From a virus: 64,000 nt of DNA. The notes under the pieces are model-generated. The model saw only the letters and a program-made list of their open reading frames with translations. It was not told the DNA's origin and did no database searches. The stretch's first letter is position 1; the number at the start of each line of letters is the position of its first letter. The stretch is taken from the IMG/VR virus record IMGVR_UViG_3300017917_003388, positions 62,001 to 126,000 of that record, one strand, 5' to 3'. This document shows, in pieces, positions 1 to 64,000 of this stretch. The position numbers and the translations under genes were made by a program.

Positions 1-172
1 AAGCTTCAGGATTAACTAATATTGATGATTTAGGATTAGATAATATTTTTACAACTATATTTTTTATAAGTTGTTCATTAGGATTTAATTTTCTATTACC
101 ATTATAAGATTTTCTCATGCGGCTTTTTCTACGAAGATAAGACCACTTAAAAAACAATTTGACTTTTTTCAT
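1..172 (-). CDS. Unassigned protein, N-terminal part only
   Basis: An open frame starts with ATG at 172 and runs off the left edge, giving at least 57 residues that begin MKKVKLFFKWSYLRRKSRMR. The N-terminus is strongly basic and aromatic, then becomes mixed. A promoter-like AT element (ATAAATATAT on the plus strand) lies about 20 bases upstream, as for many genes here. I do not recognise the family. The frame is supported by its lack of stops and its fit with the minus-strand gene array; the 3' end and full length are unknown. Confidence 0.55.
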   Translation of the reverse strand, partial: MKKVKLFFKWSYLRRKSRMRKSYNGNRKLNPNEQLIKNIVVKILSNPKSSILVNPEA

Positions 173-230
173 ATAACTTATTTTGAGTTTGTTTTATAAA
201 TATATAAAAAATAAAATGTAATCCTAGTTT

Positions 231-1178
231 TTAATCCGTAAAAAGTTCAACATTTATTGGATCACAACATGGTAACTCATTTACATATAAAGTATCACTA
301 ATTTCAAATATAGGACATGTATATAAATAATTGACATTTATTATAGATGGAGCTGATATATTTTCAGATATATTATATCCTGTATTTATTAATACACCAT
401 TTATAAACCATTGAGGTAAATTAATCGGACCATTAGGTGTAAATCTCCAAGCTTCTGGAGTATTGATAGTATACACACTTGTATTTCTGTTTACAGGAAA
501 TGAAGCAATAGTACCTAAATTATTTTGTATACCTAAACAAGCTCTTCCTCCATTCCATGTATTACATGTTTGTTTTTTATTAACATATATGTCAATTATA
601 TTAGTAAATTCATGTAATACTATTTGAAATGTAGATATTAAATTATTACATTGGAAATGTGGGATTTGATAAAAGCTTACAATTAACTTTCTATACGGAG
701 ATACTCCTATTACACCATATCTAACAGTACCCCCAATTGATGGATCAATATCATGATATAAACCTATCATTGATCTTGGGAAGTTTGCAACATTTGTTGG
801 TATAGATGCATTAAAAGCCCAAGGAGAAAACTGATTAGCATATGTTAGATTAAAACTTATAATACCATTAGTACTAATTACATATTTATTATAAGTTTGC
901 CCATAAAAACAAAAATTAAATGGTAAATTTATTATTTGAGACCATACATCATCGATAGGGATGTTATATAAAGTACCGGTATTATAAGGATAAGGATTAT
1001 AAGGGATTGGTGATACTAAATAGGATGTAGTATTATATGTTATTGTATCTAAATCACAAGTTAAATTGAGAGAAATGTCACCACATATAGTAGTGTCATT
1101 TCCTCCCAATATATTAATTGTGGGTGTTTGTGAAAATAATAAATTAGATATTAATAGTAGTCCTAATAATAGTCTCAT
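231..1178 (-). CDS. Secreted protein of Bacteroidota type, unknown function
   Basis: The protein has 315 residues. The first 17 form a classical signal peptide (MRLLLGLLLISNLLFSQ) with a hydrophobic core and the Ser-Gln end common in flavobacterial secreted proteins, so it should leave the cytoplasm. The mature part is rich in Asn, Tyr, Ile and Pro, carries paired cysteines (residues about 32, 41, 90, 176, 205, 214, 289, 307-308) and looks like beta-sandwich surface modules found in large secreted Bacteroidota proteins. Its start overlaps the stop of the small upstream gene (ATGA), so translation is probably coupled. It could be a virion surface adhesin or a protein that changes the infected cell's surface; the sequence does not decide. 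Confidence 0.7.
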   Translation of the reverse strand: MRLLLGLLLISNLLFSQTPTINILGGNDTTICGDISLNLTCDLDTITYNTTSYLVSPIPYNPYPYNTGTLYNIPIDDVWSQIINLPFNFCFYGQTYNKYVISTNGIISFNLTYANQFSPWAFNASIPTNVANFPRSMIGLYHDIDPSIGGTVRYGVIGVSPYRKLIVSFYQIPHFQCNNLISTFQIVLHEFTNIIDIYVNKKQTCNTWNGGRACLGIQNNLGTIASFPVNRNTSVYTINTPEAWRFTPNGPINLPQWFINGVLINTGYNISENISAPSIINVNYLYTCPIFEISDTLYVNELPCCDPINVELFTD

Positions 1179-1357
1179 GGTTTTGGAATTCTTGATTCTT
1201 TAATACCCTTTAATTCTATAAGTGAATTTAATATAGATATAGACATGGGATTTCTATATAATTTATTTGATAACTCCATAAATTTAATTTGATCATCTAA
1301 TTTAGTTGAACTTATTGAAGGTAGTTCATTTAATAATTTTGACATTTGTTCTTCCAT
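1175..1357 (-). CDS. Small unassigned protein
   Basis: A 60-residue protein starting MEEQMSKLLNELPSISSTKL. It is mostly helical in composition, with heptad-like Leu/Ile spacing and no Cys or membrane segment. It sits 3 bases downstream of an endonuclease gene, and its stop overlaps the start of the secreted protein gene by 4 bases (ATGA). The tight spacing supports it being real. No family recognised. Confidence 0.55.
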   Translation of the reverse strand: MEEQMSKLLNELPSISSTKLDDQIKFMELSNKLYRNPMSISILNSLIELKGIKESRIPKP

Positions 1358-1360
1358 AAT

Positions 1361-2071
1361 TTATACATTTAATGTTTTTAATTTTTCTTCAATATTGTCA
1401 TTATAAGATAATATAAGTAAATCAATATTGTTATCCAAACAATATTGCTTTTTTATTTCATCTCTTTGTTTAAGGTATTCAAATCCTTTTTCACCTCCAA
1501 AAAATGTAACTGGTTTATAATGTTGTAAACCATTATACTCAATTAACATATTATGTTTGGGTAAATAAAAATCATAATAATGATATGAATCTTTAATTTT
1601 TACTTGATATTGATAGATATATTCTATATTATTTCTATTTAACCAAATACCTACTTGTTCTTCTCCTTTATATATATTACATTCAGGACAGTTACTTTTT
1701 GCATATAAATGAATAGATGGTTTTTGAAAAAAAGATCCATGTTTTGAACATATAATTTCTACTTCCTGATAAAGATTTTGGTAGTTTATTTTAGAGTAAT
1801 CATATATGTCATTATGGATCTTTTTTGCTCTTTCTAAGAATTGTTCTTTTGTTATTTGTTTAGGATTAGGTCTTCGATTTTGACATTTTAAACACCCAAA
1901 TCCTTTATATAATACTGATGGTGGTTTGTTTTCTATATTTCCACAGTTTTTACATATCAATTTAACATTAGAATGAGCATCTTTATAAGATAATAAAGAA
2001 TAATCAAATTTATCTATACCAAATTTAGATTCTATTCGTTTTATGAAATCGTCTTGAGTTAACTTATGCAT
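1361..2071 (-). CDS. Putative homing endonuclease, zinc-ribbon plus Vsr-like nuclease
   Basis: The protein has 236 residues. Two CxxC zinc-ribbon-like units occupy the N-terminal half: one with C39/C42 paired with CLKC near residue 60, the second with ICSKHG near 110 paired with CPEC near 130. The C-terminal third has a PD-(D/E)XK/Vsr-like core, YDFYLPKHNMLIEYNGLQHY (about residues 166-185), in which the D of YDFY and the E of LIEYNG are the likely catalytic acids. This layout is known from free-standing phage homing endonucleases. The gene has its own copy of the recurrent promoter element (2078-2090), starting 7 bases beyond the ATG. It lies between QueE and a secreted-protein operon and is probably selfish DNA. 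Confidence 0.75.
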   Translation of the reverse strand: MHKLTQDDFIKRIESKFGIDKFDYSLLSYKDAHSNVKLICKNCGNIENKPPSVLYKGFGCLKCQNRRPNPKQITKEQFLERAKKIHNDIYDYSKINYQNLYQEVEIICSKHGSFFQKPSIHLYAKSNCPECNIYKGEEQVGIWLNRNNIEYIYQYQVKIKDSYHYYDFYLPKHNMLIEYNGLQHYKPVTFFGGEKGFEYLKQRDEIKKQYCLDNNIDLLILSYNDNIEEKLKTLNV

Positions 2072-2077
2072 ATATTT

Positions 2078-2090
2078 TTATTATAAATAT
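2078..2090 (-). promoter_or_regulatory. Putative late promoter element
   Basis: Exact copy of the 13-mer that reads ATATTTATAATAA on the coding strand and contains TATAAT. It sits just upstream of the endonuclease start at 2071, so any leader would be very short. The promoter role is inferred from recurrence of the element upstream of many genes. Confidence 0.5.
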
Positions 2091-2106
2091 ATGGAATAAA
2101 ACTCTT

Positions 2107-3012
2107 TTATACGTTAATTACACGATCCCAAGCTGAGATATGTAATCTTGTTAATCCTCTAAACATATATTTCTTACTCATTTCTAATACAAATTGAGTA
2201 CGTTCATGGAAGTCAGTTTGACTATCTAAACCTGGCATACAAACAATGTTTTTAAGTGGTATTTTAAATGGTTCAATAAAATCACGGAATATTTCCTTAA
2301 CATCATCTTCAGTTGAAATAACAAACTTAAATTGATAGTTATGGTGTTCCATAATACGTTGAATAGCTGCAGGAACTATTCTTTGTTTCTCAGTCATACC
2401 TGAGTTGGATAGCTTAGGTGAACAGTTGATTTGGTCTAGTAGACTAAATAGTGGATGGTCAATTATGATTGTACCATTAGTTTCTATTTCGTAATAAGGT
2501 CCGTTTTTAACATAGATAAAATTATTATAATCTTTTTTATGACCATGTAATGACGGATAATCTTCATATCCTACTATGTCAATCCCTTGATTGTCAATCC
2601 AATATTTAGTAAAATTAACAATGGCTTCTTGATGTCCTTTAATTGTAGGTTCTCCACCTGTCCAAATGATATGGATAGTACCATTTCTAATCTGTTCATA
2701 GATACCCTGCTCTTTCCATTGATCAATTAGGTATTGGAAATCTTTTTCTTCACCTCTCCATAACCATTGAGAAGTACTATCACAAGTCCAAGTTGCTTTA
2801 CCTTCTAACTCTAAATCGCCTTTGAATATTTCGCCATCTTCTAATGATTTTTCTTTAGCTAATTGGTTAGTAAACTTACGAGACATACCGCAAGTTAAGT
2901 TACAAATACCTAAACGAATGAAATATGATGGTATACCTGTTGAAAAACCTTCCCCTTGGACTGAAAAAAAATCACTTGATATGAGTAACTTGTTTGGATC
3001 TATTTTTGACAT
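2107..3012 (-). CDS. queE: QueE, 7-carboxy-7-deazaguanine synthase (radical SAM)
   Basis: The protein has 301 residues. QueE rearranges 6-carboxy-tetrahydropterin to 7-carboxy-7-deazaguanine, the step between QueD and QueC. The family signature SVQGEG (residues 17-22) and the FIRLGICNLTC strand-loop (31-41) are clear, as is WTGGEPT further on, the SAM-binding glycine motif. The [4Fe-4S] cysteines are unusual: C37 and C41 keep the first spacing, but the expected third Cys two residues later is displaced to C77 (WTCDS) by an insertion of about 33 residues. The protein is also longer than typical QueE (about 210-240). queD lies just upstream, with queC and the DpdA-like gene further up, which supports a preQ0 pathway used for DNA modification. 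Confidence 0.92.
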   Translation of the reverse strand: MSKIDPNKLLISSDFFSVQGEGFSTGIPSYFIRLGICNLTCGMSRKFTNQLAKEKSLEDGEIFKGDLELEGKATWTCDSTSQWLWRGEEKDFQYLIDQWKEQGIYEQIRNGTIHIIWTGGEPTIKGHQEAIVNFTKYWIDNQGIDIVGYEDYPSLHGHKKDYNNFIYVKNGPYYEIETNGTIIIDHPLFSLLDQINCSPKLSNSGMTEKQRIVPAAIQRIMEHHNYQFKFVISTEDDVKEIFRDFIEPFKIPLKNIVCMPGLDSQTDFHERTQFVLEMSKKYMFRGLTRLHISAWDRVINV

Positions 3013-3039
3013 ATTTATTTTAATTTATTATTTATAAAA

Positions 3040-3630
3040 TCATCCTTTTTTGGATATATTTTGTTTTCTATCATCATACTCTATAATTCCTTTATTTAAT
3101 GCATATTGTGATATTTCATATCTTCTTTCTAAATTAAAAGCATTCCACTCTTTAGTCGAAATACTTTCTGCTAAACATTCAGTCCAACAATTTGGAGTTT
3201 CATAAATTGTTACTTTATGAATTTTTAAACCAGTTAAAGCGTCTTTATATAAAGTATTAGATAATATTTCCATTGCTAAAAATACTTCTTTAGCAATATT
3301 TTCTACTGATGGATTACAATATTCTCCTGCTCCATTTAAACTCATTAACCATAATTTAGTACCATATTCTTTTGTAGTCTCAATCAACTTATAATCATGT
3401 GGGTTTAAAATCATTCCATGATCTAAAATATCATCAATCCATTGGCAAAATACTCTTTTTATTTCTTTAAAATCAATAGCATACCCTATTTCTTCCATGT
3501 TTTCAAAACTAAAAGTTAATTCATATAAATAAGTATGCCCATGAATATTATAACATTTCATAAATTCATTCATAACTCTATGACCTGAATCAAAATTGCC
3601 TTTTCGACTTATGTATTGTATTTTTTTCAT
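3040..3630 (-). CDS. queD: QueD, 6-carboxy-5,6,7,8-tetrahydropterin synthase
   Basis: The protein has 196 residues of the 6-pyruvoyl-tetrahydropterin synthase fold. QueD converts 7,8-dihydroneopterin triphosphate to 6-carboxytetrahydropterin. The zinc ligands are H17 (in FDSGHR) and H30/H32 (HGHTY); C26 in CYNIHGH gives the CxxxHGH arrangement that marks QueD rather than eukaryotic PTPS. The late motif ETPNCWTEC matches the substrate-binding Glu region. It is longer than usual (about 120-140), with extra C-terminal residues. The next gene downstream is queE, 27 bases away. No GTP cyclohydrolase (FolE) is seen in this window, so the first precursor must come from the host or from elsewhere in the genome. 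Confidence 0.92.
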   Translation of the reverse strand: MKKIQYISRKGNFDSGHRVMNEFMKCYNIHGHTYLYELTFSFENMEEIGYAIDFKEIKRVFCQWIDDILDHGMILNPHDYKLIETTKEYGTKLWLMSLNGAGEYCNPSVENIAKEVFLAMEILSNTLYKDALTGLKIHKVTIYETPNCWTECLAESISTKEWNAFNLERRYEISQYALNKGIIEYDDRKQNISKKG

Positions 3631-3646
3631 AAATTAAATATGTTGA

Positions 3647-4306
3647 TTAATTTTTATATTTCCAAATATAACCATATGCTGTTTTTTGGATTCCTCTACA
3701 ACAAAAACATAAACCACTATTGTGGAAACCCAAATTTTTTGTAATATCTTTAAAAGATTCCCATTCTTTAATAAAGATTCCATCTAAACTATATTGAAGG
3801 ATAGGTAAACATCTTTTCCCTTTCATATTAATTTTTTTATCTTCAGGGAATTTTTTTCCTTTTTTAGATAATGATATTTTTAATTTTATTTCATCAGAAT
3901 ATTTTCTTCCTATAGCTTTAGAAGACATTTTTTGTTTAGTTTCTTCACTATGTTTTCTTCCTTTATTTCCTATCCCTATTTTCTTTCTATGTTCTTTAGA
4001 TTTTGGCCCTCCACCAACATCATATAAATTACAAAATAAAACTCTTTTCCAATTCCCCTTAGATTGATTAAGATAGTATTGTTTCCAATATATTTCTCGT
4101 TCATTTAATTGTTCATTAGAACATTCTTCAACTATTTCAAAAATATGATTTTCAGGGCCATATTTTTTAAGTGAATTATAAAGTTTGGGTTGTTGTTTAC
4201 AAGTTAAATTTTTATAACTATATTTCCATCTAATTTCTATATCTTTAGCTTGACCAATATATATTTTTCCTTTTGGATTTGTGATTTTATAAATTCCTAT
4301 ACTCAT
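3647..4306 (-). CDS. GIY-YIG homing endonuclease with NUMOD motifs
   Basis: The protein has 219 residues. The N-terminal GIY-YIG domain begins GIYKITNPKGKIYIGQ (residues 4-19), with the family Arg in IEIRWK and the metal-binding Glu in NEREIYWK (about residue 70). A NUMOD3-type DNA-binding stretch follows (SKEHRKKIGIGNKGRKHS, about 103-120, then a second copy), and the C-terminus is a NUMOD1-like helix-turn-helix ending TAYGYIWKYKN. It is a free-standing homing endonuclease inserted between queD and the thioredoxin gene. It has its own copy of the recurrent promoter element at 4317-4329. Confidence 0.88.
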   Translation of the reverse strand: MSIGIYKITNPKGKIYIGQAKDIEIRWKYSYKNLTCKQQPKLYNSLKKYGPENHIFEIVEECSNEQLNEREIYWKQYYLNQSKGNWKRVLFCNLYDVGGGPKSKEHRKKIGIGNKGRKHSEETKQKMSSKAIGRKYSDEIKLKISLSKKGKKFPEDKKINMKGKRCLPILQYSLDGIFIKEWESFKDITKNLGFHNSGLCFCCRGIQKTAYGYIWKYKN

Positions 4307-4316
4307 AATTGTTATT

Positions 4317-4329
4317 TTATTATAAATAT
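4317..4329 (-). promoter_or_regulatory. Putative late promoter element
   Basis: Exact 13-mer (ATATTTATAATAA on the coding strand), about 10 bases upstream of the GIY-YIG endonuclease start at 4306. Promoter role inferred from recurrence. Confidence 0.5.
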
Positions 4330-4367
4330 ATAAAATCCAAAATCTACTACCCAGTTACAAAATATAT

Positions 4368-4616
4368 TTATCCATTAATTAAATTATTTAATTGTGATGA
4401 ATTTAATGCTCCAACATAACGACGTACTTCATTACCATTTTCTAAAATAATAGTTGTTGGAATACTTTTAACATTAAATTTACTAGTATATACAGCATCA
4501 TAATCTACATCTATTTTATTTATTTGGGTTCCGGATGTTGATGCTTGTTCTATAACTGGATTTGTTTTTTGGCAGGATGGACACCACCCTGCCGTAAAAT
4601 ATAATACTTGTTTCAT
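4368..4616 (-). CDS. Thioredoxin-like protein
   Basis: An 82-residue single-domain thioredoxin fold. The redox-active motif WCPSC is at residues 11-15 and the cis-proline loop at SIPTT (about 52-56); both are needed for thiol-disulfide exchange. The probable role is to re-reduce the phage ribonucleotide reductase encoded upstream at 8670-11788, as T4 NrdC does for its host system; this partner is inferred. The gene is 3 bases from the UVR-motif gene and is probably co-transcribed with it. The size is slightly below bacterial thioredoxin (about 105) and close to phage versions. Confidence 0.88.
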   Translation of the reverse strand: MKQVLYFTAGWCPSCQKTNPVIEQASTSGTQINKIDVDYDAVYTSKFNVKSIPTTIILENGNEVRRYVGALNSSQLNNLING

Positions 4617-4619
4617 TTT

Positions 4620-4934
4620 TTAAGATTTTGAATTCATTAATTGTTCTTTTTCTTTTTTTAATTGAGCTGCCTTCTCATAATCTTCAGATTTAACTGCAAT
4701 TTTAATTTGTTTATCAAGCTCAATTAATTTTTGTTTTGTTTCATCTATGATTGGGAAAGATTCAGAACTAGTAATTTTAGTTGTTCCATCACTAGATACA
4801 AATGTTCTTGTGATAGTTTTAAATCCATCTTTTTCTTCGGTAGATTCGGTTACAGTTCCTTGTTTTTTAAGAGCTTCCCAATCGTGTTCTGTGTTAAAAT
4901 TAAATGTACTGTTACTAAAAAAATCGAAAATCAT
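4620..4934 (-). CDS. UVR-motif protein
   Basis: A 104-residue protein. Residues about 68-102 form a helical hairpin with the UvrB/UvrC (UVR) motif pattern: KQKLIELDKQIKIAVKSEDY followed by EKAAQLKKEKEQL. This motif mediates UvrB-UvrC contact in excision repair and also occurs in clamp and McsA-type adaptors. The N-terminal part (FDFFSNSTFNFN, then a Thr/Ser-rich beta stretch) is unassigned. It lies 3 bases upstream of the thioredoxin gene. A protein-protein adaptor role is inferred. Confidence 0.6.
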   Translation of the reverse strand: MIFDFFSNSTFNFNTEHDWEALKKQGTVTESTEEKDGFKTITRTFVSSDGTTKITSSESFPIIDETKQKLIELDKQIKIAVKSEDYEKAAQLKKEKEQLMNSKS

Positions 4935-4997
4935 AATTTTTAATTTTTATGGGTTAATAATATTTGTTTTAAATATAAATAATATTTTAATGTAGTC

Positions 4998-5699
4998 TTA
5001 GTTTTTGAATTTCCAAATGTATTTATATGCTGTTTTTCTTTTTTCATTACAACATTCACTTATGGCAGAACTAGTTTTATTTAATGATTTTCCAGCTTCT
5101 GTAGCACTAATCCATTCTTTAATAAAATTTCCTTTTTTATCATATTGTAGAACAGGTTTAGTTTTAACCCAATCTACTTTTCTTCCTTCTAATTTAGATG
5201 ATATTTTCTTATTTCTTATAGACTCTTTTTTATAATGTTCCAAATTAGAAGTTTTTATTTTTTCTCCTCTTTTAGGATTTTTATAACATTCATGTTCTAT
5301 TTTAGAATTTTTTATTTTATCTTTAGTATTTTGTGATAGATTTTTTCCTTTAAATCTTTTACTAACATCAGGGCGTTTTATTCCTTTTAATTTTTTAGAA
5401 GTTTCAGGTCTTAAAGTATTTTTCATCTTATGTTTAGATTCTTCTGTGTGAAAGGATAACCCACCACCTCCATCATTTTTATTTAATAAAATAAAACCCC
5501 AACTTTTATAAAGTGATACATAATGTTTTTCCCAAAACTTCCAATCTTTTTCATTTATGTAGTCTAACTCAAATATGTTTAAATCTTTATTTAATCTACT
5601 TTTATGTTGGGATTCTCTTATTTTTAAACTATTTTTAGTTTTTCCTATATAAAAAGGAATATCTTTGTTATTTAATAAACAATAAATGTAAATTTTCAT
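4998..5699 (-). CDS. GIY-YIG homing endonuclease with NUMOD motifs
   Basis: The protein has 233 residues. The N-terminal nuclease domain reads YIYCLLNNKDIPFYIGKT (residues 4-21), with the Arg in SLKIRESQH and the catalytic Glu in FWEKHYVSLY (about residues 56-65). A Lys-rich NUMOD3-like segment (EESKHKMKNT) follows, and the C-terminus is a NUMOD1-like helix-turn-helix ending KTAYKYIWKFKN, nearly the same ending as the endonuclease at 3647-4306. The two are probably related but not recent copies. It sits between the UVR-motif gene and queC and is most likely selfish. Confidence 0.88.
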   Translation of the reverse strand: MKIYIYCLLNNKDIPFYIGKTKNSLKIRESQHKSRLNKDLNIFELDYINEKDWKFWEKHYVSLYKSWGFILLNKNDGGGGLSFHTEESKHKMKNTLRPETSKKLKGIKRPDVSKRFKGKNLSQNTKDKIKNSKIEHECYKNPKRGEKIKTSNLEHYKKESIRNKKISSKLEGRKVDWVKTKPVLQYDKKGNFIKEWISATEAGKSLNKTSSAISECCNEKRKTAYKYIWKFKN

Positions 5700-5732
5700 A
5701 ATATATCAGTCTATGCGGTACGACTATAAATA

Positions 5733-6677
5733 TCATGATTTCTCACTTCTTTCCCATTCATCACAAATTTTTTCAACATATTCTTTAACAAATTCCCAAG
5801 ATACTAAAGTACCATCTTCTTCAGCATATTGAACTGGGTCTTCTAATCCTAATTTGATAAAAGATTCACAACGTTCAATACTAGAGCCTGATTTATAGTC
5901 TGAGTACCATATTTCTCTTTCTCCAGATTCTATTTCTTCATTAGGGAATGTTGATTTTAAACTTGGAAGAATTACTCTGATAGGAGCATAACTAGTATTA
6001 GTACGTTTATAAATTTCTTTATAATCTAGACCTAATTTTTCACAGCATTCAACCCCATCTTTTAATACTCCTGTTTTATCAGTAACATTATACGGAGCAT
6101 AATAATCTACTTTATCAGAATCCCAATTTCCTATTTTAAAAGCATGTTCAATAGCTTGTCTGAATTCTTCAGAGCAATCAGGATAAATTCCGCTTTGTTT
6201 TTTATTATTGAAATCACCCATATGGGTTCCTAAAGCTATATTACATGGTTCTCCTGTTTTTTTTACTATAGATAAAGCAACAGCATATGTAATGGCTGAA
6301 AATATCGCATTACGATTTGGAACTACAGTTGTAAGAGCATTTTCATGAGCATAATGTCCTGTTTTCATTTCCATAGAATTATTATCTACTAACCCACTTA
6401 CTAGTAAATTTGATAAACCATCTAATTTAATAATTTGATGTTTAACACAATGATAAGGAGGAGTATTTTGATCAATCCACTTAAATCCTCTTTCTCGTCC
6501 TTCATTAATATATTGTACTAACTCAGTAGCGCGTTCCAATTCAACTTTATGTTTTTGACCATAATCAAATGATAGTGCTGTTACTTCATAACCATTTGCT
6601 AATAGATGAAGTAACAATGTACTACTATCCATTCCTCCACTTAATGACAGTACAGCATATTTTTGTTTATTTTTCAT
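5733..6677 (-). CDS. queC: QueC, 7-cyano-7-deazaguanine synthase
   Basis: The protein has 314 residues of the ATP-pyrophosphatase (N-type) fold. QueC makes preQ0 from 7-carboxy-7-deazaguanine, ammonia and ATP. The PP-loop SGGMDS is at residues 13-18, FDYGQKH at 37-43 and VVPNRNAIF at 118-126, all family hallmarks. Canonical QueC (about 230 residues) holds a structural zinc with four Cys near the C-terminus; in the matching region here (about 255-275, EIWYSDY then IERCESF) only C270 remains. The protein is also about 80 residues longer. It overlaps the small upstream gene by 11 bases. Confidence 0.9.
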   Translation of the reverse strand: MKNKQKYAVLSLSGGMDSSTLLLHLLANGYEVTALSFDYGQKHKVELERATELVQYINEGRERGFKWIDQNTPPYHCVKHQIIKLDGLSNLLVSGLVDNNSMEMKTGHYAHENALTTVVPNRNAIFSAITYAVALSIVKKTGEPCNIALGTHMGDFNNKKQSGIYPDCSEEFRQAIEHAFKIGNWDSDKVDYYAPYNVTDKTGVLKDGVECCEKLGLDYKEIYKRTNTSYAPIRVILPSLKSTFPNEEIESGEREIWYSDYKSGSSIERCESFIKLGLEDPVQYAEEDGTLVSWEFVKEYVEKICDEWERSEKS

Positions 6678-6921
6678 TTTTAATTAGATTTTTTATTTTA
6701 TTATTTGAAAATGCTTCTACCAAAAATTTATAAGGATATATTAAAATTCGTTTATTTTCATGATTACTCCAAGGAACTTGTTTTGATGAAATTTTTATTT
6801 TGTTTTTTTTAGATAATTTATATATTTCATATCCTAAATTTTTATCTATAGAACCTGCACTAGTTCCTCCTAAAAAATCATAAATTGATATAAACCCGTT
6901 ATTTTCAGTATTTTCATTCAT
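6667..6921 (-). CDS. Small unassigned protein upstream of queC
   Basis: An 84-residue protein starting MNENTENNGFISIYDFLGGT, Lys/Asn-rich, with no Cys or membrane segment. Its 3' end overlaps queC by 11 bases, and its start overlaps (ATGA) the end of a broken upstream frame. The coupling suggests it belongs to the deazaguanine operon, but no family is recognised and no role can be given. Confidence 0.5.
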   Translation of the reverse strand: MNENTENNGFISIYDFLGGTSAGSIDKNLGYEIYKLSKKNKIKISSKQVPWSNHENKRILIYPYKFLVEAFSNNKIKNLIKNEK

Positions 6922-7040
6922 TTTATATAACTTTTAAATAATTTTATATTTTGTAATATAAGTTCAATTTGTATGAAATCCAAATCTTTATCAAAAAATT
7001 CTTCAATTTTTTCTTCTCTTCATCTCAATCTTTAGCTAAC
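6918..7040 (-). pseudogene. Remnant of a small gene, frameshifted
   Basis: Read on the minus strand, an ATG near 7040 gives MLAKD then a stop, while a second frame (EEKIEEFFDKDLDFIQIELI and onward) runs open for about 30 codons and ends in a TGA that overlaps the start of the next gene at 6921. The pieces look like one small acidic protein broken by indels near an A-rich run. Sequencing error in homopolymers is an alternative explanation. Confidence 0.35.
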
Positions 7041-7042
7041 AT

Positions 7043-7185
7043 TTAAATTTTGTATTTCCATATAAATCCATAAGCTTTTTTTTGTTGTCCTCTACAACAA
7101 GCTACTATTCCTGTTCTTTTTTCTTCAATATTGAATAATTCAATTGCTGCTTTTTAATGGATTCCCATTCTTTAATAAAATTTCC
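7043..7185 (-). pseudogene. Remnant of a NUMOD1-containing homing endonuclease
   Basis: The minus strand encodes GNFIKEWESIK and then, after a frameshift, a stretch containing TGIVACCRGQQKKAYGFIWK and ending in TAA. This is the NUMOD1-type helix-turn-helix found at the C-termini of the intact endonucleases at 3647-4306 and 4998-5699 (compare their FIKEW and KTAYGYIWK or KTAYKYIWK). No nuclease domain is left. The fragment abuts the stop of the DpdA-like gene, so an endonuclease once sat here and has been mostly lost. Confidence 0.7.
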
Positions 7186-7196
7186 TTAAGGGAATA

Positions 7197-7991
7197 TTAT
7201 TTGGGAAGGATTTTTTTAAATTCTTTTATATTAAATTCGATACATTCTAATTGTCTATTATTTGTTTTTTTATTAAACCAAACTTCTATTTTTTCTTCAG
7301 GTTTATTCCAACAATTATCAAATGTATATTTTAATTCTTTTAAACCAAAAATAATTGGATTACTAGTATCTATAGTTTTAATAAATGAATATTGTGGGTT
7401 TTGGTATGCTCTGAATTCTAAAAAATTTGAAGTACCCAACATATGATGATGTATGTGGTTTTGGATTATATTATTTTTTTTTAATTGATTTATAAAATAT
7501 ATTCTTCCCATCATTTTAGATACTGATAGATTTTCATGTGGGAAAAAATCTTGATATGCTGTTGAACTATGATTAAATGCAATAGCTTCAACTCCTAAAT
7601 CAACATATCGTTTATATAATGAAGAGCCTATTTCATAATCAGTACATTGGATCACAGCCATTAATTTAGTTGTTTCTGGGAGTGAATTTTTTATATTTAC
7701 CCAATGTTTAGCATTTTCTAAACTTAATAAAGCATCGTTCCATACATCTGGAATAACAAATATATCTGGTTGGAGTTCATTAATAAATTCAATTAATTGT
7801 TGTTCGGTAAATGAATCTCCTTCAAATAATCCATTATCTGCAATTATAAATCTACCATCTTTTTTAGCATTTTTATAATATTCCTTATATGGTTCAGATT
7901 TAAACCAATAGGTGGGTAGGCAAAATTCATAATCATTCCATTCCTTGCTTTTGTCCAAAAGACATAGAGGTAATTCGTGTGATACTTTCAT
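7197..7991 (-). CDS. dpdA: DpdA-like 7-deazaguanine DNA transglycosylase
   Basis: The protein has 264 residues resembling phage DpdA, a member of the tRNA-guanine transglycosylase superfamily that exchanges guanine in DNA for preQ0. Features that fit are a TIM-barrel-like order of strands, IIADNGLFEGDS at residues 49-60 (the catalytic/substrate-loop Asp region), VIPDVWND near 98, MAVIQCTDYEIG near 130 and a His-rich HIHHHMLGTSN near 190, which may bind metal. It is much shorter than bacterial DpdA and in the range of phage forms. Its place beside queC, queE and queD is the strongest support. A role on tRNA cannot be excluded from sequence alone. Confidence 0.72.
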   Translation of the reverse strand: MKVSHELPLCLLDKSKEWNDYEFCLPTYWFKSEPYKEYYKNAKKDGRFIIADNGLFEGDSFTEQQLIEFINELQPDIFVIPDVWNDALLSLENAKHWVNIKNSLPETTKLMAVIQCTDYEIGSSLYKRYVDLGVEAIAFNHSSTAYQDFFPHENLSVSKMMGRIYFINQLKKNNIIQNHIHHHMLGTSNFLEFRAYQNPQYSFIKTIDTSNPIIFGLKELKYTFDNCWNKPEEKIEVWFNKKTNNRQLECIEFNIKEFKKILPK

Positions 7992-8015
7992 AATAACTTT
8001 AATTTTTTAAATTTT

Positions 8016-8642
8016 TTAATCAAATATAACCTTTATTGTTGTATTTGATACAACTCTTGGTCCTAGATCATTATTAAATGTAGTCTGAATATATAAATAA
8101 GCTGTATCTCCCACCATTTGTTCGTCAAAAAAGAAATTTTGTTTAGGTTCATAATTATATTTACTATGAGTACCTATTAATGTTGGGGTATAAGGACAAT
8201 CTAAACACATATGTGGAGTAAGTTGATAACCAGCTATATTTAATGGTGGGTGAACTTCAGCTATATTTTGTAAGGTATAAGTTTGATTACCTATAGATAT
8301 GGGATTATTAAATTGTTTATCAGTATACCAACTAAGATATGAATACATAGCTGTTTGATATTGAAAGGTATCTAATAAAATCCAATAATTAGAATCAAAA
8401 TCTGTTTGAATTAAAGGAACACCATTTACTTCATAATAAGGATCTAATTTTGATAATTTACCCTTAACTGTAAAATAACCTAACCCATTGAATTTCACAT
8501 GTTTAAATCCGTTATTATCTAAAGAATCTCCAATAATTTCGAAATGTGAATAACAACCATCTGGGCATACTTTATCAGGATATGGGTTATCATCATCACA
8601 ACTGATTAAAAACAAACTTAATATAATTAATATATATCTCAT
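8016..8642 (-). CDS. Surface-exposed lipoprotein of Bacteroidota type
   Basis: The protein has 208 residues. The signal peptide MRYILIILSLFLISC ends in a lipobox with the acylated Cys at residue 15. It is followed by DDDN, an acidic run matching the lipoprotein export signal that sends Bacteroidota lipoproteins to the outer face of the outer membrane. The mature part is beta-rich with paired cysteines (CPDGC near 26-30, CLDC near 145-148). Phage lipoproteins of this kind often block superinfection or DNA entry at the receptor; that role is inferred. The next gene is the DpdA-like gene, 24 bases downstream. Confidence 0.8.
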   Translation of the reverse strand: MRYILIILSLFLISCDDDNPYPDKVCPDGCYSHFEIIGDSLDNNGFKHVKFNGLGYFTVKGKLSKLDPYYEVNGVPLIQTDFDSNYWILLDTFQYQTAMYSYLSWYTDKQFNNPISIGNQTYTLQNIAEVHPPLNIAGYQLTPHMCLDCPYTPTLIGTHSKYNYEPKQNFFFDEQMVGDTAYLYIQTTFNNDLGPRVVSNTTIKVIFD

Positions 8643-8669
8643 AATTTTTTAATAAAGATTAAAGATCGC

Positions 8670-10394
8670 CTAGCTTTCACATGCGACGCAATCAGCTAAG
8701 CGTTGTAGATTATCTCCTCTTAAAACAGATTCTGTTCTTAAATAATATAACGTTTTAATTCCTAATTTGTGGGCTTCTTTATGTACTTGAGAAATCCATT
8801 TGGGTGAATCATTAGGGTCAAAGCATAAATTTAATGAAATTGCTTGATCAACATATTTTTGGCGAATAGCATTTTGACGAACAATTTCTAATTGGTTGAT
8901 TTCTTTAAATGTTAGAAATATTTCTTTTTCTTCATCAGTCAAAATATAATCAGGTAAACCTAATACTGAACCTTGATCTTTTAAAATCTGTTCCCAAACA
9001 CTATCAATATTATATCCTTTTTTATCTAATAAATCTTCTAATATTTCATTACGCTTAATAAATACTCCTTTAGCTGTTTTCAAATTATAAACATTAGCTG
9101 GAATAGGTTCAATTGAAGGTGAAACACCCCCTGAAATATGGGCATTGGAAACTGTTGGAGCTATAGCAATATGATGAGTATGTCTTAAACCTGTACCTTT
9201 ACACCATTCTGGTTCTCCATAAAGTTCAGCTTGTTCTTTACTTGCTTTTATAGCTTCATTATATATAAATTCTGAAATAATTCTAGTTAAAGAATTGGAT
9301 TGAATACCAACAAATGGTAAATTTTTTGATTGGAGCAAAGTATGCCATCCTAAAACACCAATTCCTATAGCTCTACCTTTAACAGCTGAACGAACTGTGT
9401 TTTCCATGAATTTCATATTTTTAGCTCTATCAATAAATTCTTGTAATACACCTTCTAAAAACCAACATGTAAGTTCAGGTAATGTCATTCCATTTTCAAA
9501 TTTATAATCTTTCCATTCATCCCAACGGGCTAAATTTAATGATGATAGACAACAAATGAATGAATGTAATTCATCACTATATAAAGTTATTTCAGAACAT
9601 ATATTTGTAAATTCTACTTTCAGATTATTATTTTTATATGCTTGAGGAGTTTGATTATTTACATTATCACCAAACATTATATATGGTTCTCCTGTTTCTA
9701 AACGAGTTTTTAAAATTTCACCCCATAATTTTTTAGTTCTTACATCTCCATTTTCTAATCTTTGCATAAATTCATCATCAATTATTACACATTGATGTAA
9801 ATTTAAACATTGGCGATTAATATCACCTTTAGGTCTGCGAATTTGTAAAAATTCATCAATATCAGTATGATCCACATTTAAATTAACAGAAGCGGCTCCT
9901 CTACGAACTGAACCTTGATTAGTTGCTAAAATTGTTGAATCATATATCTTAGCCCAAGGTATTACTCCTTCAGATACACCATTATCTTTAATTTGTTTTC
10001 CTCTACCTCTAATACGAGATAAACCCATACCAACTCCTCCTCCTTGAGATGATAATCTCATCAATTCAGAATTAGCATCAGCTATTCCTTCAATTGAATC
10101 ACCTACATTAATACCAAAACATGAAATAGGCATTCCACGTTCTGTTCCCATATTTGATAATACAGGTGATGCTAAACATAACCAATTTTTAACCATCGCT
10201 TCATAAAAGTATGGTTGTAAATCTTTGCGTTTTAAACGTTTTGCTGCGGCTTTTGAAACACGTTTAAACGCTCCTAAAACATCTTCATCTGGTAATAAAT
10301 ATCCTTTGGATATCATCGATAATCCAATTTCTGTAAACCACATTGGGTAATTTTTTCCTTTAATCCAATTTGTTGTATCTACTTGTATACTCAT
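8670..10394 (-). CDS. nrdA: Ribonucleotide reductase class I, large subunit
   Basis: The protein has 574 residues. It reduces ribonucleotides to deoxyribonucleotides with the NrdB partner encoded upstream. Active-site pieces are visible: GMPISCFG (about 88-95) with the first redox Cys, NICSEIT (about 263-269) holding the catalytic Cys and Glu in the N-x-C-x-E pattern, a second redox Cys in ICCLSSLNL, and LYYLRTES near 550 with the Tyr pair of the radical path. The C-terminal tail ends CVACES, the CxxC pair that thioredoxin re-reduces. The N-terminal ATP-cone of E. coli NrdA is absent, so dATP overall inhibition is probably lost. The start overlaps the stop of the carrier-like frame (ATGA). 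Confidence 0.93.
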   Translation of the reverse strand: MSIQVDTTNWIKGKNYPMWFTEIGLSMISKGYLLPDEDVLGAFKRVSKAAAKRLKRKDLQPYFYEAMVKNWLCLASPVLSNMGTERGMPISCFGINVGDSIEGIADANSELMRLSSQGGGVGMGLSRIRGRGKQIKDNGVSEGVIPWAKIYDSTILATNQGSVRRGAASVNLNVDHTDIDEFLQIRRPKGDINRQCLNLHQCVIIDDEFMQRLENGDVRTKKLWGEILKTRLETGEPYIMFGDNVNNQTPQAYKNNNLKVEFTNICSEITLYSDELHSFICCLSSLNLARWDEWKDYKFENGMTLPELTCWFLEGVLQEFIDRAKNMKFMENTVRSAVKGRAIGIGVLGWHTLLQSKNLPFVGIQSNSLTRIISEFIYNEAIKASKEQAELYGEPEWCKGTGLRHTHHIAIAPTVSNAHISGGVSPSIEPIPANVYNLKTAKGVFIKRNEILEDLLDKKGYNIDSVWEQILKDQGSVLGLPDYILTDEEKEIFLTFKEINQLEIVRQNAIRQKYVDQAISLNLCFDPNDSPKWISQVHKEAHKLGIKTLYYLRTESVLRGDNLQRLADCVACES

Positions 10395-10528
10395 AATTTA
10401 TTTTTTATTAATTCAATTAAGTCATCAAATGTGACTATATTTTCTACTTCTTCGTCCTTTATCTCAATATTATATTTAGATTCAATAAGTTGAAGAATTT
10501 CTATCTTATATATTATATTTTCTCCCAT
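10391..10528 (-). CDS. Carrier-protein-like C-terminal fragment
   Basis: A 45-residue frame starting MGENIIYKIEILQLIESKYN. Together with the rest (IEIKDEEVENIVTFDDLIEL) it matches the last two helices of acyl-carrier-protein-like domains. The position of the phosphopantetheine Ser (DSL in ACPs) appears as NII, so it may not be a working carrier. Its TGA overlaps the NrdA start. The frame upstream (10571-10708) seems to be the first part of the same gene, broken by two frameshifts. Confidence 0.4.
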   Translation of the reverse strand: MGENIIYKIEILQLIESKYNIEIKDEEVENIVTFDDLIELIKNKL

Positions 10529-10570
10529 ATGAATATATCTGAATCTGTTGCTTCAGCTTTATTTGTATTT

Positions 10571-10708
10571 TTAAAATCTGGAAAGTGTTTTTTTTAAATA
10601 ATAATTGTAAAGTTTAATTCTAACATTACCATCTGCTCCATTAGAATCTAATTCTTCAGGAGAATATATATCTATTATTTCTTTCAATAGATTTGTTAAT
10701 TTAATCAT
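10571..10708 (-). pseudogene. N-terminal part of the broken carrier-like gene
   Basis: A 45-codon frame starts MIKLTNLLKEIIDIYSPEEL and stops after LKKTLSRF. Removing one base from the run of eight A at 10582-10589 (T8 on the plus strand) continues the frame as KHFPDFKNTNKAEATDSDIF, which leads towards the carrier-like frame at 10528 after one more shift. The simplest reading is a gene of about 110 codons broken twice. A homopolymer sequencing error or programmed slippage would give the same picture. Confidence 0.4.
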
Positions 10709-10715
10709 TAGTGTA

Positions 10716-10838
10716 TTATTTATTTAAAAGATTTACAACAATTATTATTTGGATAATAAGAACTATTATCCCTATAATGGTTCTAATCAATTCCATTCGA
10801 TTTTTATATTTAGATAATTTTTGTTCTAAATTTTTCAT
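10716..10838 (-). CDS. Small single-pass membrane protein
   Basis: A 40-residue protein, MKNLEQKLSKYKNRMELIRT followed by a strongly hydrophobic stretch (IIGIIVLIIQIIIVVNLL) and NK. It has a charged N-terminus and one membrane helix, so it should sit in the inner membrane. Its ATG overlaps the NrdB stop (ATGA), which supports translation. The layout allows a small membrane regulator or holin-like role; nothing specific can be said. Confidence 0.5.
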   Translation of the reverse strand: MKNLEQKLSKYKNRMELIRTIIGIIVLIIQIIIVVNLLNK

Positions 10839-11788
10839 AAATCATCCCAATCTCCAATAGATTTTGAATAATTTGTTACACGTGAAGCAAAAAAATCAGT
10901 ATGACTATGTCCGCTTGTTAAGTGACCAAACCACTCCATTTGTTTTAATAAATTAGGATCAATATCATTATATATTGCTTTATAACCTAATTCAATCATC
11001 TTTTCATTAGCTCGAGCTTTAATAAAATTTTTCAATTGATCTTTAGTTAAATTTTCTATATCACCCATTTCAAATGCTTTATCTATAAAATCAAATTCTA
11101 ATTTCACAGATAAATGGCAAGCTTCTGTAACTAATACTCTTAATTCATCTGTATTTAATTCAGATTGTTCTTCTAATAATGTTCTAAATAACCAACATCC
11201 TGCTTTTGAATGTAGTGATTCATCTCTAACACTCCATTCAACAATTTGAGCTGTACCTTTCATCATGTTACGAAGTTGAAATGACATCAATATTGCAAAT
11301 GATGAAAATAAATTAACACCTTCAGTAAACGCTGAGAATATAGCTAATGATAAAGCTTTTTCTTCTAATGTTTCGCCTGGTACTTCAATTAAACGATCAA
11401 TTTTGGCTTTTGCTTCTTCATCTTCTAAAAATGCTTTAAAATCATCTAAACCTAATTCTTCATTCAATCTAGAATATGCTTCAGCATGAATACTTTCAAA
11501 ATCAGCAAACACACGAGCCATAGCTTGAATTTCGGGTTTTGGAAACCAAACTGATACTTTTGTCGACCAATAGTCATTTACATGTACTTCAGTTTGTGCA
11601 AATGATTTTAATATGTTTCCTATTAAATTTTTTTCAGATTTTGTTAATTTTAATTTCCAATCGTTTAAATCAGAAGCAAGTGGTACTTCATCTGCTATCC
11701 AATGCGCTCTATGTTGATCTTTATAAAAATCAAAAGCTGTTTGATATTCAAATGGTTTATAATAAATTCTAGGTTCTAATATGTTCAT
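10835..11788 (-). CDS. nrdB: Ribonucleotide reductase class I, small subunit
   Basis: The protein has 317 residues. It holds the diiron-tyrosyl radical cofactor that starts catalysis in NrdA. Metal ligands and radical Tyr are visible: E67 in AQTEVHVND, E98 and H101 in FESIHAEAY with Y105 at the radical position, and the second helix pair ending DESLHSK (about residues 189-195). The Tyr is kept, so this is a Tyr-radical type, not one of the Tyr-less groups. nrdB precedes nrdA with a small membrane gene and a broken gene between them. A near copy of the recurrent promoter element lies at 11805-11817. Confidence 0.94.
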   Translation of the reverse strand: MNILEPRIYYKPFEYQTAFDFYKDQHRAHWIADEVPLASDLNDWKLKLTKSEKNLIGNILKSFAQTEVHVNDYWSTKVSVWFPKPEIQAMARVFADFESIHAEAYSRLNEELGLDDFKAFLEDEEAKAKIDRLIEVPGETLEEKALSLAIFSAFTEGVNLFSSFAILMSFQLRNMMKGTAQIVEWSVRDESLHSKAGCWLFRTLLEEQSELNTDELRVLVTEACHLSVKLEFDFIDKAFEMGDIENLTKDQLKNFIKARANEKMIELGYKAIYNDIDPNLLKQMEWFGHLTSGHSHTDFFASRVTNYSKSIGDWDDL

Positions 11789-11804
11789 AGATAAAATTTT
11801 GATA

Positions 11805-11817
11805 TGATAATAAATAT
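11805..11817 (-). promoter_or_regulatory. Putative promoter element, variant
   Basis: ATATTTATTATCA on the coding strand, a near match to the recurrent 13-mer, about 17 bases upstream of nrdB. Confidence 0.35.
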
Positions 11818-13199
11818 TATAAATCCATTTTTACAAATTGATTTCTAAGAAATTCTTTTTCATCATCAAAAACGCCTATACTATCAGGTTTAGATGATGA
11901 TTTTTCATATATATCCAAATCTAACTCATCTTCATCTATCTCTATATGTCCTGTTTTAGTATCTATAGTTGAACTATATGTTACTCCATCTACTCCATAT
12001 CTATTTCCCATAATATGCCATCTTCCTGTTCCATTTAATCTATCTTTTCTTCCTCTAGCTAAAGATATAATTATATCACCGATCATTATCTTATCAAAAC
12101 TTCCAGCAATGTGGCTACTTTCTAATATATCTTTTTCTGCTCCTGATCTATTAGCTTGAGATGGGGATATTATAGGAATATCTAATTCTTTGGCTAATCC
12201 TTTAGCATCCGTATATACATCATCTATATCGTCTTTTCTTTCTTTTCTAGAATTTCTATTTTTCAATAAATCTAAATAGTCAATAAATACAGCATCTATA
12301 TTAAATGTTGAATCTTCATTTCTTTCTTGTTCTAATACTTGATTTATATGAGTTTCGATTGTTGATAATGAAGCTCGTTTTGGTGAATATCCCTTTATTA
12401 TTAATTTACCAGGAATAGATGACATTATTTCATCTACTTTATCTCTATGTTTATCAATTTCGTCGACAGGTATGCCTGTAAAATAAGCATCAAATCTTTT
12501 CCCAACATATGATTCCCCCAATTCTAATGCATAATAAATAACATTATATCCCAATCTCATAGCTTCAGCAGCCATAGCTACTATAGACCATGATTTACCT
12601 CCTTTAGGATTACCAAATATTAAAACCAAATCCCCCTTACCATACCCACCCTGGGTTATCTTATTGAAAGTATTCCAAGGAAATGGAATAGGAGAACGTT
12701 CTTCATCTCTATACCTAGTTTCAACATCTTTATTATATTCATGTCCTATATTTCTATCTTGTCCTGATTTCAAAGCATTATTAACAACACGTCTAATTGA
12801 GTCATAGTCTCCTTCTTTTAATAAGTCAACTGAATTTAATAATGCATTTTTTAATTGTTGGTTTTTACAAAAATTAGTAAATTCAGTTTTAATATATGGT
12901 AAGTCGTTACCTTCAGATAAAGAATAAGCTTCTTTAAGTTGTTCTTTTATTGATATCTGAAGGATATCATTTTCAACTCTTTTCAGTTCGGTTTTTAACA
13001 CATCCATTGTTGGATTACAATGGTATTTATTATAATATTTGATAGATTCATTAACTATCCATTTTTGAGCTGAATTTGAGAAATAATCTTCATTTAATAT
13101 ATCATTAACATTTTGTAAAAATGATTTATCTGTTAATAATGCAGATATAACCTTTGTTTGGAATGAAATTCCATAATTTTCTAAACTATTTAAAGTCAC
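11817..13199 (-). CDS. gp41: Replicative DNA helicase, gp41/DnaB-like
   Basis: The protein has 460 residues. An N-terminal helical domain (about 1-150) precedes a RecA-type ATPase core. Walker A is GNPKGGKS (residues 196-203) and Walker B lies in AVFIDYLDLL (about 305-314); SQANRSG and the downstream Arg-rich ISLARGRKDR fit the DnaB-family sensor and arginine-finger regions. It should unwind DNA 5'-3' ahead of the polymerase as a hexamer. Its place next to RNase H and UvsX matches the T4 replication block. No primase is seen in this window. Confidence 0.88.
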   Translation of the reverse strand: MTLNSLENYGISFQTKVISALLTDKSFLQNVNDILNEDYFSNSAQKWIVNESIKYYNKYHCNPTMDVLKTELKRVENDILQISIKEQLKEAYSLSEGNDLPYIKTEFTNFCKNQQLKNALLNSVDLLKEGDYDSIRRVVNNALKSGQDRNIGHEYNKDVETRYRDEERSPIPFPWNTFNKITQGGYGKGDLVLIFGNPKGGKSWSIVAMAAEAMRLGYNVIYYALELGESYVGKRFDAYFTGIPVDEIDKHRDKVDEIMSSIPGKLIIKGYSPKRASLSTIETHINQVLEQERNEDSTFNIDAVFIDYLDLLKNRNSRKERKDDIDDVYTDAKGLAKELDIPIISPSQANRSGAEKDILESSHIAGSFDKIMIGDIIISLARGRKDRLNGTGRWHIMGNRYGVDGVTYSSTIDTKTGHIEIDEDELDLDIYEKSSSKPDSIGVFDDEKEFLRNQFVKMDL

Positions 13200-13216
13200 A
13201 ACTTTTTATTTTTTAA

Positions 13217-14260
13217 TTAATTAATTTTTAATTTATTATATCTATGTAGTTTTATCCAAGTATTTCTAAGCCAAAATTCTACATTTTTCAAAATGTGTCC
13301 TAATCCATCGCTGTTATATAAGCTAATAAATTTAGGAATATCTAATGTAGGATTTACAAAGTTAGATAAAATTAATATTTCTTTTTTTTCATCTTCATCA
13401 ATCATTGGGTTATCTAAACTCATTATTTTCCTATTTATTTTCAATTGTTCATAATTAAAAATTATTTTTGAATATAATATATGATCTTTATATTTGGATT
13501 CACAAATTTTAAATATATCTTCTAATGATATTTTATCACAACCAAAAATCTCAGGAAATAATTTTTCTATCTTTTTTTTACCTAATCCCTTAATACCTTC
13601 TATTTTATCTGAAGTATCACCAGTTAGTGTTCTATATGTTAGAAAATTATAAGGATAAACACCGAATCTATTTTTTAAATCAGCAGAATAATAAAATTTT
13701 TTTTCCATAGAAGCATACACAGTGATATTATCATCTATTAATTGAAAAAAATCTTTATCTGATGAAACTACATATACCTTATCTCCATTTTTTGATAATT
13801 CCTTACTCATAAAAGCTATAACATCATCTGCTTCAACTTTATCTAAAGAAATTATATTAACAGGAAGACATTTTAAATAATGAATTAATCTAGATATTTG
13901 ATTTAATTTGGATTCATCTTCATCTTCAATGTTATCAAAAACATATTTATTTACTCGAGTTGTATTTCGTCCTGATTTATATTCGGGGAGTAGGTTCTTT
14001 CTATTAATAGTAGAACCTACTCCATCAAATATAATTTGTACAGATGTTGGGTTAATCTGATTAACTAATGAACCTAAAGATCTAAGAAAACCCCCTAACC
14101 CACCAATATGAATACCATTTGTATTAACATAATTTAAAACAGCAAAATTTCTATAAAATAGATTTAAACCATCAATAATCAAAATACGTTGAGTATCATT
14201 TGGTGATAGACTGTCGTCTTTGATGTTTTCTAAAATTTTTAATAAATCTTTATGTTCCAT
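13217..14260 (-). CDS. rnh: RNase H / 5'-3' flap exonuclease (FEN family)
   Basis: The protein has 347 residues of the FEN/5'-nuclease fold. Metal-binding acids are in LIIDGLNLFYR (about 28-38), VQIIFDGVGS (about 74-83), EADDVIAF (about 143-150) and SSDKDFFQL (about 166-174). The helix-hairpin-helix region GIKGLGKKKIEKLFPEIFG (about 220-238) contacts DNA. By analogy with T4 Rnh it should remove RNA primers and flaps from Okazaki fragments. It lies 17 bases upstream of the helicase gene and 12 bases downstream of uvsX. Confidence 0.9.
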   Translation of the reverse strand: MEHKDLLKILENIKDDSLSPNDTQRILIIDGLNLFYRNFAVLNYVNTNGIHIGGLGGFLRSLGSLVNQINPTSVQIIFDGVGSTINRKNLLPEYKSGRNTTRVNKYVFDNIEDEDESKLNQISRLIHYLKCLPVNIISLDKVEADDVIAFMSKELSKNGDKVYVVSSDKDFFQLIDDNITVYASMEKKFYYSADLKNRFGVYPYNFLTYRTLTGDTSDKIEGIKGLGKKKIEKLFPEIFGCDKISLEDIFKICESKYKDHILYSKIIFNYEQLKINRKIMSLDNPMIDEDEKKEILILSNFVNPTLDIPKFISLYNSDGLGHILKNVEFWLRNTWIKLHRYNKLKIN

Positions 14261-14272
14261 ATAGTTATTTTT

Positions 14273-15346
14273 TTATTCCTCTTCTATTAAAGGAATAGAA
14301 TCTTTACTTTCTTCCCATTCTGAAGTATCTTCTATTAAGTCTACATCCACGCTACCTAATATACTAACCCATTCATTTGCATATTTTTTCTTATATGATG
14401 CTATATCTTGTTCATTGATAAAACCATGAATTGTAGCTATTACTGTACTTTTTGTTTGGAGTCCAGTAACGTGGTTTTTATCACAAGCCACTTTAGTACG
14501 AACAGCAAATTCAACTTCTTTTCCATTTTTAGTAGCTTTAATTTTACTAGTACCACTATTAGTAATATTACCAAATGTAAGCACAATCGAAGCATCTAAA
14601 AACATTGTCTCACCATTTTTCATTTTCATTTTGGGTTGAGCCATGATATTTTCAGCAGGAGCAACCCATATTTTATTAATAGCTACTAATGAATTTGTAT
14701 ATGGAGAGTTTTCTTTTCTTGATAAAGGAAAACGTTGATTAATAAAATTACCAAATTGCTGAGACATAGCTCCAGCATTCCACATTGGATTATTTTTGTT
14801 TGCTTCTACACTCATTTTACAAGGAATAGAACCTATTGAATCCCAAAAGAAACATAAATCATAAGGTAAATTACCTTTACGTTGTTCATCTAGTAAATCA
14901 GCTATAAATTCAGCTACATCTTCAATTGTATTTAAAGAACTTCTATCAGCATATATAAAAAATCCTTTATAATCTGTAACTTCTCCTGTATTTTCATCAA
15001 TTACATCTTCAATTTGGAATCCCATCTGTTTAGCATGTTCCCAAGACCATTTCATTTCAGTAATTATAAATACTGGTAATATTCCCATTTTCTGAGCACT
15101 AATTGCTAATTCAAGTAAAGCTGTAGTTTTACCTGTATTACTATGTCCTCTTAACAATGTAATATGACCTAATGGAGCACCAGGGATAGAAATAGAATCT
15201 TGTAATGCTTTTGAAAATTGAATCCATTTTTGCTCTTTAAACTTAACAGTTGAATTTAATGATTTTTTTTCTTTAAACTTATCAAGATTAAAGTCCGATT
15301 TCAGTTCAGCACTAACTGCTGCTGAAAGTGATGATTTTTTAGCCAT
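14273..15346 (-). CDS. uvsX: UvsX-like RecA-family recombinase
   Basis: The protein has 357 residues. The RecA-type ATPase has Walker A GHSNTGKT (residues 67-74), a catalytic Glu in FIITEMKWSW (about 96-105) and a Walker B strand in LCFFWDSIGSIP. T4 UvsX builds filaments on single-stranded DNA for strand exchange and recombination-dependent replication. The acidic C-terminus (DLIEDTSEWEESKD) resembles the regulatory tails of UvsX and RecA. Its neighbours are the gp32-like SSB (11 bases upstream) and RNase H. Confidence 0.9.
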   Translation of the reverse strand: MAKKSSLSAAVSAELKSDFNLDKFKEKKSLNSTVKFKEQKWIQFSKALQDSISIPGAPLGHITLLRGHSNTGKTTALLELAISAQKMGILPVFIITEMKWSWEHAKQMGFQIEDVIDENTGEVTDYKGFFIYADRSSLNTIEDVAEFIADLLDEQRKGNLPYDLCFFWDSIGSIPCKMSVEANKNNPMWNAGAMSQQFGNFINQRFPLSRKENSPYTNSLVAINKIWVAPAENIMAQPKMKMKNGETMFLDASIVLTFGNITNSGTSKIKATKNGKEVEFAVRTKVACDKNHVTGLQTKSTVIATIHGFINEQDIASYKKKYANEWVSILGSVDVDLIEDTSEWEESKDSIPLIEEE

Positions 15347-15356
15347 AAAATTTTAA

Positions 15357-16190
15357 TTAATCTTTTTCGTCAAATAATTCTTCAAATTTTTTAGACGATG
15401 ATTTTTTACCAGAAGGTGGGGTTATTTTTTGTTGAGGATTTTCATTTATAAATGGAGACTCAGTTTCATCTGAAGTTTCATCATTTTCGGTTTCATCTGA
15501 GGTTTCATCTTCAGGATTTAACCAATTTTGTAAAATTCCTTTCATTTGATCAAAACTCATTTTAAATGTACTTTGAAAATCAAGAATATTAGTTTGTTCT
15601 TCTAACCATTTTTCAACTTCTGATTTATCTGTACTTAATGGGGAAGTTTTAGGTTTAATACGAATAGTCGATTTTAATCCTTTTTTTCCACCAATATCAC
15701 CAATAACTGCTTCAAGAGTAAAATCTCTACCATCTGTGATACTAGTATAATCACCATAATCTTCATCATCAGCAATTCCTAATAATTGCATGTATATCTC
15801 CTTCCCAAATTCCCAAAGACGTACTCCTTTATCTTCTTCACCTCTAACTATAACTGGAGCGAATACTCTCATTTTTGGTTCTAATTTTCTAGCTAAGGAC
15901 CAACTTTCTTTATCGTTAGTTGATTTAAGTTGTTTACAAAATTCTACAATAGGATCTTTTTCTCCCCAGTTTGTTAAAGCATATAATGGAAATTTAGCAA
16001 ACCCGTAATGAACAAACACTTCAGTAAATGGGTTGTTTTTGTCAAATTTTGAAGGAACAATACGAATTTGATATTTACCTTCTTGTTTTGGTTTCCATAG
16101 ATATTTACTATAATCTATTTTTTCTTTGTCTTTTTTCTGCCCTTGCGATTGAAGAGCACTTAATTTACTTTTTATTGATTTTAAATCCAT
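15357..16190 (-). CDS. gp32: Single-stranded DNA-binding protein, gp32-like
   Basis: The protein has 277 residues. The core (about 25-215) has the gp32 pattern: DYSKYLWKPKQEGKYQIRIV, then VHYGFAKFPLYALTNWGE, an OB-fold surface rich in aromatic and basic residues. An acidic, low-complexity tail (about 220-260, DETSDETENDETSDETES) is the usual interaction arm for helicase, polymerase and recombinase. The Cys/His zinc site of T4 gp32 is not obvious. It is the first gene of the uvsX-rnh-gp41 run. No clear recurrent promoter is seen, but the 135-bp gap upstream is AT-rich. Confidence 0.85.
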   Translation of the reverse strand: MDLKSIKSKLSALQSQGQKKDKEKIDYSKYLWKPKQEGKYQIRIVPSKFDKNNPFTEVFVHYGFAKFPLYALTNWGEKDPIVEFCKQLKSTNDKESWSLARKLEPKMRVFAPVIVRGEEDKGVRLWEFGKEIYMQLLGIADDEDYGDYTSITDGRDFTLEAVIGDIGGKKGLKSTIRIKPKTSPLSTDKSEVEKWLEEQTNILDFQSTFKMSFDQMKGILQNWLNPEDETSDETENDETSDETESPFINENPQQKITPPSGKKSSSKKFEELFDEKD

Positions 16191-16325
16191 AATTATTTGG
16201 TTTTTAAGTTACTTATTTAAATATATTACTTTTTATTTGAATGGCCAAATTTGAAAATTATAAAATTTTATACGACGAGCCTTATTATATGTAATGTATG
16301 TTCGAGTTAATGTTAATTTATCCTA
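16191..16325 (-). other. AT-rich intergenic gap
   Basis: A 135-bp gap between the SSB gene and the unassigned gene upstream. I see no open frame, no clear hairpin terminator and no exact copy of the 13-mer element, only AT-rich stretches such as TTATTTAAATATATT near 16210 that could hold the promoter for the SSB operon. Confidence 0.35.
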
Positions 16326-16775
16326 TTATAGATTAATTATTTTATATAATGTAGTATTTAATTGTTTGAAATTTCCATGTTGGGTTAATAATATACTATT
16401 TCTATAGTTACCCCAATTTATAGGATATGAGACATCTAAATATCCATCATTTAATGTTTTGATTAATTCATTTAAAGCATTTATTGAATATAAAACATTA
16501 TATTCTTTTTTGCGGTGAACTAATATTGTGTTAGAAAGTATATTACTTATATTACCTTGTTCTACATTGTATGTAACAACATATTCGTTTGTATCTTTAA
16601 CAAATAAAATAAATAACTTATTATACATAATTTCATATTTAGAAATTAGGTGATCTAATAATTTATCTAAATTATCATTAGAAGTAAAGGTTGCAAATAA
16701 TCTGTTATTCATATTGTTATAATCGATATATAAATCATATTGATTATAAATATTATATTCTTCACATAAAGTCAT
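16326..16775 (-). CDS. Unassigned protein downstream of the polymerase
   Basis: A 149-residue protein starting MTLCEEYNIYNQYDLYIDYN, Asn/Tyr/Leu-rich and probably alpha/beta, with no recognisable motif. It follows the polymerase gene by 1 base and is probably co-translated with it. Context suggests a replication accessory role, but that rests on position only. Confidence 0.6.
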   Translation of the reverse strand: MTLCEEYNIYNQYDLYIDYNNMNNRLFATFTSNDNLDKLLDHLISKYEIMYNKLFILFVKDTNEYVVTYNVEQGNISNILSNTILVHRKKEYNVLYSINALNELIKTLNDGYLDVSYPINWGNYRNSILLTQHGNFKQLNTTLYKIINL

Positions 16776-16776
16776 A

Positions 16777-18060
16777 TTAATTCAAAATCATAGAATTATA
16801 ATTAATCCCATTAGTTATTTTAATATCTAAGTTAAATTTTTTAAATATATCTAATATTTGTGATAAAATATCTTCATCTTGTTTACAAAAATCCAATAAA
16901 ATAGAATCATAAGTATATAATACTATTTTACTATTTCTATCGATTAATAGTTTCAAAATATCCCACATTATTAATATATTTGTTGATGTTTCTAAATTCT
17001 GCAATACATAATTAAATAACTTTTGTGGGGATAAATTTAAATTTTTATCAAAAATATCACCTGATATATCACATTTTATATAACCTTGTTTATTATATGT
17101 TTCCCACAATTCATTAATATAATTATGGGTTAAATTAAAAAATGGAATATCTTTATACTCATGGTTTATTCCTCCATATAATTGTTTAAACATTAGAATT
17201 TTAGCATCATTTACATCTATATTTGCTATTTCAGATAAATAAACATATGGATTTTTATTTTGAAAATCAAATTTTACCAATTGGGATACTAATGTTGGAT
17301 GATATGCTTTGATATCTATTTCTATAAATTTATCATTACTTGGGATAAATGATTCTCTACATCCATTATCTTTATTTAAGGCAGCAAAATTAATATTGTT
17401 AAATCGATTAGATGGTCTTCCGGTTGTGTTATACAAATTATACTGAGTGTATATAAAATCATCATTAATAGAAAAATGTGGGTTGTCTAATTTAAAATAA
17501 GTATTGAATATACTTGGATTTATTTTTATACCACTTTGTTCTATTAAATAGAAAACATTTATTCTTTTATTATTAAAAGATTTATTATTAACATAACAAT
17601 ATTTTTTTATTTTATCAAATATGTTTTCACATACTTCAAAATGTTTAACTAATGGGATTATTTTATTTATAGAAGGAACATATCCATATCTTTGAAAGAA
17701 TTTATATATTTGATAATTTTCTTCCATAATATCATCACCAACCATATTAAATGATATATCTATTATATTATTTAAACAAAAATGATATTTAAATGTTTTA
17801 GCATTTCTAACATATATATATTTAAAATTCTTAAATAAATTCTCTATATAATTTATATCAACAGAAAATGATTCAGAATGATCTACACATATTATGTAAC
17901 CTTTACTATCAACATTTATTGGTTTTAAATATAATAAGGATATACCATTAAATAATGGATGTAGGTTATTATCTAAATATATAGGTTCAATAAAAACTTC
18001 ACTATAATTTAAATCACAAAATTCATCTAATTGTTTACTATTTTCTATAATATAAAACAT
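16777..18060 (-). CDS. Divergent family-A-like DNA polymerase
   Basis: The protein has 427 residues from the ATG at 18060; an in-frame TTG further up (18102) is unlikely because an A-rich leader (AAGAAAAAAGTT) directly precedes this ATG. The C-terminal half matches the family A palm and fingers: TGRPSNRFNNINFAALNK (about 213-230) resembles the TGR motif, EIDIKAYHPTLVSQL (D249) is motif A, KILMFKQLYGG (about 287-297) is motif B and YTYDSILLD (D385) is motif C. Motif A lacks the usual Glu (AYH in place of QIE) and motif C has DS in place of DE. Residues 1-180 may be a decayed 3'-5' exonuclease domain. T4 itself uses a family B polymerase, so this is a notable replacement. Confidence 0.65.
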   Translation of the reverse strand: MFYIIENSKQLDEFCDLNYSEVFIEPIYLDNNLHPLFNGISLLYLKPINVDSKGYIICVDHSESFSVDINYIENLFKNFKYIYVRNAKTFKYHFCLNNIIDISFNMVGDDIMEENYQIYKFFQRYGYVPSINKIIPLVKHFEVCENIFDKIKKYCYVNNKSFNNKRINVFYLIEQSGIKINPSIFNTYFKLDNPHFSINDDFIYTQYNLYNTTGRPSNRFNNINFAALNKDNGCRESFIPSNDKFIEIDIKAYHPTLVSQLVKFDFQNKNPYVYLSEIANIDVNDAKILMFKQLYGGINHEYKDIPFFNLTHNYINELWETYNKQGYIKCDISGDIFDKNLNLSPQKLFNYVLQNLETSTNILIMWDILKLLIDRNSKIVLYTYDSILLDFCKQDEDILSQILDIFKKFNLDIKITNGINYNSMILN

Positions 18061-18105
18061 AACTTTTTTCTTAAAGATAAATACAATAATTTTGTAAATC
18101 AATTT

Positions 18106-18147
18106 ATAAAAAAAAAAACACTCAAGGTAGCGAACAATGAGTGTTTT
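18106..18147 (-). terminator. Intrinsic terminator after the baseplate module
   Basis: Arms ACACTCA (18118-18124) and TGAGTGT (18138-18144) form a stem with a 13-base loop. On the minus strand it is followed by a long T tract. It separates the structural genes from the polymerase gene. Confidence 0.75.
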
Positions 18148-18188
18148 TACGTAGCCTAAACTACAACGGGTCCTAAGTCCGTATATTT

Positions 18189-18800
18189 TTATGATTTATA
18201 ATATTTTACAAAATCACCAATATATTCTGATAATTTAGGGAGTTTTGATTGATATGATATTAATTCTGTCATATTTTTATTAGTTTTATATACTTGTTCT
18301 TTAATACCTGTTAATTTCCAAGGAATTAAAAATGGGGAATATAATTGATATAATATTTGTGAATTTTTAGATTTCAATTTATCATATGTTTCTAAATTTA
18401 TTTCTATATATATTAATTCATTATTTTTTTTACAAAAATATCTATTAAATTCTCCATTATTATAATCTTCAGCATTAGGTATATTAGGTATATATAAAGG
18501 TACCAATGGTGGTGGTGGTGGAGAAGTTAAAGTTATGTATATGTTAGTAGAAGTATTAAAGTTGTTATAATATGAATAATTATTATCTGTTGATATATAA
18601 TTTGTTGTATCCTCTTGATTTTCAATGTATTTAATAATTTCCTCATTCGGTAAACTTTGTGGAGTTTTACCAGTAAAAAATTTACCATCAGATGTTTTCC
18701 AATAATATCCAGAATATGGGGTATTATTAGATAGAAACACAAATTCCCCCCCATTAGTAAATAAATTACACGTTACTTGAGATAATGGATAATATGTCAT
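18189..18800 (-). CDS. Putative baseplate-associated structural protein
   Basis: A 203-residue protein starting MTYYPLSQVTCNLFTNGGEF. A conserved-looking N-terminal beta module (residues 1-50, ending YYWKTSDGKFFTGKTPQ) is followed by a flexible Asn/Tyr/Thr stretch and the poly-proline run PPPPP (about 94-98). Its start overlaps the stop of the hub/hydrolase gene by 4 bases (ATGA), and a strong terminator follows, so it is the last gene of the tail operon. A virion role is inferred from place and style; no named family is recognised. Confidence 0.55.
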   Translation of the reverse strand: MTYYPLSQVTCNLFTNGGEFVFLSNNTPYSGYYWKTSDGKFFTGKTPQSLPNEEIIKYIENQEDTTNYISTDNNYSYYNNFNTSTNIYITLTSPPPPPLVPLYIPNIPNAEDYNNGEFNRYFCKKNNELIYIEINLETYDKLKSKNSQILYQLYSPFLIPWKLTGIKEQVYKTNKNMTELISYQSKLPKLSEYIGDFVKYYKS

Positions 18801-20776
18801 GATATTAATTGAGGTATATTTTTAGGTGGAGGTAAAGCTGCTAATTTTCCTTTATCATATAATTGAGATTTCCCTGAATAATTCCAGAAAAATGTATTAC
18901 TAACATCTACTAATTTATTTTCATATAATATTTTGTCTCTTTTTATTTCACCAACAGCGTTTTTATTTTTAGGTGAATATGCTAAAAATTCAGTTCTTGA
19001 ACCTACAAATTGTTTAGAATTTAATTTTAAATTAGGGTTGGTTATAGCATTATACCCTATATCTATGTGTTGAGATGCAATTTCTTTTGAAATTTTTTTA
19101 GCATTTTGATATGCTATGATAGCGGTTTCCCTATCAACTATATTAGTCCAATCTTTATAATTTCTAAACACTGGTTCATATTGACCTGGACTTAATATTA
19201 TATCTTTTAATGTTTTTCCATAAGTCCCAGCATTTAATCTATTATATATAGATTGAGCTACATCTGATATTCCCTGTGGATAATATATATAATTTTCAGC
19301 TACACAAATTGCTATTAATGTCCATAAATCTTCATCAGGAGTAGATGAATAAAATGATTTTAATTGATCTATGGATGTGTTAGTTTTTTGATTTTTAGAT
19401 AAATTTAATGGATTGTTGTATATTTCATCACCTTTAGATATAGCTATAGATTCTATAGTTACTAACCATTCATTATTTTCGATCTTATGTATTATATTTT
19501 TTATTAAAAATTCAACATTATCTGAGTAATTAACAGGTAAAAATTCAGTATCAACTGAAAATTTATTGTATATTTTCATACCTGATAACCCATCCATTGT
19601 TAAAGATAAATTAAAAGGTATAAATCCAGTTGATGGGGAGAATATATTTGTATTTTTACCTTGTTTATTCAAATATGCTTGTTGCCATTGTTGTCTATAA
19701 TCTAATATGTTAGTTAATACATCTTTATATGTTTCTGCTTCTCCTAAAGTAAATTGACCTGGATTATTTGATAATTTACCTATGTATTTCAAATAACTAA
19801 GATAAGTCCCAGCATATTTATTTTTTATAGCATTATATTCTGCTTCTTTTAGAGTTTCACCAAATTTATATTTATTATTACCTATAGTAATAGTATTAGT
19901 TAATTCAGATATCCCGTTACTTTCTGTTTCTGATTTACCTTGAGTAATGTTTTCTTTAAATCTATCTACTAAACCTATATTAAATTTGGAAAAAGCTGTT
20001 GAATTTTCTCCTACTACTTCACTATTTGCAGTTGCACCTACTGTTAACATAGTGGATAATTCAGGAGTAATTTCAGTAGTTAATGAAAAATTCTTAATAA
20101 AAGATGCACTTCCAGTACCATTTATATTATTATAACCGTAAAGGTCAAATAATGCTATTTGGCTTGGGATGTTATATCCTTCACTATTTAATATTTTAAT
20201 AACTTGTTCTAAATGAGGTATAGGATTAGAATCTCTAACTATTATAGTATTAGTTATTTCATCTATAGTAGCTTCTAATTTAACATTTCCCCCTAATGCG
20301 CTATTAATATTAGATAATAATGAATTTAATAAATCTACAAGTACTACCTTATTAGTAGATGCATTTTTTAATTCATCTAATTTAGTTAATACCCATGACA
20401 TACTTATATATATGTTCATTATTCTACCATATACTGTATTAGGTATGGTTGATAATAATTGACTATCAAATAATTCACCTTTACCATGAGTTATACTACG
20501 ATTTACTTGAGAAAAATTTGAGTCTAAACAATTTATATTTCTATTTAAAACACATATAGTAGGATCAAGACTAGTTTGATCAGCATTTATATACATTATA
20601 TTAGATTCAATATCGTAATTAAATTTCAATAAAGGAGTAGAAATATTTTGAGTTTCAACTTGGTACATTATATCTGTTTCTAAAAACTCTAGAAATGCTC
20701 CTAATCGAACATAAAATATTTCTTGTTCGCCCCCATTATTATTTCTAAATGTTAGTGATATTGAATCTATTGCCAT
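18797..20776 (-). CDS. Baseplate hub component with SleB-like cell-wall hydrolase domain
   Basis: The protein has 659 residues. The N-terminal part (FYVRLGAFLEFLETDIM near 22-38) looks like a tail hub module; the middle is a long Asn/Thr-rich structural region. Residues about 475-640 resemble the cell wall hydrolase SleB family: LIAICVAENYIYYPQGISDV, then AQSIYNRLNAGTYGKTLKDI and GQYEPV, with the Glu of VAEN as the likely catalytic residue. It should open peptidoglycan during injection, as the gp5 lysozyme does in T4. The upstream hub-like gene (20820-21851) may be the first half of the same ancestral protein. Confidence 0.7.
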   Translation of the reverse strand: MAIDSISLTFRNNNGGEQEIFYVRLGAFLEFLETDIMYQVETQNISTPLLKFNYDIESNIMYINADQTSLDPTICVLNRNINCLDSNFSQVNRSITHGKGELFDSQLLSTIPNTVYGRIMNIYISMSWVLTKLDELKNASTNKVVLVDLLNSLLSNINSALGGNVKLEATIDEITNTIIVRDSNPIPHLEQVIKILNSEGYNIPSQIALFDLYGYNNINGTGSASFIKNFSLTTEITPELSTMLTVGATANSEVVGENSTAFSKFNIGLVDRFKENITQGKSETESNGISELTNTITIGNNKYKFGETLKEAEYNAIKNKYAGTYLSYLKYIGKLSNNPGQFTLGEAETYKDVLTNILDYRQQWQQAYLNKQGKNTNIFSPSTGFIPFNLSLTMDGLSGMKIYNKFSVDTEFLPVNYSDNVEFLIKNIIHKIENNEWLVTIESIAISKGDEIYNNPLNLSKNQKTNTSIDQLKSFYSSTPDEDLWTLIAICVAENYIYYPQGISDVAQSIYNRLNAGTYGKTLKDIILSPGQYEPVFRNYKDWTNIVDRETAIIAYQNAKKISKEIASQHIDIGYNAITNPNLKLNSKQFVGSRTEFLAYSPKNKNAVGEIKRDKILYENKLVDVSNTFFWNYSGKSQLYDKGKLAALPPPKNIPQLIS

Positions 20777-20819
20777 TTTCTAATACTTTATATTTAATTT
20801 TGGGTTACTTATGATTCAA

Positions 20820-21851
20820 TTATTTATAATTATAAGATGCCTTTTTACCTATATTGATTACCTCATCTTGTTTTCTATTTTGTAAAGCTATATATTCTGA
20901 GGTTGATGTTATTTCTGATTTTAATTTGTAAAAATATTGACCTATTGTATTTTTATTTGCGTAAAGATCTATTATTTCAATGGGGGTTAGGTTTGTATCT
21001 TCATTATTTACTAAATTCGATGGATTATTTATACCATTTATTAAAGCGTTTACTTTAAATGATTCTACCACATCTCCTATACTTACTAAATTTAAAGTAA
21101 TATCATAACTACCATCAGGTAAAAATGACCATTGAAAATTAGATACTTTAGCAAACATAGCATCATAATTTCCATTACTTTTAATTCTTTGTTCTTGGAT
21201 TAAATCCAAAAATTTATCATAAGTTAAATATACAAAAGGACCTGGTTTTTTCCCCTCTAAAAAATAATCTGCTAAACTATTGTTAATATCTGAACCTCTA
21301 TTTAGAGTTCCAGTATTATCATAATACATTGAATGACCCCATTCTAATAACACATTGAATCCTAATCTTAAATATAGAATATCTATAATATCAAATTGAA
21401 TTTTATTAAATGCTTTAATTTTTACAATTGCTCTACGTATTGAACCTCTATTTTCATGTTTTACTTCAACAGATTGTATACCCATCATTGGTACTAATCC
21501 ATATTCATTTCCCCCTATTCCATATACTGCGTTTTCACCTAATATTGAATTATTCAATGATAAACCATGTCTTTGATTAGAAGGAGACTCATTAGTACCA
21601 TTAAATAATACAAATTGTTTAGCTAAACTATTTTTTCTGTCTATTTTTAATTTATTTAAAGATGTATTAATTAAATTAGAAGTAGAAACAACATCTACAG
21701 ATGATACTAGTTTACACCATGATGTATTACTATTTAAATACGATATTTCATCAAGATTTCTTCTTTCTATATATCCTGAACCATATATTTTTTGTCGTTG
21801 TTTTATTTGTTCTATAATGGTTTCATTAAATCCTTCACCTACTATATTCAT
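20820..21851 (-). CDS. Baseplate hub protein, probable N-terminal half
   Basis: The protein has 343 residues. The segment NEYGLVPMMGIQSVEVKHEN, followed by GSIRRAIVKIKAFNKIQFDI, and LYLRLGFNVLLEWGHSMYYD form a beta-rich pattern seen in hub proteins of T4-like tails (gp27-type or T6SS VgrG-type folds); SFLPDGSYDITLNLVSIGDV continues it. The protein ends in a loose polar tail. The next gene downstream, 43 bases away, begins with another hub-like strand pattern, so the two probably act as one unit. I infer the hub role from fold-like pattern and position. Confidence 0.55.
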   Translation of the reverse strand: MNIVGEGFNETIIEQIKQRQKIYGSGYIERRNLDEISYLNSNTSWCKLVSSVDVVSTSNLINTSLNKLKIDRKNSLAKQFVLFNGTNESPSNQRHGLSLNNSILGENAVYGIGGNEYGLVPMMGIQSVEVKHENRGSIRRAIVKIKAFNKIQFDIIDILYLRLGFNVLLEWGHSMYYDNTGTLNRGSDINNSLADYFLEGKKPGPFVYLTYDKFLDLIQEQRIKSNGNYDAMFAKVSNFQWSFLPDGSYDITLNLVSIGDVVESFKVNALINGINNPSNLVNNEDTNLTPIEIIDLYANKNTIGQYFYKLKSEITSTSEYIALQNRKQDEVINIGKKASYNYK

Positions 21852-21861
21852 AACTTTATTT

Positions 21862-22188
21862 TTATGCGTTATTTATTCTTCTAAATTCAGATACAACATT
21901 TGGGTAATTAGCTGGGATTCTAATCTGACATGCTTCTGGGATTATGAGTGAATCTTGGGGAAAATCAGATGGTAATGAAGTACCAGCTATCGCTGTATTA
22001 GCAATAGATATAACCCACCATAATGATTGATCTTTATAATATTGTAAAGATAAAGTATCAAATCTATCTCCTTGAGATGAATATACATATTCATCATTTT
22101 CTGAAAGTGGAACCTCAGGATAACGAGATGTTTGATATATTAATTTATTATCTATTTTTATAAGGGGTATTGATTGATATCTATTCAT
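21862..22188 (-). CDS. gp53: LysM-like baseplate wedge protein, gp53-like
   Basis: A 108-residue protein. The stretch SSQGDRFDTLSLQYYKDQSL, followed by WWVISIANTA and ending CQIRIPANYP, is the LysM-type pattern of T4 gp53 and tail protein X: an element that threads through the wedge or hub and closes the baseplate. It lies between two large baseplate genes with gaps of about 10 bases on both sides, so it is part of the same operon. Confidence 0.65.
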   Translation of the reverse strand: MNRYQSIPLIKIDNKLIYQTSRYPEVPLSENDEYVYSSQGDRFDTLSLQYYKDQSLWWVISIANTAIAGTSLPSDFPQDSLIIPEACQIRIPANYPNVVSEFRRINNA

Positions 22189-22197
22189 ATAAAAAAT

Positions 22198-24201
22198 TTA
22201 TTTAAAAGGAACAGGCCATGGATCATTATAATTATTATTTATTGCTTGTAATGATATATATTTTTCATTTACATTAACATCACCATTTCCTATAACTTTT
22301 CTAGGTACAAATTGATGAATAGGGATAAAGTTAAAACCTTTTACTCTAACAATATGTGGTAATTCTTTAACCGAATCATCTGATATTCCTTCTTCATTTA
22401 TACCTATTTCCCAAGTGTCATTTTCATCATTCATTTCATATGTAAATCCAGTAATTATCCCTGGTTGTTCATATAAATACCCCCCTATAGTTAACGTTAT
22501 TATATTTCCTCTCATATATCCATTAGCACTGTAATCTGGGGCACAAACTGAAGCTAGATAATTTAATTTTTTATACATAGGTATAAGCTCAATTTTAGAT
22601 TGAGCCGCTACTGTCCAAGATAATGAAATTTTTCTATCAAACAACTTATATTTATATAAATTTTCTCCTCTTCCAATATATTGATTAGTATTATATTCTG
22701 ATATATATTGATCTGAAATTTGGTCTAGAAATGCTCTAAAATGAATATATTTTTTACTCTGAGCATCTATATCATATACTCCGATTCTAAATTTAACTAA
22801 GTCATTTCCTATATTATCTGGATTTACTCCTTCTACTTGACTATCATATATTCTAATTGTGTTTATTTTGTCAAAAGAATTAAATGAAGCTGCTCCTGAA
22901 AATCCTCCACTAACATAAGAATCTAGGTTTTTACCAGATTTATATCCTGGATCACCTAATTTTACTCTTTGTTCTATATTTTTAAAATTATAGTCAGGAG
23001 CGTTAGATAAATTACCTATTTCTTTGGATAGATTTTTTTGATATTGAGTTAGATCAATATTATTTCTAATTATTTTTCTAAAATCTGAGGGTAATATAGG
23101 ACCTTGACTGTATAATTCTTCACTTCTAACACTACCTATTAAATTTTGATCATATGTTATAATTCCTTTTTCATAAGTTAAATTGGAAATTACATTTTTA
23201 TCCACAAAATCAGATAATGTAGAATCAGGAATGTTTAATTGTCCTACATTTCGAATATTACTATCTATCTCTCCTTCATTTGTAAATCCATTAGATTTAG
23301 AAGTAATAGGTATTACTGATGGAAAGTAATTATTATATTTATTACTTAATCCTAGTAATTTATTACCATTTATATATACTAATGGACGTTTAAATACAGA
23401 GTAATCTAAACTATATGTAACACTATCTACATTTTGAGGACCAAATTCACCATCATTATTCAATGAATATGATGTTTTAAAAAATCCTGAATTTTTTAGG
23501 TTTAAATTATTTAGACCTGTTCTTTGATCAGCAAATCTGATATTTGTTTTTCCTATACCCAGTTCAGAATCTGGTCCTCCAGGATATGACAATAATATAT
23601 TTTCATCAGGTGATATATTACTAATTTTAGCAAAATTATTACCTATAGAATCATATGAACCTGATATTTTAGATTGTTGTAATGCTACTAATCTATTTTT
23701 TAATATACCATCAGGAGAATTAGAAGCATCTTCATTATAAAGACGCATTCTAACAGCATATAAATTATCATTATTAGAATAAGGACCTGTTTCTTCAAAT
23801 GGATTTATTCCTTGTTTATTCAAATGAAGTCCAAATGCACTTACTCCTATTTGTGCTAAAGTATTTAATGGTGTGTATATACCTTCATTTAAAATTCCAC
23901 TAGTCTGTGTTTTAACTGCTGTTCTAGAAAGTAAATTTTGTTTTGCAGTAAATAAAAGACCACTTGGGTTTTTAAAATCTGTAAAATATTTTGTTAACCT
24001 TGCTATGTCATTTATTGTAGCTAAAGGAGCACCAACTGGTCCTCCACGTAAAATAAAATCATTCCCTAAAAAATCATAAACTGAAGGAAGGTCGAGATCT
24101 AATGGCTTTTGAATATAAGGCTGATTAGAAGACCCACCTCCAGGTTGATCTTTTCCAAATTTAAGAGATGTAAGGTTTGATTTTAAATTAATTAATGGCA
24201 T
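22198..24201 (-). CDS. Large baseplate / tail-tube-associated protein
   Basis: The protein has 667 residues. The N-terminus has a Gly/Ser-rich linker (GKDQPGGGSSNQ) and PSVYDFLGNDFILRGGPVGA, which resembles N-termini of large baseplate proteins. The C-terminal domain (about 500-640) is beta-rich: RKISLSWTVAAQSKIELIPM, YMRGNIITLTIGGYLYEQPG and IITGFTYEMNDENDTWEIGI, a pattern like tube-initiator or tube-cap proteins (gp48/gp54 type). It overlaps the small upstream gene by 1 base. The exact T4 equivalent is uncertain. Confidence 0.55.
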   Translation of the reverse strand: MPLINLKSNLTSLKFGKDQPGGGSSNQPYIQKPLDLDLPSVYDFLGNDFILRGGPVGAPLATINDIARLTKYFTDFKNPSGLLFTAKQNLLSRTAVKTQTSGILNEGIYTPLNTLAQIGVSAFGLHLNKQGINPFEETGPYSNNDNLYAVRMRLYNEDASNSPDGILKNRLVALQQSKISGSYDSIGNNFAKISNISPDENILLSYPGGPDSELGIGKTNIRFADQRTGLNNLNLKNSGFFKTSYSLNNDGEFGPQNVDSVTYSLDYSVFKRPLVYINGNKLLGLSNKYNNYFPSVIPITSKSNGFTNEGEIDSNIRNVGQLNIPDSTLSDFVDKNVISNLTYEKGIITYDQNLIGSVRSEELYSQGPILPSDFRKIIRNNIDLTQYQKNLSKEIGNLSNAPDYNFKNIEQRVKLGDPGYKSGKNLDSYVSGGFSGAASFNSFDKINTIRIYDSQVEGVNPDNIGNDLVKFRIGVYDIDAQSKKYIHFRAFLDQISDQYISEYNTNQYIGRGENLYKYKLFDRKISLSWTVAAQSKIELIPMYKKLNYLASVCAPDYSANGYMRGNIITLTIGGYLYEQPGIITGFTYEMNDENDTWEIGINEEGISDDSVKELPHIVRVKGFNFIPIHQFVPRKVIGNGDVNVNEKYISLQAINNNYNDPWPVPFK

Positions 24202-24527
24202 TAACCTGGAAAGTTATTTAGGTATTGTCCTTGTGAAAAACTATCATTTATTGAAGGAATATTAGGGTCACTTAATGGACCTAATGGAACATCACCATTT
24301 ATATCTAACAATGATGGTTGAGGTAAAAAATTACCATATCCATCATTATATGATTGATATGCATCATTTACTTCTCCAAATTCAGAACCATCTAATGAAT
24401 ACCCAGGAGCATTCCCATTGGCATGTAATTTAGATTGAGCAGTAGCACCAGGATTTATAGAAGGAGTTTCTCCATTACCATATGAAAATGGTGATCCTTG
24501 ATTAATTAATTTGTTTAAAAGTCCCAT
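24201..24527 (-). CDS. Small Gly/Asn/Pro-rich tail protein
   Basis: A 108-residue protein starting MGLLNKLINQGSPFSYGNGE. It is low in charge, rich in Gly, Asn, Ser and Pro, with no Cys and no clear domain. It lies between the tape measure and the large baseplate gene, touches the latter (1-base overlap), and has its own promoter element at 24539-24551. A structural role is likely from position. Confidence 0.55.
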   Translation of the reverse strand: MGLLNKLINQGSPFSYGNGETPSINPGATAQSKLHANGNAPGYSLDGSEFGEVNDAYQSYNDGYGNFLPQPSLLDINGDVPLGPLSDPNIPSINDSFSQGQYLNNFPG

Positions 24528-24538
24528 GTTTGAATTTT

Positions 24539-24551
24539 TTATTATAAATAT
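24539..24551 (-). promoter_or_regulatory. Putative late promoter element
   Basis: Exact 13-mer (ATATTTATAATAA on the coding strand), about 11 bases upstream of the small tail protein start. It suggests the baseplate operon is transcribed separately from the tape measure gene. Confidence 0.5.
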
Positions 24552-24557
24552 CTGATA

Positions 24558-26876
24558 TTATTGAATTTTATAAGTATTCATGGCAATAGATGTACCAAAT
24601 CTAGTACCATCAACTGAATTTTCAATTGTTATTGGTTTATTAATGTATCTAGATTGTTCTTGTCTTAATAATTTTATTTCATCTAATAATGGATTCATAT
24701 CTATATTAACTACGGGAGATGGTTTATTGTTTTTCCCCAAATTAGTTCCTGCAATTATTGTGTCTTCATTATTTAATGATATAGATCCTTTAGGAGTAAG
24801 TAAAGTTCTATTTCCATATCCCCCTTCAGATACCATATCATCTGCTTTTATTTGGTTTTGACTAGATACAATCATAGCCATCATTCCTGCTGTTGCAGCT
24901 GCTGCTATGCCTAATCCTACTGGGCCAAGAATAGCGCTACCAAAGAATATACTAGAAATAGCGGTTGCTATACTTTTTACAGCTAAACCGGTAATTACTG
25001 TTTGTAATGCTAATAAACCAACTTTAGTTTCAAGTATTTTAGATACTATAGATGAAAATGCATTTATTATAGGTAATATAGGTTGAATTAAACCAACAAA
25101 TGCTTCTTTTAATTTATCTACAGTCATCAACATTTTTTCTTGAATTGATTGTTGTTTTAATTGAGTAGCATATTGTTCATCTCCTAGCATTGTAACTGCT
25201 TTATCATATCCATATTTATCTACTAATATATCAAATTGTTTTTTAGCAGATTCAGCATCTTTAACTCCTATCTTAGATAATGCTTCTCTTTCAATTAATG
25301 AAGCAGCTAATTCTTCTCGACTCATACCTACAGCTTTAGCTAATGCTTCTTGTTGAATACGATTCATTTTAGTAAATTCAGATGAACCCTTTACTTGTTT
25401 CAAAATTTCAGCACTTGCTCCAGCTATATCACCATTTATTGCTAATAATCTAGCTCTTTCTAAATTCAAATTTTTACCAGTGATTAATTCAGCTGATAAT
25501 TCATTAGTTATTGATGATTCAAAATTTAATAAATTTTCTGCTATTTTATCAGCTTGATCTAAATTAATACCAAATTGTTTTGCTTGAAAAGCAGATTCAG
25601 CTAATCCTTTAGTTGTTCCACCAACTGATAATTTAATAGCAGCAGAAGTATTGGCTACTTCTTTTAACAATTGTTTTTCATTTATTGTTAATTTATTCTG
25701 CGCATTTAAAGCTGCTACTGTACCTAAAAATTGTTTAGTATTATCTTTTAAATTACCACCAGTTGATAGTGTTAATTTTTGTATACCAATTAATTCTTCA
25801 TTGGTATAACCAGCCATTTCTCTTAATTCAGTAAATGTTTCTAAATCTGCCCTATTTAAAACAGCATTAGACCCTAATGATTTACCTACAGCAACTAATG
25901 TTTCTTGTAAAGTTTTACTATTTAATGCTATATTGTTAGAATCAATACTAGATTTAGATAATTCATTTCTTAAATTAGAAGCTTGATTATATGTTAAATT
26001 AAAATCTTTAGCTAAATCCCCAGTAAGTTTATCTATTCCTATAAGAATATTTAAACCTTCTTTTAATAATGTTAAAGGACCAAAAGCTTTAATCAATAAT
26101 GGTCCTAATTCTTTAAGTCCAGCCATTATTGGGTTCATAGATTTTTCAGCGGCTGATGTAATACCTAAAGTTCTTGCCCTTGCAGCTGCTGCTGCTCCCA
26201 TTAATGTATTACCATTTCTATCTACTAAACCAAGTTGTTTAGCAAATTCTGCTGTTAATCCTCTCCCTGTTTTTAAACTTTGTAATTGAGCTTTAGTTAT
26301 ACCATTAGCATTCCCAAATGTTATCTGATTTTGAGTTGCCATTTTTTCAGCTGCTTGAGCTGCATCTTTAAATACACTTGAAAATCTATTTAAACCTGGA
26401 AGTTTAGAAGTTATATCTGATATTGCACCGAATATTTTGGTTCCTATATTTTCACTTATAGGTTTTAATTCATCTGATAATCTTCGAGTATTACTTATTA
26501 ATTCTTCTGAATTAAATATTAGATCATTATATGAATCTATTATTGATAATAAGGCTAATTTTTCAGCTCTAGTAGCTAATGGTAGTCTTTGTAGTAAAAT
26601 ATCTCTTTGACGAGTTAAACCTACTAATTCTTTTTGGACCTGATTTAGTTGAGTTTCTAATTTTAATCTATCTTTATAATTAGATAATGATTGTTTATTA
26701 GTTTTGGATAATTCTTCAGTTAATTTTTTAGTTTTAGAAATAGAAGGATCAAACCCCTTAGCAGCATCACCAGTAAGTTGTGCTAATAACTTAGCGTTAT
26801 TTTTAATTTGTTCTTGTAATGTTTCAAATGCTGATTTCAGTTCAGCAGCTGACTGACCTAAATTATCTAAATCCAT
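24558..26876 (-). CDS. Tape measure protein
   Basis: The protein has 772 residues, the longest in the tail assembly block. The N-terminal 130 residues form coiled coils (SAAELKSAFETLQEQIKNNA, then Leu/Gln/Lys-rich repeats). The middle is helical with Ala-rich blocks. Near residues 610-680 there are hydrophobic segments (AVKSIATAISSIFFGSAILG, then PVGLGIAAAATAGMMAMIVS), as expected of a tail protein that crosses the host membrane on injection. It sits directly after the two chaperone-like genes and before the baseplate genes, the standard tape measure position. It sets tail length. Confidence 0.85.
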   Translation of the reverse strand: MDLDNLGQSAAELKSAFETLQEQIKNNAKLLAQLTGDAAKGFDPSISKTKKLTEELSKTNKQSLSNYKDRLKLETQLNQVQKELVGLTRQRDILLQRLPLATRAEKLALLSIIDSYNDLIFNSEELISNTRRLSDELKPISENIGTKIFGAISDITSKLPGLNRFSSVFKDAAQAAEKMATQNQITFGNANGITKAQLQSLKTGRGLTAEFAKQLGLVDRNGNTLMGAAAAARARTLGITSAAEKSMNPIMAGLKELGPLLIKAFGPLTLLKEGLNILIGIDKLTGDLAKDFNLTYNQASNLRNELSKSSIDSNNIALNSKTLQETLVAVGKSLGSNAVLNRADLETFTELREMAGYTNEELIGIQKLTLSTGGNLKDNTKQFLGTVAALNAQNKLTINEKQLLKEVANTSAAIKLSVGGTTKGLAESAFQAKQFGINLDQADKIAENLLNFESSITNELSAELITGKNLNLERARLLAINGDIAGASAEILKQVKGSSEFTKMNRIQQEALAKAVGMSREELAASLIEREALSKIGVKDAESAKKQFDILVDKYGYDKAVTMLGDEQYATQLKQQSIQEKMLMTVDKLKEAFVGLIQPILPIINAFSSIVSKILETKVGLLALQTVITGLAVKSIATAISSIFFGSAILGPVGLGIAAAATAGMMAMIVSSQNQIKADDMVSEGGYGNRTLLTPKGSISLNNEDTIIAGTNLGKNNKPSPVVNIDMNPLLDEIKLLRQEQSRYINKPITIENSVDGTRFGTSIAMNTYKIQ

Positions 26877-26886
26877 TATTTATATT

Positions 26887-26899
26887 TAATTATAAATAT
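26887..26899 (-). promoter_or_regulatory. Putative late promoter element, near match
   Basis: ATATTTATAATTA on the coding strand, one base off the 13-mer consensus, about 10 bases upstream of the tape measure start. Confidence 0.42.
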
Positions 26900-26900
26900 T

Positions 26901-27266
26901 CTAATATTTAACCTTTTTTGATTTTGATAATTCACTCCAAGCTTGATGATTTATTTCCCCAGATGATTCCATAAGGATTGATTTAGATTTATTAGATTTA
27001 GAATTCAAATTTTCAATTTGTTCTGCTTCTTTTCTATAAAAATCATTTATTTTACTAAAAGTAAATTGACGTAACCATCTAGGCATGTTATATACCGTTT
27101 CCCAATCATATCCTCCTTTTCCATGAAAACAAATTTCATGAATTTGAGTAAATAGATTTGCTCTTACTACATCAACGTTTTTAGAATTCAGGCCAAAAAA
27201 ATCTAATCCCAATTGGGATATCGACTCTATTTTCATAACCATCGGGAAAAAAAGTAAGATCAACAT
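26901..27266 (-). CDS. Tail assembly chaperone-like protein
   Basis: Up to 121 residues from the ATG at 27266; in-frame ATGs at 27242 and 27236 are equally possible. The core (NLFTQIHEICFHGKGGYDWE, then TVYNMPRWLRQFTFSKINDF) is a compact helical domain found next to tape measure genes in related phages. The gene overlaps the end of the gp26-like gene by 56-86 bases and is in the +1 frame relative to it, with a T7 run in the overlap. It may be made by re-initiation, as a frameshift fusion, or both. The neighbour downstream is the tape measure gene. Confidence 0.6.
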   Translation of the reverse strand: MLILLFFPMVMKIESISQLGLDFFGLNSKNVDVVRANLFTQIHEICFHGKGGYDWETVYNMPRWLRQFTFSKINDFYRKEAEQIENLNSKSNKSKSILMESSGEINHQAWSELSKSKKVKY

Positions 27267-27900
27267 CTGGTTGAACTTCTTTTATATATTTTCTTAATTC
27301 TTTAGAATCTCGAGCTAATAAATGATTATCTACAAATTCTCGAATTGTTTTTGTTTCTCGATCTCCATTAACTGAAGTAATCATATATTTCAGACGAGTG
27401 GATAATTCAGGAGATAATGTCTTATTAATTTTTTTTAACCCATCTAATTCTGCTTGAATTTTTTTTTCATCACCATGAGTTAAAATTTTAAAAGTAATTT
27501 CAGTTCCTGTTGATGGTAAAGTATATCTAAATTCATTTGAACCTTTATTATGATATTCAAACGGTTTGTTATTTATCTGACTTAAATCTACAGTATATTC
27601 TTGTCCATCATATTCAAATGAATAATCTTTACCATACCCTAAAATACGCGCAGCAACCATTATTGCATTTTTATCTCCTATAATTAAATCATCATAATTT
27701 ATTTTAGAAACAATAAGAGATTGTAATAATTTATCTAAAACTGTACCATTTTCAATATATGACTTATTTGTAAGTATATCTTCATGCTTAGCAGTCATGT
27801 ATCTCATTTCTATAACTCCTTTAGATAAAGGATTATCTAATGAATATAATAAACCTTTTGATGGTAATTCTATTTCTTCAGTTGCAAATTCTTTTTCCAT
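27181..27900 (-). CDS. gp26: Baseplate hub assembly / tail chaperone protein, gp26-like
   Basis: The protein has 239 residues. Its opening (EEIELPSKGLLYSLDNPLSK, then GVIEMRYMTAKHEDILTNKS) is the hallmark of the T4 baseplate/gp26-like family present in most T4-type phages. The second half (DEKKIQAELDGLKKINKTLS) is helical. T4 gp26 is needed for hub assembly. The end of the gene holds a T7 run (27195-27201) just before the stop, where a shift by +1 would enter the next gene. It has its own promoter element (27925-27937), placed directly after the terminator of the endonuclease gene. Confidence 0.75.
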   Translation of the reverse strand: MEKEFATEEIELPSKGLLYSLDNPLSKGVIEMRYMTAKHEDILTNKSYIENGTVLDKLLQSLIVSKINYDDLIIGDKNAIMVAARILGYGKDYSFEYDGQEYTVDLSQINNKPFEYHNKGSNEFRYTLPSTGTEITFKILTHGDEKKIQAELDGLKKINKTLSPELSTRLKYMITSVNGDRETKTIREFVDNHLLARDSKELRKYIKEVQPDVDLTFFPDGYENRVDIPIGIRFFWPEF

Positions 27901-27924
27901 AAATTTTATTTAATGTAACTTATT

Positions 27925-27937
27925 TTATTATAAATAT
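27925..27937 (-). promoter_or_regulatory. Putative late promoter element
   Basis: Exact 13-mer on the coding strand, about 24 bases upstream of the gp26-like start and just 3 bases from the T tract of the preceding terminator. Confidence 0.52.
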
Positions 27938-27940
27938 AAT

Positions 27941-27974
27941 AAAAAAAAGAAACTCATCAAGTTTAAATGAGTTC
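27941..27974 (-). terminator. Intrinsic terminator after the endonuclease gene
   Basis: Arms AACTCAT (27951-27957) and ATGAGTT (27967-27973), followed on the minus strand by T8 (27941-27948). The 5' arm overlaps the last codons of the endonuclease gene, so the terminator travels with that gene. Confidence 0.7.
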
Positions 27975-28799
27975 TCGTTTAAGTATTTCTATAATTTGTT
28001 GAGGATTATTTTTTATATCATTTTCCCAAAATCTAAGTAATTTAAAATCATTATCTTGAGCCCATTGATTTTTTTGTTGATCACGTTTAAGATTTTTTTC
28101 TTGAGTTTTACATATTGGACCATCTGGATATTTTATGGGATTACAATGGTAAAAATCTCCATCTACTTCAATAATAGTATTATATTTAGGTAAATAAAAA
28201 TCATAGAATGCTTTAATTTGTTTAACATAATATGAACGTATATTTTCTATATTTAATTTATCTAAAAAATTTTTTTGAAACTTATATTCTAATTTGGAAA
28301 TGTGTAATTTATCTTCTTTTACAATTCGGTTTATAGCCGAGTTGCTCATTTTTTCTTTGGTCTTTTTTGAGTGTTTTCTTCCTATACCAAATCCTTCAGG
28401 TTTGGGTTTAGGTATTCCTTTAGCTCCTTTAGATATATTTTTTCCTAAAGTTGGTTGTTTTCTATTTTCTTTAACAGCATTTCTGATATAATCATATTCA
28501 CCTGATTCGAATTTAGCTTTACGAGTTGATTTAATTTTATTTACTCTATCTGGATTGTTCCAATCACCCCAATGTCCTTCTTTTCTTGAATTATGACCTA
28601 CTATAAATTCAAAAAAATCCCCGTTTTTAGGATTATAATTTGTGAAAGACTTACAACCACATTCACATAACGGATTTTTCCCGTTATATTTAGTTTGGAT
28701 AAGATATTCTGGAAATTTTAGTTTATGGATAAAAGAAGTATGTTTACTTAACTTTTGTTGTTTATCGGTTTCGTAATCACATAGTTGACATTTAAGCAT
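27963..28799 (-). CDS. Putative homing endonuclease, zinc finger plus NUMOD3 plus Vsr-like nuclease
   Basis: The protein has 278 residues. The N-terminus has a C2H2-type finger (CQLCDYETDKQQKLSKHTSF, residues 4-23) and a Cys cluster (CECGC near 49). A NUMOD3-like DNA-binding stretch follows (GIGRKHSKKTKEKMSNSAIN, about 138-157). The C-terminal nuclease has the Vsr-like core YDFYLPKYNTIIEVDGDFYH (about 199-218), with the YDF Asp and the IEVDGD acids as catalytic residues. It is inserted between the tail tube and gp26-like genes and brings its own promoter element and terminator. Confidence 0.8.
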   Translation of the reverse strand: MLKCQLCDYETDKQQKLSKHTSFIHKLKFPEYLIQTKYNGKNPLCECGCKSFTNYNPKNGDFFEFIVGHNSRKEGHWGDWNNPDRVNKIKSTRKAKFESGEYDYIRNAVKENRKQPTLGKNISKGAKGIPKPKPEGFGIGRKHSKKTKEKMSNSAINRIVKEDKLHISKLEYKFQKNFLDKLNIENIRSYYVKQIKAFYDFYLPKYNTIIEVDGDFYHCNPIKYPDGPICKTQEKNLKRDQQKNQWAQDNDFKLLRFWENDIKNNPQQIIEILKRELI

Positions 28800-28802
28800 A
28801 AA

Positions 28803-28841
28803 GAATTCCTTTCGTTTATTATAAATATTCGAAAGGAATTC
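28803..28841 (-). repeat. Perfect 12-bp inverted repeat around a promoter element
   Basis: GAATTCCTTTCG at 28803-28814 is perfectly mirrored by CGAAAGGAATTC at 28830-28841. The 15-base spacer holds an exact copy of the recurrent promoter element. It lies between the tail tube stop (28871) and the endonuclease start (28799). It may act as a terminator hairpin for the tube gene or as an operator; a T tract after the hairpin is short. Confidence 0.7.
28816..28828 (-). promoter_or_regulatory. Putative late promoter element inside an inverted repeat
   Basis: Exact 13-mer on the coding strand, in the loop of the inverted repeat 28803-28841 and about 16 bases upstream of the endonuclease start at 28799. 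Confidence 0.48.
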
Positions 28842-28870
28842 AAAATCGACTTGGACTGTTGTTTTTTTAA

Positions 28871-29359
28871 CTAAAAGTTCAAAATTGCGTAATCTAGTCC
28901 CAAGTTAACTGTGATTTCTTGTGCTGCTGCTTCATCATCCCAACTATAATCACCAAATTTAGCAGATTTAATAAATGCACCTTTGATAATCCATTCTGAA
29001 ATGATATCTCCTACAGGTCCCAAGATGTTAATAGTTACATCTTTTTTATAAAAATCTGAATAACCATCACGGCCTGTAACAGATTCGTGATGTAAACGTA
29101 CCCATTCCATTACAGCCTGAGCACCTGATGGTGTGATAGGATCAAATAGTGTCATTTCAATATCATCCCATAATGCTTTACCCTTGATTTTACGATAAAC
29201 ATTGATATGATTTAATTTTATTTCATCCATAGTAACCCCAACAGGGCTTACTTTTTTAATTGTATATGAAGGAATACCATCTACATACATAATAAAACGA
29301 TTTTTAACTTTCGGTTCAAATGCAGTAAAAAATATTTCATTCGGTGATAAAATTGCCAT
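28871..29359 (-). CDS. gp19: Tail tube protein, gp19-like
   Basis: A 162-residue protein, the same size as T4 gp19 (163). The pattern RFIMYVDGIPSYTIKKVSPV, then TMDEIKLNHINVYRKIKGKA and LWDDIEMTLFDPITPSGAQA is the phage T4 gp19 tube family; the C-terminal half (ISEWIIKGAFIKSAKFGDYS) completes the beta barrel. Hexamer rings of this protein form the inner tail tube. The sheath gene lies upstream, with a terminator and a promoter element between them, so tube levels can be set separately. Confidence 0.93.
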   Translation of the reverse strand: MAILSPNEIFFTAFEPKVKNRFIMYVDGIPSYTIKKVSPVGVTMDEIKLNHINVYRKIKGKALWDDIEMTLFDPITPSGAQAVMEWVRLHHESVTGRDGYSDFYKKDVTINILGPVGDIISEWIIKGAFIKSAKFGDYSWDDEAAAQEITVNLGLDYAILNF

Positions 29360-29377
29360 TTTCTTTTAATTTTTATT

Positions 29378-29390
29378 TTATTATAAATAT
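29378..29390 (-). promoter_or_regulatory. Putative late promoter element for the tube gene
   Basis: Exact 13-mer on the coding strand, about 18 bases upstream of the tail tube start and about 10 bases downstream of the sheath terminator. Confidence 0.55.
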
Positions 29391-29399
29391 GTAATGTTT

Positions 29400-29435
29400 T
29401 AAAAAATCTTCCCCCCATTTTCATAGGGAGAAGAT
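29400..29435 (-). terminator. Intrinsic terminator after the sheath gene
   Basis: A stem of about 9 pairs between ATCTTCCCCC (from 29406) and GGGAGAAGAT (29426-29435), with one mismatch, followed by a T run on the minus strand. It closes the sheath transcript just before the tube promoter. Confidence 0.72.
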
Positions 29436-29449
29436 ATTTTCATTTTTAT

Positions 29450-31549
29450 TTAAACTGGAAATGTTGCACCTGTTGGTGTAATATTAAAATCTAAATAAAC
29501 GAATTCAGCTGTTTTAGTAGGTTGTAAATATATTTGACCTACTAATTCTTGTCTATCTATTAAATCAGGAGTATTATTTGTATCATTCATTATTACTTTA
29601 AAAGCATATAATCCTTGACGTTGTTGAATACTAGTTAAATACGGATTTACTTGACTTAAGAAACTATTTCTTGTAGCTGTTGTATTTTGTTCAAATGTCA
29701 AATTAAGAGCAATTTGAGAAATATATGATTTAAGATCAATTAATAAACGACGAACATTTACTCTATCTAAAGCAGATGCTTTCAATTGTAGTGTTTTCTG
29801 ACCATAAACTACTATACCAGTTCCTGGAAATGTTGCTATTGGGTTTACTTTAGCAGAATATAGATCATTACGATTACCTTGGGATAATTTTTTTTCTGCT
29901 CTAATTACACCTGATAAACCACCTCTATTAATACCAGCAGGAGCAAACCAAGGTTCAGCTACATTATCGTTATATGCATAAACTCCACCAATCATTGTTG
30001 AAGCTGGAACCCAAACATATTCTCCAGTTGATGGTTCAACTACTTGTAACCAAGGCCAGTACATAGCAGCATATGATGTATCTTTTGTCCCAGCCTCAGT
30101 ACTTACTTGAGATATATTTGAATTAAATGCAACTGGATCAGGAATATATATAAAATCTCCTCTATCTTGAGCTACAGTAACTAAACTATTTATAGGACTA
30201 GAATAATCAGTATTATATAAACCTGGTGTTAATAATACTTTAAATTTATAATCATCAGTATTTGACAATAAATTAATCATATTAGTATAATCAGATCCTA
30301 CTAATCCCTGAGTATTTGTTGAGTTAATGTTTTGGTAAAAATTCACACCTCCTGGGATACTACCTATAGCTCCACCAAATGTTCCAGATGCATTTACTGG
30401 AATTGAAGCTGTGTATTGAGGTTTAAAATTTCCTGCATTATCAAAGAAGTTAGGTGTAGTATAATTAACTTGTTTAATTCTAACATAATTCGAACGATTA
30501 GGGAAAGAACCAGTATATATTAGTTGATTATTTAATGAATCATATTGTTCTTTAAAATCACCTATTACTCTAGAAATATAATTAGGACTATTAGGGTCTA
30601 ATGTTAAATTAGTCCATGTTTCTAATACAACGGGTTGGTTTGTATTATCATTTCCTCTTCTAATTAACAAATCAAATGTTCCTGATGATGATCTAGCATT
30701 TATTATTTGCCATCTCAAATTATCAGCTGAACCACTTGCTAAGCTTCCTCCTGCAGATTCAACACTTGTGCTGTTCATAATTATACCTTCAGAAAATGTT
30801 TCTAAAACAAATGCTTCTGAACCTATATTTGATGTTGCTCCACCAAAAGTAGCAACTAAAGTTCCACTATCTCCTACATAATCTATAGTATTAAGAGTAG
30901 CACCATTCACTGTTAAATCTCCAGCTGAACCAGATAATATTAATTTACTACCGCTATAACTAGCACTTACATATTGAGATAATTCAGACCAACCATTAAT
31001 AGCTTGAGAAGCTGATGCTACCCAATTTGAACCAGTATTAAAATATCCATAATCAAAAGCATCAGCATAAAATGTGGTCCCACCATATCCATTTAAGTAC
31101 CATGTATTGGTTCCAATGGTAAGAGAGAATCCTTTAAATGCTGAGCCCGTATCTGAAGCTGTGAAAGTATATGAAGCTGTAGCTGGATTCCCATTTATTG
31201 AAGATATATCATTATTTATAGCTGAACTAGATGCTGGACTATACGATGTTCCTGAACCTGAGACTACTCGAGTTACTAGTAAAGATTTACCTCCATTTGA
31301 AAAATAATTAAAAGCAGCTATAGATGTAAAATATGTATAATTTTTTTTATCGTTTGTGCTTCCACTTTCCAATGTTGTACCAAATATATTTTGGTATTGA
31401 TTCCATGTTGTTACTATTGTTGGAATTTCAACTGGACCCTTAACTGTGGGACCTATAATTGCAGTTCCAACAACAACTGGTCTTTTTTGAACAAAAGATG
31501 AATCATTTTCTCTTGCTAAGACTCCTGGTGAAATAAGTACTTCTGCCAT
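29450..31549 (-). CDS. gp18: Tail sheath protein, gp18-like
   Basis: The protein has 699 residues, close to T4 gp18 (659). The start AEVLISPGVLARENDSSFVQ and the following PVVVGTAIIGPTVKGPVEIP are the sheath N-terminal pattern, and the C-terminal domain (about 560-699, including RVNVRRLLIDLKSYISQIAL and FEQNT) matches the conserved sheath core used for contraction and contact between subunits. The middle (about 100-400) is Ser/Thr/Gly-rich and probably forms outer protrusion domains. Its own promoter lies at 31575-31587 and its terminator at 29400-29435, so it is a single-gene unit. Confidence 0.93.
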   Translation of the reverse strand: MAEVLISPGVLARENDSSFVQKRPVVVGTAIIGPTVKGPVEIPTIVTTWNQYQNIFGTTLESGSTNDKKNYTYFTSIAAFNYFSNGGKSLLVTRVVSGSGTSYSPASSSAINNDISSINGNPATASYTFTASDTGSAFKGFSLTIGTNTWYLNGYGGTTFYADAFDYGYFNTGSNWVASASQAINGWSELSQYVSASYSGSKLILSGSAGDLTVNGATLNTIDYVGDSGTLVATFGGATSNIGSEAFVLETFSEGIIMNSTSVESAGGSLASGSADNLRWQIINARSSSGTFDLLIRRGNDNTNQPVVLETWTNLTLDPNSPNYISRVIGDFKEQYDSLNNQLIYTGSFPNRSNYVRIKQVNYTTPNFFDNAGNFKPQYTASIPVNASGTFGGAIGSIPGGVNFYQNINSTNTQGLVGSDYTNMINLLSNTDDYKFKVLLTPGLYNTDYSSPINSLVTVAQDRGDFIYIPDPVAFNSNISQVSTEAGTKDTSYAAMYWPWLQVVEPSTGEYVWVPASTMIGGVYAYNDNVAEPWFAPAGINRGGLSGVIRAEKKLSQGNRNDLYSAKVNPIATFPGTGIVVYGQKTLQLKASALDRVNVRRLLIDLKSYISQIALNLTFEQNTTATRNSFLSQVNPYLTSIQQRQGLYAFKVIMNDTNNTPDLIDRQELVGQIYLQPTKTAEFVYLDFNITPTGATFPV

Positions 31550-31574
31550 ATTTATTTTTTATAATTGATTAATT

Positions 31575-31587
31575 TTATTATAAATAT
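31575..31587 (-). promoter_or_regulatory. Putative late promoter element for the sheath gene
   Basis: Exact 13-mer on the coding strand, about 25 bases upstream of the sheath start at 31549. Confidence 0.55.
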
Positions 31588-31605
31588 GAAAGAATTATTC
31601 AAAAT

Positions 31606-31857
31606 TTATTGCTTAATGAATTCTCCCTTTTCGATATTTATGGTTCCATCTCCATATTTTTGTTGAAGTTGAGAAGCTACATTATTTTCATATGTATTGA
31701 ATTCATCTAATTTAGATATTAAATAATTTTTTTGCTTATTTAATTCTTGAAGTTTAAATTCTATTATACCAAATTGTTCAATTAATTGTAATCTGGTTTC
31801 TTGAATTGTTTTTAATGATGATATTTCATCTTCAGTTAAAGAAATAACTTGTTGCAT
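31606..31857 (-). CDS. Small coiled-coil protein
   Basis: An 83-residue, almost wholly helical protein (MQQVISLTEDEISSLKTIQE, then LQLIEQFGIIEFKLQELNKQ) with heptad Leu/Ile spacing and no Cys. It lies between the gp15-like gene and the sheath gene, 20 bases from the former. Small coiled-coil proteins at this place occur in related phages, but I know of no assigned function. Confidence 0.6.
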   Translation of the reverse strand: MQQVISLTEDEISSLKTIQETRLQLIEQFGIIEFKLQELNKQKNYLISKLDEFNTYENNVASQLQQKYGDGTINIEKGEFIKQ

Positions 31858-31877
31858 AATTTTATTTGTTTTATTAT

Positions 31878-32720
31878 TTATTGTTCAGATATTGATATTC
31901 TAGATATTCCTGGAATTTGGTGAGGTATTGTGATATCACGTTGGATGATATCTGGTATAATATATCCATTTAATTTTATAGAAAATGTACTACTTACTAC
32001 ACGTTCTTCATTATCTGATAATTCATTTTTTATAGCAAACGAATCTATCATTGCTCTAAATTGAAATCGAGATGGATCTCCCCAATATGAATCAGAAGCA
32101 TATTCTATTGCTTCTATTATTTTATTCATTTGATCCATATAATATGTGTTTATTGAACAACTATATGTTAATGTTATGTAATCAGGGATAACAACTATGT
32201 AATTTTGAAATTGAGGTTTTATATTGTTAAGCACATCAAAATTATCATATGTATTTTTTATACTATATTTTTGTTGATATAAAGCTATATTATTTGGATT
32301 ATTTGCATCTAATTTATTAGCTATAGTTCTTACTTTTTCTATATTATCTCTTTTAAACATAATGATCGGCATCATTATTCTTCCTTGAGCATCTCGTATA
32401 TAACCATATTTTTGAAATGAAGCCCATTTTTCTGGGGAACCATATATTACTGGTACATTTATTATATCTCCATTTTGGTTTATAGTAGGTTTTATAACAT
32501 TAATGAAATAATACATTATTGACTCATCAATATCTTGAATTCCTATATGAAATGGTTTAGTAGAATCATTTTTTGATGAAATTTGATCTGCTCTATTATT
32601 AGTTTCTAAGTTGTTAGGATTACCAACAGGTTGAAAACCAGGTCCATTTTGATCATATGGTAATTGTCTTGATATACTTATATCTCTTTGAGATTTAGGT
32701 GTTGGTTTTTTATTAGGCAT
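31878..32720 (-). CDS. gp15: Tail terminator / sheath stabiliser, gp15-like
   Basis: A 280-residue protein, near T4 gp15 (272). A disordered N-terminus (about 1-50) leads into a domain with SIMYYFINVIKPTINQNGDI, then NVPVIYGSPEKWASFQKYGY and MPIIMFKRDNIEK; YIVVIPDYITLTYSCSINTY and PSRFQFRAMIDSF follow. Position after the gp13- and gp14-like genes and before the sheath gene agrees with a gp15 role, capping the finished tail so it can join the head. Confidence 0.68.
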   Translation of the reverse strand: MPNKKPTPKSQRDISISRQLPYDQNGPGFQPVGNPNNLETNNRADQISSKNDSTKPFHIGIQDIDESIMYYFINVIKPTINQNGDIINVPVIYGSPEKWASFQKYGYIRDAQGRIMMPIIMFKRDNIEKVRTIANKLDANNPNNIALYQQKYSIKNTYDNFDVLNNIKPQFQNYIVVIPDYITLTYSCSINTYYMDQMNKIIEAIEYASDSYWGDPSRFQFRAMIDSFAIKNELSDNEERVVSSTFSIKLNGYIIPDIIQRDITIPHQIPGISRISISEQ

Positions 32721-32734
32721 GATTTTTGATATAA

Positions 32735-33250
32735 TTAAATAAGACGAGTAGGTTGTAAGTTAATACGATCACCAGGAACATAATGACATTCACATATTAT
32801 AGAAACATTATATCCAAACTTTTCTAATCCAGGATTAAGAGGATTTACATTATAAGGATAATCTGGGTCTTTACCAGCAAAAAATTGAGTTGAATTAGTA
32901 TTATCTACTTCCCAATATCCTTCTTGATATAATATAATATCTCCTATTTCAGGATGCAAATTAGCTTCAACTAAATCATCTCTTAAAAAAGCAAAAGTTA
33001 CAGGCCAATCAAAATTAACTCCAATATCACTAGTAGGACTAGTATTATCTCCAACTGTAATCAAAGCATTTAATATAACTGGGGGGTCAAAAGTGCGATT
33101 TTTAGATGCTTCCCCATACATATTAATTTTGGTTTCTTTTAAATTATATTTATAATATACACATTGTTGGGATATTATATTTCCCATCAATTCACGATTT
33201 AGTTTTCTTATAAAAGAAACATCTCTATTAGATCCAAATAAAGCACACAT
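32735..33250 (-). CDS. gp14: Neck protein, gp14-like
   Basis: A 171-residue protein starting MCALFGSNRDVSFIRKLNRE, followed by LMGNIISQQCVYYKYNLKET, an opening seen in T4-type neck proteins of the gp14 group. DNTNSTQFFAGKDPDYPYN and the ending RINLQPTRLI are further family-like parts. It is shorter than T4 gp14 (256). Its start lies 3 bases from the end of the gp13-like gene. It should join head and tail. Confidence 0.68.
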   Translation of the reverse strand: MCALFGSNRDVSFIRKLNRELMGNIISQQCVYYKYNLKETKINMYGEASKNRTFDPPVILNALITVGDNTSPTSDIGVNFDWPVTFAFLRDDLVEANLHPEIGDIILYQEGYWEVDNTNSTQFFAGKDPDYPYNVNPLNPGLEKFGYNVSIICECHYVPGDRINLQPTRLI

Positions 33251-33253
33251 TTT

Positions 33254-34390
33254 TTATCCTATATATATTACTAGTGGAGTTTTATTTAATTCCTGCATTG
33301 ATGCATCACTTTCAGCTTTTTTTCTTTCTAATAAAGATTGACGAGATGTATCGTCTAAATATGTTCTTAATCTTTCAATTAATTTATTTTTATCATCAGT
33401 TGCTGATGTTATCAGATCATTTGAATTTAATGATATCTCTCTATTAGGAATAGGAATTGTATTTTGATATTTCCCTCGTATGTATCCTAACATTTCTTTA
33501 CATAAAGCTAAAGTATATTCAAATATCCATTGTCTTCCTATAGAATTTATTTGAGAGTATACAGGATTGGTAAAATTAACATTAGATGGATTAGTTACAG
33601 ATCCGGGAGTTTGAATTATGCTATCTCTAAATCTTTCTTCTAGTGATATATATTGAAACCATATATTGTGGTTATCTTCGGTTGGTATTGGGAATATTCT
33701 TAATTTATTATTTATTAATTCAAATGAATACCCAGATAATGCTACTTGTTCTTGCATTTCTATAGCTTGAGCTGTTTGCATTATTAAACTAGTTGGGTAC
33801 ATTAAAAAACCAGACGCACCAAATAAGCCATATGTTCCTACAGATGGTACCCCACCTAATCCAGAAAACATATTAACATTATATACTTGATTAACAGCAG
33901 GTACGGGTTCATAAAATACTCTTTTAATTTCTATACCCCCTGTTATATTATTATCTAAAGCCCATTGGTTTAAATCATAATCTTGAATAGAAGCTGTAGT
34001 TGGAATTGAACCACTATACCATGTAATATTCCCTCCTACTCCTGCCTCCGAACCGTATTGTTGGGATATTCTAATTATATTAGCCATAGATGGAATAGTA
34101 ATGGCATGATTTAAATTAGATGAAGTTGGAGATCCTATTACATTTAATAAGTTATCTCTAACTTGAAAAGCATATAATTCATTACCATAGGTAGTTACAG
34201 CCATTTCAAATGCAGAATAAAAATTTACATCTTGTAATTCAACATCCATTATGGGGTAACCCAATCTATATGCACAAAACTTAGTTACTCTATCTGCATC
34301 TATTTGGAATTGATAATCATTATCATAAAATCCAAATGGGGTATTACCTGGAAAAAATGATGAACTACCTGGATAATATTCTATATTCAT
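33254..34390 (-). CDS. gp13: Neck / head-completion protein, gp13-like
   Basis: The protein has 378 residues. The segment TKFCAYRLGYPIMDVELQDV, followed by NFYSAFEMAVTTYGNELYAF (about 36-75), is the characteristic N-terminal helix pair of gp13-like head-completion proteins. Long loops rich in Gly and Pro follow, then a conserved-looking C-terminal part with IFEYTLALCKEMLGYIRGKY. It probably binds the portal vertex and carries the gp14-like protein. A variant of the promoter element (TTTATAAATAT on the plus strand, about 34402-34412) lies just upstream. Confidence 0.72.
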   Translation of the reverse strand: MNIEYYPGSSSFFPGNTPFGFYDNDYQFQIDADRVTKFCAYRLGYPIMDVELQDVNFYSAFEMAVTTYGNELYAFQVRDNLLNVIGSPTSSNLNHAITIPSMANIIRISQQYGSEAGVGGNITWYSGSIPTTASIQDYDLNQWALDNNITGGIEIKRVFYEPVPAVNQVYNVNMFSGLGGVPSVGTYGLFGASGFLMYPTSLIMQTAQAIEMQEQVALSGYSFELINNKLRIFPIPTEDNHNIWFQYISLEERFRDSIIQTPGSVTNPSNVNFTNPVYSQINSIGRQWIFEYTLALCKEMLGYIRGKYQNTIPIPNREISLNSNDLITSATDDKNKLIERLRTYLDDTSRQSLLERKKAESDASMQELNKTPLVIYIG

Positions 34391-34413
34391 TGTGTGTTTT
34401 ATTTATAAATATT

Positions 34414-34584
34414 TCAATTCTGAGTATTTTTGGGTTTAAAATTATTTATATCAAATACACCTGGTGTTTCTGGTATATAATCATAAATTTCTGGGGAGTA
34501 ATCATTTGGTGCATCAAAAGTATTATTACCAAAAACAGCTATACCCCAAGCAACTACAATATCATCTATAATTTGAACTCTCAT
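34414..34584 (-). CDS. Small protein between fibre and neck genes
   Basis: A 56-residue frame with ATG at 34584 and TGA at 34414, starting MRVQIIDDIVVAWGIAVFGN and rich in acidic and aromatic residues (SPEIYDYIPETPGVFD). The fit between the fibre stop and the neck start, and a normal composition, support it as real. No family is recognised. A role next to the fibre (chaperone or fibre tip part) is only a guess from position. Confidence 0.55.
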   Translation of the reverse strand: MRVQIIDDIVVAWGIAVFGNNTFDAPNDYSPEIYDYIPETPGVFDINNFKPKNTQN

Positions 34585-34609
34585 AATAATTATTTTGATT
34601 TAAAAAAAA

Positions 34610-37600
34610 TTAACTATACTTAATTCTAATAGCTTGCCCAATAGTACCAGCCGAAAAACCAACTACATATATTTCTTTATTTATAACATCAATAGATAAA
34701 GCACCAGCTACCGAACTACCACCACCAACTAATCCTGTTAAGCTAGTAATAAGTGGTACTACAGAACCTAATTGATAAATTTTAACACCAACTGGTCCAC
34801 TACCAGCAGAAGCATTAGTAATAATACAAGAAAATAAATACCTATTAATCTCATCTATACCAATGCTTATAACGTTATAAGCTTGGTATATTATACTATC
34901 AAGTGAAAATGTTGTTGATGAAGCGATAGATAAACATACTATAGAATTATTACTTTGAGATGCTATATAATATTTATCTAGAATTTGACTATATAAACAT
35001 ATTGCACCTGTATTTATTGCACTAGATGGATTTACTATAGTTGTAGTTACTGAATCAGTTGTTGGATCAACAATAAAAACACCAGCATTTGCTGATACTA
35101 TTATTCTACCATTTTGTAAACTAGAAGAATTTTGATTCCAAGCCATCCCATGTGGGAATGAAGGAATGTTTGTTGTTATATTTCCAGTTACTGTTCCGTT
35201 ACTAGGATTAATTATCATAATTCTACCAGATCCAGCATTGATAGTTATATATATTTTTGTTGAACTAAGTTCTAAAATATCAACCCCATTTGCTGTTACT
35301 CCAACTGTTATTGATGAATTTAAACTATTTGATGAATTTATTCTAAAAATAGAAGCTGTTGACGTACTTGTTACATAAACTTCATTAGTAGAAACAATAT
35401 ATTTCATTTTATTTGCACCAGCAATAGAAACAGTAGCTAATAATTGCCCTGTTGATATATCGATAACAGACACAGTATTAGCTGCATTATTAGCAATATA
35501 TAATTTACCTGTTGAAGGAACGTATTCAATATTTCTTGTACCAGTACTACCAAGATAACTTTCTTTAATAAATGTAGTAACAGGTATAATATTATTACTT
35601 ATTGCTGATGAAGCAGTATAAGCAAATGTTCCAGATGATGTATTATATGTTACAACATGTCCTGTTCCTCCATTTTGAGTAAAACCAGAACCAGATACAG
35701 TTAACGAACCTGTTATTATTTGATTACCGTTAAATCTATTAGATCCAGTTGTTGCTAATGATGATGATCTTGATGTAAATATAGGATCTACTTCATTATA
35801 AAATGATGCAGTTTGGGTAAAACTTGAACTTAAAGCATATGATGAACTTAAGGTATATGAACTTGATAAAGCATAACTTGAAGATAAAGAATATGAACTA
35901 CTTAATGATTGAGAAGCATAACTTGCACTTAATATACTATTTGAACCAAATGGTCCATAAACATTAGATGCTGTTATATATGAAGCAGTTGCAGCATTAG
36001 TTGCCCAAGAAGCAGTACCAATTAATTCTCCGGTAAATGAACCAGTAAAAGAACCAGTATTACTTAGAAATTGATCTATTCTATTTACTGTTAAAATAAT
36101 TGATGGTATTCCGGGATGTTGGGGTGAGATTGATTCAGCTAGTAATCTTAAACTAGTATCATTAGAACGCCATATTATTTGATAATAATCATTAGCTGCT
36201 GAATTTACAAACCAATTCCAAGCTGCTACTACTTTTGAATTATTTGTTGGTAAAGTTAAAGTAGTAGCTGTATTATCTAAATCAATTCCATTTTTTCTTA
36301 ACCAAATAACAACATCATCTGATCCACCATCAGTTTTATCTATTTGTGCTGAAAATTGTATGTTATATATTCCAGCATTTTGGATTTTTATATATGTGTT
36401 AAAAGGGGATGTTGATCCTGATATTGATACCCCATTTGTAATATATGTCGTATTAAAAGACATGGAATTTGGTATATTACTTACAGGATTGGTTTGTGTA
36501 GTTGTATCATAAAAACTACCATATGAACCAGTAGCTGTATTAAATCCACCTTCTCCTCCGGTCGAACTAATTGTTACTTGACCTAAACCATTTATTGGTG
36601 ATAATAATATATTAGGACCAGCTAATATTTGAGTTACCCCACCATTTAAAGCGTATGAAGATGTATTTGAAAAGGAACTACTTAAAGCATAACTACTACT
36701 TAAACTATAACTTGAGCTTTCTACATATGATGATGATACAGCATATGAAGAACTAACGGTATAAGAACTAGTCAATGATTGAAAAGCCCAAGAAGATGTT
36801 CCTATTAATTCACCAATAAACGAACCTGTAAAACTACCGGTATTATATGATGAGGTAAATGAATTAAATGAAGATGTAGTTACAAATGAACCAGTGTCTA
36901 TTATACTTCCACTCCCAGAAATTGTTAAATTTATACTAAATTGACTTCCATCTCCTTTTAAAAATGTAATTTGGTTTTGATTGGATGATGCTGTTACTAA
37001 AGCATTTGGATTATATGATGAACTTAAAGCATAACTACTTGACTCAACAAATGAAGCAGTTAATGAATTATTAGCCCAAGAAGCAGTACCAAATAAATCC
37101 CCATTAAAACTACCAGTGAATGAACCAGTATTATAAGATGCAGTAAATAAATTAAATGAAGATGTTATTAAATTTAATGATTCTGATAGATTATTTATAC
37201 TAGCTGTTATAACGTTTAATTCGGATTTACTAGCATATATATTGCTTAATGATGAACTAAAATTTTCATATGAACCAGTAAATGAATTAAATGAAGATGT
37301 AGTTACAAATGAACCTGTATCAAATGTAGAACCAGTATCTACTGTTATACTAAATTGACTTCCATCACCTTTTGTAAAGAGTATATTATTTTGATTTGAA
37401 GATGCAGTTACTAATAAACTACCAGTATCAAATGATGAACCACTTGAACTAGCACTTATGATTAAATCAAATGTCGAACCATCTCCCTTTACAAATGTTA
37501 TTATATTAGATAAAATAGATCCTGTTATTATAGCATTCGGTGTATATGAAGCTGTATCTGCAATACCTAATAAACTACCACTAAAACTACCAGTGAATGA

Positions 37601-37852
37601 ACCAGTATTATACGATGCAGTAAATGAATTAAAAGAAGATGTAGTTACAAATGAACCAGTGTCTATTATAGTACCTTCCCCTCGTGGACCTATAGGTCCT
37701 GTTAAAATTTGAACTACAGAAGTTAATGGTTGGGTAACATCAACAGTAGTACAACATTTATTATCAATAATAGTAATAGTTTTATTTACATCTACTAATA
37801 TTACTTGATTATTATCAGGAATAATCTGAGTTGGGCCTATACAATTTGACAT
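34610..37852 (-). CDS. Tail fibre / adhesin with Ser-Tyr repeats, jelly-roll and beta-propeller domains
   Basis: The protein has 1080 residues. The N-terminus (1-60, with CIGPTQIIPDNNQVILVDVN) probably anchors it to the virion. From about 65 to 440 and again 595 to 750 it consists of repeats of two kinds: SSYALSSSY-type strings and TGSFTGSFXGELIGTASWA-type units, a form known from marine phage fibres and likely to build a long trimeric shaft. Residues about 440-590 look like a C1q/TNF-like jelly roll. Residues about 755-1080 look like a YVTN-type beta-propeller (TGKLYIANNAANTVSVIDIS and similar blades), a likely receptor-binding tip. It overlaps the upstream BppU-like gene by 1 base. Confidence 0.82.
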   Translation of the reverse strand: MSNCIGPTQIIPDNNQVILVDVNKTITIIDNKCCTTVDVTQPLTSVVQILTGPIGPRGEGTIIDTGSFVTTSSFNSFTASYNTGSFTGSFSGSLLGIADTASYTPNAIITGSILSNIITFVKGDGSTFDLIISASSSGSSFDTGSLLVTASSNQNNILFTKGDGSQFSITVDTGSTFDTGSFVTTSSFNSFTGSYENFSSSLSNIYASKSELNVITASINNLSESLNLITSSFNLFTASYNTGSFTGSFNGDLFGTASWANNSLTASFVESSSYALSSSYNPNALVTASSNQNQITFLKGDGSQFSINLTISGSGSIIDTGSFVTTSSFNSFTSSYNTGSFTGSFIGELIGTSSWAFQSLTSSYTVSSSYAVSSSYVESSSYSLSSSYALSSSFSNTSSYALNGGVTQILAGPNILLSPINGLGQVTISSTGGEGGFNTATGSYGSFYDTTTQTNPVSNIPNSMSFNTTYITNGVSISGSTSPFNTYIKIQNAGIYNIQFSAQIDKTDGGSDDVVIWLRKNGIDLDNTATTLTLPTNNSKVVAAWNWFVNSAANDYYQIIWRSNDTSLRLLAESISPQHPGIPSIILTVNRIDQFLSNTGSFTGSFTGELIGTASWATNAATASYITASNVYGPFGSNSILSASYASQSLSSSYSLSSSYALSSSYTLSSSYALSSSFTQTASFYNEVDPIFTSRSSSLATTGSNRFNGNQIITGSLTVSGSGFTQNGGTGHVVTYNTSSGTFAYTASSAISNNIIPVTTFIKESYLGSTGTRNIEYVPSTGKLYIANNAANTVSVIDISTGQLLATVSIAGANKMKYIVSTNEVYVTSTSTASIFRINSSNSLNSSITVGVTANGVDILELSSTKIYITINAGSGRIMIINPSNGTVTGNITTNIPSFPHGMAWNQNSSSLQNGRIIVSANAGVFIVDPTTDSVTTTIVNPSSAINTGAICLYSQILDKYYIASQSNNSIVCLSIASSTTFSLDSIIYQAYNVISIGIDEINRYLFSCIITNASAGSGPVGVKIYQLGSVVPLITSLTGLVGGGSSVAGALSIDVINKEIYVVGFSAGTIGQAIRIKYS
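35797..36060 (-). repeat. Ser-Tyr shaft repeats in the fibre gene (distal block)
   Basis: Imperfect tandem copies of about 18-21 bases encode SSYALSSSY units, followed by one TGSFTGSF unit. A second, longer block lies at about 36650-36860. Such repeats allow shaft length to change by recombination. Confidence 0.7.
36650..36860 (-). repeat. Ser-Tyr shaft repeats in the fibre gene (proximal block)
   Basis: Imperfect tandem repeats encoding SSYAVSSSYVESSSYSLSSS-like strings, next to TGSFTGSF units that recur at about 37120, 37250 and 37600. They share sequence with the block at 35797-36060. Confidence 0.7.
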
Positions 37853-38232
37853 TATAATGTGACATTAGGGGATAATTTAACTTGACCTTCTAAAATTCTA
37901 GACACAAAACTACCAGATGAAATTTCTAAATCATATACTCCTGTATCAAAATCTAAAGCAGAAGAAGATACAGCTGATATATATATTCCTATTGAACCCG
38001 AAGTAGGTGGGGTAGTTCCATTTGAACCACTAAAATTAATTCCCGTTCCATCACTATCTAATGAACTACTCAAAGTAATATATACATCAGGAGAACCTAC
38101 GGATGGTCTAATTTGCATTTTACCACTATATCCTGTTAAATCTATAGGATTTGAATTTGAATCTTTATATTGGAGTTCTAAATTAAATGTTGCTCCTTGT
38201 TCTATAACAAATGAATATCTACCTGCTGACAT
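37852..38232 (-). CDS. BppU-like / fibre-associated protein
   Basis: A 126-residue protein. RYSFVIEQGATFNLELQYKD, followed by NPIDLTGYSGKMQIRPSVGS, is a widespread phage module (beta-sandwich, similar to the N-domain of baseplate upper protein BppU) that accompanies tail fibre genes. The rest is Ser/Gly-rich beta structure. Its stop shares one base with the fibre start, so the two are translationally coupled and probably assemble together. Confidence 0.68.
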   Translation of the reverse strand: MSAGRYSFVIEQGATFNLELQYKDSNSNPIDLTGYSGKMQIRPSVGSPDVYITLSSSLDSDGTGINFSGSNGTTPPTSGSIGIYISAVSSSALDFDTGVYDLEISSGSFVSRILEGQVKLSPNVTL

Positions 38233-38236
38233 ATTT

Positions 38237-38920
38237 TTAGTCTCTAAATTCTTCGTATGTTTTTAAAATTTCTTCTACTATTTCATGACGATGGTTTTTC
38301 TTTAATGTAATTATTCTTACACCTTTGATTCTTTCTTCAAGACGAGGAAAAAATCCAATACCACTATCTTTTTTACCTTTGGGTAAATCTACTTGTGACA
38401 TATCTCCACAAAATACTATTTTACCACCTTTCCCTAAACGACCTAACATCATTTCAGTTTGACTATGGGTAATATTTTGACATTCATCAACTATAACAAA
38501 AGCATTAGGAAATGTTCTACCACGCATAAATGCAAATGGTACTATTTCAATTTGATTTTCCAACACCATTTTATCTATTTTTTCTTTATCATATAACATA
38601 TATAAATTAGCATATATGGGTGCTAACCAAGGATCCATTTTTTCTTTCAAATCACCAGGTAAAAATCCAATTTCTTCTTTAGATACAGTTGGACGTGTGA
38701 TTATTATTTTATCCATCTCTTTTTTAAATACTAAATCTAAAGCAATTTGACATGCAAGTAAAGTTTTTCCACTACCAGCCATTCCTTTAACTAAAGTTAC
38801 TGGATTGTCTAATATTATTTGCTTTGCATCTTTTTGCTCATCATTAAGAGATAATTTGAATTTAATGTCACCTTTGGGCTTTCTCTTTTCTTTAAAAATA
38901 TCTTCGTTATTAATAGACAT
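38237..38920 (-). CDS. phoH: PhoH-like ATPase
   Basis: A 227-residue protein. Walker A is GMAGSGKT (residues 46-53) and Walker B is VIVDECQN (about 141-148). RPTVSKEEIGFLPGDLKEKM and FCGDMSQVDLPKG are typical PhoH motifs. PhoH-like proteins are P-loop ATPases with probable RNA-helicase-like activity and are common in myoviruses infecting marine and other hosts; the role in infection is not settled. The gene has its own promoter element (38933-38945) and sits between an endonuclease and the fibre operon. Confidence 0.92.
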   Translation of the reverse strand: MSINNEDIFKEKRKPKGDIKFKLSLNDEQKDAKQIILDNPVTLVKGMAGSGKTLLACQIALDLVFKKEMDKIIITRPTVSKEEIGFLPGDLKEKMDPWLAPIYANLYMLYDKEKIDKMVLENQIEIVPFAFMRGRTFPNAFVIVDECQNITHSQTEMMLGRLGKGGKIVFCGDMSQVDLPKGKKDSGIGFFPRLEERIKGVRIITLKKNHRHEIVEEILKTYEEFRD

Positions 38921-38932
38921 AGTTGAATTGTT

Positions 38933-38945
38933 TTATTATAAATAT
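38933..38945 (-). promoter_or_regulatory. Putative late promoter element for phoH
   Basis: Exact 13-mer on the coding strand, about 12 bases upstream of the phoH start; a second ATAAATA lies next to it at about 38948. Confidence 0.52.
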
Positions 38946-38966
38946 TATAAATAAAAGGAAAATATT

Positions 38967-40310
38967 TTATTTATTCCATTCAAATTTTAAATTACCAGTA
39001 TTCCAAACTCTATAATACCCTTTATTTAACATTATTTCATATTCAGTTAATAATTTGTTTTCTCCTTGACTGACTAATATATCTTTTCTAAAATTAAATC
39101 TATTATATTTTATTTTAGATTTAAACCAATTATATCCTGGTGGAGTGGGTTTTAATTGAGTCATATTTAATTGATTATATAATTTACCATCACTCCAATC
39201 CCTATTAGCAAATGAAATTATTTTGTATGGGTTATATTTATTTATAAAATGTTTAAATAATTTAGATGCACCACCAATAACATTTGTATTTAATTTATTA
39301 CAAAATCTAATTAATTCATAATGTCCTTCTATATGAGTTTGTTTTAAATTTTTTCTAAGTTTACCAAAAGTCATAACTGATACTAATTCATCATCATAAT
39401 ATAACCCTAAACTATATTTACATATAGCATTACCCTGAAGATGATTTGTTTTTAAAAATAATACACTTTCTTTTTTGGTTATCTCTTTAATATTACATTT
39501 TCTGGCATATATTTTGTTTGGAGTTTTACTTAATTGGTTTATTAATATGGATTTAATAATATCATTATTGTATATCCAATCACTATCCCATATGTGAATT
39601 AATTTAATACCTAAATCATTACATTCTTTAGTTTTATTTAAATGATAATTTTTATCCTTATATAAATCTGAATGATAATATGTACCATTAAATTCTATAG
39701 CTATTTTTACATCTGGTAAATATATATCTAATTCTTTACCAGATAATATAATATTATCATTTAGAATAATGGTTTTTTTATATATATTTTTAATAAATTC
39801 TACTAGTTCTTGTTCTAGTTTAGAAACTCCTTTAAATAATCCCTTTTCGTTTTCTATTCGTTTTATAGCACTTATTCTCATTTGTTTCTTAGTTGTTTCA
39901 GAATGTATTAAATGTCCAGGTTTTACCCAATCCCAATGTCCTTTAATATATTCATTATGATATTGATTATTTTTTCCATTAGGAAGAATTTTTACATTTT
40001 CTCCACATCCACATTTACAAGTAGGAGCAACCCCATTAAGAAAATATTTTATTATATATTCTTCTTTAGATATATTTTTATGATTTTTAGTTATATGATA
40101 CATTAATTGTCTATTATTTATCATTTTTTGATTACATATTTTACATTCAAAATTAGAGTCTTGTTTTAAATAATCTTCATTTATTTTTTTAGACCTAAAT
40201 TCTCCATGTTTTTTGATATAATCTTTTGTCTTTAAACCATCATGTTTCCATTTAAAATGCATTGCTGCTTTTCTTGGAGTAATTTCTTCATTACATATTT
40301 TACATTTCAT
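38967..40310 (-). CDS. Putative homing endonuclease, zinc fingers plus Vsr-like nuclease plus extra C-terminal domain
   Basis: The protein has 447 residues. Two Cys/His fingers open it (CKICNEEITPRKAAMHFKWK at 3-22; CKICNQKMINNRQLMYHITK near 56-75), and a Cys cluster (CKCGCGENV) follows. The nuclease core has ILSGKELDIYLPDVKIAIEF then NGTYYHSD (about 184-212), with the D of LDIYLP and the E of IEFNG as likely catalytic acids. The last 170 residues form a separate alpha/beta domain (SLGLYYDDELVSVMTFGKLR, RFCNKLNTNVIGGASKLFKH) often fused to such phage nucleases, which looks acetyltransferase-like but is unassigned. It splits the capsid gene from phoH. Confidence 0.75.
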   Translation of the reverse strand: MKCKICNEEITPRKAAMHFKWKHDGLKTKDYIKKHGEFRSKKINEDYLKQDSNFECKICNQKMINNRQLMYHITKNHKNISKEEYIIKYFLNGVAPTCKCGCGENVKILPNGKNNQYHNEYIKGHWDWVKPGHLIHSETTKKQMRISAIKRIENEKGLFKGVSKLEQELVEFIKNIYKKTIILNDNIILSGKELDIYLPDVKIAIEFNGTYYHSDLYKDKNYHLNKTKECNDLGIKLIHIWDSDWIYNNDIIKSILINQLSKTPNKIYARKCNIKEITKKESVLFLKTNHLQGNAICKYSLGLYYDDELVSVMTFGKLRKNLKQTHIEGHYELIRFCNKLNTNVIGGASKLFKHFINKYNPYKIISFANRDWSDGKLYNQLNMTQLKPTPPGYNWFKSKIKYNRFNFRKDILVSQGENKLLTEYEIMLNKGYYRVWNTGNLKFEWNK

Positions 40311-40336
40311 GCTAAAAATATTTTACGACCTAAATT

Positions 40337-40349
40337 TTATGATAAATAT
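40337..40349 (-). promoter_or_regulatory. Putative promoter element, variant
   Basis: ATATTTATCATAA on the coding strand, one base from the 13-mer consensus, about 26 bases upstream of the endonuclease start and directly after the capsid terminator T tract. Confidence 0.42.
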
Positions 40350-40350
40350 A

Positions 40351-40384
40351 AAAAAAAAATGGAGAAAACCAAAGTTTTCTCCAT
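40351..40384 (-). terminator. Strong intrinsic terminator after the capsid gene
   Basis: A perfect 11-bp stem, ATGGAGAAAAC (40359-40369) against GTTTTCTCCAT (40374-40384), with a 4-base loop and eight T on the minus strand (40351-40358). Confidence 0.88.
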
Positions 40385-40404
40385 TTCAAAATTAGAAATT
40401 TATA

Positions 40405-42057
40405 TTATAGAGTATTTAAACCACTAACATAAATTTTTCCATAAAATTCTGGTCTTAACATTTTCTTAGCATAACGAGTCATCAGACCTTTACGTGGAGT
40501 AAATGTATCTGGATCATATACTAAAGGAGTCATGATAAGTGGAACATATGGAGCAAACACAGCACCTGATTCAAGGAATTGTTTTCCACGGAATCCCATT
40601 AATATAACATTTTCAGTCATATATGGATTTTTATAAACTGTGTAACGGTTATTGATAGCTCCTACTTTTTGAACACCCATCGCAAACTCAGCATTTGCAG
40701 CATCCCCATTTGTATTTGCAGCAAATCCAGGAATAGATTCTAATACTGTTGCTACTGTTGGAGAACATACTAAGAAGTTAGCACCACCACGTAAAGTTAA
40801 TTGGTGAATCTTATTAGATACTTTCTGCATTTTAGTACCAAGAGTTTGGAACCATTGTCCTTGTGAATTGTAGAAACCTAAACTAGCTGTGAAATCAGTA
40901 CCACCGGCATTTAATGTAGTATTGTTAACTACTGACCAGTATTCTGTAGCAGCTGCTGCATCTTCAATTAACATGTCAAGAACTTCAAGATCAATTTCCA
41001 TTGAAATATATTCACTCATAATATTTGTCAATTCTTGTTCTGCATCAATATTTTGATATGCATTTAAGTCTTGAGCAAATTCAGGAGTCCATACTGCTTT
41101 TAATTTTTTAGTTTTAGCAGTAATAGCTTGAGATTGCATTTTGATATTAATTTCAGGAATTGAAATTGAAGTAGCACTTGCAGCGTTTGGAACTGAGAAT
41201 GAAGGTGCACTTGTAGCTTCAAAATCACCACGATTATTATCAGCTGTAATTTTATTATATTCTACTAACCATGATCCTGAAGCTGCTACTTCAGCTGATG
41301 ATGCAGTAACATAGAATGTAATAGTTCCAGATGTATAATTGTATGAGTTAAATGCTGATAAGTTATCAGCTACAGCTACTGAACCTGAAGAAATGATGAA
41401 TGCTCTAACACCATCAGGATCAAATGCAGTTAATGATGATGTAGAAACAGTAATTGCTTTTACTTCATTTCTTGCTACAGATGCTGATAGATCTGAATCA
41501 AATCCTAAGTTAGCCCAAGATGCTGATGCGTGTGTACCAGCTACAGATGCTGAGAATTGGTTAGTTGAGTAAGCAAATCTTCCAGGTCCATATAAACCAC
41601 CAGTTGTTCCTGTTGTTTGGTATGGGAATCTTCCACTAGCATCACGAGAACCATATAATGAAGTTCCGCTAGTAAATGGATTTTTAGTATTTCCATATTG
41701 GAAATCTAAGAAGAATACTAGTCCTGAAGGTAAATTCATTGGTTGAACGCTAACAAATTCTTTTGCAGCTATTGAACCAAATACTTTACGTACTAAAGGA
41801 AGAGCGATTCCTGCCCAGTTTTCAGATTGACCTACAGTAAATGTACCTGCGCTAGTTCCAGCACCTGTTGAGTTTGCTTCTATAACTAATTGTTTAGCTT
41901 GGTTTTCAAGAATAAGAGCCATATTATTTCTCTCAACGTCTGAACCTAGCTTTTCAAGTAAACCAGTTTTAGCCCACTTTGTTGCTAATCTAGAGGCATC
42001 ACTCTGAAGTGATTTCCAGGGATTAGCAGATTCTAATAATGATTGAATTGTATCCAT
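40405..42057 (-). CDS. gp23: Major capsid protein, gp23-like
   Basis: The protein has 550 residues (T4 gp23 has 521). The N-terminal part (1-65), with RLATKWAKTGLLEKLGSDVE and NNMALILENQAKQLVIEANS, is the T4-type leader that joins the scaffold and is later cut by the prohead protease. APLVRKVFGS-type text (IALPLVRKVFGSIAAKEFVS), PMNLPSGLVFFLDFQYG near 105-121, and the C-terminal GMRGKQFLESG-like MGFRGKQFLESGAVFAPYVP with PRKGLMTRYAKKMLRPEFYG are classic gp23 signatures. A Ser/Ala-rich insertion (about 160-290) probably forms a surface domain. It is followed by the strongest terminator in the window. Confidence 0.95.
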   Translation of the reverse strand: MDTIQSLLESANPWKSLQSDASRLATKWAKTGLLEKLGSDVERNNMALILENQAKQLVIEANSTGAGTSAGTFTVGQSENWAGIALPLVRKVFGSIAAKEFVSVQPMNLPSGLVFFLDFQYGNTKNPFTSGTSLYGSRDASGRFPYQTTGTTGGLYGPGRFAYSTNQFSASVAGTHASASWANLGFDSDLSASVARNEVKAITVSTSSLTAFDPDGVRAFIISSGSVAVADNLSAFNSYNYTSGTITFYVTASSAEVAASGSWLVEYNKITADNNRGDFEATSAPSFSVPNAASATSISIPEINIKMQSQAITAKTKKLKAVWTPEFAQDLNAYQNIDAEQELTNIMSEYISMEIDLEVLDMLIEDAAAATEYWSVVNNTTLNAGGTDFTASLGFYNSQGQWFQTLGTKMQKVSNKIHQLTLRGGANFLVCSPTVATVLESIPGFAANTNGDAANAEFAMGVQKVGAINNRYTVYKNPYMTENVILMGFRGKQFLESGAVFAPYVPLIMTPLVYDPDTFTPRKGLMTRYAKKMLRPEFYGKIYVSGLNTL

Positions 42058-42083
42058 GTTTTTAAGTTTGTTTGTTTTTTAAA

Positions 42084-43115
42084 TTATTTTTTTCCAAATG
42101 CTAATTCACGCATACGAGCGAAAGCATCTTCATTAATAATTGTTTTAGTTGAATTTGTATTTGTTATTACTTTTGAAGCTATACCAGTTATAGATTCTTT
42201 AATTTGTGATTTATTAGGTTTTATACTCACGCTTAAAGTCTCATAAATTAATTTAGCTTCATCTTTAGTTTTAGCTTTATCAAATGCTTCTAGCACTTTA
42301 ACTTTTTGAGATTCAGTTAATGAAGTGTTGCGGAAAATTTTATTAGTATAAAGCAATTTAGCATTTAACAAATTAGTATTATTTATTTCCTCATTAAGAG
42401 TTTTAATTAATTCTAATGCTTCTTTTAATTCATCAGATTTATCTTCTTTTTTAGCTTCAGAAAGATCTTCATCTGTTGATTCAGATTCTTCTAATTCTTT
42501 TAAAAGTTCATCTAATGATATTTCTTCATCTAATTCTTCTTCGTCTATATTAACTTCAGACATCATATCTTCATCTTCAATTTCAATATCTTCAGATTCT
42601 TCTTCGTCTTCAGTTTCTTCAGCGTCCATATTAGGTACTTCATCTTCCATTCCTTCATGTCCACCTTCCAATTCACCAGATGCTATCATATCTTTGATTA
42701 CACTTTCAATAAAACCAGTTAAATCTTCACTAGACATATCTTCGATTGAAATTTCTTCTTCATCTTCGTCTTTGTCTTTGTCTTCATCTTTATCTTCTTT
42801 CTTATCTTCATCTTTCGATTTAGCTTCAGAAAGATCTTCATCTGTTGATTCAGATTCTTCTAATTCTTTTAAAAGTTCATCTAATGATATTTCTTCATCT
42901 AATTCCATATCATCTACTTCATTTGTTGAATCTTCATTTACTTTTTCTTTAATTTCATCTTCTTGCTCCATTTCATTTATTTTAGCAGAAAATTTTTCTT
43001 TTAAGAATGGGGTAAATGATTCTTCAAGTGATGCTTTAGCATTTGCAATAGCCATTTCTTTGATAGCTTTCGCATCAGCAATTGCTTCCATAAGCAATTC
43101 TCTATTTTTACTCAT
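42084..43115 (-). CDS. gp22: Prohead scaffold protein, gp22-like, with an internal duplication and a C-terminal tag
   Basis: The protein has 343 residues, extremely acidic in the middle (Asp/Glu-rich, 60-230) with helical ends, as in T4 gp22, the main prohead core protein. It lies between the protease and capsid genes as in T4. The text ISLDELLKELEESESTDEDL occurs twice, encoded by an exact 85-bp direct repeat. The C-terminus, INEDAFARMRELAFGKK, is a member of the shared tag family seen in the small genes at 53714-63209 and could be where core proteins and scaffold meet or where the protease cuts (INE site). Confidence 0.82.
   Translation of the reverse strand: MSKNRELLMEAIADAKAIKEMAIANAKASLEESFTPFLKEKFSAKINEMEQEDEIKEKVNEDSTNEVDDMELDEEISLDELLKELEESESTDEDLSEAKSKDEDKKEDKDEDKDKDEDEEEISIEDMSSEDLTGFIESVIKDMIASGELEGGHEGMEDEVPNMDAEETEDEEESEDIEIEDEDMMSEVNIDEEELDEEISLDELLKELEESESTDEDLSEAKKEDKSDELKEALELIKTLNEEINNTNLLNAKLLYTNKIFRNTSLTESQKVKVLEAFDKAKTKDEAKLIYETLSVSIKPNKSQIKESITGIASKVITNTNSTKTIINEDAFARMRELAFGKK
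42452..42536 (-). repeat. Direct repeat copy 1 in the scaffold gene
   Basis: 85 bp identical to 42821-42905, offset by 369 bp (123 codons), so the reading frame is kept. It encodes the acidic helix ELDEEISLDELLKELEESES and the residues after it. Confidence 0.9.
42821..42905 (-). repeat. Direct repeat copy 2 in the scaffold gene
   Basis: 85 bp identical to 42452-42536. Perfect identity at the base level, including third positions, points to a recent duplication or ongoing gene conversion. Confidence 0.9.
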
Positions 43116-43259
43116 TGTTCCTTAATTTTTTAATTGGAAATACGCTTAATATATAATAGGGAGAAGCGTAATAAATATATTAATTACCTTTGATACCTCA
43201 TATTGATTGGGTATAATCAAATATAAATATATTAAAAACTATTAAAGTCGCATTTAAAA
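43116..43259 (-). promoter_or_regulatory. Scaffold-capsid operon upstream region
   Basis: The non-coding stretch before the scaffold gene holds two AT elements on the coding strand (TATATTTATT near 43173 and TATATTTATA near 43225) that resemble the recurrent promoter. It also has two small inverted repeats: TACGCTT with AAGCGTA around 43140-43170 and TTGATT with AATCAA around 43203-43220. I read it as a double promoter for the most highly expressed genes; the hairpins may be operators or leader structures. Confidence 0.4.
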
Positions 43260-43295
43260 CAAAAAAAGGCATTCCTCTTTATAGAGAAATGCCTT
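43260..43295 (-). terminator. Intrinsic terminator after the prohead protease gene
   Basis: A 13-position stem with one mismatch between AAGGCATTCCTCT (43266-43278) and AGAGAAATGCCTT (43283-43295), followed by seven T on the minus strand. Confidence 0.85.
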
Positions 43296-43332
43296 CTTTA
43301 ATATATAATAATATTTTTAACTATTCTATATT

Positions 43333-43929
43333 CTAAAATATAGGACAAGTACCATTAGAACATAATATTTCAGTAATTATGTTGTTTACACTATGATATG
43401 GATTAATATTTGAATATGATTTATTTTCATTAATAGGCATCATATATGAACCTGGGTTTGATGGATTTGAAACAAAATCAAAACATACTAATTCAAAATC
43501 ATCTTGTACTTCTAAAAGTTCACCCATTTGTTTTAATGAACCTAATCCCCTAGATGACACACCTAGTTTTATTTTATTTTCAATTAATGCTTTCAAAATA
43601 TTTCCAGATGGAGTAGGTAGTATTTCTATAATACCCATTATTTTATCTCCATCCCACCATATTTTAGTTATATTATGAGATACATTTTTGAGATTTATAA
43701 TTTGAGAATCTGGATGGTCTAGTTCACCTATAGCTCTATTTTCGGCTACTAAATCTAAATATTTTTTTATTTCTCTTTCCCATAATTCTCTTTTATAATA
43801 TCGACCATTCCCATTTTTTACTTCACATGTAGCTAGAATACCTTCTACTAAAGGATTCCCACGCATACTTTTATTTTCAGTAATTAAAAATGAAGATGGG
43901 GTAAAAGTTTCTACAAGTAATGATTTCAT
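43333..43929 (-). CDS. gp21: Prohead core protease, gp21-like
   Basis: A 198-residue protein, close to T4 gp21 (212). The serine-protease dyad is H72 in GELDHPDS and S125 or S126 in LGVSSRGLGS, both standard for this family, with NGRYYKRELWE at 41-51 upstream. It cuts scaffold, capsid and packaged proteins once the prohead is complete, in T4 after (Leu/Ile)-x-Glu. Its own N-terminus contains FLITENKS, a probable self-cleavage site of that form. A terminator follows the gene. Confidence 0.88.
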   Translation of the reverse strand: MKSLLVETFTPSSFLITENKSMRGNPLVEGILATCEVKNGNGRYYKRELWEREIKKYLDLVAENRAIGELDHPDSQIINLKNVSHNITKIWWDGDKIMGIIEILPTPSGNILKALIENKIKLGVSSRGLGSLKQMGELLEVQDDFELVCFDFVSNPSNPGSYMMPINENKSYSNINPYHSVNNIITEILCSNGTCPIF

Positions 43930-43932
43930 TTT

Positions 43933-45567
43933 TTAATATTTTCCTTTTTCATTAATTACTTCAATTATAACTTCTTGAATTAATTTACGTAATTTATGTT
44001 CTGTTACTAAAGACTCAAAATCTCCAGATAATAATATCCAATATCCAGGTCTATTTTTAGATGGTTTTATATTTAAATTAACAAAATGCATCTTAACATT
44101 TGGGTCTAATTTAGGATTAATTTCTTTTTTTATTTTTCCTCTAATTAATGATGATAATTTATCAGATAATACATCAGCTAATGGGGTTTGTTTTCTTAAT
44201 TTATCTCTAGTTGTTCTTCCTCTACCTAGTTCATCTAATGCATTTTTAACATAATCTGAAACATACATATATATTTGATCTGGGTTTTTGGATATTAATT
44301 TAATACTATTTGGTTGTACTTTATTTATAGCATCTATATTATCCTTATCTAAAAATAATGCTCTTGGTGGTTTACGTTCACCATCTCCTTTAACTGTTTT
44401 ACCTATAGATACTGGAGTTTGGTATATTGCTTCATCTAATCCAGTTTCTAGGGTTTTAATTTTGGCTTCAATTTCAGCTTTACGTTCAGGATCAGTTTCA
44501 GACATTAATTCGTCTTGAAGATCTTCAAGTTGTTGATATAAGTTTTCATTTTCATCTAATGCTTCTTTAATGATATTATGAATTAAAGAGCGAAGTTTTT
44601 GTTCATCTTTATTTTCTAAAATATTGGTATTTTCTTGTAGTCCAGTTATATTAAATAAACTCATTCGAACGGATGGTCCTTTTCTATCTCCATCAATAAC
44701 CGAATATAATACTTTCCCATCATAATAATATAAATCATTTTGATCTTCAGTATTTTTGTAAAGAGCTAGCCCTTTTTTATCTTTTTTATCAACTAGTTTT
44801 AATGATAATTTTCTTTTTTCTTTATTTTCTTGCAATTTCATTTTCTTTTCTGCTCCGGGCATAGGCATTCTTTTAACACCAGAGGCACCTTTTGGGGTTA
44901 CTTCCATTTCTTTTACTTTTGAAGGATTTGTTGTTTTAGCTTCTTTATCGCTTAATGAATCTTGAACATTAGATTTTACTTTTTCAATTTTAATATCAGC
45001 ATCTAAATCACCATAACCTGATGATTTATATTTACCTTTTGGTTCTTTAGATTTACCTAAACCAGGAGCTTCATCAGTATACCCAACACCTTTTTCACCA
45101 AACATTCCATCTTTAGTATAAAATAAAGGATCTTTAGCTAAGTTTTTAACAACCATAGCTTTAATTTCATCACCTGTTTTATCAGTATTTTTTCCATCTT
45201 TTAACTCAGCATAAAAACCTTTCATAATTTCGTTAAAGTTAACATTATCAGCGTTTTTCATGTCTGTGTTATCGTAGGCATGCGCTTGTTTATCTTTAAC
45301 TTCTTTAGATGTTTCTTTTTCTTCTGCTTTAACTTCTTCAGCTAGGATTTTTTTCCAATCATAAATGTCAAATCCTTTAGAAACAACACCACCTGTTACC
45401 TCACTAATAATTTGTTTAGATTTTAACACAGATATTGCTGTATCGAAATTTGTGTATTGATTAAAATATTCAGGAAACAACGATCTGGCTTGTTTTAGAA
45501 ATTGAGGTTTTAACTCATCATTTCCTGATTTTATATTATTATATTGTTCTTGAAGTGTATTTTTCAT
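43933..45567 (-). CDS. Large Lys/Glu-rich head-core protein (unassigned)
   Basis: The protein has 544 residues and is very rich in Lys, Glu and Asp. KLRSLIHNIIKEALDENENL (about 323-342) and the C-terminus LRKLIQEVIIEVINEKGKY are both versions of the Lys-x-x-Leu-Ile-x-Glu helix found at the N-termini of several small genes in 51310-60511. YGDLDADIKIEKVKSNVQDS and long charged helices fill the rest. Location between the protease and the portal-side genes and the tags argue for a prohead core or internal protein. No named family is recognised. Confidence 0.55.
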   Translation of the reverse strand: MKNTLQEQYNNIKSGNDELKPQFLKQARSLFPEYFNQYTNFDTAISVLKSKQIISEVTGGVVSKGFDIYDWKKILAEEVKAEEKETSKEVKDKQAHAYDNTDMKNADNVNFNEIMKGFYAELKDGKNTDKTGDEIKAMVVKNLAKDPLFYTKDGMFGEKGVGYTDEAPGLGKSKEPKGKYKSSGYGDLDADIKIEKVKSNVQDSLSDKEAKTTNPSKVKEMEVTPKGASGVKRMPMPGAEKKMKLQENKEKRKLSLKLVDKKDKKGLALYKNTEDQNDLYYYDGKVLYSVIDGDRKGPSVRMSLFNITGLQENTNILENKDEQKLRSLIHNIIKEALDENENLYQQLEDLQDELMSETDPERKAEIEAKIKTLETGLDEAIYQTPVSIGKTVKGDGERKPPRALFLDKDNIDAINKVQPNSIKLISKNPDQIYMYVSDYVKNALDELGRGRTTRDKLRKQTPLADVLSDKLSSLIRGKIKKEINPKLDPNVKMHFVNLNIKPSKNRPGYWILLSGDFESLVTEHKLRKLIQEVIIEVINEKGKY

Positions 45568-46238
45568 TTTTTATTGAATAGAGTTATTAAATCATCTATA
45601 TAGTCAGATGCCAAATCTGTACTGTATTGTATTTTAAAATCTGGATTATTTTTGTAATAATCCATAGTTTCGGTTTTGGCTTTTTTTAATAAAGGTATTA
45701 ATATATTTAGTTTATCTTCTATTTTATCAAAATCTGTGATTTTATCTTCAATAAATTGTTTCAATTGTGGATCACCAATATTGATTGAATTTAAATATGA
45801 ATCTGATGATTCATCTTCATATATATGTTTATATTTAGTTGATAATGGGGTATCATATTGTTCACCACTCCCTGGTGTAAAACTCCCACCATTTCCTGTT
45901 GAACTTAACTCATTTAATTTATTAAAAATTAGTTCTTTTATTAAAATTTCCTTTAATGCTAATTGTGCTAATTTATATTCTTTAGGATAATTGTTTCTAA
46001 GATGTGATCTAAATTGATTATAGACATAATTAAATCCTGAATTTATTTCTTTGAATTTTGGATCTTTTTTAACATCATCAAATGTCATAAATTCTTTAAA
46101 TTCTTTACCTAATAAATTAAATTGTTGTAATAATTTGTTATAATTGGCCTTATATGTAATATCCCATGAAACTGTTCCTGTTTCTGGATTAGTTTCTCTT
46201 TCAGTCTTACTAAATCCGCTTGGTTGATTATTTTCCAT
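45564..46238 (-). CDS. Unassigned head-morphogenesis protein
   Basis: A 224-residue, mostly helical protein. The N-terminus is disordered (MENNQPSGFSKTERETNPET); a helical core follows with YNKLLQQFNLLGKEFKEFMT and FRSHLRNNYPKEYKLAQLAL; a Gly/Ser loop (SSTGNGGSFTPGSG) splits it from the C-terminal helices. It overlaps both neighbours (4 and 11 bases), so the three genes between portal and protease form a tightly coupled unit. Its role is inferred only from place. Confidence 0.55.
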   Translation of the reverse strand: MENNQPSGFSKTERETNPETGTVSWDITYKANYNKLLQQFNLLGKEFKEFMTFDDVKKDPKFKEINSGFNYVYNQFRSHLRNNYPKEYKLAQLALKEILIKELIFNKLNELSSTGNGGSFTPGSGEQYDTPLSTKYKHIYEDESSDSYLNSINIGDPQLKQFIEDKITDFDKIEDKLNILIPLLKKAKTETMDYYKNNPDFKIQYSTDLASDYIDDLITLFNKK

Positions 46239-47094
46239 TGGTTTTTTTAAGTTCAGAAATTAAATCACAATATTGAAGTAAATTAACCATATGTTCGTTA
46301 GTTACTTTATCTTGTTTATTTAAAGGAATTAATAATTTTGATATCTCATCTATTTTAATCTTAGTTGTAATATCATTTGTATTTTCATTTAAATTCAAAA
46401 TATTAGTTTTTATTTCATCTATTTTAGTATTATAAAAATTTTTTAACTTAGGAGTATTATCTATACTATATATAAACTCTTGTAATATCTGTTTTTGATC
46501 ATCCCCAAAATTTGAATATTTTTTATTAAATTTTTCTAATATAAGTTTATAAGATAATATTCTTATATCTTTATCATAATTTATAAATTCATCTATTATA
46601 GAATTGTTTTTATTCTCTTCTAATAATGATTTTGAAGATGAAGTTAAATGTTCTAAAATAGATATTTTATTATTAATAATTTGTTCTAATGATAAATCAT
46701 TACCTTTAAATGTAGATTCTATCAATGTGTATATAGAAGCTTGAATCTTATAATTAGGTAATTTAGTTTTAAAAAATACATCTAAATCATAATGTTCTTT
46801 TATTTCTTTAATTAAATTATATTTTTGTCTTTTTAAAACTGAGCGATTTAAGTTTTTAGCATTTTCTAAAACTGTACTAATTATGATCTCAGCTTTACCT
46901 TCAGTTAAATTAGTATGTTTTAATAAACTATCGTATAACTTATATTCGCGACCTAACTCTGTTTTACCAAAATATTTTTTTAAAATATCAACAGCTTCGG
47001 AATTTTTCCCAGATAAAGTATCAGTAGTTATTTGTCTAACTAATAATTCAAATAAGATACCTGTATTTTTTAGTTTAGAATGTTTTATTAACAT
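46228..47094 (-). CDS. Unassigned protein following the portal gene
   Basis: A 288-residue helical protein. The start SKLKNTGILFELLVRQITTD, then TLSGKNSEAVDILKKYFGKT, is a strongly patterned opening that I have the impression recurs after portal genes in related phages, but I cannot name a function. It has a near-exact promoter element (47108-47120), so this gene and the following morphogenesis genes form a unit separate from portal. Confidence 0.6.
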   Translation of the reverse strand: MLIKHSKLKNTGILFELLVRQITTDTLSGKNSEAVDILKKYFGKTELGREYKLYDSLLKHTNLTEGKAEIIISTVLENAKNLNRSVLKRQKYNLIKEIKEHYDLDVFFKTKLPNYKIQASIYTLIESTFKGNDLSLEQIINNKISILEHLTSSSKSLLEENKNNSIIDEFINYDKDIRILSYKLILEKFNKKYSNFGDDQKQILQEFIYSIDNTPKLKNFYNTKIDEIKTNILNLNENTNDITTKIKIDEISKLLIPLNKQDKVTNEHMVNLLQYCDLISELKKTNGK

Positions 47095-47107
47095 TTAATT
47101 TATTTTT

Positions 47108-47120
47108 TAATTATAAATAT
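47108..47120 (-). promoter_or_regulatory. Putative late promoter element, near match
   Basis: ATATTTATAATTA on the coding strand, one base from consensus, about 13 bases upstream of the start at 47094. Confidence 0.42.
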
Positions 47121-47131
47121 ATTAAAAATTA

Positions 47132-48988
47132 TTAATTTCGCAATTGAGATTCATCTAATAATGATTCTTTAGATTTATCAATATCAAATACCAATTTTTT
47201 TTTAATTTCATTGATGAAATCTTTATTTTTTAAATAAGTATTTTCAGATATGCTAACCATATTTGGTTGATCATCTATCTTCATAGATTTCACACCCAAT
47301 CTATCTTTTCCAAATGCATTATCTTGCTTATTTATGTTGGTTACTTTCTCTATTGGTCTTCCTAATTCTATACCATCTTCATATCCTACAGGTATATTAT
47401 TAGGATTAGACATTAATCTTCCCTTACCATATAGTGCTGCTAAATCATGTGGAGTACCATATGATTTTCCTGTTTCTAAAGGATCATTTCCTTCTTCTGT
47501 AACTTGAGCTAATCTGAATTTACGTTTTGCATCTTGAAGTATTAGATCTCTATATTCATCGAATTGATCTTCACTAAAATGAAATATATGATGATATATC
47601 CAATCAGTTGGTAATAATTGAGATTCTATAATTGATTTGGCTAAGTCTACTTTTTCTTTCATTAAAGCAACACGTTCTTGATCATATATGATAGATGGAG
47701 TTGTTAATGATAAATCAAAATTAGTTAATGTTTCTCCTCTATATCCCTGAGAATATAAATGTACTAATGCTATTTTATATAATTCTGAAAGAACTATTCT
47801 TTGTATGCGATCTATAGTACGAGCAAATCTAATATCTTCAGCAGCCAGTGTTGCTTTTCCTGTTAAGTCTTTTTCATAACCCATAAATGCTTTGGGTACT
47901 TTAAGAGCTGCAAATAATTTTTCTCTTAAATATATTACATCTTCTATTCCATTATATTCTAATCCTTTAGTAGTATCAATTCTTGTAGTTGAATCATTTC
48001 CTCTAACTGGAATATAGAAGTCTTCTAACATGTTTTGCATGTTGTATTTTAAATTATATTCTCCTGTTCTTTCATCTCTAAATGGAGTTTTCTTCATCGT
48101 AGAAATTGTTTTTTGCATGAATGCTTCAACTTCATTAGGAGCAATATTACCTACATTTATATAAAAAATTCGTTTTTCAGGAGCACGTGATATTCTATGT
48201 AATAACATAGCATCTTCCATTAATACATATTGTTTATATAATTTACGAGCTGGTTCTATATATGAACGCCCATATGGTAAATAATTAACATCAGTTAATA
48301 ATCTAAAATGAGCCATCTCATAATTTTCAAAATATATTCCTATAGAATCAGAATTTAAAGTATTAGATACAGGATACATCCCTCCAGATGATGAATTACC
48401 ATCAGGTGAGTACATGAATCTTACAGATGATGGGTTATCTTTATCATATCCTTCTTGACGATATATATGATATGCTGTATATGGTAATACATTATATACT
48501 CCTAATTTATCTGCTATTTCTAGTTTAAGGAAAAAATCACCATATTTATTCATTTGTCTAATCCATGACCATAAATTAAATTCAATATTTAATACATCAT
48601 AGAATAAATTATATAATATCTTTTGTATATCTTCATCTGAAGAACGAATTTGGAGTACTTCACCCATTTCATTTTTCAATGTACATTCATCTGATATAAT
48701 ATCTAAAGCTGAAGCAATTATTGCATCAGTATCCATCATATCATAATCTGAATATAAGAATGGTCTTAAATATTGGTAATTTATATTAAGTTGTTGACCC
48801 CATAATGAAGTAGCATTAGAATAAACTCCATTATATTTATTCATTATTGAGTTAGTTTCTAATCCACTTTGTTGTATAGTATTTATATCTATAATTTTAA
48901 TTTGGTTACCATTTTCATTTCTGATCATAATATCAGTAGAAAATAACCTTCTTAGTCTACCAAATAAATTATTATTTTCATTTGCCAT
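47132..48988 (-). CDS. gp20: Portal protein, gp20-like
   Basis: The protein has 618 residues (T4 gp20 has 524). Family text is clear: DYDMMDTDAIIASALDIISD (about 80-99), FEYEMAHFR-type YFENYEMAHFRLLTDVNYLP, YGRSYIEPARKLYKQYVLME, HRISRAPEKRIFYINVGNIA, and GYEKDLTGKATLAAEDIRFA followed by RTIDRIQRIVLSEL. The dodecameric portal is the DNA entry channel and the start point of head assembly. The C-terminal 110 residues are a polar extension beyond T4. Confidence 0.94.
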   Translation of the reverse strand: MANENNNLFGRLRRLFSTDIMIRNENGNQIKIIDINTIQQSGLETNSIMNKYNGVYSNATSLWGQQLNINYQYLRPFLYSDYDMMDTDAIIASALDIISDECTLKNEMGEVLQIRSSDEDIQKILYNLFYDVLNIEFNLWSWIRQMNKYGDFFLKLEIADKLGVYNVLPYTAYHIYRQEGYDKDNPSSVRFMYSPDGNSSSGGMYPVSNTLNSDSIGIYFENYEMAHFRLLTDVNYLPYGRSYIEPARKLYKQYVLMEDAMLLHRISRAPEKRIFYINVGNIAPNEVEAFMQKTISTMKKTPFRDERTGEYNLKYNMQNMLEDFYIPVRGNDSTTRIDTTKGLEYNGIEDVIYLREKLFAALKVPKAFMGYEKDLTGKATLAAEDIRFARTIDRIQRIVLSELYKIALVHLYSQGYRGETLTNFDLSLTTPSIIYDQERVALMKEKVDLAKSIIESQLLPTDWIYHHIFHFSEDQFDEYRDLILQDAKRKFRLAQVTEEGNDPLETGKSYGTPHDLAALYGKGRLMSNPNNIPVGYEDGIELGRPIEKVTNINKQDNAFGKDRLGVKSMKIDDQPNMVSISENTYLKNKDFINEIKKKLVFDIDKSKESLLDESQLRN

Positions 48989-49009
48989 ATTTTTTATTTT
49001 TATATATTT

Positions 49010-50593
49010 TTAAAATAACCAACGAATATCTTCACTTTCTCCATTTTGGGTTTTTATACTATACGGATTTACATTATATCCAGAATAATAAGCCCCCAAA
49101 TGTTGAGTATTTTGAGAATACGGATTACGCATTATATTATTAAGTGCCATTCTTGACATTTCTAAATTTTGAGCTTTATTTTTCAATGATGTATCTCTTA
49201 AATACATTGCTATACTATAAGCCATCACTAAGTCATCATTATAACCAGATTGTGCTTCAGCTCTACCATTTTTCCATATAAACACTTTCATCTCTTCTAA
49301 TAATCGTTTAGAACGAATTATAACACTTCTTTCTCCTATATATTCTATTCCTTTATTTACAACCAAAGGTCTAGTTTTTAAAGATGTATTAAACCCAGGT
49401 ATTGTATCTGAATATTCATTATATCTGTGAAGATATGAATCAAGGATTATGTTCTCACCTTTAGATGAAAAAAATAAATTTCTATATCCTCTTTCTAATA
49501 TAGCATCTAAAGTAGACCACCCAACATTTGAATTTTCAACTACTAATAAAGCTTCATTATATTCAGTTGCAATACCACATAAGAAATACCCGTAATCTTT
49601 TGGGGGAAGTTGACCTTTATATTCTGCTACTTGGGCATTAGTTTCAATATCAAAAATATGAAATGCAGAATAATCTTTTCCATCTCCTCTAGCTACGTCT
49701 GCTACTAAAATATAACTACGAGTGTAATCTGGGGGTTCCCATATCCATAAATTACCATCTAATCCTCTTCGTTCTATAGGATCACTAACATATGTAGTTT
49801 TATAATAATTCAAATATTCTTCATAGTAAACTACATCCCCGGATGTATTAAAGTCACAATCACATTCTTGGGCTGCTAATCTAGGATCACCTAATAATTC
49901 ATCTTGTCGTTTTCTCCAATTTTCATCTCGTTCGGGATGAACATACCATGGTAGTTTAATTGGTAAAAAATCATTAGTATTTTCTTCAGCTTTAACCCAT
50001 GTTTGATGAAACCAATTTCCGGTACCATATGGAGTAGATAATACTATAGCTCCTCCTCCTGTAGCCAATGTTTGTTGAGCTGATGCCCATATTTTATCTA
50101 TATCTTCAATAAATGCCGCTTCATCAATTAATAATAAAGATACAGCTTCAGATCGTCCAGCATCACTAGCTGCTGATACTGCTTTTATTTGAGAACCATT
50201 TGTTAATCTAATTGTTAATTTATTATTTTCTTCAGCAGCTACTTTCAACCAGGAAGGTAAATTTTCATACATAAACTTTACCTTAGTAACCATATTTTTA
50301 GCAGTATCCTGTTTAGTAGCAATACATAATATGTTTTTATCTTTATGAAATGTCATTAACCATAAAGAATATCCCGCAGCTAAAGTAGATATACCTAACT
50401 GACGGGATTTTAGTACTATAGAATATGGATTATCTTTCCATAAATTAAGTACTTTAGATTGAAATGGGTATAAATTAAATATTACACGACCTCTTTGAGG
50501 ATGTTGAATATTACAATATTTTCTCATAAAATGTGCAGGATCTTTAGCACATTTTATATACTCTTCTTTTATAATTTGTTTTATATCATACAT
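49010..50593 (-). CDS. gp17: Terminase large subunit, gp17-like
   Basis: The protein has 527 residues (T4 gp17 has 610). The ATPase half has the Walker A-like LKSRQLGIST (61-70), Walker B LLLIDEAAF (153-161) and the coupling motif LSTPYGTGNW (185-194). The nuclease half has the first metal Asp at D299 (ILVADVARGDGKDYSAF) and a late DDLVMAYSIA pair. It cuts and pumps DNA into the prohead. No small terminase subunit is recognised in the window. Confidence 0.94.
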   Translation of the reverse strand: MYDIKQIIKEEYIKCAKDPAHFMRKYCNIQHPQRGRVIFNLYPFQSKVLNLWKDNPYSIVLKSRQLGISTLAAGYSLWLMTFHKDKNILCIATKQDTAKNMVTKVKFMYENLPSWLKVAAEENNKLTIRLTNGSQIKAVSAASDAGRSEAVSLLLIDEAAFIEDIDKIWASAQQTLATGGGAIVLSTPYGTGNWFHQTWVKAEENTNDFLPIKLPWYVHPERDENWRKRQDELLGDPRLAAQECDCDFNTSGDVVYYEEYLNYYKTTYVSDPIERRGLDGNLWIWEPPDYTRSYILVADVARGDGKDYSAFHIFDIETNAQVAEYKGQLPPKDYGYFLCGIATEYNEALLVVENSNVGWSTLDAILERGYRNLFFSSKGENIILDSYLHRYNEYSDTIPGFNTSLKTRPLVVNKGIEYIGERSVIIRSKRLLEEMKVFIWKNGRAEAQSGYNDDLVMAYSIAMYLRDTSLKNKAQNLEMSRMALNNIMRNPYSQNTQHLGAYYSGYNVNPYSIKTQNGESEDIRWLF

Positions 50594-50611
50594 AAAATAA
50601 CATTTTGTAAT

Positions 50612-51022
50612 TTATAATACGGTAATATATATACTATAAATTACAGATGTTACTCCCAAAATACTAACTAATGTTGTTTTAATCTTTTGTTTTTTGATTT
50701 CTTCTTTATAATTTTTTATTTCTTTATTTTTTACATCAACAATATCTGTTAATATTTTTTCACTTTGTTTTTGTAATGAAATTATATCATTTTGATCATT
50801 AATTATAATATTATTTTCATCAATTATGTTATTTAATGTAGATACAGAATCACGAATGATTTGCATTTGATTTTGCAAATATTCGTGATCAGCTTTTAAT
50901 AAAAGAGCATTACGTAGAGTATAACATGGTACACTACATAAACTATCTTGTGTTGAAAGTTTCTGTGAATTTAAGTGTAAGTTCCCTATTAGAAATAGAG
51001 TTAATAGTATTAATTTTTTCAT
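50612..51022 (-). CDS. Putative spanin-like protein with signal peptide, coiled coil and C-terminal membrane helix
   Basis: A 136-residue protein. It begins with a signal peptide (MKKLILLTLFLIGNLHLNSQ, cut before or near Gln20), then a Cys pair (SLCSVPC, residues 27-33), a long coiled coil (about 45-110), and a C-terminal hydrophobic helix (TTLVSILGVTSVIYSIYITV). Proteins of this form occur in Bacteroidota phages and could link inner and outer membrane in the last step of lysis. It overlaps the upstream membrane protein gene by 80 bases in another frame, as spanin pairs often do. The lysis role is inferred. Confidence 0.45.
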   Translation of the reverse strand: MKKLILLTLFLIGNLHLNSQKLSTQDSLCSVPCYTLRNALLLKADHEYLQNQMQIIRDSVSTLNNIIDENNIIINDQNDIISLQKQSEKILTDIVDVKNKEIKNYKEEIKKQKIKTTLVSILGVTSVIYSIYITVL

Positions 51023-51305
51023 TGTATTTATTTTTATTATATTTAGATACTAAATATAAACTATCTAATTCATTTCTATATCTCATAACTGCAATTTTAG
51101 ATGAATCTATTCTTAATGTTAATCTATTTATAATTAATTCATTATTGATTAAATTTTTAACTAAACGGTCATTTTTATCATCTAATAATTCTATTTCATT
51201 ACTATATTTAGAATAATTGATTTGAGAGATAGTAATATTATATATCAATGCTCCTAATAAAATTAATATTAAGCTAATATATAATTTATTCTTATTTAAT
51301 TTCAT
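50943..51305 (-). CDS. Putative inner-membrane spanin-like protein
   Basis: A 120-residue protein with an N-terminal membrane helix (LYISLILILLGALIYNITIS, residues 8-27) and a periplasmic coiled coil (NEIELLDDKNDRLVKNLINN and onward). This is the shape of an i-spanin (Rz). Its 3' end overlaps the next gene by 80 bases in a different frame. No endolysin or holin is recognised close by, so the lysis assignment stays open. Confidence 0.45.
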   Translation of the reverse strand: MKLNKNKLYISLILILLGALIYNITISQINYSKYSNEIELLDDKNDRLVKNLINNELIINRLTLRIDSSKIAVMRYRNELDSLYLVSKYNKNKYNEKINTINSISNRELTLKFTETFNTR

Positions 51306-51309
51306 ATTT

Positions 51310-52158
51310 TTAATCTATTATATCTGAAACTAAAGCATTTAGGTTAACTCCTTTAGCTTTAAATAATTTTTTTACATCATCTCGTTTGATTAATGTTTTT
51401 AACACTGACATGTCACTGGATGATGATCTTTTATTTTTAGGTAAAGCAGCAATTTTAGCTACTTTAGTTTCTATACCTGTTTTAATACGGTTATATCTAT
51501 CTTCATCTTCAGGAGATAATTCTTTTGCATATCCTTTACCTCCTGTGATTTTAGATGCAGCTTTTTCTGATGATTTAATATCGCTAGTTGATGGATCTTT
51601 TTCATCAGTTTCATCTTTATCATCAGCTGATGTATCCCATTCATCTTTTTCAGCAGCTATATCCCATTCATCTTTTTCAGTATCGTCAGATTTAGATTCA
51701 GGTTCAGATGTTGGAGTAGTATCTTTAATTTTAGTAAATGCAAATGCTCCCACTTTAATAAATTCATTAACAGCAGGATTAATAGCAGGTTGACTAGATT
51801 TACCCACAGCTAAAGCTAAATCTAATTGTGATATTCCATCTTCTCCTGCTTTTTCAACTACATCTAACATGTTTCCTTTCCATGTTCCACCATATAGTTT
51901 TTTTACTAATTCTACCTTAGAAGGATCACCAAGTTTTATTTTATTTGGAGTACGAGCCATTTCTTCTAATTCATTTTTTTCTTCTAAAGATTGAATATTA
52001 TTTTTAGACATTTCTGCTTTTTTTTTCTGCAATGATATTATTTTTTTATCAATAGCATTTTTTTGAGCATCAAATGCTGCTTTATCTGCATTCAAATCTT
52101 CAGATAATTCATTAATTATTTCTTCTTTAATATAATTATATAATTCTTTACGTTTCAT
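51310..52158 (-). CDS. Tagged internal protein, paralogue of 53714-54730
   Basis: A 282-residue protein. It starts with the tag MKRKELYNYIKEEIINELSE, continues with a coiled coil, then a domain (about 66-150) with LGDPSKVELVKKLYGGTWKG and MLDVVEKAGEDGISQLDLAL that is clearly related to residues 16-95 of the protein at 53714-54730. This domain has a helix-turn-helix flavour (KSSQPAINPAVNEFIKVGAF). An Asp/Glu/Lys-rich linker and a basic C-terminal helix follow. I read it as a head-core or packaged protein; no function is known. Confidence 0.6.
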   Translation of the reverse strand: MKRKELYNYIKEEIINELSEDLNADKAAFDAQKNAIDKKIISLQKKKAEMSKNNIQSLEEKNELEEMARTPNKIKLGDPSKVELVKKLYGGTWKGNMLDVVEKAGEDGISQLDLALAVGKSSQPAINPAVNEFIKVGAFAFTKIKDTTPTSEPESKSDDTEKDEWDIAAEKDEWDTSADDKDETDEKDPSTSDIKSSEKAASKITGGKGYAKELSPEDEDRYNRIKTGIETKVAKIAALPKNKRSSSSDMSVLKTLIKRDDVKKLFKAKGVNLNALVSDIID

Positions 52159-52183
52159 TAGTAATATTATTTTTATATAAATA

Positions 52184-52717
52184 TTACAAATTTAAGTAAG
52201 ATTTTATTTGTTGTATTCGATCATTATTAGAACCAGATATAATTGCAAAATTTTTTATTTTACATAAATATTTTGAACAAAAATGTTTAATAGATAAATC
52301 TATTACTTCTCTATATTTTTCATCAGTAGTACGTACACTGTTATCTTCTATAGGTACACCTGATGGACTAACGTAAAATATCCAATCATATTCATCAATA
52401 AATGTTGATGCATATTCTTCAAATTTAATTTTATCATGTAAACTAATTGAATTAGCACATGTTGTAAAAGATATAACATCTATTATTGTTCTATCTGTTA
52501 TAATATTATCATGTATTAATTCACTACATCTTTCTGCTAAAAATATAGTTTGTCCTTTTAATGTACTATCAGTATTTAAAGGGATACCTAAATCTCTTAA
52601 ATATTTAGATCTTTCAACACTGAAGTTATAGTTGTTAAATTCTGGTAGTTCTTTTAATGAATTAACAAGTGTAGTTTTACCAACTGATACTGTTCCTGTG
52701 AAGCCAATACGAGCCAT
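52184..52717 (-). CDS. P-loop kinase, AAA_28 / NadR-like
   Basis: A 177-residue protein. Walker A is GFTGTVSVGKTT (5-16). DRTIIDVISFTT (about 75-86) and DEYDWIFYVSPSG (about 107-119) match the AAA_28 group of small nucleotide or nucleoside kinases, which includes the ribosylnicotinamide-kinase domain of NadR. It may phosphorylate a nucleoside or nicotinamide riboside and so help NAD or nucleotide supply. It stands alone among tagged internal-protein genes, with an endonuclease gene 6 bases upstream. Confidence 0.65.
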   Translation of the reverse strand: MARIGFTGTVSVGKTTLVNSLKELPEFNNYNFSVERSKYLRDLGIPLNTDSTLKGQTIFLAERCSELIHDNIITDRTIIDVISFTTCANSISLHDKIKFEEYASTFIDEYDWIFYVSPSGVPIEDNSVRTTDEKYREVIDLSIKHFCSKYLCKIKNFAIISGSNNDRIQQIKSYLNL

Positions 52718-52723
52718 ATTTAT

Positions 52724-53308
52724 TTATAATTTAGTAAAACATTCGTTTTTTCCTCCGAATTCGATTTGGGGGATATATTTGAATTGCGATAATTCTTCAT
52801 GTATTTGTTTTTCTTGGTAATATCCATCATATAAATTAGTATTAATTAGTTCTATTATTTCTATATTGTAAGGAATCTGTCTAAATCTATTATTAATGGT
52901 AGTTGTAGTAATACCAATTTTATAAAAGCATTCATTATCATTGAATAATTTAATTTTATATAAAATACATTTTTTATTTATATTTTCCAACCTATTTTTC
53001 TCAATATTTTTTATATTATATATCCCAGGAGAGGAATTAGGTGAAAAATATCCAAACATTAATGAGGTAGGTGTTGAAACGTGTTTTTCACCATTTATAA
53101 TAAATTCAATATAATTATTAGTCCCTTTAAATTCTGATGTAAATTGTATATTTTGGTTAGTATATTGGGGTTGATGATATGAGAGATAATTATAAAGATA
53201 TTTGGTTTTATCAATAGCACTTCTTATGTCAAATCCTCCTCCCCTTAATATACTATCAGGAGTAATTTCTACATCTCCATATATAGTAGTTATTTGGATT
53301 TTATTCAT
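52724..53308 (-). CDS. GIY-YIG / T5orf172-like putative endonuclease
   Basis: A 194-residue protein. The C-terminal half carries the GIY-YIG-type core of the T5orf172 group: ILYKIKLFNDNECFYKIGIT, then TTTINNRFRQIPYNIEIIEL and a Glu in YYQEKQIHEEL (about 168-178), with the ending PQIEFGGKNECF. The N-terminal 100 residues are unassigned (DSILRGGGFDIRSAIDKTKY). It lies immediately upstream of the kinase gene. Probably another free-standing homing-type nuclease. Confidence 0.65.
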   Translation of the reverse strand: MNKIQITTIYGDVEITPDSILRGGGFDIRSAIDKTKYLYNYLSYHQPQYTNQNIQFTSEFKGTNNYIEFIINGEKHVSTPTSLMFGYFSPNSSPGIYNIKNIEKNRLENINKKCILYKIKLFNDNECFYKIGITTTTINNRFRQIPYNIEIIELINTNLYDGYYQEKQIHEELSQFKYIPQIEFGGKNECFTKL

Positions 53309-53400
53309 AACTCCATTATATTTTCCGGTAATTTTTAGGATTTTTTTGAATATGATAGGGTTATTAAGTTTTAAAAAATTATATAGATAATTTAAAGGAT

Positions 53401-53634
53401 TTAATGTCTCATTTTACCACTTGATGATTTGTAAAAAGGTAATCCTTCACCTTCTTTTTTACGTTTTTTATAATCATCTTTAGAATATTTAAAACCGTTT
53501 ATGTAATATTCTTCTTTACCATCGGGATATATAACTGCTGGTCCTTCTGTGTTGTGTAATTTATTATCTTTAATATAACGAATAATTCCATCTGTGGATT
53601 TAAAACATTTTACTTCAACTTTTTTATTACTCAT
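53401..53634 (-). CDS. Small MORN-like protein
   Basis: A 77-residue protein. TDGIIRYIKDNKLHNTEGPA, then VIYPDGKEEYYINGFKYSKD, is a single-turn version of MORN-like/antitoxin-component repeats common as short phage proteins. The C-terminus is basic (KKRKKEGEGL, SSSGKMRH). It lies between a terminator-promoter junction and the endonuclease gene. Function unknown. Confidence 0.6.
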   Translation of the reverse strand: MSNKKVEVKCFKSTDGIIRYIKDNKLHNTEGPAVIYPDGKEEYYINGFKYSKDDYKKRKKEGEGLPFYKSSSGKMRH

Positions 53635-53644
53635 ATGGTTTTAT

Positions 53645-53657
53645 TTTTAATAAATAT
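53645..53657 (-). promoter_or_regulatory. Putative promoter element, variant
   Basis: ATATTTATTAAAA on the coding strand, related to the 13-mer, about 10 bases upstream of the start at 53634 and directly after the terminator at 53660-53686. Confidence 0.4.
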
Positions 53658-53659
53658 AA

Positions 53660-53686
53660 AAAAGAAGGCTTGGAAATCCAAGCCTT
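53660..53686 (-). terminator. Intrinsic terminator
   Basis: AAGGCTTGGA and TCCAAGCCTT form a perfect hairpin (about 53665-53686), with a T-rich run on the minus strand. It ends the tagged internal protein gene 53714-54730. Confidence 0.85.
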
Positions 53687-53713
53687 TTTATTTTTTCAAA
53701 AAATTTATATTTT

Positions 53714-54730
53714 TCAATTTAATTGTCGAATTATATTTCTATAAGCAGATTCCATTTTGTTATATAATGGGGTAAAATCTTCATCATTAAGTCCTGTACT
53801 ATCTTGAATATCAAAATCATAAAATCCAGATAATGATGATCCACTAGATGTTGGTGATACCATATTTGCATTTGCATCTATATCATTTACATAATCATAA
53901 AATCCATCTTGAAAATTCACACATATTAATTTAATGATTTCTTTCAATTCATCTGAGGATATTTTTTTCTTATAAAAATCAACCCAAGCTTGTTGGATTT
54001 TAGGATTAGTCATTAAATCTACTTCTCTCGACCATCTAGATAAATTCTCATTTTCCGTTATTAGTTTTTTTTTTAAATCACTTTCGGTAATTAAACCAGC
54101 TCGTTTTTGCATACGAAGAAATGATTCATTAACAACAACAGTTTCAGCAACATCTGAAATATCTTCATCATCATCCATTTCTATATCAGCATTTTTCATA
54201 GCTGACTTCACACCACCTGATAGTGATGATTGACCAGGTTTGCGTCCACGTTTTAATAATCCTTTAGCTCTTAATTTAAGTTTTTGTATAAATTCTGGAC
54301 CTAATATTGAGATTTCTTCTTCACTAGGTTCATAATCTGGATTTTGTTCTAGTTTAGAATTTATATCTAAGGCCAGTTTTGTTTTATCAGATACTGGTCT
54401 ACCTTTAACTCCTGTGGATTGAGGTTTTTCTTGTTTAGGAGTAGATAAATCACCTTTAACAAATATACCAGCATCCATAAAATCGCGAACTTTAGGATTT
54501 ATAGCTTGCATACCTGATTTTCCTAATATTCTAGCTAGTTCAGGTTGAGGAATACCAACATCCCCTGCTTTTTCAACAGCGTCTATCATATCTCCATACC
54601 ATGTTCCCGCATATAATTCTTTAGCAGCTGATGCTTTTTCTGGGTCTCCAAGTTTTATGTTAGTAGAAATACGAGCCATTTCATCAAGTTCGGATTCTAC
54701 CATTTCTCTAATAAGTTGTCTTAATTTCAT
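53714..54730 (-). CDS. Tagged internal protein with both tag types
   Basis: A 338-residue protein. N-terminal tag MKLRQLIREMVESELDEMAR, then a domain (16-95: LGDPEKASAAKELYAGTWYG, GIPQPELARILGKSGMQAIN) shared with 51310-52158. After a basic linker (SLKLRAKGLLKRGRKPGQ-like text near 150-165) comes the second tag, VVNESFLRMQKRAGLITESD (about 199-218), closely followed by KKKLITENENL. The C-terminal 110 residues are a separate helical domain. LITE and VNE are sites of the form cut by gp21-type proteases. It is probably packaged in the head and processed there. Confidence 0.65.
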   Translation of the reverse strand: MKLRQLIREMVESELDEMARISTNIKLGDPEKASAAKELYAGTWYGDMIDAVEKAGDVGIPQPELARILGKSGMQAINPKVRDFMDAGIFVKGDLSTPKQEKPQSTGVKGRPVSDKTKLALDINSKLEQNPDYEPSEEEISILGPEFIQKLKLRAKGLLKRGRKPGQSSLSGGVKSAMKNADIEMDDDEDISDVAETVVVNESFLRMQKRAGLITESDLKKKLITENENLSRWSREVDLMTNPKIQQAWVDFYKKKISSDELKEIIKLICVNFQDGFYDYVNDIDANANMVSPTSSGSSLSGFYDFDIQDSTGLNDEDFTPLYNKMESAYRNIIRQLN

Positions 54731-54746
54731 TGTTTAATAAATTATT

Positions 54747-54759
54747 TTATTATAAATAT
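54747..54759 (-). promoter_or_regulatory. Putative late promoter element
   Basis: Exact 13-mer on the coding strand, about 16 bases upstream of the start at 54730. Confidence 0.52.
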
Positions 54760-54777
54760 ATTAAATTATTCGAGGAA

Positions 54778-56097
54778 TTACAGTGTTAGTGTTCTTAAAA
54801 TACTTTCAGCTACATATAGACCTTGGCTTCCAGCTACAGTAATACCGCGAGCACTTAATGCATCACCTACAAAATGTATATTTGGATATTCAATTAATGA
54901 TAGATCATCATAATTTACTAGCGGTTCAGGACTTAAATATTTTACTTCAGGAATATATATACCCCAATCATCTCCGAATTCAAATACTTCATTCATTTGG
55001 TCAATAAAATCTTCAATATAGTTAAAATATTTCCCCATAGCTGATCTTACAGGAAATAAATCTATAATTTGAGTAGCTGATACTTCATTACCTTCAGAAG
55101 TTGTTGATACTTTTCTAGATGGTGAGTAATATAATCCTTTACCGTTTATTTGACACTTTTGAACAACTTCTCTTGACCATTCAAACGGATTTTCAATACC
55201 TTTAATTTCCATTAAAATACCAAAGTTAGTCATATCATTGCGATATTCTTCACCTTTTTTAGCATGACCATTGTAACTAATATCACCATAAGTCTCTTCA
55301 ACAGCCACATAAGCTGCATTATTGTTAGTACAGAATGAACGTAGAGATACGTTGTCAAATTTTTGATACAATTTAAAATCGTATGATACATCAATTAATT
55401 TCTGAAAATATTTTTGTGGTGCTTCAAAACGAACACCTATTTGTACTGATTTAGGTTCGGTTGGTAGTTTATAATCATCTGCTAATTGTTTACCAAAGTC
55501 AATTCCACTTTTACCAACTGCAAATATAATAGTATCTCCAAAGATTGTATTATACCATTCTTTATTATCTTCATTATAAGAATAAGTTAAATAATTAGTT
55601 TCAAAATTTATATTTTTTACTTCTGTTTCCCATAAAAAATTCACACCCTTACTTACAAGATAGTCATACCAACGTTTTCCTATTTCGTGTAAATAATCGG
55701 TACCAATGTGGTATACTGGAAATAAACGAAGACCGAAGTGAGGTTTAATAAAGTCAGGTTCGGATTGGGGATCTGATTTCATAATTTGGGAGGGATCTGG
55801 ATGGAATCTAGTTACCATTTGAATAACTTGGTCCATTAACTCCATTGCTTTTTCTTCACCACAATATTTACTTAATACACCCCCAATTGCTGTGTGGTAT
55901 GTAAGTTTACCATCGCTCCACAGACCACAACCCATAAATCCTGTCATTACTTCTTCAGGTTTACGAACGTATGGATCACTACCTTTATCAATAACCGTAA
56001 TTAATTCTCCAGGGTAACCATTATCTATTAATTTGGTAGCAGCATTGATACCTGCAACACCTGCTCCTACTATTACTATTTTTTTATTATCTTTCAT
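54778..56097 (-). CDS. FAD-dependent dehydrogenase (COG2509-like)
   Basis: The protein has 439 residues. The Rossmann start KKIVIVGAGVAGINAATKLI (5-24) binds the FAD ADP part; GCGLWSDGKLTYHTAIGG (about 57-74) and the ending IHFVGDALSARGITVAGSQG with LYVAESIL are typical of the uncharacterised FAD-dependent dehydrogenases of the COG2509 type, usually with an NAD(P)H or electron-carrier partner. Whether it reduces a metabolite, a modified base or a protein is unknown. It is an auxiliary metabolic gene placed among internal-protein genes. It carries no tag. Confidence 0.8.
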   Translation of the reverse strand: MKDNKKIVIVGAGVAGINAATKLIDNGYPGELITVIDKGSDPYVRKPEEVMTGFMGCGLWSDGKLTYHTAIGGVLSKYCGEEKAMELMDQVIQMVTRFHPDPSQIMKSDPQSEPDFIKPHFGLRLFPVYHIGTDYLHEIGKRWYDYLVSKGVNFLWETEVKNINFETNYLTYSYNEDNKEWYNTIFGDTIIFAVGKSGIDFGKQLADDYKLPTEPKSVQIGVRFEAPQKYFQKLIDVSYDFKLYQKFDNVSLRSFCTNNNAAYVAVEETYGDISYNGHAKKGEEYRNDMTNFGILMEIKGIENPFEWSREVVQKCQINGKGLYYSPSRKVSTTSEGNEVSATQIIDLFPVRSAMGKYFNYIEDFIDQMNEVFEFGDDWGIYIPEVKYLSPEPLVNYDDLSLIEYPNIHFVGDALSARGITVAGSQGLYVAESILRTLTL

Positions 56098-56117
56098 TTG
56101 ATTATTTAAATTTATAT

Positions 56118-56336
56118 CTAAAAGTTATTTACTGAATCCTGAAGTATAGTGATAATTTCTTCACGATTAACTAATCCACCTTCACCATCTATTATAATCA
56201 TATCTTCCATACCTTCATCTTTGATATGACGCATTAAATCATAATCAGACATTAAATTAGAATTATTATTTTTGTTTTTTTCTAATTGAGATTCAGATTT
56301 AGGAAATATTTTATCGATTTTTTTATTATTTTTCAT
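56118..56336 (-). CDS. Small unassigned acidic protein
   Basis: A 72-residue protein with a basic/polar N-terminus (KNNKKIDKIFPKSESQLEKN) and an acidic C-terminal part (YDLMRHIKDEGMEDMIIIDG). No family recognised. It overlaps the SLOG-fold gene by 11 bases and ends 20 bases before the FAD enzyme gene, so it belongs to that transcript. Confidence 0.5.
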   Translation of the reverse strand: MKNNKKIDKIFPKSESQLEKNKNNNSNLMSDYDLMRHIKDEGMEDMIIIDGEGGLVNREEIITILQDSVNNF

Positions 56337-56688
56337 TTATATAATTAATTATTTTATATGGTTTATTTAATTGTTCACATAAAGAAAGAGCATGTTGTGT
56401 TCCCTTAGAAATACCATCCCAAAATGCAATAGCACAATCACAATTATTTATTATATCTTTATTTCGAATAATTCCTGCTTTTTTCCCATATTGTTCCCAA
56501 TCTGGAAGAAATATTAGTGTTTTAATGTTATTTTTAAGTGCCCATCTTTCTCCTAAAGAATCAGCACCTTTTGCAGCACCTGATATAACTAAAGATATTT
56601 TAGATTTATATGGTTCTAAAGATTTCTCCAATAAATCATAATTTGTAAAACTTCTACTACCAATTATTGCTAATTTTAATTTACCCAT
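56326..56688 (-). CDS. SLOG-fold protein (DUF2493 / YspA-like)
   Basis: A 120-residue protein. KLAIIGSRSFTNYDLLEKSL (4-23), LVISGAAKGADSLGERWALK (34-53) and CDCAIAFWDGISKGTQHALS (about 84-103) are the three core motifs of the DUF2493/YspA branch of the SLOG superfamily, which binds nucleotide-like ligands and sugars. Members occur near NAD- or ADP-ribose-related and defence or counter-defence genes. Its neighbours here are the FAD dehydrogenase (downstream) and a pyrimidine-dimer-glycosylase-like gene (overlap 13 bases). The ligand is unknown. Confidence 0.75.
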   Translation of the reverse strand: MGKLKLAIIGSRSFTNYDLLEKSLEPYKSKISLVISGAAKGADSLGERWALKNNIKTLIFLPDWEQYGKKAGIIRNKDIINNCDCAIAFWDGISKGTQHALSLCEQLNKPYKIINYINEK

Positions 56689-57146
56689 TTTGGTTTGTTA
56701 TTTAGCTTTTTCCAATTTAATCCTTTAATTTTTACTTTATCATTAATATAAAAGTTTTTATAAGCCTCTATAGTATTTTGTTTCTTAAACTCTTCAGGCA
56801 TACATTGTGGAGGTTCTATAAACTCACTATTAGGCAAATTAGGTTCATTGTCTTTACACCACAATAATATTTGTTTAGTAGCATGTACTTTACCATAACG
56901 TTTTTCAAATTCATTACATATTTCTAATCCATGTTTTACAAGCCATCTGTAATGGTGTATAGATTGTCTAGTCCAAATAGTAGATGGGTGATTTTTGTGA
57001 GCACGTTTATATGGTGCTTCATTTCCTGTTTCCCAATGTGCTGTACAACACATTTGTGCACTTTCAATTTGCATCTTTCTAATATGATTATCTGCTAACT
57101 CACGAGCTGCTATAATCGGATCTTCATTAATATAAAATATATTCAT
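56676..57146 (-). CDS. Pyrimidine-dimer DNA glycosylase-like protein (MSMEG_6728-like)
   Basis: A 156-residue protein. The opening MNIFYINEDPIIAARELADN with HIRKMQIESAQMCCTAHW, followed by YKRAHKNHPSTIWTRQSIHH and FEKRYGKVHATKQILLWC, is the widespread phage family annotated by similarity to pyrimidine dimer DNA glycosylase. The His/Glu/Lys pattern near the N-terminus could be the active site. Enzymatic proof for this subgroup is thin, so the repair role is tentative. Confidence 0.65.
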   Translation of the reverse strand: MNIFYINEDPIIAARELADNHIRKMQIESAQMCCTAHWETGNEAPYKRAHKNHPSTIWTRQSIHHYRWLVKHGLEICNEFEKRYGKVHATKQILLWCKDNEPNLPNSEFIEPPQCMPEEFKKQNTIEAYKNFYINDKVKIKGLNWKKLNNKPKWVN

Positions 57147-57165
57147 AGATTTTATTTAGCAATAA

Positions 57166-57192
57166 AAATAAAAAAGACCTCTATGGAGGCCT
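57166..57192 (-). terminator. Intrinsic terminator
   Basis: A 7-bp stem with one G-T pair (AGACCTC against GAGGCCT, about 57175-57192) and a T run on the minus strand. It follows the gene at 57218-57505. Confidence 0.72.
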
Positions 57193-57217
57193 AATTTTTT
57201 ATTTAAAGATAAAAAGC

Positions 57218-57505
57218 TTATAATCCAGCTAATTTCTGCATACGTGTAAATTCTTCATTTATCTGTTTTTTATTCATAGTTAATAAATTAATAACGTCAT
57301 CATTACTAATTATTCTACCATTTATTTTTTCCAAATTTTTAGTATGTTTGTTAAATACAGATGAATGATGATTTATTTTACAAAATATAGAGTATCCATT
57401 TGGATTAAATCTTTCAAAATAATAAGTATTAGGATCACCTTTGAATTTCAATGTAGCTCCTTTACCTATATTGTATTTGTAAATTGTTTTATTAAACGGA
57501 TGCAT
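57218..57505 (-). CDS. Small tagged protein
   Basis: A 95-residue protein. The body (MHPFNKTIYKYNIGKGATLK, FNPNGYSIFCKINHHSSVFN) looks like a small beta domain. The C-terminus ends QINEEFTRMQKLAGL, a clean copy of the C-terminal tag family, preceded by an INE site. It is followed by a terminator. Probably packaged or associated with the head core; function unknown. Confidence 0.6.
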   Translation of the reverse strand: MHPFNKTIYKYNIGKGATLKFKGDPNTYYFERFNPNGYSIFCKINHHSSVFNKHTKNLEKINGRIISNDDVINLLTMNKKQINEEFTRMQKLAGL

Positions 57506-57514
57506 TTATCTAAT

Positions 57515-57958
57515 TTATAATAAACCAGCTCGTTTTTGCATACGAACAAATGATTCATTAATTTGCTCTTTAGTCTTTTTAGTTTCGGTTTCATTTATAT
57601 CTATATCAGAAGCTTCTGGAAGGATTTCATCTATTGTTTCTTGGGTTTCTTCTTTTTTAGATTCTGGTTTTGATGATTTTTTTGATTGCATTTTTTTCAA
57701 TTGCTTATCATATTTATCAGCGCTTTTTTTAAGCAATTTAATTTCAGATTCTAATTCTTTCATTTTTCCTTTATCAAGCATATCATGATATGCTTCATCA
57801 ATCCCTTCCATATTCATTTTTCGTTCACGTAATTCAATAGCTTCTTGAGTTTTAGCTATTTTAGCTTCTAAAGCAGCAATACTTCCTGCTTCATCAATTT
57901 CACGAATATATTCTTGAATTGATTCTTTAATAAGTTGTTTTAATTCAGTTGATTTCAT
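57515..57958 (-). CDS. Tagged coiled-coil protein with both tag types
   Basis: A 147-residue protein. N-terminal tag MKSTELKQLIKESIQEYIRE, a Lys/Glu-rich coiled coil (about 25-100), and the C-terminal tag EQINESFVRMQKRAGLL. Together with the 53714 gene it is the clearest case with both tags. It lies between the cupin-like gene (4-base overlap) and the tagged gene 57218-57505. I infer a head-core role. Confidence 0.62.
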   Translation of the reverse strand: MKSTELKQLIKESIQEYIREIDEAGSIAALEAKIAKTQEAIELRERKMNMEGIDEAYHDMLDKGKMKELESEIKLLKKSADKYDKQLKKMQSKKSSKPESKKEETQETIDEILPEASDIDINETETKKTKEQINESFVRMQKRAGLL

Positions 57959-58218
57959 TCTTCTATTTTTATTTTTAATGTATCTATTCCTTTTATGACT
58001 CTATGCCATATTTTTTCGGATATAAATATGTTAGTTCCCTTTTTAAGTTCAATAGGTAATTCATTATCTTTTTGAAAATACCATCCATTACCTTCTAATA
58101 CAGTTATTTTACGAGATTTAAGATCTCGATGCCACATTAATTCAATAGGATTTACATTTTCATCAAATTCACGAATAATATATCTATCTGTAATTTCTAT
58201 GTCTGTATATGGTTTCAT
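57955..58218 (-). CDS. Small cupin-like protein
   Basis: An 87-residue protein. MWHRDLKSRKITVLEGNGWY (about 29-48), then ELPIELKKGTNIFISEKIWH and RVIKG, is a small cupin-like barrel widespread in phages; His in WHRD and in KIWHR could bind metal. It overlaps the genes on both sides. No activity is known for this phage family, to my knowledge. Confidence 0.65.
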   Translation of the reverse strand: MKPYTDIEITDRYIIREFDENVNPIELMWHRDLKSRKITVLEGNGWYFQKDNELPIELKKGTNIFISEKIWHRVIKGIDTLKIKIEE

Positions 58219-58774
58219 TTAATGATGATTTTAAAGCATTGACTGTATCAGTATACAATCTTTTATTTTCAGAAGCCCAATTTGGAAAACGATCTTCATA
58301 TTTTTCATAAAAATTTTTGAATTTTTGAAGTTTAATTGGTCCTTCATATTCAAATATTTCATTTTGATCTAGAGTAAAATTGATTTTATCTTTATTTGAT
58401 CTAATTAATTTAGAAAAAATATCCTTATATATAGGATCATCAGACATAGAATTAACAAATTTCAAATAATCTATTAATCCCATTCTTTCTTTTCGTAGAT
58501 CATTCATTACTAAAGTATGCTCTTCTCTATTTAAAGAATTTAAATCTGGAGCAAATGAATAAGGAACATAGTTAAAAAATTTGATTCCTAGTTTTTCTAA
58601 TTCATTATCTTCTTTCAAATTCTTCCAAATATCACCCTGACGACATCTAACAATTTGACCTGATCTATATGCTGATGACTTTTTGTTTTTGCGTCTAGCA
58701 ATACGAAGACAACGATCTGCTTTTTTCTTTTCTTCTAAAAGAATATTTTTTAATAATCCAATTAAACTAATCAT
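58184..58774 (-). CDS. Tagged basic protein with a Cys-rich lysine/arginine motif
   Basis: A 196-residue protein. After a tag-like start (MISLIGLLKNILLEEKKKAD) comes CLRIARRKNKKSSAYRSGQI followed by VRCRQGDIW (about 22-50), a motif common in small phage head-region proteins (D-x-C-x-x-K-V ... PSAYASG-like). The rest is a helical domain ending in basic residues. Overlaps by 4 bases at the start and 35 at the end. Likely DNA-binding or core-associated. Confidence 0.6.
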   Translation of the reverse strand: MISLIGLLKNILLEEKKKADRCLRIARRKNKKSSAYRSGQIVRCRQGDIWKNLKEDNELEKLGIKFFNYVPYSFAPDLNSLNREEHTLVMNDLRKERMGLIDYLKFVNSMSDDPIYKDIFSKLIRSNKDKINFTLDQNEIFEYEGPIKLQKFKNFYEKYEDRFPNWASENKRLYTDTVNALKSSLNETIYRHRNYR

Positions 58775-59148
58775 ATTCCAATATTAATTAATTGGGGGTT
58801 ATCAACTTTGAATTTAATTATACCTTTGATTGAATTAATCGAGTTTACAATTTTATTTAAAGTTTCAATTGTAAATTGTTCTCCATCTTTAATATAAGGA
58901 TAAGGATCAATTTTTACAGTTAATATATCATATTCACGTCCTTTTTTAGGTAAACGAGGAGTATATTCTCTAGTATCTACGGTTGTTATACCTGGGATTG
59001 ACCTTATATCAGATAGAATTTGAGATTGGGTTTTTTTATCAGTATCGGTAATTAAATGTCCTTCCAATTTATATAATTTAGAAGCAGAATCTTCACGTAT
59101 TAAACGTAATTCTTCTTGAATAAGTTGTTTAAGGTCTGAAATTTTCAT
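58771..59148 (-). CDS. Tagged small alpha/beta protein
   Basis: A 125-residue protein. N-terminal tag MKISDLKQLIQEELRLIRED, then a ferredoxin-like pattern (LEGHLITDTDKKTQSQILSD, IRSIPGITTVDTREYTPRLP, DILTVKIDPYPYI) that resembles ACT-like small regulators. No ligand residues can be named. Likely another core-targeted protein. Confidence 0.58.
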   Translation of the reverse strand: MKISDLKQLIQEELRLIREDSASKLYKLEGHLITDTDKKTQSQILSDIRSIPGITTVDTREYTPRLPKKGREYDILTVKIDPYPYIKDGEQFTIETLNKIVNSINSIKGIIKFKVDNPQLINIGI

Positions 59149-59163
59149 ATTACCACATTGCTA

Positions 59164-59793
59164 TTATACATATTGCGCTTTATATTGCTTATTCTTAATA
59201 GTTTGAGCTTTTCCAATAAGTTGACATCTTACTGTTTCTGGATTTATTTGGAGATCAATAGCTAGGTCATAGTAATTAGAATAAGTTTTAATATATTCTC
59301 CAGATATTGTATATAAAGCTACTTGTTTTCCATTTCCCTTATTGGGACTTATCCTACCCTTATGGGCTTCTGAGACTCCTGGTTTTAAGATTCCTTTCCC
59401 TCCTCCTTTAGGATTTGGGATTCCTTTTCTTTCTTTACTCCATTTATGTTTTTGTTCAAATGAATGTTTAGCAACACCTGTTAATTTTTCACTAATTATT
59501 TTTTTGGTTTCTTCTTTATGAAGATTATTTCCTTTAGCATCATTAGTTAAATTATAAAATAATGGATTTGTTGAAGCATGAAAGTATTCTAACCATTGAG
59601 ATTCTATATCACGGGCATCTCCTTCACCTTGCCAAAGTATATCTCTTGTAAAATTGTTTTTACCGTATTTTTTTAGAGCATCTTTTATTACTTTACCACT
59701 ACCATAATAATTTTCGTCAATTTGAGATTTTCGAGAGGAACCAATATACTTTTTTCCATTAATTTTATTGGTTATAATATAAACATATGTCAT
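59164..59793 (-). CDS. GIY-YIG homing endonuclease (Seg-like) with NUMOD motif
   Basis: The protein has 209 residues from the ATG at 59793; a GTG at 59844 in the same frame is not the start because the promoter element (59802-59814) lies between them. The GIY-YIG domain starts YVYIITNKINGKKYIGSSRK (3-22), with ALKKYGKNNF and the catalytic Glu in DIESQWLEYF (about 63-72). NUMOD3-like (EETKKIISEKLTGVAKHS) and NUMOD1-like (VALYTISGEYIKTYSNYYDL) segments follow. Resembles T4 Seg endonucleases. Confidence 0.88.
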   Translation of the reverse strand: MTYVYIITNKINGKKYIGSSRKSQIDENYYGSGKVIKDALKKYGKNNFTRDILWQGEGDARDIESQWLEYFHASTNPLFYNLTNDAKGNNLHKEETKKIISEKLTGVAKHSFEQKHKWSKERKGIPNPKGGGKGILKPGVSEAHKGRISPNKGNGKQVALYTISGEYIKTYSNYYDLAIDLQINPETVRCQLIGKAQTIKNKQYKAQYV

Positions 59794-59801
59794 ATTTTGT
59801 T

Positions 59802-59814
59802 TTATTATAAATAT
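59802..59814 (-). promoter_or_regulatory. Putative late promoter element
   Basis: Exact 13-mer on the coding strand, about 8 bases upstream of the endonuclease ATG at 59793. Its place decides the start codon of that gene. Confidence 0.52.
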
Positions 59815-59830
59815 TGGTAGGGCCGTCCCT

Positions 59831-60511
59831 TTACCAAAAACCACTATAAGAACTTTTTAATCCTAAAAGTTTGGAAAAGCGAGGAAGTCTACATGACCAA
59901 TATCGCGCACTAGTTTTAGATTCTCCAGTACCACATCTATGTCGTTTAGCAAAAGCTCGCCTAGCTTTAGGATCATTAATTTTTACAGATAAACCAGTTG
60001 TATCTCCAAAACTAACTTTTTTAATTTTTTTAGTTTTTGGATCACGAACATATACATAAAATTTTTTAGAACCACCACGTTTTGGTTTTCCAATTGGTGG
60101 GTTTTTCTTTTTATCTTTAGATTCTTCTAATTCCTCTTCCTCCAACATAGGTAAGTCTAAAGGTACTTTTTTACCTTCATACATTCCATACTCACCTAAA
60201 TTAGTTTCGAATAATATTTCTTTATCTAGATCATTTACATAAATAGCATTACGAGAATATAAATAACGAGCTTCAGCCCATAAATCTAAAAATGCATCTG
60301 AGCCGTATCTAAATGTATTTTCTGTAAGAGCTACTTTGTTATCAATATGATATTTCATATTTTCAGACATTATAATTCTTGATGATATATTTTCATTAAG
60401 AATTGGACCAGGATTTCCTACATTTTCACATGTATTACATCCACAACTACATTTATGTTGTGTAGTTTGTTTTATTAATATTTCTCTTATTATTTTTCTT
60501 ATATTTTCCAT
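59831..60511 (-). CDS. Tagged protein with a DUF5872-like basic C-terminal domain
   Basis: A 226-residue protein. Tag-like start MENIRKIIREILIKQTTQHK, a Cys cluster (CSCGCNTCENV, about 21-31) that could bind zinc, two Asn-Glu sites (LNENISS, LTENTFR), an acidic stretch (LEEEELEESKDKKK), then a basic domain (about 150-220): KFYVYVRDPKTKKIKKVSFG, DPKARRAFAKRHRCGT and ARYWSCRLPRF. The last part is a recurrent phage domain (DUF5872-like). A packaged DNA-binding protein fits; function unproven. Confidence 0.65.
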   Translation of the reverse strand: MENIRKIIREILIKQTTQHKCSCGCNTCENVGNPGPILNENISSRIIMSENMKYHIDNKVALTENTFRYGSDAFLDLWAEARYLYSRNAIYVNDLDKEILFETNLGEYGMYEGKKVPLDLPMLEEEELEESKDKKKNPPIGKPKRGGSKKFYVYVRDPKTKKIKKVSFGDTTGLSVKINDPKARRAFAKRHRCGTGESKTSARYWSCRLPRFSKLLGLKSSYSGFW

Positions 60512-60522
60512 GAATATAAATA

Positions 60523-61521
60523 TTATTTAATTTTGATGAATTTATCTTTTTTCAATTCATATACATTGGAAGATTTATGAGCAGTAGATTTAGTCATAAC
60601 TATCGCTTCGTTATTTTTGATATTAAACATATTTCTGTCTGCTCTATAACCAGCAGTTAAATATGGGTAATACATATTTTTTGGGATAGATGGAGGAATA
60701 TAACTATGTTCAGCAGTTAATTTATATATGTTTTTATATATGTTGTGTAAATTTATATTACCTTGTAATATTATGTTTATATTATCTGGCCCATGATTTT
60801 CATTACCATATTCTGAACCATATATTAACTTATGAATTAAATTTATATTTTTTAATTTATAAATAAATCGAGTTTGGTTTGGAACCCCATCTAAACTATT
60901 TAAATATATAAAATCATTTAATCTATCATTAAAGTATAATACTTCAAGATCATTGTTATATCTAGTGTATCCACTCCATCTAATAAAATCATCGGGGGAA
61001 GGACCATGGATTCCTGCTTTTTTATGGGAAATAAATATAACAGGTTCATTTGATGTGTTTATTATATTAAAATCAGATTTTGGAGTACCAGATTGGGATA
61101 TAGCTTTATGTACATATTTGTATTTTTTATTTTTTATTAATACATCTATATACCCCCCATGTTTATTAATTAATTCATATAATTTTAAATTTAATAAATT
61201 CAAATTATAATCTTCAACTACTGTTCCTGAACCTGTACCTTTTCCACCAAAAGATTGATCTTTAGTTAGATCTGAAATGGAATATTGAGTTTGAATGTCT
61301 GTAAAAAATGGGAATTTATTAATAGGATGAAACATATGTTTACATGTTATTATTTTTTTATTTAGAAAAAGATCTAAATATTCATCTCTATCAAATTTTA
61401 ATATTTTATTCTCTCCATTAACTAAATTAAATGGAATCTCATTTATTATTTTATTCGATAAAATATCAAAACGATATCCTCCCCTTTTACTTAAATCATA
61501 AATGGTTAAAGGTTTAAACAT
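60523..61521 (-). CDS. Unassigned protein, possible nuclease-like fold
   Basis: A 332-residue protein. FGGKGTGSGTVVEDYNLNLL (about 91-110), then SGTPKSDFNIINTSNEPVIF with ISHKKAG (about 145-171), gives an order E ... D ... SHK that recalls PD-(D/E)XK enzymes acting on DNA, but I could not confirm the fold. HGPDNINIILQGN and the ending are unassigned. It lies just upstream of the DUF5872-like gene and has no tag. Confidence 0.5.
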   Translation of the reverse strand: MFKPLTIYDLSKRGGYRFDILSNKIINEIPFNLVNGENKILKFDRDEYLDLFLNKKIITCKHMFHPINKFPFFTDIQTQYSISDLTKDQSFGGKGTGSGTVVEDYNLNLLNLKLYELINKHGGYIDVLIKNKKYKYVHKAISQSGTPKSDFNIINTSNEPVIFISHKKAGIHGPSPDDFIRWSGYTRYNNDLEVLYFNDRLNDFIYLNSLDGVPNQTRFIYKLKNINLIHKLIYGSEYGNENHGPDNINIILQGNINLHNIYKNIYKLTAEHSYIPPSIPKNMYYPYLTAGYRADRNMFNIKNNEAIVMTKSTAHKSSNVYELKKDKFIKIK

Positions 61522-61534
61522 TTTTATAACTAAT

Positions 61535-62065
61535 TTATTCGCTAATTTCTTCTTCTGATCCTAAATCATCTTTAGGTAATTCATTTTGATTAATATCTTC
61601 AGGAGAAGAAACAGGTTGTTCTTGTGATTGTGATGATGGTGTTATTTTTTCTTTATTGACTTCGGATTTGGCTCCATATGATAAAATTCGAGCAATAGAT
61701 TCAATACAATTTTGCTCTTCACTTAAATTTAATAAGTAATATTTTTTACCCTCAACTTTACCAATCCATGTTCTATCAGTGTATATTAAATAAAATGGTT
61801 GTTCATTAGCTAATACTATTCTAAAAGTAGTAGGTCTAGGAGCTACCCATTCTATATCTTTTATAAATAATTCATATTGTTCTGTTAACAATAATATAAT
61901 AACATCTTTAAGAGTAGGAAATTTGACTAATACTGGAAAGCGAGTTGTGTCTAAAGATATAGAAGTAGATGTATCTAAGTCTATATTTTTAGTTTTATTA
62001 TCAATAACATTGTTATATATTGATTTTATTTTTTCTTTTAATTCTCGTTTATTCATATTAATCAA
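61535..62065 (-). CDS. Unassigned protein with acidic tail
   Basis: A 176-residue protein, probably from the second or first Met (MINMNKRELKEKIKSIYNNV). A beta-rich middle (VLVKFPTLKDVIILLLTEQY, FRIVLANEQPFYLIYTDRTW) is followed by a Ser/Gln/Glu-rich acidic tail from about residue 135. Overlaps the next upstream gene by 8 bases. Likely head or core protein by context; no family known. Confidence 0.5.
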   Translation of the reverse strand: MINMNKRELKEKIKSIYNNVIDNKTKNIDLDTSTSISLDTTRFPVLVKFPTLKDVIILLLTEQYELFIKDIEWVAPRPTTFRIVLANEQPFYLIYTDRTWIGKVEGKKYYLLNLSEEQNCIESIARILSYGAKSEVNKEKITPSSQSQEQPVSSPEDINQNELPKDDLGSEEEISE

Positions 62066-62567
62066 GTTTTATATATGGTGATACTATACTTTCATAATCA
62101 CTCATATTTAAAATATCTTTGGATTTAGATAATTGTATGATATTTTCTAACACAAAATGTAAATCAAGATCATTATGTGCATCTTCTCTAGAATATTCCA
62201 TTATTCTTATTAATAAAGGAATAGATAAACTAATATATTCTTTGAATTGATTTTTTGATTCTTCATTTTCTTTTTTAAATATATCTAAAGAAGGTGATGA
62301 TATAATCGATCTTGATTTAATATAATCAACTGAATTTATATCATCATCTACTTCTTCTGATTTTTTTATGGGAGATGATAAAACTGTTTTTATAGTTTCT
62401 TTAATTTTTAGTTTATCTTGCTTATCTACCATATTTTTAGCTAAAGTAATAGCTCTCCCCATCATTACCTTTTCAGCATCAGCACCATATTTTGAAACAA
62501 AATCTCTTTTATTTTGTTTATATTGATTATATAACTGATTCTTAATTGATAATTCTCTGGGGTTCAT
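62058..62567 (-). CDS. Unassigned helical protein
   Basis: A 169-residue helical protein starting MNPRELSIKNQLYNQYKQNK. The middle is Lys/Asp-rich and the C-terminal half has regular hydrophobic spacing (YISLSIPLLIRIMEYSREDA). Overlaps its neighbour downstream. No family recognised. Confidence 0.52.
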   Translation of the reverse strand: MNPRELSIKNQLYNQYKQNKRDFVSKYGADAEKVMMGRAITLAKNMVDKQDKLKIKETIKTVLSSPIKKSEEVDDDINSVDYIKSRSIISSPSLDIFKKENEESKNQFKEYISLSIPLLIRIMEYSREDAHNDLDLHFVLENIIQLSKSKDILNMSDYESIVSPYIKLD

Positions 62568-62584
62568 TTGGGGAGTTTTAAAAA

Positions 62585-62758
62585 TTATTTACTTTTACTT
62601 TCAGCTACTGATGCTTTGTTATAAGCTGAAATTAGTTTTTTTAATTCACTTAAAGCTTTACGAGTTTTAGCTTTATTAGTTTTAAATTTACCTTCATGGT
62701 TTTCTTTTGCGGTTTCATATAACCCACTAATTTGTTCAAATAGTTCTTGTGTGTTCAT
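62585..62758 (-). CDS. Histone H1 / Hc1-like small basic protein
   Basis: A 57-residue frame with ATG at 62758 and TAA at 62585. After an N-terminal helix (MNTQELFEQISGLYETAKEN) comes a Lys-rich helical stretch, KFKTNKAKTRKALSELKKLI, then SAYNKASVAESKSK. This is the pattern of small histone-H1-like (Hc1) proteins of Bacteroidota and chlamydiae, which compact DNA. As a phage protein it might help package or shield DNA. The gap it fills is exactly gene-sized. Confidence 0.62.
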   Translation of the reverse strand: MNTQELFEQISGLYETAKENHEGKFKTNKAKTRKALSELKKLISAYNKASVAESKSK

Positions 62759-62789
62759 AGATATTTAGTTTTTATTTGTTTATTATTTG

Positions 62790-63209
62790 TTATTCATTTA
62801 TGTTTTGTTGTTGTCCTACAACTTGTGTTCTAACAAGCATTGTGATGGTATTACCAATTTGGTTTATTAATTTTTCATCTCCTAATTGTTGAGCATTTGC
62901 CATAGCCTTATTTAGAGAATCTTGAATTGCTTTTATATTTGGGTTTATATCTACTTCAGATGGAGTATCATCTTGAGATACATCTTGGTTATCTACACTG
63001 TCATCAGTATTAGTAATGTCTTCAATATCTATATCTTCTTGAGGAGCTACATCTTTTTTTTTCTTTTTAGATTCACCTAAAGACTTATGAATTAAACCTT
63101 TAATTGTATCTTTAAGATTATTAGATTCATTTAATGTATCATAATGTTTTATTGCAGGAATAGTTTCTCCAAAAGCTAATTTCTGCATATGTTCAAATTG
63201 TTTCATCAT
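62790..63209 (-). CDS. Tagged protein with N-terminal MQKLAFGE motif
   Basis: A 139-residue protein. It begins MMKQFEHMQKLAFGETIPAI, a version of the C-terminal tag of other genes placed here at the N-terminus, followed by LNESNNLKDTIKGLIHKSLG with GES (about 26-48), a version of the N-terminal tag with an LNE site. The remainder is acidic (PQEDIDIEDITNTDDSVDNQ) with a helical C-terminus. A prohead-core role fits. Confidence 0.6.
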   Translation of the reverse strand: MMKQFEHMQKLAFGETIPAIKHYDTLNESNNLKDTIKGLIHKSLGESKKKKKDVAPQEDIDIEDITNTDDSVDNQDVSQDDTPSEVDINPNIKAIQDSLNKAMANAQQLGDEKLINQIGNTITMLVRTQVVGQQQNINE

Positions 63210-63217
63210 TTAATTTA

Positions 63218-63230
63218 TAATAATAAATAT
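63218..63230 (-). promoter_or_regulatory. Putative promoter element, variant
   Basis: ATATTTATTATTA on the coding strand, close to the 13-mer, about 9 bases upstream of the start at 63209. Confidence 0.38.
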
Positions 63231-63234
63231 TGTA

Positions 63235-63852
63235 TTATCTTTTTCCGTGTAAATATTTAGTTAAAATAGCACCTATTACTCCTAATTTTTGTCTTATTAA
63301 CACCCATTCTTCGTAAGATAATTTATGTTCTTTATTATAATAAGATATAGTAAGAGTACCTATAAAATTATCATGGATGTCTTTTATAGCTAATAAATAA
63401 AATGATTTAGTTTTATATTTTTTACCTTTTACCTGGAATAACCCACAATCTAGATCATTATTTGAACATTCTGGTATGCTTATTTCTCCATTTTTATATA
63501 CTAATGAAAATGTCTTTGGATATAAAGATACAGGAATGTTTTGGAATATATTTTTTATAGATTGAACTTTAGATGAAATTCGTTCATAGAATATACTAAA
63601 TTTTTTTATTGAAGTTCCTGTGGGGAAAAAATGACCACCATTGTGAAATTGAGATAAACATATTCTATCACAACTAAGTTCTTCTTGTAATATTTCTAGC
63701 TGTTTATCTATTTTTTCGTCAGTATTTATTGATTCACCTAATATATCTTTATTACTACTAAATTTATTTTTAGCCCATTCTACTAATATTGGTCCAAATA
63801 CAGAAGTTATCAAAGCAATAGCTATAGTTAGGATAGCATTTATTTTGTCCAT
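63235..63852 (-). CDS. Membrane-anchored GAF-like protein
   Basis: A 205-residue protein. Residues 5-25 (NAILTIAIALITSVFGPILV) form one membrane helix. The soluble part has ELSCDRICLSQFHNGGHFFP followed by TGTSIKKFSIFYERIS (about 58-93), a GAF-like small-ligand domain pattern seen in many phage membrane proteins. CSNNDLDCGLF gives another Cys pair. Could be a sensor or a holin-associated regulator; undecided. Confidence 0.6.
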   Translation of the reverse strand: MDKINAILTIAIALITSVFGPILVEWAKNKFSSNKDILGESINTDEKIDKQLEILQEELSCDRICLSQFHNGGHFFPTGTSIKKFSIFYERISSKVQSIKNIFQNIPVSLYPKTFSLVYKNGEISIPECSNNDLDCGLFQVKGKKYKTKSFYLLAIKDIHDNFIGTLTISYYNKEHKLSYEEWVLIRQKLGVIGAILTKYLHGKR

Positions 63853-63855
63853 AAT

Positions 63856-64000
63856 TTATTTTTTAAGAGATTGCAAATATTTTATTGTTTCATCTTTATT
63901 TTGTAACAATTTTTGTTTTGCAGAACCATTCCATATTTCTATATCACCATTTTCAGAAATAAATGAATCATTTGAAGTATTTATTAATTCATTTATCCAC
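63856..64000 (-). CDS. Unassigned protein, C-terminal part only
   Basis: An open frame enters from the right edge and ends at TAA (63856-63858), giving 47 residues that include SNDSFISENGDIEIWNGSAK and end QSLKK. The 5' end lies outside the window. No family recognised. The short gap to the next gene and the open frame support it. Confidence 0.5.
   Translation of the reverse strand, partial: WINELINTSNDSFISENGDIEIWNGSAKQKLLQNKDETIKYLQSLKK

What the first reader, a model, noticed from the sequence alone, without database searches (positions are those of the whole stretch)
16777..18060. A family-A-like DNA polymerase in a T4-type replisome
Seen: TGR motif, motif A, motif B and motif C in order in a 427-residue protein, next to UvsX, gp32-like, RNase H and gp41-like genes. 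T4 phages use a family B enzyme. Motif A reads DIKAYHP instead of DYSQIE, which looks part-way to the DxxSLYP of family B, and motif C is YDS. No exonuclease motif is clear.
Basis: partly seen in the sequence, partly recalled or inferred. Interest (0 to 1): 0.68.

Follow-up and report, generated by a model that had tools for sequence, protein, structure and literature searches.

The report
Extra, stripped-down phage DNA polymerase
This phage gene makes a small second DNA polymerase of the Pol I kind, already named divPolA1 in 2024, which works beside a normal T4-type polymerase rather than replacing it and always travels with an uncharacterised partner gene.

Summary
The gene is real: minus strand, window 18060-16777, 427 residues. 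It belongs to the published divPolA1 family (Yutin et al. 2024), divergent family-A polymerases that phages carry in addition to a regular DNA polymerase. The AlphaFold2 model (pLDDT 92) matches only family-A polymerases such as Klenow, not family B. Both catalytic aspartates and the dNTP-contact residues are invariant in 159 relatives. The thumb is missing and the exonuclease sites are gone. The 'part-way to family B' reading fails, and so does the claim that a family-A enzyme replaces the T4-type one. The same 174.7-kb genome encodes an intact 861-aa family-B polymerase 5.6 kb outside the window, with clamp loader and DnaG primase; 13 of 14 large genomes with this gene carry another polymerase. 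Points not in the published text: at least 581 viral-contig relatives in one scan; glutamate-to-histidine at the sugar-selecting 'steric gate' in every member; and a strict partner gene (window 16326-16775) of unknown function. That partner was found in exactly the same phage records (6 of 50,697), and 35 of 36 loci found through it also carry divPolA1. Most likely role: a non-proofreading, low-processivity accessory polymerase for lagging-strand or gap synthesis with the operon's 5' nuclease. This role is inferred.

The parts
16777..18060 (-). divPolA1-type divergent family-A DNA polymerase, 427 aa, ATG start at 18060
17611..18060 (-). N-terminal domain (residues 1-150): 3'-5' exonuclease-like layout with no conserved DxE/D/YxxxD acidic set; conserved H34, H61, E63, K88 and D101 instead
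   Evidence: comparison with the published family in PMC11348598
17416..17424 (-). TGR motif (T213-R215; R215 corresponds to Klenow R668)
   Evidence: R215 invariant in 159/159
17296..17316 (-). Motif A DIKAYHP (D249-P255): catalytic D249; H254 at the steric-gate position (Klenow E710)
   Evidence: D and H 77/77 in the unbiased set
17173..17202 (-). Motif B K287-G296 (K758, F762 and Y766 equivalents kept; R754 equivalent lost)
16987..17001 (-). QNLET (Q354-T358): Klenow Q849 equivalent plus the family-specific invariant E357-T358
16903..16911 (-). Motif C YDS (Y384-S386): catalytic D385
   Evidence: D 159/159; the third residue is only Ala or Ser
16326..16775 (-). p149: conserved partner gene of unknown function, directly downstream
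   Evidence: AF2 model pLDDT 82.7 with no PDB match at E<0.1
15357..16190 (-). gp32-type single-stranded DNA-binding protein
   Evidence: PF08804 3.3e-12, phrog_1192
14273..15346 (-). UvsX/RecA-type recombinase
   Evidence: phrog_97 5.4e-18
13217..14260 (-). 5'-3' exonuclease (FEN / T4 RNase H type)
   Evidence: PF02739 3.7e-33, phrog_107
11817..13199 (-). DnaB/gp41-type replicative helicase
   Evidence: phrog_19 2.3e-75

Best explanation
It is a member of the divPolA1 family: a catalytically competent, non-proofreading family-A polymerase that has lost the thumb, encoded next to a conserved partner (p149) in the SSB-UvsX-5' nuclease-helicase operon of a large T4-related phage. The phage's bulk replicase is its separate family-B polymerase with clamp loader and DnaG primase. 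divPolA1, with p149 probably helping it hold DNA, does short, distributive synthesis at the fork: most likely filling gaps and finishing Okazaki fragments together with the operon's 5' nuclease, so that the two genes act like a Pol I cut into pieces. SHOWN by computation: family, fold, conserved catalytic residues, missing thumb, missing exonuclease residues, operon, coexistence with PolB, tight co-occurrence with p149. INFERRED: that it polymerises DNA, that p149 binds it, and the lagging-strand or gap-filling role (about 0.45 for that role on its own).
For: 36% identity over 98% of the length to the immuto phage protein that founds divPolA1. AF2 pLDDT 92.3; Foldseek best hits are all family A, with Klenow 8oo6 at TMq 0.76, E 4e-16. 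Catalytic D249 and D385 plus R215, K287, Y295 and Q354 invariant. The profile alignment to Klenow skips about 92 residues (236-328) between query positions 192 and 200, which is the thumb. No acidic exonuclease set. Order divPolA1 > p149 > SSB > UvsX > 5' nuclease > helicase kept in near and distant relatives. Intact PolB with clamp loader and DnaG in the same genome; another polymerase in 13 of 14 large records. Natural xDS motif C with activity: phage Tt72 PolA (PMC9324360).
Against: No biochemistry exists for any divPolA1 in the literature found. The dNTP-contacting R754 equivalent is lost and the steric-gate Glu is His, so the activity may be weak or altered. Operon membership fits recombination or repair synthesis as well as Okazaki maturation. 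p149 is not always immediately adjacent (1.3-5 kb away in marine relatives), which weakens a simple two-subunit reading. The window protein alone does not reach PF00476.
Confidence: 0.6

Rival explanations
1. Primer-handling enzyme: the altered sugar gate lets divPolA1 make or extend RNA or mixed RNA-DNA primers for PolB, like a Pol alpha or mitochondrial RNA polymerase acting as primase.
For: Glu to His at the steric gate in every member and xDA/xDS motif C recalling the HDS of T7-type RNA polymerases (recalled, not tested). Missing thumb. Linked to the helicase gene.
Against: The genome and the immuto phage both have a DnaG primase with zinc-finger and Toprim-like features. His is bulky and may still block ribose. 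F291, the ddNTP/dNTP-type phenylalanine, is kept in nearly all.
Confidence: 0.15
2. Recombination or damage-bypass polymerase: extends UvsX-made D-loops or copies past lesions or modified bases, tolerant because it lacks proofreading.
For: Same operon as UvsX and SSB; no exonuclease; open active site expected without a thumb. A DpdA-like DNA base-modification gene is about 10 kb away in many relatives.
Against: The operon also holds the replicative helicase and 5' nuclease. Nothing in the sequence is specific to bypass.
Confidence: 0.25
3. Non-catalytic scaffold: a pseudo-polymerase that binds primer-template and organises the fork.
For: Loss of exonuclease residues, thumb, the R754 equivalent and the gate Glu.
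Against: Both metal-binding Asp and the K758, Y766, R668 and Q849 equivalents are invariant in 159 relatives down to 25% identity to the window, which is hard to explain without catalysis.
Confidence: 0.08
4. Sole or main replicative polymerase.
For: It is the polymerase inside the helicase-SSB operon; Yutin et al. note that the regular polymerase sits in a less replication-specific neighbourhood.
Against: Intact PolB with proofreading and clamp loader in the same genome. A regular polymerase in 13 of 14 large records, the exception a 119-kb fragment. No proofreading and no thumb for a genome of about 175 kb.
Confidence: 0.07

Closest known systems
divPolA1 (Yutin et al. 2024, PMC11348598; founding protein in Flavobacterium phage immuto, QQO91919.1)
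   Same: 36% identity over the full length, same active-site residues, truncated thumb, dead exonuclease, same gene order, extra to a regular polymerase
   Different: Regular polymerase here is PolB, in immuto PolA; motif C is YDS here, YDA in immuto. The published text does not discuss p149 or the invariant His gate
E. coli DNA polymerase I, Klenow fragment (family A)
   Same: Fold, TGR motif, motifs A/B/C, Q849 equivalent
   Different: About 13% identity; no thumb; no exonuclease residues; E710 to His, E883 to Ser, H881 to Tyr; 5' nuclease on a separate gene
T4 gp43 family-B polymerase
   Same: Works in the same kind of replisome (gp32, UvsX, gp41, RNase H types)
   Different: Different family; the phage has its own gp43-type enzyme elsewhere
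Thermus phage Tt72 PolA (PMC9324360)
   Same: Phage family-A enzyme with natural Asp-Ser motif C, shown to be active
   Different: Tt72 keeps the gate Glu, thumb and strong proofreading

Membership tests
divPolA1 | Full-length homology to the founding immuto protein | tested here: met
   tblastn E 4e-76, 36% over residues 1-419
divPolA1 | Palm with conserved catalytic residues | tested here: met
   D249 and D385 invariant; high-confidence model
divPolA1 | Truncated thumb | tested here: met
   8 residues against about 92 in Klenow
divPolA1 | 3'-5' exonuclease with catalytic acids replaced | tested here: met
   By sequence columns only: no conserved acidic set in the exonuclease-like domain; atomic superposition not possible, no coordinates given
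divPolA1 | Upstream of conserved replication genes | tested here: met
   p149-SSB-UvsX-5' nuclease-helicase
divPolA1 | Genome also encodes a regular DNA polymerase | tested here: met
   861-aa PolB at genome 53851-56436
Family A DNA polymerase (PF00476) | Pfam match over cut-off | tested here: inconclusive
   Window protein: none; 8 of 48 relatives at E<0.01; immuto member over cut-off at 43.9 bits
Family A DNA polymerase (PF00476) | Family-A fold | tested here: met
   Foldseek PDB and BFVD: top hits only family A
Family A DNA polymerase (PF00476) | Motif A steric-gate Glu (E710 equivalent) | tested here: not met
   His in all relatives; a departure shared by the divPolA1 branch, and the Glu is accessory rather than essential for catalysis in Tt72 PolA
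Family B DNA polymerase (PF00136) | PF00136 profile match | tested here: not met
   In this genome only the separate PolB gene matches
Functioning two-piece Pol I | Polymerase and 5' nuclease act together on Okazaki fragments | not testable with these tools
   Genes linked; activity needs a bench test

The most novel reading that the evidence does not exclude
divPolA1 and p149 form a two-subunit second polymerase holoenzyme in a large lineage of aquatic T4-related phages: p149, a protein without a recognised fold relative, replaces the lost thumb, and the invariant histidine gate gives the enzyme unusual sugar selectivity used at primer junctions.
Probability: 0.2. Interest if true: 0.65.

Novelty: new member of a known kind. 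Interest (0 to 1): 0.36.

Why it matters
It settles a tempting misreading: these phages did not swap their T4 polymerase for a family-A one; they run two polymerases. It also shows that divPolA1 is far commoner than the 14 published genomes, has one constant and unusual active-site change, and has a constant uncharacterised companion gene. Together these turn 'what is divPolA1 for?' into a two-protein experiment.

Tried and rejected
(1) Primase replacement: attractive because of the gate change, weakened when DnaG was found in immuto and in this genome. (2) Family-B intermediate: no PF00136 match; structure and motifs are family A. (3) p149 as a known T4 protein (RegA or UvsY considered): no Pfam or PDB profile match, only isolated weak PHROG matches in two of 38 members, and no Foldseek hit below E 0.17. 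(4) Single-sequence search of viral contigs found nothing; only the alignment-based scans worked. (5) hhalign of the family against the immuto regular PolA found no useful alignment. (7) The two published reference proteins (genomes LR796625, MK892584) are not in the held collection, so immuto served as reference.

Full report
WHAT IS THERE. The gene runs on the minus strand from 18060 (ATG) to 16777 and encodes 427 residues; the plus strand there is not coding. The mechanical ORF starts at a TTG at 18102, but the family N-terminus MFYI aligns with the ATG. The window protein alone matches no Pfam family, no named PHROG and no PDB sequence. By tblastn it matches 6 of 50,697 phage records: four records of Flavobacterium phage immuto (36%, annotated 'DNA polymerase family A'), a 484-kb uncultured phage and Microcystis phage Mel-JY01.

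IT IS ALREADY NAMED. Yutin et al. 2024 (PMC11348598) describe exactly the immuto protein and its relatives as divPolA1: a divergent family-A polymerase in 14 phages of 155-190 kb, present in addition to a regular polymerase of family A, B or C. They report conserved palm residues, a truncated thumb, lost exonuclease aspartates and conserved replication genes downstream. Only that paper and its preprint in the searched library use the name. Each of those features was tested here and is met, the exonuclease one by sequence columns only.

FAMILY AND FOLD. Seven contigs from bacterial genome assemblies also carry it, four of them nearly full length, mostly flavobacterial or marine. With 48 sequences as input, AlphaFold2 gives pLDDT 92.3 and pTM 0.90. 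Foldseek returns only family-A polymerases at the top: Plasmodium apicoplast polymerase, Klenow (8oo6, TMq 0.76), KlenTaq, Pol nu and Pol theta in the PDB, and phage PolA in BFVD. Profile against PDB sequences aligns with Klenow only (weak, E 0.03) and shows the thumb gap: query 192 to 200 against Klenow-chain 236 to 328. Eight of 48 relatives match PF00476 at E<0.01.

ACTIVE SITE. In 159 relatives (25-58% identity to the window) these are invariant: R215 (Klenow R668), D249 (D705), K287 (K758), Y295 (Y766), Q354 (Q849) and D385 (D882), plus H254 at the E710 steric-gate position and Y384 at H881. F291 (F762) is kept in all but five. The residue after D385 is only Ala or Ser, and the R754 equivalent is Arg in one sequence of 159. 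The second scan's search pattern contained the His, so the fair count is the first scan: 77 of 77. Loss of E883 is not fatal in itself: phage Tt72 PolA naturally has Ser there and is active (PMC9324360). In that enzyme the E710 equivalent is accessory in vitro while both aspartates are essential. The exonuclease-like N-terminal domain has no conserved acidic set.

NOT A REPLACEMENT FOR THE T4 POLYMERASE. The window is bases 62001-126000 of a 174,694-base virus record. At 53851-56436, outside the window, is an 861-aa family-B polymerase with DIE, NSAYFD and YNLRD exonuclease motifs, DFTSLYPS, KILQNALYG and SDTD; PF00136 6.5e-29, PF03104 1.5e-17, phrog_262 1.5e-137. GroES, GroEL and both clamp-loader subunits lie nearby. 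A DnaG primase (zinc finger and Toprim-like features seen in the sequence) is at about 129.4-130.4 kb. Of 14 large records with divPolA1, 13 have another polymerase: PolB in 10 of 11 IMG/VR records including this one, PolA in immuto, PolB in Mel-JY01, PolB and PolC in the 484-kb phage; the exception is a 119-kb fragment.

OPERON AND PARTNER GENE. The order divPolA1 > p149 > gp32-type SSB > UvsX > 5' nuclease > DnaB helicase holds in near relatives wherever the contig is long enough. In distant marine and cyanophage-like relatives 36 of 36 eligible loci have p149 and 34-35 have the other genes; an insert of 1.3-5 kb often separates divPolA1 from p149 there. p149 occurs in exactly the same 6 of 50,697 phage records as divPolA1. 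When p149 alone is used as the query, 35 of 36 loci with enough upstream sequence carry divPolA1. It has no convincing database relatives, and its model (pLDDT 82.7) has no PDB match below E 0.17. The published text does not discuss it; the figures were not available.

MECHANISM. Shown: a conserved polymerase active site without proofreading and without a thumb, linked to SSB, recombinase, 5' nuclease and helicase, in genomes with a full separate replicase. Inferred: distributive, short-patch synthesis. Because a primase and a proofreading replicase are present, the missing job in this list is removal and replacement of primers and gap filling, which in bacteria Pol I does with a fused 5' nuclease. 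Here the 5' nuclease is a separate gene of the same operon. D-loop extension with UvsX is the main alternative. The His gate keeps a primer-handling role open.

VERDICT. Observation confirmed; interpretation partly right. It is a new member of a known family, with two additions worth following: the invariant His gate and the constant companion p149.

Noticed in passing
window 16326-16775 (-): p149, a conserved gene of unknown function that co-occurs with divPolA1 in every data set examined; invariant HRKK and LYxINxLN stretches; no recognised fold relative.
   Followed up: yes
L205 884-2632 and 3321-4202; L206 complement 2824-4548 and 1255-2151: In two relatives the regular PolB gene is split between motifs B and C, in one by a GIY-YIG-like homing endonuclease ORF, like the split gene 43 known from some T4-type phages (recalled).
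   Followed up: partly
window 7197-7991 (-): Relative (32%) of the immuto DpdA-type DNA guanine transglycosylase, hinting at 7-deazaguanine-modified phage DNA; also about 10 kb from divPolA1 in many relatives.
   Followed up: no
L147 1442-2920 and L176 6354-8192: Marine relatives carry a large gene of unknown function between divPolA1 and p149, and the two examples differ; Mel-JY01-like phages carry other genes there.
   Followed up: no
L014 (LR756508, 484 kb): A huge phage that carries divPolA1, a PolB in pieces and a PolC-type polymerase together.
   Followed up: no
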